Source: an uncultured Bacteroidota bacterium (GTDB lineage: Bacteria; Bacteroidota; Bacteroidia; AKYH767-A; JABDAW01). Taken from it: DNA of 35,214 nucleotides. The notes beneath the pieces are model-generated. The model did no database searches. It saw only the letters and a program-made list of their open reading frames with translations, and was not told the origin of the DNA. Of the stretch, positions 1-35,214 are shown piece after piece. The translations under genes and the position numbers were made by a program. Where the stretch lies: positions 1-35,214 of the forward strand of contig CAIWCG010000047.1 in the NCBI GenBank assembly GCA_903911135.1, given 5' to 3'. The first letter of the stretch is position 1; every line of letters begins with the position of its first letter.

Positions 1-300
1 ATCATCTTTTCATCTTTCTAAAAGAACTCTTTAGTGACTTGGTAAATGGTGTGCTAATGCTAATTTCTTTTATGGCTGTAGGGAAAACAAATACCAATAT
101 AAAAAACAATTTGCATTATTCTATTGTGTGTAAACATGCACCGGAAGAATTTGTTTTTCTATTTATAGCCATGCCCCTGCCAGGTGGTAGAGCGGCGTAG
201 GCTATCTTCTTTTCTAAAAGATGTAAGCCCTAACCACTAAAAAAGTATTGGCTACTTTCTTAGCCTAAAAAAAATATTTTCCTTTTAATAAATAAATTCT
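1..300. other. Non-coding leader region, no gene recognised
   Basis: No convincing reading frame is seen. The last 60 bases before the first gene are very A/T-rich, as is usual upstream of Bacteroidota genes. A similar short string (tctttctaaaag / cttttctaaaagatg) occurs near positions 15 and 208, too little to call a repeat. No clear TAnnTTTG box was found close to the start at 301. Confidence 0.4.
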
Positions 301-1272
301 ATGATGAAAAAGATATTGATAGTTATATGCTTGCTAATTGGCATTTTGGTAAATGGACAGAATCTTGTTCCAAATCCTCGTTTTGAAGATACTGTTTTTT
401 GCCCATGGGGCCTAGATCAGATGAATTATTGTCTACATTGGAATAATTTCGGTATGTCACCAGACTATTACAATTCTTGTTCAGATTCAGGAGCAGTAAA
501 TGTACCTTATTCATGGACATATCAAATTGGACATAATGCTAGTAAGGCATATGCTGGCTTATTAATTTATTATAACCCTCTTGCAATTCCAAATTATAGA
601 GAGTTTATAGGTACTCAACTAATACAACCATTGCAAATAGGACAATTATATTATCTTTCTTTTTATGTGAATAATGCGGCGTATGGACATCCTTACGAAA
701 TAGTTGAAGCGAATAAAATTGGAATGAAATTTACAACAGTACCATTTGATAGTTGCTGCCCTCCACCATTAAATAATTTTGCACATTTATATACAGATAG
801 CATCATTAGGGATACTACAAATTGGCTTAAGATTTCAGGTTCATTCATTGCAGATTCAGCATATAGTTATGTCATGATAGGGAATTTTTTTGATGACAAT
901 CATACTGATACTATAATCTTACCTGGCATGTATTTTGGTGGCAATGGTGCGTACGAATTTGTAAGTGATATTTGTGTAACTACTGATTCTATTTATAATG
1001 AAACGTGGACAAACATTCCTAAAGAACTAAATAAGGAAAATCAAATTTCAATTTTTCCCAATCCATCCAATGGCGAAATTAATATTATATCAGTCAGTCC
1101 TATTGAATGGATTGAAATATTAAATTCTTTAGGACAAATTGTTTATTCAACAGAAATATTAAATACACTCCAATATAAGTTATCTTTAACTAATATGAAA
1201 GCAGGATTGTATTTTTTAAAAACAAAATCAAGAACCTCGCTTTCGGGTTCAAAAATAAATTTAATTAAATAA
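301..1272 (+). CDS. Secreted protein with T9SS type A sorting domain
   Basis: Encodes 323 aa. Residues 1-19 form a signal peptide (lysines, then a hydrophobic run ending in NGQ), so it is exported through Sec. The mature N-terminus begins NLVPNPRFED, the form seen at the start of many Bacteroidota surface proteins with a galactose-binding-like or jelly-roll domain. The last ~75 residues begin ISIFPNPSNGEINI and end with a GLYFLKTK-type strand, which is the Por/T9SS C-terminal sorting domain: the protein should cross the outer membrane by type IX secretion. The tail SRTSLSGSKINLIK is a little unusual. The molecular role of the central ~220 residues is not recognised. The next gene starts 10 nt downstream and may be co-transcribed. 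Confidence 0.85.
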   Translation: MMKKILIVICLLIGILVNGQNLVPNPRFEDTVFCPWGLDQMNYCLHWNNFGMSPDYYNSCSDSGAVNVPYSWTYQIGHNASKAYAGLLIYYNPLAIPNYREFIGTQLIQPLQIGQLYYLSFYVNNAAYGHPYEIVEANKIGMKFTTVPFDSCCPPPLNNFAHLYTDSIIRDTTNWLKISGSFIADSAYSYVMIGNFFDDNHTDTIILPGMYFGGNGAYEFVSDICVTTDSIYNETWTNIPKELNKENQISIFPNPSNGEINIISVSPIEWIEILNSLGQIVYSTEILNTLQYKLSLTNMKAGLYFLKTKSRTSLSGSKINLIK

Positions 1273-1282
1273 AAAATATGTT

Positions 1283-4111
1283 ATGAAAAATATAAAAAAA
1301 TGGATAGTTGTCATTATGGTTATGATGCTATCAAATGAATATTATTATGGACAAGTTTCAGTACCATGGAATGCACCAGCAGCAGCTGGAAATTTTGTAG
1401 GATGGACTCTTCCAAATCCATTTCCAGTTGATGTTTTGCATGGTGGAAATTTCCCTCTTAACTTTTACACCAATGCAGGTCCAGGCCCTTTCGTTTGGGT
1501 CAACCAAAAGATGCAGATTAAAGCAACTGTTGCAATTCCTACCGATGGTTTTGTTGGAATAGGTAATTCTAATCTTTTAGCATTACCTGCTCCAACACCT
1601 TTTGGTCCCTTGTTTCCTGCACACCGCTTAGATGTAGATTTGGGAGACATCAACGTAAACCAAGCAAACAATGGATACAGAATTGGAGGGGCCACGCCAG
1701 TGGTGCCTAGCGATTTTGTTCTTTGGCATAATGGCATGCCATCTAATATTTATGTAGGAGTAAATGCTGCTGGAGGTGCAGCTACGCTTTGCACTGGTAC
1801 AAATAATACATTTGTAGGTAATTTAGCTGGTGCAAGCAATACCACTGGAAGAAGGGGAACCTTCATTGGTTCAAATGCAGGTTTAAGCAATACTTCCGGC
1901 GATTGGAATACTATGACAGGCTTTGCTTGTGGAAATTTAAACACAACAGGTGAAAACAATTGCTTTTATGGAAAACATTGTGCACCTTCCAATATTATAG
2001 GAAGCAGGAATTGTTATGTAGGGGCACATTGTGCATCATGGAGCAATGGTGATGAAAACACAGGTATGGGTTTTGAAGCGGGTTATAATAATTTAGGACA
2101 GGGTAATTCATATTATGGGTATCATTCATCCTATTGGGGTTCAGGAACATATAATACTTATATTGGGTATGGAACTCAATCAACTGGAATTGGGGGACCT
2201 TCAACAAATTTAACACATACAACAACACTTGGAGTAAATGCAGGAGTGACGAATAATTATCAGATGATATTAGGAGATAATGATATAAATGTTGGAATCG
2301 GATTATCGCTAGACCCTTCTTTACCCGCAGCTACACAAGGCCCACAAAACAGGCTTGAAATTAATGATGCATCATTAGGTTTCACCAGAGAAACAGCTTC
2401 CAATCCAACGAGTGGTTCAAGTGGATTGATGTTTAGACAATTGAATGCCCATTATACGCCACTTCCACTTAATCCAGGGCTAGGTGTTTTGGCGGTGGAT
2501 TTATTAGGGAACGTTGTTTATGTTCCTGACCAACTTGGTTTTGGATATTGTAGTGCTCCATCACTACCTCAATTAGCTGATCATGCAGGAATAGATCTTA
2601 ATCTACACAATTTTTATTTTGATGGTATGGCAACAGATGATGGGTTTGGTACTACAATTAATGCGGTTGGTATTGGTTATAGTTGTACGACACCTAATGC
2701 TAAACTTGATATAATCAGACAAGGAGGCAACGGATCAATAACTGATCCTATTGGACTTCAAGTAATAAATACAGATGCAGGCATGCCATTATCCGCAGGC
2801 ATTGGAATAAATGCTGAATCATCAGGAAATAATGATAACAATCGAGCAATAAAACTCCATGCACACAATGCAATTGGGAATTATGGTGCTTGGATTGAGG
2901 CTGACCTGCCAAGTAGCCCAATGAGTATTTGTTATGACATGAGAATGTATGCACATGATGGTTATGGAAATATTGGTGTTTGGGGTAATGTTTGGGATGG
3001 GACGAATATGAATCCAACCCTTAATTATGGCTGTGAATTTAATGTGGGGTCAAACAATAATACTGCTTCACAAAACATAGGTGGAAAATTTAGAATTTCT
3101 GGCACAAATGCAAATACAAATTACGGGGTATTTGGTATTGTTGATAATGGATTAACTGGACTAGGTGCAACAAATGTCGGAGTATATGGTTTAACTCCTA
3201 TTGCTTGTGGTGGACTTCCTCCTTTTCCAAATAATAATGCTTTCGGTTCTACCAGTATAGCAGTATATGGTGATTTAGGTTTAGGTGCACAAATTTGTCC
3301 AGGTGCTCCAAATTTTGCGGGCTATTTTAATGGTGATTTAGTTTCAACAACTGCCATGTACTTGGTGCCTTCTGATTCAACATTGAAACATAATATACAA
3401 CCTCTAACAAATCCTATGGATGTGATTAACAACTTACATCCTAAATCATATGAATATAATCAGCAACAAAATCAATCCATGATTCTTGCAAGTGGTATTC
3501 ATTATGGATTGTTAGCACAAGAAGTTGAAAATATACTACCTACTCTTGTTAAAGGTGCTGTTCATCCTGCTCGGATTGATACTGCTGGCAATCAAATATA
3601 CGCTGCAATTAATTACAAAGCTGTGAATACTATTGAGATAATTCCATTCTTAATAGCCGGAATGAAACAAATGGATTCGACAATACATGCCTTGCAAGAT
3701 CAAATAAACAATTGCTGTAATGCACAACAACAAGCACCACCTCATAATAATGATGGTGGCAATAATAACGGCAATGGTGGTTCAGGCAATGAAAAGAAAT
3801 TGGAGAATGGAAACATCCATGCTATAGAATTGAGCAATGGAAGTGGCAGTCCTATTATCTATCAGAATATCCCAAATCCTTTCTCGAACGGTGGTACGAA
3901 TATTCGATATTTTGTTCCTGACAACACAAACAATCCTCAAATCGTTTTCTTTGATGAGTTTGGAGGTAAGTTAAGTACCTTTAATATCTTAGAAACTGGA
4001 ATGGGAGAATTGGATGTAACGGCAAGCAATTTGAGTTCGGGAGTTTATTCTTATTCTTTAATCATCAACGGAAAAGTAATAGACACCAAGAAAATGATTT
4101 TTCAGAAGTAG
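1283..4111 (+). CDS. Surface protein: YadA-like head repeats, S74 chaperone domain, T9SS tail
   Basis: Encodes 942 aa with an N-terminal signal peptide (to about residue 24). Residues ~165-320 hold degenerate repeats of roughly 22-25 aa such as NNTFVGNLAGASNTTG and GTFIGSNAGLSNTSG, which resemble the left-handed parallel beta-roll of YadA-type trimeric adhesin heads. Residues ~690-810 match the peptidase S74 domain (intramolecular chaperone of endosialidases and tail fibres): SDSTLKHNI carries the Ser-Lys pair, followed by HYGLLAQEVE and a helical end (MKQMDSTIHALQDQI). In this family the domain trimerises, folds the upstream fibre and then cuts itself off. A Gly/Asn-rich linker leads to a T9SS sorting domain (IPNPFSNGGT to the end). 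Likely a trimeric exported fibre or adhesin; its ligand is unknown. Confidence 0.85.
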   Translation: MKNIKKWIVVIMVMMLSNEYYYGQVSVPWNAPAAAGNFVGWTLPNPFPVDVLHGGNFPLNFYTNAGPGPFVWVNQKMQIKATVAIPTDGFVGIGNSNLLALPAPTPFGPLFPAHRLDVDLGDINVNQANNGYRIGGATPVVPSDFVLWHNGMPSNIYVGVNAAGGAATLCTGTNNTFVGNLAGASNTTGRRGTFIGSNAGLSNTSGDWNTMTGFACGNLNTTGENNCFYGKHCAPSNIIGSRNCYVGAHCASWSNGDENTGMGFEAGYNNLGQGNSYYGYHSSYWGSGTYNTYIGYGTQSTGIGGPSTNLTHTTTLGVNAGVTNNYQMILGDNDINVGIGLSLDPSLPAATQGPQNRLEINDASLGFTRETASNPTSGSSGLMFRQLNAHYTPLPLNPGLGVLAVDLLGNVVYVPDQLGFGYCSAPSLPQLADHAGIDLNLHNFYFDGMATDDGFGTTINAVGIGYSCTTPNAKLDIIRQGGNGSITDPIGLQVINTDAGMPLSAGIGINAESSGNNDNNRAIKLHAHNAIGNYGAWIEADLPSSPMSICYDMRMYAHDGYGNIGVWGNVWDGTNMNPTLNYGCEFNVGSNNNTASQNIGGKFRISGTNANTNYGVFGIVDNGLTGLGATNVGVYGLTPIACGGLPPFPNNNAFGSTSIAVYGDLGLGAQICPGAPNFAGYFNGDLVSTTAMYLVPSDSTLKHNIQPLTNPMDVINNLHPKSYEYNQQQNQSMILASGIHYGLLAQEVENILPTLVKGAVHPARIDTAGNQIYAAINYKAVNTIEIIPFLIAGMKQMDSTIHALQDQINNCCNAQQQAPPHNNDGGNNNGNGGSGNEKKLENGNIHAIELSNGSGSPIIYQNIPNPFSNGGTNIRYFVPDNTNNPQIVFFDEFGGKLSTFNILETGMGELDVTASNLSSGVYSYSLIINGKVIDTKKMIFQK

Positions 4112-4133
4112 GAATGGAACGATTTTTAAAATT

Positions 4134-4170
4134 AAGCCCGAATTCTAGCGATAGGATTCGGGCTTTTTTA
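4134..4170 (+). terminator. Rho-independent terminator
   Basis: A 10-bp perfect stem, aagcccgaat (4134-4143) with attcgggctt (4156-4165), is followed by a T run. It lies 22 nt after the stop of the S74/T9SS gene and should end that transcript. Confidence 0.85.
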
Positions 4171-4180
4171 TGAAAGCCAT

Positions 4181-4345
4181 TTCGAGGCAACCTGCCGTCA
4201 AAACCTAGCCCCGATAGTAGCGGCAGCCCGCTGCCTTGTTTCGGAAATGGGGATGCAGCGGCTACAGCGGATAGCGGGACGTGGATGGGAGGAGAAGAGG
4301 ATATAGGCTCCTTATATGAGTTATGAATTATAAGTTATGAGTTAT
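4181..4345 (+). repeat. Dispersed intergenic element, copy 1
   Basis: The stretch 4181-4316 matches, in reverse complement, 35042-35176 at the other end of the window. Shared blocks include ttcgaNgcaacctgccgtc, tagccccgatagtagcggc, agcggatagcgggacgt and gaagaggatataggctcc. It continues into an A/T-rich tail (ttatgaattataa) also found next to copy 2. It is rich in short inverted segments (ggcagcccgctgcc, gcagcggcta), so an RNA could fold. It contains no reading frame. From memory, similar 'tagccc-gat-agcgg' elements are scattered through Bacteroidota genomes; that is recollection, not a search. Confidence 0.8.
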
Positions 4346-4460
4346 GAGTGGGGCGGGAAGGGTTGCTGTGTGTTTGTTTAACTTATATTACTTGATTTGG
4401 GTTAAACAAAAGAATGCTGTATGAGATTATTAGTAATTTTACGGCATCATAAAAAAACAG

Positions 4461-5348
4461 ATGAATTCGCCAGTAGAAGATTTAAAGAAGTTTTTCAAAG
4501 GCTCGAATGCCTTGAACCGCCTGATCATCATCAATGGGGTGGTCTTTTTTTCATTGAGAATCATGTTCAGCATTTTCGCGTTGTTCAATGTTCCGCCTGA
4601 TAGTTATCGGCTCGTGCTTCATCAACTAATGTTGCCATCAAGCATTTACAGGTTGGTGCTGCAACCGTGGTCCTTGTTTACCTATATGTTTGTGCACGAG
4701 GAATTCATGCATATCTTTTCGAACATGCTTTGGTTGTACATTTTCGGGAAGATATTCCTTTATTATAAGGGAGGGAGGATGCTCACTACGGTTTATGTTT
4801 TGGGAGGGCTATCGGGTGGATTGTTGTATGTCTTGGCGTTTAATTTTTTTCCGCTTTTTACGGCTGTGGTTCAGCATTCTTATGCTTTGGGAGCTTCGGC
4901 AGGTATCTTGGCAATAGTGATTGCCACCGCTACTTATGTGCCTGATTATGCAATAAACATTATCTTTTTAGGGCCGGTAAAACTTAAATATATAGCGTTG
5001 TTTTCCGTTATGTCGGATGCAATTAAAATTCAGTCGGGCAATGCTGGAGGCCACATAGCACATTTGGGAGGCGCGATATTCGGATATATATTCATTAAAC
5101 AGATGCAACAAGGAAATAATATTGGTAAATGGTTCGAGAATCTGCTCGAGAATCTGAAAACATTATTCAAACCAAAGCCAAAAATAAGGGTCGTTCATAA
5201 AAGACCTCTAACGGATGAACAATACAATGAACAACGAAAGGCCCGACAGGATGAAATAGACAGAATACTGGATAAGATTGCAAAATCGGGCTATGAAAGT
5301 CTTAGCAAACAGGAAAAAGAAATCTTGTTCAAGGAAAGCAGCAAATAG
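4461..5348 (+). CDS. Rhomboid family intramembrane serine protease with DUF6576-type tail
   Basis: Encodes 295 aa, a polytopic membrane protease that cleaves transmembrane substrates within the bilayer. The rhomboid core (residues ~20-215) has the HxxxN motif (H84, N88 in MHIFSN), the nucleophile in LGASAG (S146) and the catalytic histidine in IAHLGG (H201), so it should be active. After the core, a soluble charged C-terminal tail (~residues 235-295, ending in a DEIDRILDKI...EKEIL helix pair) resembles the DUF6576 segment found on Bacteroidota rhomboids. The start is the ATG following an A-rich stretch. The next gene begins 4 nt after the stop, so the two are very probably one operon. Substrates cannot be deduced. 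Confidence 0.9.
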   Translation: MNSPVEDLKKFFKGSNALNRLIIINGVVFFSLRIMFSIFALFNVPPDSYRLVLHQLMLPSSIYRLVLQPWSLFTYMFVHEEFMHIFSNMLWLYIFGKIFLYYKGGRMLTTVYVLGGLSGGLLYVLAFNFFPLFTAVVQHSYALGASAGILAIVIATATYVPDYAINIIFLGPVKLKYIALFSVMSDAIKIQSGNAGGHIAHLGGAIFGYIFIKQMQQGNNIGKWFENLLENLKTLFKPKPKIRVVHKRPLTDEQYNEQRKARQDEIDRILDKIAKSGYESLSKQEKEILFKESSK

Positions 5349-5351
5349 GTT

Positions 5352-6476
5352 TTGAAACACGACAGGAAGTTCACCTTATTAAACAAAATCATTCTTGCAT
5401 TCAATGTCTTGAGTGTAATCATGTTGTTGCTTTCTTATCTTGCATCCTATAGCAGTCCAGAGAAATATTGGTGGTTTGCAATTATAGGCTTGGGATATCC
5501 AATTGTATTGTTTGTGAATGTTCTGTTCGTTATTTATTGGTTGTTTACCAGTCGCAAAATCATTTCATTATTGTCGTTTTTAACCATTTTGTGCGGCATC
5601 AATCTTATGCTTGGTTTTGCTCAATTCAATTTCAATGTCAAGTTTCCTAAAGAAAGGGGAAGGGCGGTAAAAATAATGAGCTACAACGTTAGACTGTTTG
5701 ATCTGTATAATTGGTGGCATAATATTGAAAGCAGGGACAAGATGTTTAACCTGATTACTGATGAAGCGCCTGATATTTGTTGCTTTCAGGAGTTTTTCCA
5801 TTCCGATAAGGGAGCATTTCAAAACTTGGATACCTTGCCACTGTTCATGAAGGCCAAGAATTTTCATGTTGAATATACCATTAACATCAATGCGAATCAT
5901 TGGGGATTGGCAACCTTCTCAAAATATCCGATTGTGAACAAGGGCAAGTTTAACTTTGGCGGTAGATATTCAAATAATTCCTGCATTTATTCCGACATTA
6001 AAATCAATGATGATACCGTGAGGGTTTACAACATTCACCTGCAATCGATTAACTTTATGAAAAAGGATTATTCGTTTATGGATAGCTTGATAGTGAAGGA
6101 CAAGGATGAGGAAATAAAAGGGTCAAAACGAATATTAAGGCTATTGAAAAATGCTTATATCAAGCGTGCCAAACAAACCGACTTGGTGGCTGAACATATA
6201 CGGAATTCGGCTTATCCGGTGATTGTGTGCGGTGATTTTAACGACCCTCCATCTTCTTATGCCTATCACATACTTTCAAATAAATTAATCGATGCTTTTC
6301 GTGAAAGCGGCAGAGGTTTCGGACAGACTTATATAGGTGGTTCGGTGCCATCGTTCCGTATCGATTTTATTTTGCATGACAAGAAATTCAAGACCTATGA
6401 TTTCAATACTGTTCATCAATACTATTCCGACCATTTTCCAATCACCTGTTTGATGGATATGAGCCCTGACAAATGA
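5352..6476 (+). CDS. Endonuclease/exonuclease/phosphatase family protein, membrane-anchored
   Basis: Encodes 374 aa, reading from a TTG codon 4 nt after the rhomboid stop; no better ATG lies before the first membrane segment. Three hydrophobic helices occupy residues ~8-95. The rest is an EEP-fold metal-dependent phosphodiesterase domain: MSYNVRLFD, then DICCFQEFF with the metal-binding Glu, a GLATFSKYPIV strand, IHLQSINF, VCGDFNDPPSS and YSDHFPI near the end, all expected active-site motifs. Related proteins act on nucleic acids, phospholipid headgroups or other phosphodiesters, so the substrate is open. With the three N-terminal helices the catalytic domain should be held at the cytoplasmic membrane. 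The tight pairing with a rhomboid is common in Bacteroidota; a functional link is inference. Confidence 0.88.
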   Translation: MKHDRKFTLLNKIILAFNVLSVIMLLLSYLASYSSPEKYWWFAIIGLGYPIVLFVNVLFVIYWLFTSRKIISLLSFLTILCGINLMLGFAQFNFNVKFPKERGRAVKIMSYNVRLFDLYNWWHNIESRDKMFNLITDEAPDICCFQEFFHSDKGAFQNLDTLPLFMKAKNFHVEYTININANHWGLATFSKYPIVNKGKFNFGGRYSNNSCIYSDIKINDDTVRVYNIHLQSINFMKKDYSFMDSLIVKDKDEEIKGSKRILRLLKNAYIKRAKQTDLVAEHIRNSAYPVIVCGDFNDPPSSYAYHILSNKLIDAFRESGRGFGQTYIGGSVPSFRIDFILHDKKFKTYDFNTVHQYYSDHFPITCLMDMSPDK

Positions 6477-6509
6477 AATTAATCCAAATTCCTTAATTTC
6501 GCATGATCA

Positions 6510-7940
6510 ATGAAAAGATTTTCTCAAATAGTTATCCTTCTTCTTGCTATGGTCATCACGCACAAGTGCAATGCTCAAGTGGCGCAACTATGGGGCATGG
6601 CATACAACGGCGGCATAAATAATCAGGGGGCTATCTTTAAGATAAATATGGATGGAACCGGATTCGTATCCAAGTATTCGTTCGCTAACCCTACCGGCAA
6701 GAATCCGAAGGGTAATCTCATCAATGTAAACGGAACCCTTTTTGGCATGACTGAAAGCGGTGGAATTAATAATGGTGGCGTGATTTTCAAGTACGACCCA
6801 GTGTATGATGTTTATACCAAACTATTTGATTTTAATACCGCACAGGGCAAGAATCCTACGGGTAGTTTATATGCTATTGGAACCAAATTATATGGAATGG
6901 CATATCAAGGAGGCGCTTACACTAAGGGTGTGCTTTTCAGCTATGATATCAGTACCGATACCTATGCCGACCTGTTTGATTTCAATGCCCAAAATGGACA
7001 ATACCCAACCGGAAATTTGATGAAGGCCTCGGATGGAAAACTGTATGGAATGACTCCTCTTGGAGGTGCTTTCAGCGATGGCATTATCTTTCGTTTCGAC
7101 GTGACCAACAACAGTTTTACGAAGCTTTTCGATTTTAATGGTGGCAACGGGTCCAATCCTCGTGGCAGTTTGATGCAAGCCTCAAGTGGCATCATTTATG
7201 GCGTTACCTATGGCGGTGGAGATTCGAGCCGAGGAATCATTTTTAATTTCGATCCGGTTACCTTGTCTTATGGTGTGCTGTTTACTTTTCATGGCATCAA
7301 TGGCGCCTATCCGGTCAATAGTCTCATCCAGGCAAATAACGGCTTGCTTTATGGTTTCGATTTGTCCAATCCGAATGGTTATAACGTGGGTTCCTTGTTC
7401 GACCAGAATACTACAAACACCCTGCATCACGACATACTTACCTTCCCTACTGTGAATTTTGGGCACCCATTGGGAAACGCCATACAGGGGTCGGATGGAA
7501 AGCTTTATGCGATGACTTATTATGGTGGTACCGATAGCGTTGGAACTATCTTTTCCATCAATATATTCAGCAATGTTTGGACTCGATTGGGGGACTTCAG
7601 CTACCTGAACATTACCGGTGCAAATCCTTATGGCGACTTGCTTGAGATGCCTGCCAACACTGGAATCAATTCCATAAGCAACTCATCAGGAATCGTTACC
7701 GTGCAGCCAAATCCTTTCCATGATTACACAAAAATAACCATGGATGGCTTTGAAAATAAGGAAGAACTCATTTTATGCATTCATGATCTATTTGGACGAG
7801 AGTTGAAACGAATATTTATGGGCGTGGAAAATTCTTTTTTGATGGATAGGGAAGGAATGGAAGGAGGCATGTATTTTTATAAAATCATCTCCATCAAAAA
7901 TGGGGAAACGCTAAAAACTGGCAAAATAATTGTAGAGTAA
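6510..7940 (+). CDS. GloVer tandem-repeat T9SS protein, copy 1
   Basis: Encodes 476 aa. A signal peptide ends near CNAQ (residue ~23). The body has about seven or eight repeats of ~50 aa with the pattern 'G-LM-A--GKLYGMT--GG---G-IF-FD', the 'choice-of-anchor tandem repeat GloVer' family, probably a beta-propeller-like fold. Residues ~395-476 are a T9SS sorting domain (VQPNPFHDYTKI, then GGMYFYKI and KTGKIIVE), so it is secreted to or anchored at the cell surface. A near-consensus -7 box (taatttcg, 6494-6501) stands just before the start. It is paralogous to the opposite-strand gene at 9000-10433: both begin their mature part with AQ-QLWGMAY-GG. Ligand or enzymatic role unknown. Confidence 0.88.
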   Translation: MKRFSQIVILLLAMVITHKCNAQVAQLWGMAYNGGINNQGAIFKINMDGTGFVSKYSFANPTGKNPKGNLINVNGTLFGMTESGGINNGGVIFKYDPVYDVYTKLFDFNTAQGKNPTGSLYAIGTKLYGMAYQGGAYTKGVLFSYDISTDTYADLFDFNAQNGQYPTGNLMKASDGKLYGMTPLGGAFSDGIIFRFDVTNNSFTKLFDFNGGNGSNPRGSLMQASSGIIYGVTYGGGDSSRGIIFNFDPVTLSYGVLFTFHGINGAYPVNSLIQANNGLLYGFDLSNPNGYNVGSLFDQNTTNTLHHDILTFPTVNFGHPLGNAIQGSDGKLYAMTYYGGTDSVGTIFSINIFSNVWTRLGDFSYLNITGANPYGDLLEMPANTGINSISNSSGIVTVQPNPFHDYTKITMDGFENKEELILCIHDLFGRELKRIFMGVENSFLMDREGMEGGMYFYKIISIKNGETLKTGKIIVE

Positions 7941-7946
7941 AAACTG

Positions 7947-8423
7947 ATGAAAAGAATAATTCTAATCGCGCTGATGATCAATTTCGGTTTTGCCGATGGG
8001 CAGGAAATCAAGATAACCAATGCCACATCGCAGAACTGGAGCGGAGGTGTTTGCTGCCGATATGGAACCAAATTCGTCATCAATTTTCAGGCCGCCAATG
8101 CAGCCATAATTCCTGATACGGTTTGGATCAACGGTTATTATTACCCAATTATATTCCAAGAACATGCGCTTTGGGGTACGACACGAAAGTATGATAGCCT
8201 GAATCGTGTTTTTGTCTTTAATGTGGAGGCGGGAGAATCGCATGATGATGCGCGAAGCAAGTACCCCGAATTCAATCAGGCAGCAGAAGACTCGGTAAAG
8301 AAAAACTACCCCAAAGCCCCATCTTTTACTGGCGTTGCCTTGTTTACCTATCGCTACAAGGGCAAGCAATGTTCGTTTACGGTGAAGGAATTCAAGCGCC
8401 TAAAGCCTTTGATATATCCTTGA
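7947..8423 (+). CDS. Small exported hypothetical protein
   Basis: Encodes 158 aa, 6 nt after the GloVer gene, so likely in the same transcript. A signal peptide (MKRIILIALMINFGFADGQ) precedes a mature part of about 140 aa that looks beta-rich, with a Cys pair in GGVCCRYGTKFVI and one Cys near the end (KQCSF). No T9SS tail is present, so it probably stays in the periplasm or on a membrane surface. The family is not recognised. It resembles small immunoglobulin-like periplasmic domains in length and strand pattern, but this is only an impression. Confidence 0.7.
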   Translation: MKRIILIALMINFGFADGQEIKITNATSQNWSGGVCCRYGTKFVINFQAANAAIIPDTVWINGYYYPIIFQEHALWGTTRKYDSLNRVFVFNVEAGESHDDARSKYPEFNQAAEDSVKKNYPKAPSFTGVALFTYRYKGKQCSFTVKEFKRLKPLIYP

Positions 8424-8999
8424 TGTATTTAATGGAAACGACTTTTCAATGGGTCCTTTTTTCTTTTGAGTCTTATAAAAGATTTAAAAGAGAAATTGGC
8501 AATTAAAAAAATCAGGCTTGGCAAACTTGGAAGAAAGGGCCTTCATTTTTCATTTATATTGAGCAGTCTTTTGGTCAAAAGGGTTGAAATTTCAATTAAG
8601 GCACCATCCTGAAGCGGCGGATGCCTAAATCATTTGATTTTGTCTATCGTCTGTAGCGGCGGGTGCCTAAATTGAATGATTAAGCCTATCGCCTGCAGCG
8701 GCGGATGCCTAAATTGAACGATTAAGCCTATCGCCTGCAGCGGCGGATGCCTAAATTGAACGATTAAGCCTATCGTCTGTAGCGGCGGGTGCCTAAATTG
8801 AACGATTAAGCCTATCGTCTGTAGCGGCGGGTGCCTAAATTGAAATTTTAAGTCTATCGCTTGAAGCGACGGGTGCCTTAATTGAATTTTTAGCTTATAA
8901 AGACAAAAAACTTAGGCAAAAAATCATTAAATCAACAACCCAAAATGGCTGATTGAACTCGATAAAAGCTATTTTTAAGAATAAAAAACCTTGAAAACC
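8424..8999. other. Convergent intergenic region holding array A
   Basis: Apart from the 42-bp array no gene is seen. The flanks (8424-8590 and 8897-8999) are A/T-rich and hold no clear terminator hairpin, although two genes end here from opposite directions. Confidence 0.5.
8591..8896. repeat. Tandem array A: 42-bp unit, seven copies, with one inverted unit end
   Basis: Units start at 8611, 8653, 8695, 8737, 8779, 8821 and 8863, each opening with a form of g-agcggcgg-tgcctaaatt and closing with a form of cctatcgtct. The middle five are nearly identical; the first and last are degenerate. To the left, ttcaattaaggcacc (8591-8605) is the exact reverse complement of ggtgccttaattgaa (8872-8886) in the last unit, so the array is bracketed by an inverted unit fragment. 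It lies between two convergent genes and has no long reading frame. Confidence 0.95.
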
Positions 9000-10433
9000 T
9001 TATTCAATGATGAATTTTCCGGTAGCCAAAGTTTCCTTGGTAGCGGATAAAAGTTTATAAATATACATGCCTGGTTCCAAGTTGCCTCGAGTTAGGATTA
9101 TTTCACTTTTATTCTCCGTATTGATAGTTCTCACCTCTTGGCCAAGAATATTTAAAATGGACAATCTTGAACCGTTGCTATTATCAATTCCATTCAAATC
9201 GAGCGTTGCCTGATTACTGAAAGGATTGGGATAAACGGAGGAAGAATTGGTGTTGGCAGCCGGCGAAAGAACCTCGGTAACCAAAGGATTGAATTGCAAA
9301 AGCGAGGTATATTGAGGATAGGTTCCGCTGGCATTGTTCATGATATGAAGGGTAGAATAGGCATTGGTGGCAGGGATGAGTTTAAACAAAACGCCAAAGC
9401 CGCCAGGGCCACCATAGGACGTGACGCCATAAATGATGCTGTCCCTTCCAATGGTCATTCCACCTCTTGGATAGCCGCCATCTACATAGCTGAAATCGTG
9501 GATGACGGTATAGTTGTTGGTGGCGGTATCGAGTGAAAATATGTTACCATAATTTTGTCCGCCGCCATAGGTAGCGAAGCCATAGATCTTGCCATTGTAA
9601 TGCTGCACTAAGGTGCCGAAAGGATTGTCACCGGTAGTGGAAATGAAATTGTGAGCATTGGTAAAGGTGCTGGTAGCCGGGTCAAAACTATATAGCACCC
9701 CACTGCTGTTGGTTCCACCAGAGTAGGTGACACCATAAAATTTCCCACTGGCAGCTTTCATCATGCTTCCAAAAGGATATGCACCTGAAACTGAATAATT
9801 GAAATCGAATAAATCGGTATAGGTGTTGTTTGTCGGGTCGAAGCTAAATATAACACCATAGCCATGTGCCCCACCTTGGTATGTAACTCCATATAATTTA
9901 CCATCGTTTCCTTTTATTAATGACCCATAAGCAATATAACCAGTTGTCACTGTAAAATCATGGAGGTTGGTCAAGACGTTATTATATGGGTCATAAGAAA
10001 ATAGGGTTCCATAATTAGAAGCACCACCATTACTGGTCAAACCATACATCGTTCCATTTGGCAATTGCAGGAGGCTTCCGTAAGGATGAGTACCGGAAAC
10101 GGTATGCAAATCCAGGCGATGAAGATAGGTGTTCAGCTGCGGATCAAAACTGAAGATGGTACCCAATGAATCGGTTCCACCATTTAAAGTCATGCCATAT
10201 AGTTTTCCATCGAGGGCCTGAATCAAGCTGCCATAAGGCTCTATACCATTTGGATAATGGAAGCTATATGCGGTATTAAAACCGGTGCCATCGCCATTGA
10301 TTTTGTAAATGGTTCCAAAACTGTAGGAGCCTCCATGATAGGCCATTCCCCATAATTGTGGAATTTGTGCCTGACTATTATTGATGATAAAAATGGAGCA
10401 GATTAGGATGAGGATAAGTCTTGATATTTTCAT
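9000..10433 (-). CDS. GloVer tandem-repeat T9SS protein, copy 2
   Basis: Encodes 477 aa, almost the same length and domain order as the paralog at 6510-7940: signal peptide ending near SQAQ, about eight ~50-aa repeats of the GKLYGMT--GG / G-IFSFD pattern, then a T9SS sorting domain (VYPNPFSNQATL, LGQEVRTI, PGMYIYKL, ATGKFIIE). Expected on the cell surface. Periodic Tyr-Gly-Val-Thr-Tyr-(Gly) repeats suggest a propeller or solenoid. A Bacteroidota -7 box (complement of 10466-10473) lies about 30 nt upstream. The two paralogs face each other across array A, so they probably arose by inverted duplication followed by divergence. Function otherwise unknown. Confidence 0.88.
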   Translation of the reverse strand: MKISRLILILICSIFIINNSQAQIPQLWGMAYHGGSYSFGTIYKINGDGTGFNTAYSFHYPNGIEPYGSLIQALDGKLYGMTLNGGTDSLGTIFSFDPQLNTYLHRLDLHTVSGTHPYGSLLQLPNGTMYGLTSNGGASNYGTLFSYDPYNNVLTNLHDFTVTTGYIAYGSLIKGNDGKLYGVTYQGGAHGYGVIFSFDPTNNTYTDLFDFNYSVSGAYPFGSMMKAASGKFYGVTYSGGTNSSGVLYSFDPATSTFTNAHNFISTTGDNPFGTLVQHYNGKIYGFATYGGGQNYGNIFSLDTATNNYTVIHDFSYVDGGYPRGGMTIGRDSIIYGVTSYGGPGGFGVLFKLIPATNAYSTLHIMNNASGTYPQYTSLLQFNPLVTEVLSPAANTNSSSVYPNPFSNQATLDLNGIDNSNGSRLSILNILGQEVRTINTENKSEIILTRGNLEPGMYIYKLLSATKETLATGKFIIE

Positions 10434-10465
10434 GTTATTTTGTTTTAATTATTTTTTATGAGGAG

Positions 10466-10473
10466 CAAAAATA
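10466..10473 (-). promoter_or_regulatory. TAnnTTTG -7 box of GloVer copy 2
   Basis: The complement reads TATTTTTG, a perfect match to the Bacteroidota -7 consensus. A TTG (complement of 10494-10496) lies 20 nt upstream in a suitable -33 position. The leader to the ATG is about 30 nt. Confidence 0.65.
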
Positions 10474-10531
10474 GTAAATGGAATTGTAAAATCCAATTGT
10501 GACAACAAAACAATCGTAAATGGCCTATTAA

Positions 10532-10581
10532 AATTTCATCAAAACAACTTGCCTTAATGTATAAGATATTTTGATGAAATT
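10532..10581 (-). terminator. Stem-loop after the phosphatase/MFS operon, possible terminator
   Basis: A 13-bp perfect inverted repeat, aatttcatcaaaa (10532-10544) and ttttgatgaaatt (10569-10581), sits just after the MFS stop on the minus strand. The 24-nt loop and short T run make it a weaker terminator candidate than the others in the window. Confidence 0.45.
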
Positions 10582-10586
10582 AGAAA

Positions 10587-11798
10587 TCATGCAGCTCCAT
10601 CGTTACTAATATTCTTTGGCAATACAAGAAAATAAATAATGATAAGAACCCCGCCAATAGCGGAAACCATAAAGGTGAGTTGTGGATAAAACTGAACCCA
10701 TAACAAACCAGCAAGGGCACTTGCAAGAAGTGTACAGATGCTGGAAAGACCGGTGAAAAATCCCAAGGCAGTAGCCGTTTCAGAGTGCGGAGTGATATTT
10801 GCAATCCAGGCTTTCGTTATGCCATCACTGGCAGCAGCATAGATGCCATACAGAAAAAATAAGGTGTAAAGCATTGTCGGGGAAGAGAGATTGGCCATGC
10901 CGAAATAGACGATAGAAAACAAAATCAATCCTATTATAAAAGTTGTTTTCATTCCAATTTTATCTGCCATGGCCCCAATAGGGTAAGATGCCATGGCGAA
11001 AATGACATTGTAAAATATGTAAACACCAATTACATCCTGGTCGGAAATACCGGTTGATTTAGCCATGAGCAACAGCAGCATGTCGGTACTGTTTATCAAA
11101 GTAAAAGCAAGAAACCCAAGGGTGATTTTTTTAAATTCAGTTGATGAAGTTTTCCAATAATCGATAAATGCAAAAGGGTTGAGCACAGAAAAAGTTGATT
11201 TATTCGTCGAATGTTTTTGTTGATCATGCTTCTTATCTTTAATGAAGAAGGTTAGTGTCACTCCTACCAAGGCCGGAGAAAATGCGATGATGAAAAGCGT
11301 TTTATAATGACCAGGATAATAATAGAGATAAACAAGCGCCAAAACCGGACCGATAGCAGCACCAATTGTATCCATGGCCTGCCTGAACCCGAACACCTTG
11401 CCTTTATGCTCTTTTGTTGTGAGAGATGAAAGCAGTGCATCCCTTGCGCTGCTTCGAACACCCTTTCCAAGTTTATCCATGAATCGAGCAGTAAAGACCC
11501 AATAAGTATAGGTGAACAAGGCGAGCATCGGTTTGGCAAGCGAACTCATGATATATCCAAAGCGAATGAAAGGAATCCGAACACCTTTTACATCCGACAA
11601 TTTTCCGAAATACCCTTTGCTTAGTCCGGCAGTTGCTTCGGCAAAACCTTCAAGAATGCCTATGGCCAACGCACCAAAGCCAATGGATTTAAGATAAACC
11701 GGCATGATAGGATAAAGCATTTCACTCGAGATGTCATTGAAAAGGCTTATCAAGCCAATGATAAAAATACTACGAGTAATTATTTTTCCTTTAGCCAT
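10587..11798 (-). CDS. MFS transporter
   Basis: Encodes 403 aa with about twelve hydrophobic helices. The major facilitator loop between helices 2 and 3 is recognisable as FGKLSDVKGVRIPFIRFGY, and a second acidic/basic loop (ADKIGMKTTFIIG) marks the second half. The strip DKLGKGVRSSARDALL in the middle of the first half is typical of MFS proteins annotated only as 'MFS transporter' in Bacteroidota. The substrate cannot be read from the sequence. It begins 18 nt after the stop of the PafA-like phosphatase gene on the same strand, so phosphatase and transporter are probably co-expressed; uptake of a product released by the phosphatase is a reasonable but untested idea. Confidence 0.85.
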   Translation of the reverse strand: MAKGKIITRSIFIIGLISLFNDISSEMLYPIMPVYLKSIGFGALAIGILEGFAEATAGLSKGYFGKLSDVKGVRIPFIRFGYIMSSLAKPMLALFTYTYWVFTARFMDKLGKGVRSSARDALLSSLTTKEHKGKVFGFRQAMDTIGAAIGPVLALVYLYYYPGHYKTLFIIAFSPALVGVTLTFFIKDKKHDQQKHSTNKSTFSVLNPFAFIDYWKTSSTEFKKITLGFLAFTLINSTDMLLLLMAKSTGISDQDVIGVYIFYNVIFAMASYPIGAMADKIGMKTTFIIGLILFSIVYFGMANLSSPTMLYTLFFLYGIYAAASDGITKAWIANITPHSETATALGFFTGLSSICTLLASALAGLLWVQFYPQLTFMVSAIGGVLIIIYFLVLPKNISNDGAA

Positions 11799-11816
11799 TG
11801 AGATGAGTAGGAATGG

Positions 11817-13433
11817 TTATTTCAATGGAATGGGTATGGCATTACCCAAGCAACCGCTTGGTGCTTGAATATTCAGCAGATTAGCAATTGTTGGAGCAAT
11901 ATCAGTGATGTTTACATTGGGCAGATAATCACCTGCTTTAACTTTCCATCCGTAGAAAATCAATGGGATGTGGGTATCATAGTTATAAGGAGAACCATGA
12001 GTGGTGCCAGTGGACTTCCATTCCATCCAACCCGGCAAAAGGGTAAACATCACATCTCCTGAACGAGCAGCATTATAATCGTTTTTGATGAATTTTTGGT
12101 AGGCATAATTATTATCGAAGACCGTTACTTCGAATGCAATGTTTGTATAGGCTACTCCATCGCATTTCAGCAGAAAGTTTGCAACGGCAGTTTCAATGTC
12201 ATATAACGATAACTTTTTTTCTTCGATGAGTTTAAGGTTTAAATAAACATTCTGATTGGAGAAATTCAATAGCAAACCCTCCACACCAAATTTGGCATTC
12301 AAAAATGTCTTGAGTAAATCAGTAATCAGCTTGGCATCGAATAGCCCAGCAGGAATATTATGGTCTAGATTATATTTTACATTGTTCTCTGCCCCATGAT
12401 CTGCGGTAAGAAACAGCAAAGTGTTTTCCTTGCCAATGGTCGCATCAAGATAATCAAGAAAATCACCAAGGTCCTTATCCAATTTGAGGTAAGTATCTTC
12501 CAATTCGATGGAGTTGATGCCGAAATCATGACCTACGTAATCAGTGGAAGAAAAACTAACTGCGAGAAAATCAGGAGTTTTTCCCTTTCCAAGATTTTCA
12601 GATTTAATCGCCTCGCAAGCAAGTTCCTTTATCAAGGTATTTCCAAACGGAGTGGAGTTGATTACCTTGTATCCCTTGCCTTTATAGTTAGCGAGAACAT
12701 GCGGAAATATAGGCTGCGCCTCACCCTCAAAAAGTACCTCTTCATAAGGTGTATCATCGGCAGTGCTTTCGGTATATTGCTCTATCGGGAGGGATGTATT
12801 CCACGTTTGTTTCAGATATTGAGCGGGCAATTTCCTTTCATTAAAAGCATTTAGCCAGGTGGGAATCTCCTTCATGTAATAGGAGCTGGTAATGAACTTC
12901 CCTGTGGCAGCATCATACCAATAAGAACCATTGGAGGTGAAGCCCCCGGGAAGTATGGCTGCCCTATCCTTGAGCGAAATGGAAATGACCTTAGAAGTAA
13001 AGTTGGTGGCCAGACGCAACTGGTCGGTAATGGTATTGGAAAGCAGATTTTTCGGTGTAGAATCGCCAACGCAATAAACCATTTTATCAAGATTCCGCGA
13101 ATACCAATCGTTGCTGATGATTCCATTGATGGAAGGAGTGGTGCCGGTATAGATGGCGGCATGGCCCGGTCCTGTTTCGGAGGCTGAATAGTTGATATTG
13201 TTGTTCTCACAAAGAAACCCTTGGCTTACCAGTCGCTTGAAGCCTTTGTCGCTGAATTTATTCCAGAAGCGGGAGATATAATCTGCTCGCATCTGGTCAA
13301 CTACTACGCCAACAACGAGTTTTGGGGCACCATTGAATCCTTGTCGGTCGGCGGCAGATTGGGCATCGGCAACTTGGAAATTCTTTAGCAGCATCAGTGC
13401 CAAAATAACAAGATATTTATGAGAGATTTTCAT
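11817..13433 (-). CDS. PafA-like alkaline phosphatase (periplasmic)
   Basis: Encodes 538 aa. A signal peptide ends near VADAQ (residue ~25). It belongs to the alkaline phosphatase superfamily branch typified by the Elizabethkingia/Flavobacterium enzyme PafA, which uses a threonine nucleophile and two zinc ions. Visible motifs: VVDQMRADY (D46, zinc), SASETGPGHAAI (T87, nucleophile), LKDRAA (the Lys-x-Arg pair that contacts phosphate in PafA), TDYVGHDFG (Asp and His, zinc), TADHGAENN (Asp-His, zinc) and THGSPYNYDTHIPL (His, zinc). All expected catalytic residues appear present. It should hydrolyse phosphate monoesters in the periplasm. It is first in a two-gene operon with the MFS transporter. 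A -7 box lies 25-32 nt upstream. Confidence 0.9.
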   Translation of the reverse strand: MKISHKYLVILALMLLKNFQVADAQSAADRQGFNGAPKLVVGVVVDQMRADYISRFWNKFSDKGFKRLVSQGFLCENNNINYSASETGPGHAAIYTGTTPSINGIISNDWYSRNLDKMVYCVGDSTPKNLLSNTITDQLRLATNFTSKVISISLKDRAAILPGGFTSNGSYWYDAATGKFITSSYYMKEIPTWLNAFNERKLPAQYLKQTWNTSLPIEQYTESTADDTPYEEVLFEGEAQPIFPHVLANYKGKGYKVINSTPFGNTLIKELACEAIKSENLGKGKTPDFLAVSFSSTDYVGHDFGINSIELEDTYLKLDKDLGDFLDYLDATIGKENTLLFLTADHGAENNVKYNLDHNIPAGLFDAKLITDLLKTFLNAKFGVEGLLLNFSNQNVYLNLKLIEEKKLSLYDIETAVANFLLKCDGVAYTNIAFEVTVFDNNYAYQKFIKNDYNAARSGDVMFTLLPGWMEWKSTGTTHGSPYNYDTHIPLIFYGWKVKAGDYLPNVNITDIAPTIANLLNIQAPSGCLGNAIPIPLK

Positions 13434-13457
13434 TGAAAAATATTTTTATTTATGCCG

Positions 13458-13465
13458 CAAAAATA
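13458..13465 (-). promoter_or_regulatory. TAnnTTTG -7 box of the phosphatase/MFS operon
   Basis: The complement reads TATTTTTG followed by C, the Bacteroidota -7 consensus, 24 nt before the ATG of the phosphatase. No good TTTG at -33 was found. Confidence 0.55.
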
Positions 13466-13505
13466 GGAATGCAAGGTTATCTTATCATTAAATGATGGCT
13501 GCCAC

Positions 13506-14471
13506 CTATTGTATTTTCTTCTTCGTTGCCTTGAGCCAAAGAATGTCACCCGGTTTTGGCTCGGTGCCCGGTTTCATGCGGTTCTTTTTATAAAGGATCT
13601 TGAGCCTTATGGCATATTGTTGGGAAATGGAATACATCGTGTCACCTGCCTTTACGGTATGGCAATCCACCGGTCCGTTTCGGCGCTTGGGCTGTAGGTA
13701 AACCACTTGCCCGGGGCTTAGCACGGCATCTTTTTCCACCTCATTATATTTGAAAAGTTGCCCTACATTCATGTTGTATAGTTTCGCCAGCCGATAGTAG
13801 GTTTCACCTTTTGCCGCAACCACATATTTCACGTCGTTGTTCAATTTTATCTGTCGGGTTACGGCTATGGTCTGTAAATTTTCCTTTACCGGAGGCGTTG
13901 TTTTTTCGATGGGCTTCTCCTTGGCTATTACTTTTTCCTCCTTTGCTGGTGGGGCGCCCATTTTGTCCAATTCATAGAGCTTGTTGTCTTCTATTATCTT
14001 GATCAAATCCTTGGCATAGGTGGGGCTGGTTGCATATCCGGCCTTTTTCAAGCCTTCTGCCCAGCCTTTATAGTCGGTGAGTTGGAGCTCAAATAGGGCG
14101 GCATAGTGGGAACGCGATTTTAGGAAGTCGGAGTGGTCGTTATAAGAATCCAAAACGGTTTTATACTTCCTGAAGCACTCATTCTTGGCATCGTCGTCCA
14201 TCATGTAAGTGGCGCCCTTCCAGCCATTGTGGCATTTTATTCCAAAATGATTGTTGGCATTCTTGGCGAGTTTGCTGTTGCCCCATTCCGATTCGAGCAT
14301 GCCTTGGCCGAGGGTAATGCTGGCAGGCACTTTAGTCCGAATCATGTCGCGGATGGCATCATCGCGATAGCGAGCAATGTATTCTTGCTTGCTCATGAGT
14401 TTTTTTTGCGCTTGAGCCAGCCCATCGACCGTTATCGAAAGTATCAAAAATATAAAAAGAAGTTTTTTCAT
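13506..14471 (-). CDS. Glucosaminidase (GH73) with two LysM domains
   Basis: Encodes 321 aa from the ATG at 14471; the reading frame extends 22 codons further upstream, but the chosen ATG gives a proper signal peptide (MKKLLFIFLILSITVDGLAQ) and has a -7 box 24 nt before it. Residues ~35-170 are a FlgJ/LytG-like glucosaminidase domain: PASITLGQGMLESEWG holds the catalytic Glu (E60), followed by NHFGIKCHNGWKG and the Tyr-rich YNDHSDFLKSRSHYAAL. A Pro/Lys-rich linker leads to two LysM peptidoglycan-binding domains (~215-265 and ~272-321; GETYYRLAKLYNM and GDTMYSISQQYAI). It should cut the glycan strands of peptidoglycan in the periplasm, with a role in wall remodelling or cell separation. Confidence 0.92.
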   Translation of the reverse strand: MKKLLFIFLILSITVDGLAQAQKKLMSKQEYIARYRDDAIRDMIRTKVPASITLGQGMLESEWGNSKLAKNANNHFGIKCHNGWKGATYMMDDDAKNECFRKYKTVLDSYNDHSDFLKSRSHYAALFELQLTDYKGWAEGLKKAGYATSPTYAKDLIKIIEDNKLYELDKMGAPPAKEEKVIAKEKPIEKTTPPVKENLQTIAVTRQIKLNNDVKYVVAAKGETYYRLAKLYNMNVGQLFKYNEVEKDAVLSPGQVVYLQPKRRNGPVDCHTVKAGDTMYSISQQYAIRLKILYKKNRMKPGTEPKPGDILWLKATKKKIQ

Positions 14472-14494
14472 GCTGAATGATTGCCGTCCAATGG

Positions 14495-14502
14495 CAAAAT
14501 TA
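14495..14502 (-). promoter_or_regulatory. TAnnTTTG -7 box of the glucosaminidase gene
   Basis: The complement reads TAATTTTG followed by C. It lies inside the longer upstream-extended reading frame, which supports the ATG at 14471 as the true start. Confidence 0.55.
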
Positions 14503-14579
14503 TGGATAAATGCCATCGCCAATTCTTGATGCATCATAATCTTATGAAAAAAGCATTGTTAATAACAAAAGAATACCTG

Positions 14580-14978
14580 TCAGGGAAGTCTATTAATCAA
14601 TCAGGGAGGTCTATGTATCCTTCAAGGTGGTCTATTAATCGTTCAGGGAAGTCTATTAATCATTCAGGGAAGTCTATGTATCGTTCAGGGTAGTCAATTT
14701 ATCCTTCAGGGAGGTCTATGTATCGTTCAGGGTGGTCTATGTATCGTTCAGGGAGGTCTATGTATCGTTCAGGGAAGTCTATTAATCGTTCAGGGAGGTC
14801 TATGTATCGTTCAGGGTGGTCTATGTATACTTCAGGGTGGTCTATGTATACTTCAGGGTGGTCTATGTATCGTTCAGGGTAGTCAATTTATCCTTCAGGG
14901 ATGTCTATTAATCGTTCAGGGTAGTCGGGAATCCGTTCAGGGAGTTCGGGGAAGCGTTCAGGGAAGTCGGAAATGCGC
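14580..14978. repeat. Tandem array B: 21-bp unit, 19 copies
   Basis: Units start every 21 bases from 14580 to 14958 without a single length change. Consensus: tcagggNNgtctatgtatcgt, with two main variants (tctatgtat and tctattaat) and rarer ones (tagtcaattta). The last three units (14916 on) are degenerate and the pattern fades at about 15020. No unit-spacer alternation, so it is not CRISPR. The reading frames that cross it are interrupted. Confidence 0.97.
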
Positions 14979-15123
14979 TCACGATGCCCGAGGAACTGTT
15001 ACGGGTGTTTTGGAAAGCGGTGAAGATGTGAAAGAATGAACACAAATGATAAGTGATTGGATAATGGGAAGCATGGGATGGTAATTAAGTAATCAGGATT
15101 GCATGAGCGGCATAAGATATTGA
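14979..15123. other. Spacer between arrays B and C
   Basis: Degenerate continuation of array B to about 15020, then about 100 bases of unique sequence with no gene or promoter seen. Confidence 0.4.
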
Positions 15124-15478
15124 CGATTTGGTGTTGAATATTGCCCTTGCGGTGTTAAGGATTGCGCTCGGTGGCTCAGGAAAAACGCTCGGTGGAGTAA
15201 AATATGCGCTCGGTGGAGTAAAAAAACGCTTGGTGTATCATGAAAAACGCTTGCGGCATCAAGAAAAACGCTCGGTGGAGTAAAATATGCGCTCGGTGGA
15301 TTAATAAAAACGCTTGGTGCATCAGGGAAATCGCTTGCGGCATCAAGAAAAACGCTCGGTGGAGTAAAATATGCGCTCGGTGGATTAATAAAAACGCTTG
15401 GTGCATCAAGGAAATCGCTTGCGGCATCAAGAAAAACGCTTGCGGTATCTAGGTTTGCGGTCGATATATTCGTGATTA
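15124..15478. repeat. Tandem array C: 21-bp unit, about 17 copies, with an 84-bp higher-order repeat
   Basis: Unit starts: 15124, 15144, 15165, 15186, 15207, 15227, 15248, 15269 and then every 21 bases to 15458; two units are 20 bp. Units alternate among cgctcggtggagtaaaatatg, cgctcggtggattaataaaa, cgcttggtgcatcaaggaaat and cgcttgcggcatcaagaaaaa forms. A block of four units (15269-15352) is repeated almost exactly at 15353-15436, so the array grew by an 84-bp step. Open frames of 70-84 codons on both strands here are a by-product of the multiple-of-three unit. Confidence 0.95.
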
Positions 15479-15957
15479 TTGATTAAGCAGCTGATTTACA
15501 GCATAATAACGTAATATGAGTTATGAAGTATGGAAGCCACAGAGGGGCTATATATTGGTAGGGTGGGAAAGAATTATGAATTATAAATTATTTTGGGAAA
15601 GGTTGTTTTTTATAATCTTTTCTTTAAACAAAAGAATCCCAAGAAATCTTTTTGCTAAATAATTAGGTGTATCTGGAGGTATTTCACGCAAAGGGCGCAG
15701 ACGGTTTCGCAAAGGCACTTGCTAAACGATGGGCGGAAGTACTGCTTTCTTGGCCTGTACAAAGCTGTTTTATTTCTTAACGCAAAAATATTTAGGTGCA
15801 TCGGGAGGAGGGAACGGGGTATTTGGGGTGGTTTTATGTAAAGTTCATTTTGAGTGACACCTATTTTCCTTCAAATCAGGAAGTGTAACTGATTGATATA
15901 CTGCCACTTATGGAGCCGTTTAAAAGTTTAATTGAGGGCAAATGTAATGTGCAGTTT
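15479..15957. other. Gene-free stretch
   Basis: No reading frame worth calling. It contains an A/T-rich part (gaattatgaattataaatt, near 15570) like the tail of the dispersed element at 4.3 kb, and a 'cacgcaaagggcgcagacgg' string near 15690 of a kind that recurs between genes in Bacteroidota. Nothing functional is evident. Confidence 0.4.
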
Positions 15958-16230
15958 CCTACTGGTAATGACGCATTACCAGGACTTCTTTACACAAAAC
16001 CAGTAGGTAATGACGCAATTCCGTTAGTTATGGACGCAATGCCAATAGATAAGGAGTGATGGCGTAAGCATCGTGTGTGATTGCCAATCGTTCTTCACCA
16101 AATAACTATTGGTTTCTGCCGGATTCCAGGAGAAAAACACGCAAAGCCGAACGAAAAATACGCAAGGCAAGGTGGAAGTTACCCAATACCAATAGGTTAT
16201 TACCCATTACCAGACGATAATGACACAGGG
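15958..16230. repeat. Tandem array F: decayed 21-bp array, 13 units in phase
   Basis: At first sight only scattered copies of ggtaatgacgca- and acccattacc-like strings are visible, but cutting every 21 bases from 15958 places cc at the unit start in 10 of 13 units and C in 12 of 13. The clearest units are those at 15958, 16000, 16021, 16126, 16147, 16189 and 16210. The first contains a perfect 9-bp hairpin (ctggtaatg / cattaccag, 15962-15982). Units at 16042-16125 have largely lost their sequence while keeping length, so this looks like an old array. Confidence 0.75.
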
Positions 16231-16284
16231 CGCAGAGGGAAAGTGTACAAGGAACAAGGAAAATGTATAGTATGATGACATCCA

Positions 16285-16315
16285 TTTGAATTAGGGAATT
16301 ATTTTATTAGTTTTG
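16285..16315 (+). promoter_or_regulatory. Consensus Bacteroidota promoter
   Basis: TTTG (16285-16288), 19 nt, then TAGTTTTG (16308-16315): an exact match to the -33/-7 consensus of the phylum. Transcription should start around 16320. Directly downstream is only a 47-codon frame (16333-16476) that runs into a repeat element, so the original gene may have been lost; the MNT gene at 16484 could also be served. Confidence 0.7.
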
Positions 16316-16366
16316 TGGCGTGAAAAAAGAAGATGAGCATTGAAATGAATGTTGTGGATAAGGATT

Positions 16367-16442
16367 ATAAATCCTTTACTCTTGGGACGAGATTAAAAAA
16401 TCTCGACCAGCGTATTTGGAACATCCCGACCAGCGGGCAATT
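16367..16442 (+). repeat. Palindromic repeat element, longer copy
   Basis: Contains three palindromic cores: ggattataaatcc, cgagattaaaaaatctcg (16388-16405) and two gaccagcg boxes. Its second half, aaaatctcgaccagcgt followed by attNggaacatccNgaccagcggg, recurs with a few mismatches at 16984-17028 inside the HEPN gene. Similar GGATT-AATCC palindromes are remembered as scattered elements in Bacteroidota; this is not verified by search. Confidence 0.7.
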
Positions 16443-16457
16443 GATAATTAAATTTAC

Positions 16458-16465
16458 TATTTTTG
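16458..16465 (+). promoter_or_regulatory. TAnnTTTG -7 box before MNT gene 1
   Basis: TATTTTTG followed by C, 18 nt before the ATG at 16484. No well-spaced -33 element is seen. Confidence 0.5.
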
Positions 16466-16483
16466 CAGTCAAATAACAATAAA

Positions 16484-16795
16484 ATGAATCAAATAATTCA
16501 AGACCGTTTACACGATATAAATTTGTTGTGCAGCAATCACAAGGTAAAGGAGTTATATGCTTTTGGTTCTGTTTGTACCGATAATTTCAATGCCCAAAGC
16601 GATATAGACTTATTGATTTCATTTGAAAATATCTCCATCGAGGAATATACCGAAAATTATTTCTTGCTGCACCACCTTTTTGAGGAGCTATTAAAACGTC
16701 CCATAGATTTGGTTACCGAGCGTTCCTTGTCGAACCCCTATTTTATAGAAAGCGTGAACAAGACCAAAACATTGATATATGGACCTCGAAATTAA
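16484..16795 (+). CDS. MNT-type nucleotidyltransferase antitoxin, module 1
   Basis: Encodes 103 aa from the ATG at 16484; the frame is open from a TTG at 16463, but that codon lies inside the -7 box. The minimal nucleotidyltransferase signature is present: FGSVCTDNF then QSDIDLLISF, with the GS loop and the DxD metal pair, and a later Asp in RPIDLV. In MNT/HEPN toxin-antitoxin systems the MNT protein neutralises the HEPN RNase, in studied cases by adding AMP to a tyrosine near its active site. It overlaps the following HEPN gene by 17 nt, as usual for these pairs. The partner is broken here, so this antitoxin may have no toxin to control. Confidence 0.88.
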   Translation: MNQIIQDRLHDINLLCSNHKVKELYAFGSVCTDNFNAQSDIDLLISFENISIEEYTENYFLLHHLFEELLKRPIDLVTERSLSNPYFIESVNKTKTLIYGPRN

Positions 16796-17045
16796 AAAAT
16801 GTCTTTACGACATTCAGGTTTCGATAAATTCCATTTATGAATATTTAGGGGACAAAAGGGATTTCAATCATTATTTAGAGAACAAGCAATTGAGAAGGGC
16901 AGTGGAAAGAGAATTGGAAATAATTGGAGAAGCCACCGACAGGATTCTCAAGATTGATTCCGAGATAGCCTTGGATAATGCCAGAAAAATCTCGACCAGC
17001 GTGATTGGAACATCCAGACCAGCGGGTAATTATAAGTACGGATGA
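16779..17045 (+). pseudogene. HEPN-domain toxin, truncated by a repeat element
   Basis: 88 codons remain. Residues 1-70 follow the HEPN family well (MDLEIKKCLYDIQVSINSI, RRAVERELEIIGEA) and align with the intact protein at 22387-22725. Where that protein reads IIGTRNRIAHGYD, with the Rx4-6H RNase motif, this one reads ISTSVIGTSRPAGNYKYG and stops. The divergent segment (16984-17028) matches the palindromic repeat at 16393-16442, so a repeat insertion or recombination between copies has removed the catalytic motif and the last ~35 residues. The product should be inactive as an RNase, though it might still bind the MNT protein. Confidence 0.75.
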
Positions 17046-17080
17046 TTCGATAGGCTTGAATCGCTCTAAAAATTCTTTAC

Positions 17081-17088
17081 TACTTTTG
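17081..17088 (+). promoter_or_regulatory. TAnnTTTG -7 box
   Basis: TACTTTTG followed by C. It precedes a weak 60-codon frame (17115-17297) and the DUF805 operon, which also has its own box at 17269. Confidence 0.45.
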
Positions 17089-17268
17089 CTGCCTGAAAAA
17101 AAATACTGTCTTTGATGATGATAAAAACACTTGATAGATTGAATGGAGAAGGATACCGACAAGCCGAGTACAGGTTGGAAATCCTAAGTGAGAAGGCAAG
17201 GGATTGCAAATCCGTCGAAGCGATACGTTGCATATCCAGCGGCTCTGGTATTATCAAAATCTTTTTAG

Positions 17269-17276
17269 TAATTTTG
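17269..17276 (+). promoter_or_regulatory. TAnnTTTG -7 box of the DUF805/TerY-P operon
   Basis: TAATTTTG at 41 nt before the ATG of the DUF805 gene, with an A-rich leader in between. The -33 region has only a weak match (tctg). It probably drives the whole four-gene operon. Confidence 0.6.
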
Positions 17277-17317
17277 GCGCGACAAAAAATTTCATAATAA
17301 TTAAAAACTAAAAAAAT

Positions 17318-17812
17318 ATGTTCAAAAATCCTTTCTCATTTGACGGTCGTATCAGAAGAACTGAATACGGAGTTTCTTTTATTATCTTCATTGTTGCAAG
17401 AGTAATCGTGTACCTAATAGCAATATCATTGACAAGTAATTCGTATGATAATAGCGGGGCTACTGGATTAGGTTGGCTGTTTTCAATTCCCTTGTTATGG
17501 TTTCTATGGGCACAGGGAGCAAAGAGATGCCATGATGTTGGCAATAGTGGATGGTGGCAAATAATTCCTTTCTATGCTTTATGGCTAATATTTCAAGATG
17601 GAGTTCACGGTGCAAACGAATATGGAGAAAATCCAAAAGGAATTGGAAACCAAAATCAACAAAATTTTACACAGACAAATCAACCAACCAATCAACAAGG
17701 CGGTTATCAAGGTGGTTATCAAGGTGGACACAACAACCCAAACACTAATTATGGTTCAACTGAAAATCCACAAGACAAAGGCGGTTACAAAGACGGTGAC
17801 TTATACAACTAA
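17318..17812 (+). CDS. DUF805 membrane protein heading the TerY-P operon
   Basis: Encodes 164 aa. The DUF805 signature is clear: FSFDGRIRRTEYG at the start and GAKRCHDVGNSGWWQIIP in the middle, with about three or four hydrophobic helices between residues ~18 and ~95. After that comes a Gln/Gly/Asn-rich tail with the near-repeat GGYQGGYQGGHNNPNTN, likely disordered and cytoplasmic. DUF805 proteins have no established function. The next gene starts 11 nt downstream, and the three genes after it are coupled, so the protein probably acts with the VWA/phosphatase/kinase set, perhaps as its membrane anchor or effector; that is inference. Confidence 0.88.
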   Translation: MFKNPFSFDGRIRRTEYGVSFIIFIVARVIVYLIAISLTSNSYDNSGATGLGWLFSIPLLWFLWAQGAKRCHDVGNSGWWQIIPFYALWLIFQDGVHGANEYGENPKGIGNQNQQNFTQTNQPTNQQGGYQGGYQGGHNNPNTNYGSTENPQDKGGYKDGDLYN

Positions 17813-17823
17813 AATTTTCAACT

Positions 17824-18642
17824 ATGCCAACATTACACAACATTCAAAGTTTAACAATCAGCAGCACGAATCCGTGCTTGATAATTTATTTACTTGACCA
17901 AAGCGGTTCAATGAATGACCAGTTTGGTAATGCTGCGCATACTAAAGCTGTTGAGTTAGCAAATGCAATTAATGACATTATTTATGAAGTAGGACTTCGA
18001 TGTATTGGAAACGCAGGCGAACTAAAAAATCGTTTTGAAATTGCTATCATTGGTTACGGCAAATCCGAAAACCTTGTTCAATCGGGTTGGGAAGGACAGC
18101 TTTCAAACAAGTGGGTAGTTTCAATCAAAAATATTTTTGAATTTCCATTAGTGCAGGAAAACGACAAACCAAAATGGATAAGACCTTATTCTGGAAGGGA
18201 TACTCCAATGACAAAAGCATTTGAAAATGCAAAGCGTTTATGCAACGATTGGATTAATTGGGGAAACCATAAAGATTGTCATCCACCAATTATCGTAAAT
18301 ATTACAGACGGGGAAGCAACTGATGCAGGTAACAATTATAATAATTTGAAAAGTCAAGTTGAACAGATTAAACATTTAGGAACTAATTATGGAGCAGTTA
18401 ATATTTTGAATATTCATATTTCTACAAGGGCAGGCGACAAATTGCTTTTTCCAAATGAAATTTTAAAAAGCAATGACATGTTTGGAAGACTTTTATTTGA
18501 GATGTCAACTCCATTAAATGAAAACATGATTCGTCTTGCACAACAGAAAGGATATAGCATCCAGGACAATGCAAGAGGATATGTTTTTAATGGTAACGCA
18601 ACAGACCTAATCAATTTTTTAAATATTGGAACACCGCAATAG
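17824..18642 (+). CDS. VWA-domain protein (TerY-like) of a TerY-P triad
   Basis: Encodes 272 aa; a single von Willebrand A domain fills most of it. The MIDAS metal site is complete: DQSGSM (D25, S27, S29), the Thr in GRDTPMTKAF, and the Asp in NITDGEATD. No signal peptide, so it acts in the cytoplasm. The length and motifs agree with TerY-type VWA proteins, which in tellurite/stress and phage-defence contexts occur with a PP2C phosphatase and a kinase. Its stop shares one base with the GTG start of the phosphatase gene, giving translational coupling. It probably presents or binds a partner in a metal-dependent way and may be a target of the kinase/phosphatase pair. Confidence 0.9.
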   Translation: MPTLHNIQSLTISSTNPCLIIYLLDQSGSMNDQFGNAAHTKAVELANAINDIIYEVGLRCIGNAGELKNRFEIAIIGYGKSENLVQSGWEGQLSNKWVVSIKNIFEFPLVQENDKPKWIRPYSGRDTPMTKAFENAKRLCNDWINWGNHKDCHPPIIVNITDGEATDAGNNYNNLKSQVEQIKHLGTNYGAVNILNIHISTRAGDKLLFPNEILKSNDMFGRLLFEMSTPLNENMIRLAQQKGYSIQDNARGYVFNGNATDLINFLNIGTPQ

Positions 18643-19835
18643 TGAATATTACTATTTTACAACTCCATAAAAGAGCATCGTATCAATTTAAGAACATTCA
18701 AGACAAATTCGCTTTCAACGAAACGAAAAAATGTTTTGCACTTTCTGATGGTACAACTCAAAGTTTCTATTCTGAAACTTGGGCTGAAATAATCACAAAA
18801 TATTTTGTAGCTAATCCAACTTTTGAAAATCAAAAGTTGATTGCTGATTTTACGAGTTGTGTTGAGCAATTCAAAAATTCAAACTTTAAGTTCAGCACCA
18901 ACCCAGCAAAAGCATCTTTAGAAAAAACAAAACAACAAAAAGGTGGTACAACTACCTTTATTGGTTTGCAATTTTTACATGATAGTCAGTTTAATGTTAT
19001 CAGTTGTGGCGACTCTAATTTGTTTATCATAAGCAAGGACAAAGTTGAGCATTTCCCCTACTCTGACATTAATAACTTAGATTCAAATAATTTTTTCATC
19101 AACACCGAACAGCTTCTTCAAAACAAAATTGATGAAACATATTTTAAAACAAAGACATTTTCATATCAAAGCAATGACACTTTAATATTAGCGACAGATG
19201 CTTTAAGCAGATTGCTTTTGAAACAACCTAATGTTATTTCTGAACTGACTGCAATCAATGACTTCGAATCTTTACATAAATTTTGCTTGACTTACTGGGA
19301 GAAAAAAGAAATGGAAGAAGATGACATTTCAGCAATCATCATTAAGGTAGAAAGCAAAAATAAAATCCAACATATTTTACCTCCAAAAGATTTTTCATTT
19401 CCAGTAGAAGTGGAACAAGAATTTGTTCCTACTTCTCTCGCCAAACAAACAAACCAAAATAATTTTACAGATATGGATTCACAAGAAATTAAACATCAGT
19501 TTAACGGGGTCGCAAACGATTTTCATCAAGTGAAAAAGAAAATGAAGTTACATGAAATGCTTTTGATGATTGCCATTAGCATTGGTTTTCTGAATCTATT
19601 TTGTTTTTTCTATTTCCGACCAAATAGTGAAAAAGTGGAAAAAGAAAATCCAAAACAAAAAACAGAATCGACAATCATTGAAAACTATAATCAAGGTATC
19701 AAATCCCTTACAACAAAGATTGAAGCTTTAGAAAAAAAGGTTAGTGATTTTACAGAAACAAAAAAGGAAGAAGCTAAAGAACAACTGAAAGCAGAAAAGA
19801 AAGCACAAACCAATACAGAGAAACCAAATAAATAA
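18642..19835 (+). CDS. PP2C-type protein phosphatase with TM helix and coiled-coil tail
   Basis: Encodes 397 aa from a GTG start that overlaps the VWA stop by one base. Residues ~1-245 have the PP2C metal-site pattern: IQDKF (D21), LSDGTTQS (D36), GGTTTFIGL, ISCGDSNLF, LATDALSRLL and EEDDISAIII. The usual ATDG glycine is Ala here, but the metal-binding Asp residues remain, so activity is likely. Residues ~300-325 form one transmembrane helix (LLMIAISIGFLNLFCFFYF), followed by a charged coiled coil (~340-397). The catalytic domain should lie on the cytoplasmic side. It presumably removes phosphates placed by the kinase encoded next, whose ATG overlaps this stop by one base. Confidence 0.87.
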   Translation: MNITILQLHKRASYQFKNIQDKFAFNETKKCFALSDGTTQSFYSETWAEIITKYFVANPTFENQKLIADFTSCVEQFKNSNFKFSTNPAKASLEKTKQQKGGTTTFIGLQFLHDSQFNVISCGDSNLFIISKDKVEHFPYSDINNLDSNNFFINTEQLLQNKIDETYFKTKTFSYQSNDTLILATDALSRLLLKQPNVISELTAINDFESLHKFCLTYWEKKEMEEDDISAIIIKVESKNKIQHILPPKDFSFPVEVEQEFVPTSLAKQTNQNNFTDMDSQEIKHQFNGVANDFHQVKKKMKLHEMLLMIAISIGFLNLFCFFYFRPNSEKVEKENPKQKTESTIIENYNQGIKSLTTKIEALEKKVSDFTETKKEEAKEQLKAEKKAQTNTEKPNK

Positions 19836-21028
19836 TGTTTCCGACAATAGGAGAATATAATCAAACCATACAGAATAGAGGCGAAGATGCTTTTCAAACA
19901 TTAAGCAATCTTTCTTTTGTAGCTGCAACATCACACCCGATAAAAATATTTTTATTCGGTGCGGGTGCTTATGCAGTTGTGTTTAAGGCAAACCAAAACG
20001 GAAAATATTTTGCTATTCGTTGTTTCCTCACGGCAGAACAAGAAACGATAAACCGCTACAAAACAATATGTGATTATCTGAAAACAATAAACGCAACTTG
20101 GATAGCAGACTGTCAATTTTTAGAAAATGAAATCAGAGTAAACGGAAATATTTTTCCAGTTCTTAAAATGGAGTGGGTTGAAGGAGTTTTAATCAATCAA
20201 TTTGTTTCCGCTAATCTCACAAACGCAAACACTCTTTCTTTAATTCAAAAACAATTGGTTGAAGTCAGCGAAAGTTTAGAGCAAAACAAAGTTGGTCATG
20301 GTGATTTACAATGCGGTAATATTATTATACAAGGAACATCAAACATTTTCAAAATAAAACTCATAGACTATGACGGAATGTTTGTTCCAACTATAACTTC
20401 AAAGAAAAGTATTGAGAAAGGAAGAAGCGAATTTCAACATCCAAACAGAAGCCCTTATTATTTTTCTTCTGATGTTGACCGCTTTTCTTTTTGGGTTATG
20501 CTTACAGCATTGGAAGCATTGAAGTTTGATACTTCACTTTGGAAAGAAATTATGCAAGGTGGATTCAATACTCTTGACAACTTTCTTTTTACAATTAACG
20601 ACTTTAGAAATACTAGTGAATCAAAATTATTTAACCGATTGCAGCAAATTAATTCTACATCATTAAATTTCTATTCTGAAAAACTAAAATGGTTTTGCAA
20701 TCACGATGCTAGTCAGATTGACAAGCCGACTTTATTTACTCAAAATAGTAATAGTTTTAATACTAAGGCTGAGGATTCACTTCCGAAATCCACTTCAAAC
20801 AATACTTCTCCAGAATTTTCACTAACAAAAAAAATTATTATTACTTCAAATAAATCAGAGTCATTTGTTTTAAATTCAACTTCATTTAAGGTGATTGGAA
20901 AAACACCTTTAGAAATTGATTTGGAAGATTGTGTAGGAAAGAAACTTTTAATTTCAAGTGGCGGTGAAGTGCAGCAAATTACAGTTACTGAAAGCGATAG
21001 TATCTTTGAAATACTATTTACAGAGTAG
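19835..21028 (+). CDS. Divergent protein kinase of a TerY-P triad, PEGA-like C-terminus
   Basis: Encodes 397 aa. Kinase-fold motifs: a glycine loop FGAGAYAVVF (41-50), catalytic loop GHGDLQCGN (H155, D157, N162) and IDYDG (178-181) in place of DFG. The invariant beta-3 Lys is replaced by Arg in YFAIRCF (R62); related kinases remembered from TerY-P operons share an 'ALRC' form, so this may be a family trait rather than a defect. The domain ends near residue 290. After a Ser/Asn-rich linker the last ~65 residues (KVIGKTPLEIDLEDCVGKK) look like a PEGA-type small beta domain. No signal peptide. Last gene of the operon; a terminator follows at 21101. Kinase activity is probable but not certain. 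Confidence 0.82.
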   Translation: MFPTIGEYNQTIQNRGEDAFQTLSNLSFVAATSHPIKIFLFGAGAYAVVFKANQNGKYFAIRCFLTAEQETINRYKTICDYLKTINATWIADCQFLENEIRVNGNIFPVLKMEWVEGVLINQFVSANLTNANTLSLIQKQLVEVSESLEQNKVGHGDLQCGNIIIQGTSNIFKIKLIDYDGMFVPTITSKKSIEKGRSEFQHPNRSPYYFSSDVDRFSFWVMLTALEALKFDTSLWKEIMQGGFNTLDNFLFTINDFRNTSESKLFNRLQQINSTSLNFYSEKLKWFCNHDASQIDKPTLFTQNSNSFNTKAEDSLPKSTSNNTSPEFSLTKKIIITSNKSESFVLNSTSFKVIGKTPLEIDLEDCVGKKLLISSGGEVQQITVTESDSIFEILFTE

Positions 21029-21071
21029 TTAAGCTGATTGCTACTTTTTTAAAATATCAAATGCTAATATA

Positions 21072-21096
21072 CCTGACAGAAGAAAAATCTGTCAGG
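21072..21096 (+). repeat. Perfect hairpin, 9-bp stem
   Basis: cctgacaga (21072-21080) pairs with tctgtcagg (21088-21096) around agaaaaa. It lies between the kinase stop and the terminator and has no T run of its own. Similar cctgacagg/cctgaaagg hairpins occur at 21884 and 23255, so it may be a small dispersed palindrome. Confidence 0.7.
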
Positions 21097-21100
21097 AAAT

Positions 21101-21137
21101 AAAAAGCCCGAACAAAAGAGAATGTTCGGGCTTTTTG
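21101..21137 (+). terminator. Rho-independent terminator of the TerY-P operon
   Basis: aaaaagcccgaaca (21101-21114) pairs with tgttcgggcttttt (21123-21136): a long perfect stem, short loop and T run. Its A-run/T-run symmetry would also let it act on the minus strand. Confidence 0.9.
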
Positions 21138-21244
21138 ATTTGCTTTTTTTAGCTGATTTTGGGCTAAAAAGGGTCTAAATATGCGTTTTCCCAAAATCGT
21201 GTTTTGTAAGTTGTTGATAATCAGGCTGGTATAAAATCGAAGTA

Positions 21245-21475
21245 TTTACTCACCTGATGAGCAGATTTACTCACCTGATGGACAGATTTACTCACCTGAT
21301 GAGCAGATTTACTCACCTGATGGACAGATTTACTCACCTGATAAGCAGATTTACTCACCTGATAAGCAGATTTACTCACCTGATGGACAGATTTACTCAC
21401 CCGATGGACAGATTTACTCACCTGATAGACAGATTTACTGACCTGATGAGCAGATTCGTTGAGGGGGAGAGCAGA
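21245..21475. repeat. Tandem array D: 21-bp unit, 11 copies
   Basis: Units start every 21 bases from 21245 to 21455; consensus tttactcacctgatgNNcaga, where NN is gag, gga or aag in context. The last unit is degenerate and the pattern is lost after 21476. Units with tgag contain a small palindrome, ctcacctgatgag. It stands about 110 bases after the TerY-P terminator. Reading frames through it are repeat artefacts. Confidence 0.97.
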
Positions 21476-21588
21476 TTCGGGATTTGGGTCGGGAAGGCTG
21501 GGTTTTTCATCGTCGTGTGACTGCGACTTTTTTGGAGCAGCAACACGACGATGATTAGTATTATTGATATACTATTTATTATGACCAA

Positions 21589-21689
21589 GCATCCTGACAA
21601 CTGCCCCCTGCTGCTGTATGGTTGCCCGTTATTAATATTTTCACAGGAATGAAATCCCGCACGTGCGGGAGGGCAGCCGTCAGGATTCA
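21589..21689. repeat. Palindromic element with nested inverted repeats
   Basis: atcctgacaactgccccc (from 21590) is nearly the reverse complement of gagggcagccgtcaggat (to 21686). Inside it are cccgcacgtgcggg, a perfect 14-bp palindrome, and ggaatgaaatcc / ggattcattcc. The nested symmetry resembles a REP-like or MITE-like element; no transposase is nearby. Confidence 0.6.
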
Positions 21690-21879
21690 TTCCACAAGTT
21701 TTGGAAGATATATAACCAACAAATTTGCAGTCAAAGATGAGAATGGAATGGAGCAATATTTCAGTGGTATTGCAGCTACCTTGCAAAGGAAGATTTTAGA
21801 AACAGAACTTACGATTTACGAATGTGAAGGAGAAGAACCTGAAATAAAAGAGTGGTTCAAGACCATCAACATTGAGTAA
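21622..21879 (+). pseudogene. Possible gene remnant, 85-codon frame
   Basis: The first third of the frame is palindromic repeat sequence and is unlikely to be protein. The rest, from about 21700 (FGRYITNKFAVKDENGMEQ... to EWFKTINIE), reads like the C-terminal end of a normal protein with good codon texture. It may be the tail of a gene whose front was replaced by the palindromic element. An internal ATG at 21748 would give 43 aa. No family recognised. Confidence 0.3.
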
Positions 21880-21903
21880 ACCACCTGACAGGTAACGGCA
21901 AAC

Positions 21904-21939
21904 AACCCTTTAGGTTTGCGGCTGAAAACCTAAAGGGTT
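21904..21939. repeat. Perfect hairpin, 14-bp stem
   Basis: aaccctttaggttt (21904-21917) pairs with aaacctaaagggtt (21926-21939). A T run follows 10 bases later (21951 on), so it could end a short transcript, but the distance is large for a terminator. It looks like one of the small palindromes common between genes here. Confidence 0.65.
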
Positions 21940-21967
21940 AGCCACCCCCTTTTTTAGGCGGCTTCCT

Positions 21968-22044
21968 GTATGGTTTTGAAACTTATCCCTGCTTATACCA
22001 TTTATACTTATATTTTAGAGGGGTTCAGGAATTGGGAATGGCTG
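21968..22044 (+). pseudogene. Degenerate fragment resembling the start of the 22746 gene
   Basis: tggttttgaa then, about 35 bases on, tattttagaggggttcagg and ggaatggct follow the same order as in 22755-22830 of the intact gene (tgttttgaa, tattttagaggcgttta, ggaattggct). No start codon survives. A weak but ordered match that suggests a third, older copy of this sequence. Confidence 0.35.
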
Positions 22045-22082
22045 TTAAGTATTAATAGCATAATCATTATTATAAGTTTTCG

Positions 22083-22090
22083 TATTTTTG
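22083..22090 (+). promoter_or_regulatory. TAnnTTTG -7 box abutting the MNT 2 start
   Basis: TATTTTTG, then ctgc, then the ATG at 22095. The expected transcription start falls on or next to the start codon, so the mRNA is probably leaderless. Confidence 0.6.
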
Positions 22091-22094
22091 CTGC

Positions 22095-22397
22095 ATGAAC
22101 ATCGTGGAAAACAACATAGAGCGGATTAAGGAATTGTGTGAGCAATACAAGGTTAGCAAGTTGTTTGTTTTCGGTTCGGTTGTTACTGATAGGTTTGGCA
22201 GCAATAGTGATATTGATTTGGTGGTTGATTTCAGGGAAGTTGATTTATATGATTATGCTGACAATTATTTTGGCTTTAAGTTTTCGTTGGAGAAGGTCTT
22301 TCATCGTGATGTTGATTTGCTGGAGGAGCAAGCCATCCGAAATCCTTATCTGCGCCAATCCATTGACTCCACAAAGCAGTTGATTTATGGACATTGA
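22095..22397 (+). CDS. MNT-type nucleotidyltransferase antitoxin, module 2
   Basis: Encodes 100 aa. The nucleotidyltransferase signature FGSVVTDRF then NSDIDLVVDF (GS loop and DxD) is intact, as is the later Asp (HRDVDLL). It is homologous to the MNT protein at 16484-16795 (both end NPY-x-SV/I-x-TK-LIYG). It overlaps the HEPN gene by 11 nt. The expected role is to block the partner HEPN RNase by nucleotidylation or tight binding. The start is fixed by the -7 box 5 nt upstream, which leaves no room for a ribosome-binding site. Confidence 0.9.
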   Translation: MNIVENNIERIKELCEQYKVSKLFVFGSVVTDRFGSNSDIDLVVDFREVDLYDYADNYFGFKFSLEKVFHRDVDLLEEQAIRNPYLRQSIDSTKQLIYGH

Positions 22398-22725
22398 AAT
22401 AAAAACCTGGCTTTATGATATTCTTCAATCCATAAATGAGATTGAGAGTTATTACGCAGATATTCCGAAACGTTTTGATGAGTATAAAGCGGACACGAAA
22501 ACGAAACGGGCAGTGGAAAGAAATATCGAAATCATCGGTGAGGCAGTTTATAGAATCAGGAATAAGGATGCTGATTTCAAGATACCTAATTCGGAACAAA
22601 TAATAGGCACCAGAAACAGGATTGCTCATGGGTATGATAAAGTATCTGATGAAGTGATGTGGAGTATCGTGATTAATCATTTGCCCAAACTTCAAGAAGA
22701 AATTGAAAGGATGCTTGGAGAATAA
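22387..22725 (+). CDS. HEPN-domain RNase toxin, module 2 (intact)
   Basis: Encodes 112 aa, all-helical, of the HEPN toxin family (formerly DUF86). The RNase motif Rx4-6H is present in GTRNRIAHGYD (Arg and His), with the conserved Tyr two residues after the His, which in studied systems is the residue modified by the MNT partner. The N-terminal half (WLYDILQSINEIESYY, KRAVERNIEIIGEA) matches the truncated HEPN at 16779. When released from its antitoxin it should cleave RNA and arrest growth. The module lies about 1 kb after the TerY-P operon, consistent with a defence or conflict island. Confidence 0.9.
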   Translation: MDIEIKTWLYDILQSINEIESYYADIPKRFDEYKADTKTKRAVERNIEIIGEAVYRIRNKDADFKIPNSEQIIGTRNRIAHGYDKVSDEVMWSIVINHLPKLQEEIERMLGE

Positions 22726-22745
22726 AGTCTTTATACTGATTTATC

Positions 22746-23216
22746 ATGTACCTAATTTGTTTTGAAGTAGATAGAAACGGCTTTATTTTAGAGGCGTTTA
22801 GTGATTTGGAATTGGCTATGAAAGTTGCTTCAACTATTTTCAATAGGATGGATGCTACCTATATGGTGAAGGATCAAGAGGAAGGTTCATTGGAGCTATT
22901 GGATTGGAAAATCAAATATCGAATTAATGGTAACATGAGTTATTGTGATTGCAGATCGCAGATTACAGGAGGATATTCAAATGGTGCCATGACCTATTGG
23001 ATTATAGACACCAAGAAGGAGAATTTCGATTTGCAAATGTTTATCAGGGAGCGTGAGAATAGCAGTTATGCATTAGATATTGAGGAGTTGGTTTACTTGG
23101 ATGATGCGATGACGAATCTTTCGGATGATGAACTTGAATTAAATGATTTGTGTGATGAACTGGAAATTCCAAATTGGTTTAATATTCATTTTAGTAATTG
23201 TATTACGGCAAACTAA
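22746..23216 (+). CDS. Hypothetical protein, 156 aa
   Basis: Starts 20 nt after the HEPN stop. No signal peptide or membrane segment; the C-terminal third is very acidic (DDAMTNLSDDELELNDLCDELE). The sequence opens MYLICFEVDRNGF, and a truncated second copy of this opening exists at 24143 (MYLICFEIERSGFNLEGFKE then stop), with a fainter one at 21968-22044. The repeated presence in a 2.5-kb stretch shows local duplication and decay. Family not recognised. It might be an immunity-like or accessory protein of the island; nothing in the sequence shows this directly. Confidence 0.65.
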   Translation: MYLICFEVDRNGFILEAFSDLELAMKVASTIFNRMDATYMVKDQEEGSLELLDWKIKYRINGNMSYCDCRSQITGGYSNGAMTYWIIDTKKENFDLQMFIRERENSSYALDIEELVYLDDAMTNLSDDELELNDLCDELEIPNWFNIHFSNCITAN

Positions 23217-23254
23217 TTCAATATGACATTTCTACGGGGTTTTGATAAAAAAGA

Positions 23255-23282
23255 CCTTTCAGGATTGGGAAAACCTGAAAGG
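23255..23282. repeat. Hairpin, 9-bp perfect stem
   Basis: cctttcagg (23255-23263) pairs with cctgaaagg (23274-23282), 39 nt after the stop of the 156-aa gene. No T run follows. It resembles the hairpins at 21072 and 21904. Confidence 0.6.
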
Positions 23283-23340
23283 AATAGCTTCAAGTTATAC
23301 TCTTATTTAAGAAAGGGACAAAGAAACAACAAGCACTCCT

Positions 23341-23432
23341 ATGAAAATTGGGAAGGCTTTTTTGTTGCTGCCCCAGTCTATATATATATAGGAATGGAAA
23401 TTCCTTAAAAATTCATTACTTTTGCCGCTATG
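23341..23432 (+). repeat. Promoter-bearing direct repeat, copy 1
   Basis: From atgaaaattggga to ccgctatga, this 92-bp stretch matches 24304-24398 with few differences, including a TA-repeat of different length and an identical ggaatggaaattcc, -7 box and ATG context. It carries the promoter and start codon of the DUF6934 gene. Confidence 0.9.
23417..23424 (+). promoter_or_regulatory. TAnnTTTG -7 box abutting the DUF6934 start
   Basis: TACTTTTG, then ccgct, then ATG at 23430. The spacing predicts a leaderless or nearly leaderless mRNA. The same 30 bases precede the gene at 24396. Confidence 0.6.
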
Positions 23433-23876
23433 AAGCAACCAAAATATCAGTTGAGAGCTGAAAAGGGATTAACTGTATTTGAGTTTGAAAGTGAGGGACC
23501 CAAAGGAACTATTCCAAAACTAATTGTCTTTACCGAAACCAATTTGAATGGTTTTTATAACCTAGCATTTGGGGATAAAGATAAAAGAACAGGAAAAATA
23601 AATGATAAAGTGATTTCTAACAATAATGATGCTGACAAAGTATTGGCAACAGTGGTTTCTTCGGTGTATGCGTTCACGGATAAGTATCCTGAAGCCATGG
23701 TATATGCCACAGGCAGCACGCTCTCAAGAACTCGATTATACAGAATGGGTATCACAAAATATTATGATGAGGTGAAAATGGATTTCCATATTTATGGACA
23801 AAAGAAAGATGGATGGGAGGAGTTTGAATTGAATGAGGAGTATGATGGTTTTGCAGTTGTAAGAAAAAATAAGTAA
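23430..23876 (+). CDS. DUF6934 family protein
   Basis: Encodes 148 aa. It matches the DUF6934 family of Bacteroidota from memory: FEFESEGPKGTIPKLIVF near the start, NLAFGDKDKRTGKINDKVI in the middle, and the signature YATGSTLSRTRLYRMGI. These proteins have no known function and are commonly followed by a small gene, as here: the -7 box of the 56-aa gene overlaps this stop codon. Cytoplasmic by composition. The arrangement of ~150 aa plus ~60 aa in a region with toxin-antitoxin modules makes a toxin-antitoxin role worth testing, but nothing in the sequence proves it. Confidence 0.85.
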   Translation: MKQPKYQLRAEKGLTVFEFESEGPKGTIPKLIVFTETNLNGFYNLAFGDKDKRTGKINDKVISNNNDADKVLATVVSSVYAFTDKYPEAMVYATGSTLSRTRLYRMGITKYYDEVKMDFHIYGQKKDGWEEFELNEEYDGFAVVRKNK

Positions 23877-23881
23877 TTTTG
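23874..23881 (+). promoter_or_regulatory. TAnnTTTG -7 box overlapping a stop codon
   Basis: TAATTTTG: its first three bases are the TAA stop of the DUF6934 gene. After cacc comes the ATG at 23886. The small downstream gene may therefore have its own leaderless transcript. Confidence 0.5.
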
Positions 23882-23885
23882 CACC

Positions 23886-24056
23886 ATGACAATAAAGGAA
23901 TTAAACAGACGGAAAACTCCAATAGTTATCATTGATAAATCATTGGAAAAATACAAGGGAGAAGTTTTGTTTCCTGAAAAACTTGCCAAGGCTAATGAGG
24001 TTTTGAGGACTATCGGACTTCCAAAAGTGAATGGCAACAGGCGAAAAAAGAAATAA
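23886..24056 (+). CDS. Small basic protein paired with DUF6934 (56 aa)
   Basis: A 57-codon gene: MTIKELNRRKTPIVIIDKSL, then KYKGEVLFPEKLAKANEVL and a Lys/Arg-rich end. It starts 9 nt after the DUF6934 stop. Small proteins of this type, with an IVIIDKSL / LFPEKLAKAN pattern, are remembered beside DUF6934 genes in other Bacteroidota, which supports it as a real gene. It is basic, has no membrane segment, and might bind nucleic acid or its neighbour. Function unknown. Confidence 0.7.
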   Translation: MTIKELNRRKTPIVIIDKSLEKYKGEVLFPEKLAKANEVLRTIGLPKVNGNRRKKK

Positions 24057-24395
24057 TCGTTTTTCTTTCATCAATTTATAATACCGACCTTTTCGTGTAG
24101 TGCAATAAAAGGATTATTATTATTTTGAATCTTTAATTCAACATGTACCTGATTTGTTTTGAAATAGAAAGAAGCGGATTTAATTTAGAGGGGTTCAAAG
24201 AATGAGAAAACCTGGAGGGGAATATTTATTATTAAAATAAATAGAAACGTTCCAACTTTATGTTTTCAATTGGGAGATGGGTCAAGAAATTTCAAGGCTT
24301 CTGATGAAAATTGGGAGGGCTTGTAGTTGCTGCCTCAGTCTGTATATATATACATAGGAATGGAAATTCCTTAAAAATTCATTACTTTTGCCGCT
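24057..24395. other. Duplicated and decayed gene/promoter segment
   Basis: This intergenic region contains a short copy of the 22746 gene start (24143-24205), an unmatched A/T-rich middle, and the second copy of the promoter repeat (24304-24398). In order it mirrors 22746-23432 with about 430 bases missing. No intact gene. Confidence 0.7.
24143..24205 (+). pseudogene. Truncated copy of the 156-aa hypothetical gene
   Basis: Twenty codons, MYLICFEIERSGFNLEGFKE, then TGA. They align with MYLICFEVDRNGFILEAFSD of the gene at 22746. The rest of the gene is missing. Confidence 0.75.
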
Positions 24396-24398
24396 ATG
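24304..24398 (+). repeat. Promoter-bearing direct repeat, copy 2
   Basis: Second copy of 23341-23432. The -7 box TACTTTTG (24383-24390) stands 5 nt before the ATG at 24396, so the downstream gene now uses a promoter nearly identical to that of the DUF6934 gene. Confidence 0.9.
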
Positions 24399-24962
24399 AA
24401 TAAAGCAGATTTAATCGAAAACATCGGCAAGTGCCAATATCTTTTGGATGAAATGAGCATCAAGCAGACTCATGTGGACGATATGCTTTCATTTTTTAAA
24501 ACCACTTTCGATGAATTCGGGTTGTTCTTCAATTCATCTTTGGCTTGGATGCAGGCCGATGAGCAGGCGAAGAATAAGTTGCCGCTTCCGTTCCCTGCCT
24601 TGAAGATTGACGTGAATCGTCGTGCCGAATCTCAAAAGGAGGGTGAACAGGCGGTGGAAAAGTTTGGAAAATATATTCTGGAAGCTACCGGCATAATAAA
24701 TGATTCTAATGCCGTGAGGGATGAATATGAAATTTTTAACAAGGAGGTGACGGTTTTTTATAATTCCTTTTCCAAATCGGTGAATAAAATGATGGCTGCC
24801 GGTGCCGATGTGGATGCGATGGGAAGGATGTCGAACAAATATCTTATCAACATCAAGGAATGGGACGAAAAAACTACGGTAATTCTAAGGCGAGTAAGGC
24901 GATTGGATGAACGCGTGAAGGATATAAGATCTCGTATCAATGCATTGAGAGGAATCAATTAA
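24396..24962 (+). CDS. Hypothetical helical protein, 188 aa
   Basis: No signal peptide or membrane segment. The sequence is rich in Lys, Glu, Asp and Met and looks largely alpha-helical with coiled-coil character, especially the last 50 residues (EKTTVILRRVRRLDERVKDI). It starts directly behind the duplicated promoter repeat and ends 22 nt before ftsX. Codon texture is like that of ftsX, so it probably belongs to the core genome rather than the island. Family not recognised; a structural or division-associated role is only suggested by position. Confidence 0.7.
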   Translation: MNKADLIENIGKCQYLLDEMSIKQTHVDDMLSFFKTTFDEFGLFFNSSLAWMQADEQAKNKLPLPFPALKIDVNRRAESQKEGEQAVEKFGKYILEATGIINDSNAVRDEYEIFNKEVTVFYNSFSKSVNKMMAAGADVDAMGRMSNKYLINIKEWDEKTTVILRRVRRLDERVKDIRSRINALRGIN

Positions 24963-24984
24963 TCGAAACTTATAAATAGCAATC

Positions 24985-25866
24985 ATGGCATCGAAAGAGC
25001 AACAGTTTGAGAAAAGAAGATTACGGGGTTCTTATGTTTCTACCGTGGTAAGCATTTCGTTAGTGCTATTCATGCTTGGATTATTGGGCTTCATTGGGCT
25101 TCATGGCAAGATACTTTCTGATTACGCCAAAGAAAAAATAGAACTGATGGTGATGCTCAAGGATAATCAGAAGGAGGCGGATATTCTGCAGTTCAAGAAA
25201 TCGCTTGATGCCATGCCATCGGTAAAATCGACGGAGTTCATTACCAAACAGCAGGCTGCCGAGAACTTTGCCAAAACGGAGAATGATGATTTTTTGGGGA
25301 TATTGGATTATAACCCATTGCCATCTTCGATAAACATCCATCTGAAGGCACAATATACCTCTCAAGAAAATATTTCAAGGATAAAAAAGGATATCTTGAA
25401 GAATGATATGGTCAAGGAAATATCGTATGACAAGACCTTGGTGGGTTCCTTGAATGATAATTTGGAGACGATATCCTTGGTACTGATTGTTTTTTGCGCC
25501 TTGCTGTTCATCATTTCCATCGCCTTGATAAACAATACTATCCGCTTGGCCTTGCATTCAAAAAGGTTCTTGATAAAGACCATGCAATTGGTGGGGGCTA
25601 CAGGCAGATTTATCCGTCGTCCATTTTTAGAGACTGGCATCATAAACGGAATGGTGGCAGCCATGATAGCTAGCGGATTGCTTACGGGGGTCATCTTTTT
25701 GATGCAGCGCGAAATCCCTGATCTGATAGAGATAGAGTTGGAAAATGCAGTCCTTTTTGGGGCGCTTTTCGTCATGATATTCGTGTTGGGAATAATCATA
25801 TCGTGGCTAAGCACGTACATGTCAGTTCAAAAATATTTACGACTTCATTCGGATGAATTATATTAA
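24985..25866 (+). CDS. ftsX: Cell division protein FtsX (ABC-type permease)
   Basis: Encodes 293 aa. FtsX layout: a short cytoplasmic N-terminus (KRRLRGSYVSTVVSISLVLF), first membrane helix at ~18-42, a periplasmic domain of ~120 residues (~45-165), then three more helices (~165-190, ~215-240, ~255-280) with the permease-type segment SKRFLIKTMQLVGATGRFIRRPFL between helices. With the ATPase FtsE (not in this window) it forms a complex at the division site that activates peptidoglycan hydrolases through its periplasmic part. The following DUF3098, uppP and truB genes are its usual neighbours in Bacteroidota. The ATG at 24985 fits the family length. Confidence 0.9.
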   Translation: MASKEQQFEKRRLRGSYVSTVVSISLVLFMLGLLGFIGLHGKILSDYAKEKIELMVMLKDNQKEADILQFKKSLDAMPSVKSTEFITKQQAAENFAKTENDDFLGILDYNPLPSSINIHLKAQYTSQENISRIKKDILKNDMVKEISYDKTLVGSLNDNLETISLVLIVFCALLFIISIALINNTIRLALHSKRFLIKTMQLVGATGRFIRRPFLETGIINGMVAAMIASGLLTGVIFLMQREIPDLIEIELENAVLFGALFVMIFVLGIIISWLSTYMSVQKYLRLHSDELY

Positions 25867-25870
25867 TTAT

Positions 25871-25878
25871 TACATTTG
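25871..25878 (+). promoter_or_regulatory. TAnnTTTG -7 box before the DUF3098 gene
   Basis: TACATTTG followed by C, 20 nt before the ATG at 25899. It would let DUF3098 and uppP be transcribed apart from ftsX. Confidence 0.5.
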
Positions 25879-25898
25879 CACCCTAATTATAAAATAGC

Positions 25899-26216
25899 AT
25901 GGCTACTCAAATTAAAACAACTACTGCAGCTCCAAAGGTTGCCCCTAGCGTTAAACCGATTACAAAGACCTATCCATCCGCTCCAAAGGAGTTCTTTGCT
26001 TTCGAAAAGGAAAACTATATATTGATGGTTATCGGTGTAATCGTCATTGCAATAGGATTTGCCTTGATGTCTGGCGGAAGTTCTACGGATCCAAATGTTT
26101 ATAATCCAGATTTGTTCAGCACCCGAAGAATTGTAATTGCTCCAACGGTAGTGCTTATCGGTTATGCCATTGAATTGGTGGCAATCTTGAAGAAATCAAA
26201 GAGCACTGAGGAATAG
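25899..26216 (+). CDS. DUF3098 membrane protein
   Basis: Encodes 105 aa. A Lys/Pro/Thr/Ala-rich soluble N-terminus (~30 residues) precedes two membrane helices (~42-62 and ~78-98) separated by the loop SGGSSTDPNVYNPDLFSTRR. This is the DUF3098 pattern, with the 'GG-S-DPN-FNP-IFS-RR' loop typical of the family. Function is not established. The family sits between ftsX and uppP in many Bacteroidota, as here, which suggests a link with division or wall synthesis. Confidence 0.9.
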   Translation: MATQIKTTTAAPKVAPSVKPITKTYPSAPKEFFAFEKENYILMVIGVIVIAIGFALMSGGSSTDPNVYNPDLFSTRRIVIAPTVVLIGYAIELVAILKKSKSTEE

Positions 26217-26256
26217 TTTTCTGTGCCCTAGCTTTTAATCACCCATAATTTAAGAT

Positions 26257-27048
26257 ATGAATTTAATTCAAGCCATTATTCTTGGCATCATAGAAGGAAT
26301 AACGGAATTTCTTCCGATTTCCTCAACCGGTCATATGATTCTTGCTTCGAAGCTCCTGTTGACCCATGATCAGGATTATACCAAAACCTTCGAAATCGTC
26401 ATACAGTTTGCTGCCATACTTGCAGTATTCACCTTATATTATAAAAGGTTCTTAGTAGGGATTGAAATATACACGAAACTTGCTGTGGCATTTCTTCCAA
26501 CTGGGCTTATTGGTTTTGTTGCCTATAAGTACATAAAGGAATATTTAATGAACCCTTTTGTAGTTTGCATTTCTTTGATTGTAGGTGGAATAGTATTGAT
26601 AATTTTAGATAATTGGACTGCCAAGAAAAAATCGGAGTATGCCACCATTGAGGACATATCTTATAAAAGTGCATTTATCATTGGACTCATCCAATGCATA
26701 TCAATGATTCCCGGAGTTTCAAGGGCTGCTGCTACAATATTTGGAGGCATATACAAAGGCTTTGACCGAAAACAAGCGGCTGAATTTTCTTTTTTGCTTG
26801 CCATTCCAACAATGACTGCAGCAACAGGGTATGATTTGTTTAAACATCATAAGGAATTATCTTCAGAAAAATGGTCTATGTTGGCAGTTGGTGGGGTAGT
26901 GGCCTTTATTTTTGCAATCCTTGCCGTCAAGGCATTCATATCCTATTTGACAAACCATGGATTCAAATATTTCGGATTGTATCGAATCATCCTCGGCGTA
27001 GTTTTTTTGGTTCTAGCGCTGTTGCTTAATTGGCAATTGGACGCTTAA
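26257..27048 (+). CDS. uppP: Undecaprenyl-diphosphate phosphatase
   Basis: Encodes 263 aa with about seven or eight membrane helices. It removes one phosphate from undecaprenyl diphosphate so the lipid carrier can be reused in peptidoglycan and polysaccharide synthesis; loss of the activity gives bacitracin sensitivity. Both family motifs are present: EGITEFLPISSTGHM near residue 14 and PGVSRAAATIFGG near residue 155, containing the Glu, Ser and Arg of the active site. Length agrees with the UppP/BacA family. The order ftsX-DUF3098-uppP-truB is as expected for the phylum. Confidence 0.95.
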   Translation: MNLIQAIILGIIEGITEFLPISSTGHMILASKLLLTHDQDYTKTFEIVIQFAAILAVFTLYYKRFLVGIEIYTKLAVAFLPTGLIGFVAYKYIKEYLMNPFVVCISLIVGGIVLIILDNWTAKKKSEYATIEDISYKSAFIIGLIQCISMIPGVSRAAATIFGGIYKGFDRKQAAEFSFLLAIPTMTAATGYDLFKHHKELSSEKWSMLAVGGVVAFIFAILAVKAFISYLTNHGFKYFGLYRIILGVVFLVLALLLNWQLDA

Positions 27049-27106
27049 TGAATTATTCGGATTCACGGAGATACGACATTTATAGATCTCCTTGTTTGAT
27101 AAACTG

Positions 27107-27802
27107 ATGCAAAAAAAAACAAACTTTGATTTTGAAAAAGGGGAACTGCTTCTTTTCAATAAACCTTTGACCTGGACCTCTTTTGATTTGGTCAGAAAAG
27201 TGAAATATATCACGAAAGCAAAAAAGGTTGGTCATGCAGGTACCTTAGATCCATTGGCATCTGGATTATTGATAATCTGTACTGGTAAATTAACCAAATC
27301 CATTGACCAGATACAGGCAATGGAAAAAGAATATACAGGAACTTTTAAACTTGGGGCAACCACATCATCCTATGATTTGGAAAGGGAAATAGATCTAACA
27401 TTTGACATTTCCTCCATAACAGAAGAGGATATTTTGAATACTGTGAAGAAATTCATTGGTGAGATAGACCAGTTCCCACCGCAGCATTCCGCAAAAAAGG
27501 TTGATGGGAAAAGAGCGTATGAACTTGCAAGGATAGGAAAGGTAGCGAATCTCGAGGCAAAAAGGATTAAAATATATGAATTCGAAATTACAGGAATAGA
27601 GTTGCCTTTGGTTCATTTTAGGGTAGTTTGCAGCAAGGGAACCTATGTGCGTTCTTTGGCTCATGACTTTGGCAAGGAACTAAACAACGGGGCTCACCTG
27701 GTGGCACTTGTCAGAACGAAAATTGGTAAATATTCTTTGGAGGATGCTCATGAGATTGATGATTTTGCTAATCTCCTAAAATCTAATACAGTAACCACCT
27801 AA
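27107..27802 (+). CDS. truB: tRNA pseudouridine(55) synthase TruB
   Basis: Encodes 231 aa from the ATG at 27107. A TTG five codons upstream is also in frame, but the ATG is nearer the conserved start (LLFNKPLTWTSFDLV). TruB makes pseudouridine at position 55 in the T-loop of tRNAs. The catalytic Asp lies in HAGTLDPLASGLL; the motifs QFPPQHSAKKVDGKRAYELAR and CSKGTYVRSLAHDFG are diagnostic. The short C-terminus is usual in Bacteroidota. It is followed 22 nt later by a glycosyltransferase gene, probably in the same transcript. Confidence 0.93.
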   Translation: MQKKTNFDFEKGELLLFNKPLTWTSFDLVRKVKYITKAKKVGHAGTLDPLASGLLIICTGKLTKSIDQIQAMEKEYTGTFKLGATTSSYDLEREIDLTFDISSITEEDILNTVKKFIGEIDQFPPQHSAKKVDGKRAYELARIGKVANLEAKRIKIYEFEITGIELPLVHFRVVCSKGTYVRSLAHDFGKELNNGAHLVALVRTKIGKYSLEDAHEIDDFANLLKSNTVTT

Positions 27803-27824
27803 ACGAACTAGCATCTTGAAGCAA

Positions 27825-28904
27825 ATGAATAAACGAACGAAGGTTCTCATTTGCCCCCTTGATTGGGGACTTGGACATGCCACAAGATGCATCCCGATAA
27901 TCAATGAATTGATAAAGCAGGATGCTGATGTTTACATTGCCGTTGATAAGGCGCCGTTTGATTTGCTAATTCGAGAATACCCTCAATTGAAATTCCTCAC
28001 TTTTCCAGGAATTCAAATCAACTATCCGAATCCCGCTTTGATGATTCCATATCTGTTATTTCTTTTCCCAAAGATGCTAGTTGGTATAAAAAAGGAAAAC
28101 AAATATTTACAAGATTTGATTGATCTATATAAATTTGATGTAGTTATTTCAGACAATAGATATGGCTTATGGAACAAATCAACAAGAACCGTTTTTATTA
28201 CTCATCAGGTAACCGTGAAGACCCCTTTTTGGTTAAATTTTCTAACGCCGTTATTATTCAAGCTTAGCAAGTATTTCATTGACAAATATAACTATCTTTG
28301 GATTCCGGATAACGAGGATGACAATAATAATTTGACGGGAGACTTATCCCATAAATACCAAATTAAAAACAAATCCAGGTTTGTTGGCATTCTTTCGAGA
28401 TTCAATAAAACAACTGCCAAGGAAGATTTTGTATATGACATCTGTGCAATCATTTCGGGGCCGGAACAACAACGAATGGAATTTAAAAACCTTATCCTGC
28501 CTCAATTGAAGGATTCTGGAAAGAAATGTGTGGTCATTTCAGGTAATCCAATTATTACAGAACCCATTACTCAAGGTAACATGACTTACTATCCTCATCT
28601 GAAAAAGGAGGAAATGCAAAAGGTCATCGAGCAATCAAAAATAATTATCAGCAGGTCGGGATATTCCACCATCATGGATTTATCGGTGTTGGAGAAAAAT
28701 GCCATTTTCATACCTACTCCTGGGCAAACGGAACAGGAATATCTTGCCCAAAGACTGATGAAAAAGGGAATTATTTATTCTCAAAAGCAAAAATCATTTA
28801 ACCTTAAAATGGCTCTCGAAGAATCTCAAAACTATAAAGGCCTAAAGCTAGAATCATCGCCAGAGCTTTTGGCAAATGCCATCAAAGAGGTTCTGAAGTT
28901 TTGA
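27825..28904 (+). CDS. GT28/MurG-like glycosyltransferase family protein
   Basis: Encodes 359 aa from the ATG at 27825; an in-frame TTG three codons earlier is less likely. The N-terminal Rossmann half opens KVLICPLDWGLGHATRC, with the glycine-rich loop of MurG-type GT-B enzymes; the C-terminal half carries IISRSGYSTIMDLSVLEKNAIFIPTPGQTEQEYLA, the nucleotide-sugar binding region of the GT28 family. No signal peptide; it should act at the inner face of the membrane. Acceptor and donor cannot be told. It lies next to truB in the same direction and may contribute to lipid or polysaccharide glycosylation. Confidence 0.82.
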   Translation: MNKRTKVLICPLDWGLGHATRCIPIINELIKQDADVYIAVDKAPFDLLIREYPQLKFLTFPGIQINYPNPALMIPYLLFLFPKMLVGIKKENKYLQDLIDLYKFDVVISDNRYGLWNKSTRTVFITHQVTVKTPFWLNFLTPLLFKLSKYFIDKYNYLWIPDNEDDNNNLTGDLSHKYQIKNKSRFVGILSRFNKTTAKEDFVYDICAIISGPEQQRMEFKNLILPQLKDSGKKCVVISGNPIITEPITQGNMTYYPHLKKEEMQKVIEQSKIIISRSGYSTIMDLSVLEKNAIFIPTPGQTEQEYLAQRLMKKGIIYSQKQKSFNLKMALEESQNYKGLKLESSPELLANAIKEVLKF

Positions 28905-28912
28905 ATCATTCT

Positions 28913-28920
28913 TATATTTG
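28913..28920 (+). promoter_or_regulatory. TAnnTTTG -7 box of the beta-propeller gene
   Basis: TATATTTG followed by C, 29 nt before the ATG at 28950; it lies just after the glycosyltransferase stop, so the next gene is a separate transcript. Confidence 0.6.
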
Positions 28921-28949
28921 CGCCACTAAAAATAAAAAACAACAGCATT

Positions 28950-30251
28950 ATGAAAGTAAAAATACAAGTTCTAATCATCATCGCATTTGGGTTCTTTATA
29001 AGCAATAGCATTGCACAGCCGTATGTAAAAAATGTCATCGTATTGAATGAGGGGCATTATGATTATACCAACAGCATTCAAACCGTTCCTGTTTCGGTAG
29101 GTAGTTACGATCCGATTACGCAGCAATACACCACTTTCGATGTCATTAATAATGCGCGTTTTGCTTCTTGTGTGGTGGTGGATGGAAATAATATCTATGT
29201 TGCTGCCGACAGTTTTCTGATTAAATATGACCGATATACCCATGCCCGACTCGATTCGCAGATAGTTCAGGGCATCCGAAAAATTGCGGTGTGGAACAAC
29301 CAGTTGCTCATTACCAGAGGCCAATATCTCATCAGTTATAATTCCTATTTCCAGGTTTACGACAAGAATTCTTTGGCGTTTTTATATGAATTCAACACCA
29401 CTGTAGGTCCGCAATATGCAAGTGAAGGAATAGTGGTGAACAACGACACGGCCTATTTGGCCATTAACAATGGTTTCGATTATGGAAATGAAGTGGGATA
29501 TATCGGAAAGGTAAACCTGAATGCAGCAAGTTATATAGGTAATGTGGATTTGGGCCCAACAGCGAAAAACCCTTTCACCATTGCCTATAACGGCGGAAGT
29601 TTATACACCGTAAACAATCGCGATTATACCAATGCAAGCGTTTCGACGATGAACATCGCCAATGGAACCTTGACCACCAGCGATTTGGCTACCTCCAGCG
29701 GTTGTGGAGCATCCACCTTGGCCACCAATTACATTTATTACCAAGTAAGCGGCGACACGATTATCCGAAGATTCGACATCAACACGCTCACCAATTACGA
29801 TATTCAGCACATCAATAAAAACATTTATGGAATGGTTCACGACCCCATCAACTCCATCATTTATGCCGGCGAAACGGACTATACCACCTACGGAAAAATA
29901 TTCATTTATGACATGAACGGAAACGTACAAGGTTCCTTCAATGTAAGCGTAGCCCCTGGTGAAGTAGCGTTGGATATCAGAAACGATGCAGGCATCAGCA
30001 ACATCACCCAAAACTCAAACATCTTCATCTTTCCAAACCCTGCCAAGGACCAAATATGCATTTCCAACTCCACACCAATTCAAAACTCAACCATCATCAT
30101 TACTGACATGATGGGCAAAACGGTTTCGCAGATAGCAGGCAGCAACACCACGCTGCAAACCATATCGGTGCTCAACCTAAGCGCAGGAATTTATACCATC
30201 AAAGTCATCAGCGACAAAATGGTAACCACCCAAAAATTCATCAAGCAATAA
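28950..30251 (+). CDS. Secreted beta-propeller protein with T9SS sorting domain
   Basis: Encodes 433 aa. A signal peptide ends near SIAQ (residue ~22). Residues ~25-345 form repeated strand motifs of a YncE/DUF5074-like propeller: VIVLNEGHYD, then repeated forms such as 'G-VNLNAASYIGNVDLG' and 'IYVAADSFLIKYD'. Residues ~355-433 are a T9SS type A domain (IFPNPAKDQICISN, NLSAGIYTIKVI, TQKFIKQ). It is expected outside the cell or on its surface. DUF5074-type proteins are surface binding proteins of unknown ligand. A strong terminator follows. Confidence 0.85.
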   Translation: MKVKIQVLIIIAFGFFISNSIAQPYVKNVIVLNEGHYDYTNSIQTVPVSVGSYDPITQQYTTFDVINNARFASCVVVDGNNIYVAADSFLIKYDRYTHARLDSQIVQGIRKIAVWNNQLLITRGQYLISYNSYFQVYDKNSLAFLYEFNTTVGPQYASEGIVVNNDTAYLAINNGFDYGNEVGYIGKVNLNAASYIGNVDLGPTAKNPFTIAYNGGSLYTVNNRDYTNASVSTMNIANGTLTTSDLATSSGCGASTLATNYIYYQVSGDTIIRRFDINTLTNYDIQHINKNIYGMVHDPINSIIYAGETDYTTYGKIFIYDMNGNVQGSFNVSVAPGEVALDIRNDAGISNITQNSNIFIFPNPAKDQICISNSTPIQNSTIIITDMMGKTVSQIAGSNTTLQTISVLNLSAGIYTIKVISDKMVTTQKFIKQ

Positions 30252-30270
30252 AATCGAAGCTTGAGTTTCA

Positions 30271-30307
30271 AAAAGGGCAGGAGAAGACGATTCTCCTGCC
30301 TTTTTTA
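30271..30307 (+). terminator. Rho-independent terminator
   Basis: ggcaggagaa (30276-30285) pairs with ttctcctgcc (30291-30300), a 10-bp stem with a 5-base loop, followed by six T. Confidence 0.92.
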
Positions 30308-30411
30308 ATTTAACCCTTAGCTCCCTCGGCCTGTTTTTTATCAATTTATAAAGTAAATGATTGATAAATAGCTGTTTTTAATGTATTTAATGAGTTTTAG
30401 AGAGACTGTTG

Positions 30412-30621
30412 CGTCCGACGTAATGGTCATTACGTCCGATGTAATGCCCATTATGTCGGACATAATACCCTTTGAGTCGAACGTAATGGGCATTATCTCG
30501 GACGCTAAGGGTATTATTGTGACGACAATGACCTTTATTGCGACGACAATGACCTTTATTGTGGCTGCAATAACCTTTATTTTTGATGCTAAGCCCATTA
30601 TATTGGTCGCAAAGGGCTTTA
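30412..30621. repeat. Tandem array E: 21-bp unit, 10 copies, self-complementary
   Basis: Units start every 21 bases from 30412 to 30601. Forms range from cgtccgatgtaatgcccatta through ttgtgacgacaatgaccttta to tattggtcgcaaagggcttta; nearly all end in tta. cgtaatggtcattacg (30418-30433) is a perfect palindrome, and the unit at 30433 pairs with 30484-30504 with two mismatches, so single strands could fold into hairpins. More diverged than arrays B or D but without length changes. Confidence 0.9.
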
Positions 30622-30879
30622 TTTTTTGATGAAATGATCATAAAATGGGACTTATGATTTTCAAAATGATCAAACTTGGCTATCATTAATTTGCTTAATG
30701 ACCAATCAAGGCCAATAGGAAAAGGAAAGGCATGGAAACGGACAATTAATAAAAAAATGGCATTCATAAACTTTTTATGAAGGTGTAAAACAAGGAAAAT
30801 CAACCTAAAAATGATTAAAATCATACAAATTCTAAGCCTCATAAGGGGTATGGAAGGTTTATAATTCCAACAAAATATC

Positions 30880-30887
30880 TAAATTTG
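30880..30887 (+). promoter_or_regulatory. TAnnTTTG -7 box of the 2-oxoacid oxidoreductase operon
   Basis: TAAATTTG followed by C, 24 nt before the ATG at 30912. No clear TTTG at -33. Confidence 0.55.
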
Positions 30888-30911
30888 CAGCCTTAATCAT
30901 TAAAATAAATC

Positions 30912-32780
30912 ATGGCAGTTAAAAATGAAATTTTAGACCACGTTACCATCCGATTTGCCGGCGATTCAGGCGATGGAATGCAGCTAACAGGAACACAGTT
31001 CACTGAAACGGCAGCAATTTTTGGAAACGATTTAAGCACATTCCCAGATTATCCCGCCGAAATTCGTGCCCCGATAGGTACCATTGCCGGCGTTTCTGGC
31101 TATCAGATACATTTTGGAAGCGTTGAAATCAATACTCCAGGCGATCAATGCGATGTGTTGGTGGTTATGAATGCCGCAGCATTAAAGGCGAATCTTCGAG
31201 AATTGAAAAAAGGTGGAATCATCATCGCCAATACCGATGGTTTTGATCCAAAGAACCTTCGCTTGGCAAATGTGGCCGATGGAATAAATCCTTTGGAAGA
31301 TGGCAGCTTGGCTAATTATCAGTTGTTTACCATAGATGTAACCAAAATGACGCGTGCAGCATTGTCGAACGACAGTGGTTTGGGCGTTAAGGAAATAGAC
31401 CGATCTAAAAACATGTTTGTGTTGGGCTTCATTTATTGGATGTTCAACCGCGACTTGGAACATTCCATAAAATTCTTGACTGACAAATTTAAAAAGAAAC
31501 CGGATATCCTCGAAGCGAACCTTAAACTCCTCAAAGCGGGTTATAACTTCGGCGAAACGGCTGAAATCTTTACTACCAGATACACCGTTGAAAAGGCGAA
31601 GATGGCTCCTGGCGTTTATAGAAACATCATGGGCAACCAAGCGACTGCCCTTGGATTGATAGCAGCCTCCAAAAAATCAGGACTGCCACTTTTCTGCGGA
31701 ACTTATCCTATCACGCCTGCTTCTGATATTTTGCATGAATTGTCAAAGCATAAAAATTTTGGAGTTAGAACTTATCAGGCAGAAGATGAAATAGCTGCGA
31801 TTTGTTCAGTTATCGGTGCTTCTTATGCCGGTCATCTTGCAGTAACTACTTCATCCGGTCCGGGCATTGCATTAAAAACAGAAGCCATGGGATTAGGCTT
31901 CATGCTTGAACTTCCAATGGTAATCATTGATGTTCAGCGAGGCGGACCTTCTACCGGATTACCAACAAAGACGGAGCAGTCAGATTTATTGCAAGCCTAT
32001 TATGGAAGAAACGGGGAAGCACCACTTCCAGTTATTGCCGCATTGTCGCCAGCAGATTGTTTCGATGCTGCTTTCCAAGCAAGTCGAATTGCTGTTGAAT
32101 TCATGACACCGGTAATGTTATTGACAGATGGATTTATTGCAAATGGAGCAGAGCCATGGATGTTCCCAAAATCTTCTGAACTCGCTGATATCAAAGTTAG
32201 CTTTGCAAAGGAATATAATGGTGATGGAAAGTTTCTGCCGTACAAACGGGATGAAAAATTATCACGTCCATGGGCTATTCCAGGAACCAAGAACTTGCAA
32301 CATAGAATTGGAGGATTAGAGAAACAGCATGAAACGGGAAACATTTCTTATGACCCGGAGAATCATGAATTCATGATAAAGATGCGTGAAGCAAAAGTAA
32401 ACAAGATTGCTGATCATATCCCATTGCAAAAGATTGATTCAGGAAAGGATAAAGGAAAATTATTGGTAATTGGATGGGGTTCAACTTATGGCTCTATCCG
32501 GTCTGCTGTTACGAAAGCAATTGCGGAAGGTTATGATGTATCCCATGCGCATATCCGATATCTTCGTCCATTTCCAAAGAACCTTGGCGAATTGATGCGC
32601 AATTTTGATAAAGTTTTAATTCCTGAAATCAATAATGGACAATTGGTAAAGATTATCCGTGATCAATACCTCCTACCTGCCATTGCATTTAACAAGATGA
32701 AAGGATTGCCATTTATGTCTGTTGAAATTTATGACAGAATTACCGAACTGTTGAAGGTAGAAACACCCGAAATGGCATAA
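30912..32780 (+). CDS. korA: 2-oxoacid:ferredoxin oxidoreductase, alpha subunit (gamma-alpha fusion)
   Basis: Encodes 622 aa. Residues ~10-195 are the gamma domain (FAGDSGDGMQLTG, YPAEIRAPIGT, VLVVMN), and ~215-615 the alpha part with pyrimidine-binding and core regions (FCGTYPITPASDILH, TYQAEDEIAAI, TTSSGPGIALKTEAMG, RGGPSTGLPTKTEQSDL). With the beta subunit it oxidatively decarboxylates a 2-oxoacid, most likely 2-oxoglutarate, to the acyl-CoA while reducing ferredoxin; pyruvate or branched-chain oxoacids are alternatives. The fused gamma-alpha form is usual for Kor enzymes. Cytoplasmic. The beta gene follows after 36 nt. Confidence 0.92.
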   Translation: MAVKNEILDHVTIRFAGDSGDGMQLTGTQFTETAAIFGNDLSTFPDYPAEIRAPIGTIAGVSGYQIHFGSVEINTPGDQCDVLVVMNAAALKANLRELKKGGIIIANTDGFDPKNLRLANVADGINPLEDGSLANYQLFTIDVTKMTRAALSNDSGLGVKEIDRSKNMFVLGFIYWMFNRDLEHSIKFLTDKFKKKPDILEANLKLLKAGYNFGETAEIFTTRYTVEKAKMAPGVYRNIMGNQATALGLIAASKKSGLPLFCGTYPITPASDILHELSKHKNFGVRTYQAEDEIAAICSVIGASYAGHLAVTTSSGPGIALKTEAMGLGFMLELPMVIIDVQRGGPSTGLPTKTEQSDLLQAYYGRNGEAPLPVIAALSPADCFDAAFQASRIAVEFMTPVMLLTDGFIANGAEPWMFPKSSELADIKVSFAKEYNGDGKFLPYKRDEKLSRPWAIPGTKNLQHRIGGLEKQHETGNISYDPENHEFMIKMREAKVNKIADHIPLQKIDSGKDKGKLLVIGWGSTYGSIRSAVTKAIAEGYDVSHAHIRYLRPFPKNLGELMRNFDKVLIPEINNGQLVKIIRDQYLLPAIAFNKMKGLPFMSVEIYDRITELLKVETPEMA

Positions 32781-32816
32781 CTGATAATTAATAGAAAAAA
32801 TAAATATATATTTAAT

Positions 32817-33863
32817 ATGGATTCAACAACAAATATAGCGTCAAACGGTCAAGCTACCAAGATGACGGCAAAAGATTTGGTTACTGATCAGGAAGTAAGA
32901 TGGTGTCCTGGTTGCGGTGATTATTCAATCATAAAACAAGTACAAACAATAGTTCCTGAATTGGGAATACCTCAAGAAAACATTGTTTTCGTTTCAGGCA
33001 TAGGATGTTCATCAAGATTTCCTTATTATATGGAAACTTATGGCATGCATAGCATTCATGGAAGAGCAACTGCAATTGCAAGCGGGTTGAAAGCAGCTCG
33101 TCCTGAATTGAGTGTTTGGATCGTTACAGGTGATGGCGATGCGCTATCTATCGGTGGCAATCACTTCATTCATTTGCTAAGAAGAAATTTTGATGTAAAT
33201 GTTTTATTGTTCAACAATGAAATTTATGGCTTGACGAAAGGCCAATATTCTCCAACTTCTCCACAGGGGGCTGTTACCAAATCCACTCCTATGGGTTCTA
33301 TCGATCACCCTTTCAATCCATTGGCATTGAGCTTGGGAGCTGATGGTACTTTCATCGCCCGTTCAATGGATAGGGACCCAAAGCATTTGCAAGAAATTCT
33401 TAGAAGAGCAAATGCGCATAAGGGAACTTCATTTGTTGAGATTTACCAGAACTGCAGCGTTTTCAATGATGGTGCTTTCTTTATATATAGCGACAAGGAA
33501 ACCAAGAAATTGGAAACCTTGATGCTGGAACATGGCAAGCCTTTGATTTTTGGAGAAACAGGTGACAAGGGAATTAAACTGGATGGATTTAAACCGGTTA
33601 TTGTTAATGTAAATGAAGTTTCTGCCAATGATCTTTGGATTCATGATGACCATGATGCCGTGAAAGCGAGTATCCTTACCCGTTTCTTTGATGACCCTAA
33701 GAAAGAAAACCATTTACCTCGTCCATTCGGTGTTTTCTATCAGGAAGACCGTTACAGATATGAAGATGCAATGGCTGCTCAAATCAATGAAGCCATCAGC
33801 AAGAAAGGCGAAGGCGATCTGGACAAGTTAATCTCTGGTGGTGAAACTTGGCTTATCAATTAA
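32817..33863 (+). CDS. korB: 2-oxoacid:ferredoxin oxidoreductase, beta subunit
   Basis: Encodes 348 aa. It carries the thiamine diphosphate site ([17 protein letters not shown], then [20 protein letters not shown]) and four cysteines placed for a [4Fe-4S] cluster: WCPGCGD (C30, C33), GIGCSSR (C64) and QNCSVF near residue 215. Together with the alpha subunit at 30912 it makes the complete enzyme. The C-terminal ~90 residues match the longer beta subunits of Bacteroidota. The next gene begins 36 nt later with no terminator between, so they may be co-transcribed. Confidence 0.93.
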
Positions 33864-33899
33864 ATCACAAATATCCAACAATAAATACTGCTTACTAAA

Positions 33900-34946
33900 A
33901 TGACAAAACAAGAATTATTAAAAGACCCTATCATCCACATCGACATAAAGAAACACAATGTGGTGCCGATGATAGATGAAATGAATGAAATGGCTTTTCA
34001 GGCAAGAAACCTTGCACGGGCAGCCAGCATCTTCAACATGATGCAGGAAGAAAAGGAATGTGGCGTGTTCTTGACGCTGGCCGGTTCCTTGATTTCTGCC
34101 GGACTGAAACAAGTGGTAACGGATTTGGTGCAACACAACATGGTGGACTGCATCGTATCTACCGGTGCCAACATCGTCGATCAGGATTTCTTCGAAGCCT
34201 TGGGATTCAAGCATTACAAAGGTTCCCAGTTTGTGAACGACAACAGCCTTCGTGAACTGATGATTGACCGTATTTATGATACTTACATCGACGAAGAAGA
34301 TTTGAGAAAATGCGACGACACCATCGGCATCATTGCCAATTCCTTGGCTCATCGTCCGTATTCATCGCGCGAATTCATCATCGAGATGGGAAAGTATCTG
34401 GATGAAAACAACCAGTATGCCGAATCAAGAAAGAACTCCATCGTGTGGAACTGCTACAAGAAGGGTATCCCCATTTTTGTGCCTGCTTTCAGCGACTGCA
34501 GTGCCGGTTTCGGATTGGTTCACCATCAATATCACAACCCCGATTCTCATGTATCCATCGATTCGGCCAAGGACTTCTTGGAGATTACCAAGCTCAAGAT
34601 TGCCAATCCCGAAACCGGAATATTCATGATAGGTGGAGGCGTGCCAAAGAACTTCGTTCAAGACATCGTAGTGGCTACCGAGATACTCGGTCTCGACTGC
34701 CCCATGCACAAATATGCCGTACAAATAACCGTAGCCGATGAACGCGATGGTGCCTTGTCGGGTTCCACTTTGAAGGAAGCCTGCAGCTGGGGCAAGGTAG
34801 ATGTGGTGAACGAGCAAATGGTCTTTGCCGAAGCCACCATTGCCATGCCACTCATCGCCGGATATGCCTACCACAAAGGCGCCCACAAGCACCGCAGCGA
34901 GAAACGGTTCAACGACATTCTCGACAAGGTGACCACCCTGGCGTAG
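33900..34946 (+). CDS. Deoxyhypusine synthase family protein
   Basis: Encodes 348 aa. It follows the deoxyhypusine synthase fold: LTLAGSLISAGLKQVVTDL and VDCIVSTGANIVDQDF near the start, IPIFVPAFSDCSAGFGL, MIGGGVPKNFV (NAD-binding), and SGSTLKEACSWGKVD, where the Lys in WGK aligns with the lysine that carries the aminobutyl group in the eukaryotic enzyme. Bacteria lack eIF5A, so the acceptor must differ; spermidine/putrescine chemistry, such as a homospermidine-synthase-like reaction, is a possibility. Cytoplasmic. A terminator follows. Confidence 0.88.
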   Translation: MTKQELLKDPIIHIDIKKHNVVPMIDEMNEMAFQARNLARAASIFNMMQEEKECGVFLTLAGSLISAGLKQVVTDLVQHNMVDCIVSTGANIVDQDFFEALGFKHYKGSQFVNDNSLRELMIDRIYDTYIDEEDLRKCDDTIGIIANSLAHRPYSSREFIIEMGKYLDENNQYAESRKNSIVWNCYKKGIPIFVPAFSDCSAGFGLVHHQYHNPDSHVSIDSAKDFLEITKLKIANPETGIFMIGGGVPKNFVQDIVVATEILGLDCPMHKYAVQITVADERDGALSGSTLKEACSWGKVDVVNEQMVFAEATIAMPLIAGYAYHKGAHKHRSEKRFNDILDKVTTLA

Positions 34947-34968
34947 CCTAAAAGCATCGAATTTATAC

Positions 34969-34998
34969 AGCCGCTTCCTCCCAGGAGCGGCTTTTTCT
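34969..34998 (+). terminator. Rho-independent terminator
   Basis: agccgcttcct (34969-34979) pairs with aggagcggct (34983-34992) with one bulged base, followed by a T run. It ends the deoxyhypusine-synthase-family transcript. Confidence 0.85.
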
Positions 34999-35009
34999 TT
35001 TCATCCCTA

Positions 35010-35176
35010 TTTATAATTCATAATTCAACATTTATAATTTCTATAAGGAGCCTATATCCTCTTCTCGTATCATGTACGTCCCGCTATCCGCTATAGCCGC
35101 TGCCTTCCCATTACCGACACCAAGCAGCGGGCTGCCGCTACTATCGGGGCTAGATTTGACGGCAGGTTGCTTCGAA
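35010..35176 (-). repeat. Dispersed intergenic element, copy 2 (inverted)
   Basis: Reverse complement of copy 1 at 4181-4345. The core is 35042-35176; 35010-35041 is the A/T-rich tail (ttataattcataattcaac). The two cores are almost the same length (135 and 136 bp), with differences clustered in the middle (around ttggtgtcggtaatggg) and just after the agcgggacgt block. It lies just downstream of a terminator, as does copy 1. Confidence 0.85.
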
Positions 35177-35214
35177 GGAACTTTTGATAAGTAACGCGGC
35201 TTCGGCGAAAAGGC

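Follow-up and report, generated by a model that had tools for sequence, protein, structure and literature searches.

A degenerate 21-bp array in an uncultured Bacteroidota bacterium, possibly an old member of a genus-wide set of intergenic minisatellites with fixed unit length

Array C (Table 1) may be an old and no longer homogenised member of a genus-wide set of intergenic minisatellites that combine a fixed unit length of 21 bp with a free unit sequence, a reading to which we give a probability of roughly 0.4. The array lies in a stretch of 35,214 nucleotides from an uncultured Bacteroidota bacterium, all of which was analysed here (the window). Substitutions are tolerated in arrays of this kind and length changes, those of 3 bp in frame included, are not; the results together suggest that spacing, not letters, is what is made or kept.

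The first-pass annotation had described array C as a hidden, decayed 21-bp array, holding its phase through units that could no longer be recognised. The periodicity was borne out, with an identity at lag 21 of 0.512 vs 0.258 in dinucleotide shuffles (n = 1000; z = 9.0; 0 shuffles reached 0.512), and chance as the origin of the signal was ruled out at this z. Lag 42 gave z = 6.9 against dinucleotide shuffles, and with the same shuffles none of the lags 15-20 and 22-30 exceeded z = 2, leaving lag 21 as the only peak between 15 and 30 and well clear of the shuffled level. The dinucleotide CC stood at the unit start in 10 of the 13 units, exactly as had been reported. For the phase, the nine outer units were turned into a profile, which was scored on the four middle units at 21 phases; phase 0 yielded +4.6 log-odds and each of the other 20 phases -31 or less, and array C therefore keeps its phase through its middle, as claimed. 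To call these middle units unrecognisable was a slight overstatement, fitting those at 16063 (p = 0.12) and 16105 (p = 0.02), which are nearly so, but not those at 16042 (p = 0.0004) and 16084 (p < 0.0002), which were clearly recognisable. "Hidden" was a fair term, because Tandem Repeats Finder (TRF), run on the window at score 50, omitted array C from its output. Array C is a head-to-tail repeat with a unit within 10-60 bp, as expected of a minisatellite/VNTR.

Table 1. Repeat features of the window (positions counted from its first letter).
Feature	Position	Strand	Description	Basis
Degenerate array C	15958..16230	.	13 units x 21 bp, unit near CCAATAGGTAATGACGCAATA	lag-21 z = 9; phase test
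21-bp array A	14580..14981	.	unit TCAGGGAGGTCTATGTATCGT; at its end (14913-14981) shifted or with an indel	TRF
21-bp array B	15165..15440	.	unit CGCTCGGTGGATCAGGAAAAA; 42/84-bp higher-order repeat	TRF; paralogue on L090
21-bp array D	21244..21456	.	unit ATTTACTCACCTGATGAGCAG	TRF
21-bp array E	30412..30621	.	ten units by eye	TRF 30412-30495 and 30514-30581
42-bp array, two different 21-bp halves	8608..8886	.	between convergent genes	TRF
Duplicated segment, 462 bp	15770..16231	.	array C plus 188 bp outside the array	copy on contig C295, 15410-15871, reverse
Dispersed intergenic repeat family, part of	15591..15813	.	adjoins array C	query 15540-15960, 61 matches in own genome

The window belongs to a Bacteroidota MAG of 3.8 Mb (G000), and about 500 kb of stretches were sampled from this genome and two others of the same genus, G001 (CAIMUP01) and G002. 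The genus sample contained 84 arrays with a period of 21, 42, 63 or 84, roughly one per 5-8 kb. By period, the arrays of at least 84 bp numbered 52 at 21, 26 at 42, 5 at 63 and 1 at 84, and units between 16 and 26 bp were exactly 21 bp long in 51 of 54 cases. In the 318 kb sampled from G000, TRF assigned a period of 21, 42, 63 or 84 to 58 of 77 tandem arrays, and the other two genomes were alike; the G000 sample was partly picked for repeat matches, and its unbiased part held 12 arrays in 98 kb. Extrapolation from the sampled stretches would put the number of arrays per genome at several hundred. Long arrays are probably under-assembled, because 6 of the 34 contig ends carry an array.

The sequences of the units were mostly unrelated, with 67 of 82 being singletons and pairwise similarity equal to that of shuffled units, 8 pairs excepted. 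Circular motif alignment of the units gave an information content of 6.25 bits, compared with 5.82 +/- 0.08 bits in mononucleotide shuffles. A binding motif common to the arrays was rejected as a candidate, the alignment yielding a weak shared signal at most. Dyad symmetry and stems were enriched over dinucleotide-preserving controls (z = 4.8 for 21-bp and 8.5 for 42-bp units). Within array E, a core TAATGnnCATTA was retained in the first units and the rest of the unit was drifting.

TRF-based counts favour regular arrays; a scan of lags 15-27 around the 84 genus arrays is less exposed to such bias. Windows matching at lag 21 covered 13,691 bp with a mismatch rate of 13%, or about 1,800 mismatches, and lags 20 and 22 together covered 108 bp in five short segments. 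Coverage near the 84 arrays was zero at lags 15-19 and 23-27, including lags 18 and 24, which correspond to in-frame changes of 3 bp. The background rate in dispersed repeats would predict between tens and more than a hundred segments with indels. No net phase shift was seen in 74 of 82 arrays, and alignment of the arrays to their repeated consensus gave a gap:substitution ratio of ~0.02-0.06 depending on gap cost, a value inflated by paired artefact gaps. One comparison between loci came from two paralogous cassettes with shared flanks and 42-bp arrays (L080:3371-3897 and L085:14953-15480), whose alignment of 528 bp contained 114 substitutions and a single gap. Their units differed consistently over all five 42-bp units, with 9 of the 42 unit columns having no common state, and their flanks were about 88-92% identical. 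A copy of this cassette lacking the array was not found; other than as short fragments, the flanks are confined to these two loci. The two cassettes stand before apparently different genes, and in both the last unit has an inverted loop sequence.

It had also been claimed that array C itself gathered substitutions without indels and that this supports selection on spacing, and for array C alone neither part could be upheld. The sole paralogue of array C in its own genome lies within the C295 copy of the 462-bp segment, which is 91% identical with 0 gaps. Array C differed from this copy by 24 substitutions in 273 bp and the 188 bp of non-array flank by 17, both without a gap, so that divergence was 9% in each and array C is neither protected nor decaying faster than its surroundings. 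Decay specific to array C was rejected on this equality, and "decayed" holds only in part. Dispersed non-array intergenic repeats of the same genome showed 0.09-0.12 gaps per substitution, a rate at which about 2 gaps would be expected in array C; 0 were seen, which is not a significant shortfall, and 10 of 37 comparable pairs of dispersed repeats were gapless. Array C alone gives no support for selection on spacing, because its flank is equally gapless and so are these dispersed pairs. Pooled over the 84 genus arrays, the pattern of substitutions without indels is strong and fits a length lock, for which amplification in fixed 21-bp steps rivals selection as the cause. In front of korA there is another array in G001 and no array in G002, but the genes further upstream are not the same, which leaves the orthology of these sites doubtful; with a korA protein only ~81% identical, G001 and G002 are too distant to serve as strain-level relatives.

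The DNA helix has 10.5 bp per turn, and 21 bp thus make two turns. For the 21-bp lock we favour helical phasing, at somewhat under even odds, with any function of the arrays being putative. The lock may exist because no whole number of base pairs below 21 makes up whole turns (2 x 10.5), and a unit of any sequence would for this reason give coherent curvature, its small bends adding in phase to produce curved, superhelical DNA. Curved arrays could organise the nucleoid, absorb supercoils or serve a shape-sensing protein. Substitutions would leave the curvature of an array largely intact and indels would break it; arrays would grow and homogenise in whole units and, once this had stopped, as in array C, would drift by substitution yet stay in phase. 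In a wedge model of DNA bending, random units of 21 bp were predicted to be the most curved of periods 15-32, the end-to-end/contour ratio being 0.66 at 21, 0.91 at 20 and 0.84 at 22; with a single assumption, helical phasing would account for the importance of length and the unimportance of letters. In the same model, the curvature of the arrays exceeded the genome average, real arrays became straighter when their period was shifted, and the curvature of real units was slightly above that of their dinucleotide-shuffled versions (mean rank 0.415 +/- 0.031), a small excess. Against phasing stands the lack of excess conservation of array C over its flank. A period of 31/32 bp, which would span three turns and be roughly phased, was never seen, and a fixed ruler therefore fits better than phasing alone. 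The indel-free divergence of old arrays in turn favours selection.

Such a ruler is a close rival of helical phasing and a real possibility, although one that we would bet against. Amplification or repair in these lineages would duplicate DNA in 21-bp steps of any sequence, units of other lengths would be lost or not amplified as whole units turn over, and phase would be a by-product without function. Consistent with this are the arbitrary sequence of the units, the missing 31/32-bp periods, the presence of arrays in every kind of intergenic gap and their abundance in some lineages and near absence from others. Its difficulty is that diverged arrays, both array C and the L080/L085 pair, are still essentially without indels, which turnover alone would not explain after it had ceased, and we know of no activity that duplicates 21-bp DNA.

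Arrays outside ORFs of at least 100 aa lay in long intergenic gaps of convergent, divergent and tandem orientation, and they are not simply promoter elements, because gaps of every orientation, convergent ones included, carry them. This placement weighs against arrays of sequence-specific binding sites, such as adjoining head-to-tail operators or iterons that each take up 21 bp, as do the array-by-array differences in unit sequence and a shared motif too weak for one protein. The enrichment of dyads and stems speaks for such sites, 21 bp would fit a dimer site, and the L080/L085 arrays keep a 5-bp stem despite changes on both arms, but on balance we consider this explanation unlikely.

Slightly less probable again is that the arrays are the interior of a mobile element bounded by terminal inverted repeats, comparable to BrickBuilt of Porphyromonas gingivalis, a 23-nt intergenic minisatellite found within a MITE at 19 sites (PMC4596501). 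The location of array C inside a two-copy 462-bp segment would agree with this, as would the presence of some arrays in duplicated cassettes and one array region (L087 2042-2394) bounded by inverted Flavo-1 repeats. The arrays nevertheless have no flank in common, enclosing inverted repeats of at least 14 bp were present in only 4 of 77 arrays, and Flavo-1 is absent from the sample of the equally array-rich sister genome G001. Terminal inverted repeats were rejected as a general feature of the arrays on the same count. Flavo-1 RNA (RF01705) provided the only two Rfam hits of the window, at 4203-4285 (+) and 35073-35155 (-), both away from array C, which had no Rfam match itself. A further 20 copies were found in 283 kb of G000, where Flavo-1 is a dispersed repeat often lying at contig ends. 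Seven copies lie no more than about 250 bp from a 21-bp array, and every one of them faces away from that array. In G001 there were 0 copies in 147 kb, and Flavo-1 was rejected as a partner of the arrays, being often near them in G000 yet missing from this array-rich sample.

About half of the arrays, and of array bases, overlap mechanically called ORFs of at least 100 aa, most of which are probably spurious, since repeats of 21 bp keep the reading frame and leave it open when the unit has no stop. Variation between units was biased by codon position (p < 0.05) in 1 of 44 arrays, and substitutions between paralogous arrays showed no bias over the three positions (30/44/40, 9/15/17 and 24/24/18). 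Open frames numbered 3.0 per array vs 1.9 in column-permuted controls, an excess that we do not read as coding because stop triplets, at 0.081, were barely below the dinucleotide expectation of 0.089. That the arrays are or were protein-coding heptad repeats, with indels purged to keep the frame, is thus very improbable: 21 bp equal seven codons, open frames are in excess and ORFs run through several arrays of the window (15176-15430 minus, 21257-21520 plus, 30381-30629 plus), but codon bias is missing within and between arrays, in-frame changes of 3 bp are as absent as all others, and the array C frame with the clearest heptads contains stops in both copies. We accordingly disfavoured coding repeats as the identity of the arrays.

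Genomes rich in arrays and locked to 21 bp also occur elsewhere in Bacteroidota. In 2.0 Mb sampled from other members of the phylum, we found five arrays of at least 84 bp with a period of up to 60 outside long ORFs, of which 4 had a period of 21 or 42. In 96 kb of the MAG palsa_968 (G136), several sites had 21/42/63-bp arrays, and 100 kb of G023 contained 42/63/84-bp arrays besides some of 82 bp; few were seen in G137 and G138. Arrays were absent from the samples of G003-G004 and nearly absent from most of the class, which suggests that they have expanded repeatedly and are not a universal trait. One short array was present in the isolate Draconibacterium aestuarii (L121), and an assembly artefact is disfavoured because MAGs of different projects agree and an isolate carries an array, although copy numbers may be collapsed.

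Searches of the open-licence literature found nothing matching 21-bp intergenic arrays of Bacteroidetes, and three known systems resemble them in part. BrickBuilt, the nearest of these, likewise consists of spacer-free, intergenic, multi-copy repeats of about two helical turns in Bacteroidota, but has one 23-nt consensus, a common leader and tail and terminal inverted repeats (PMC4596501), whereas the arrays described here have a 21-bp unit that differs almost everywhere and no common ends. The TAACTGA heptamer arrays are also numerous, short and intergenic, some of them in Bacteroidota, but their unit is fixed at 7 bp and in the best-studied genome they lie mostly just upstream of start codons (PMC4679880). 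Intergenic tandem repeats of lake Planctomycetota are abundant in freshwater MAGs, as the arrays are here, but the part of that account consulted describes no fixed period and ascribes duplications and deletions to slippage (PMC9426551), whereas 21 and its multiples dominate in our sample.

Bacterial minisatellites are usually defined by sequence, and here the invariant is length. We tentatively propose, again without reaching even odds, a class of non-coding DNA in bacteria that maintains the repeat length of 21 bp alone, its sequence being irrelevant, with hundreds of unrelated intergenic arrays per genome in separate Bacteroidota lineages, produced by a dedicated 21-bp amplification or acting as sequence-agnostic curved elements of the nucleoid. 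Should selection maintain the arrays, they would offer a clear example in nature of selection that acts on the shape of DNA and not on its sequence, one that could readily be tested in this genus; should a ruler produce them, they would imply an unrecognised activity duplicating DNA in two-turn steps. Either way, scans for conservation based on sequence would miss the class, as array C illustrates.

Several minor features were noted beside the arrays. Between 17824 and 21028, the window has a run of three genes, for a von Willebrand A-like protein (by eye, with no Pfam hit), a weakly supported PP2C-like phosphatase and a protein kinase; a search of four relatives did not recover the first of these genes. 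A nucleotidyltransferase/HepT toxin-antitoxin-like pair lies at 16463-17045, its HepT part covering profile positions 3-47 of 120; the truncated HepT end contains a short repeat, ctcgaccagcg...gaccagcggg, also present near 16404-16440. A second, complete nucleotidyltransferase/HepT pair at 22095-22725 is likewise downstream of a 21-bp array, array D. In G001, an 18-bp inverted repeat (GCTCTGCATTCAGTCCCC) encloses a 21-bp array (L184:7108-7243), the unit of which itself forms the inner end of the inverted repeat, and G002 has a heptamer array of GAATAGT in 53 copies (L045:3578-3951).
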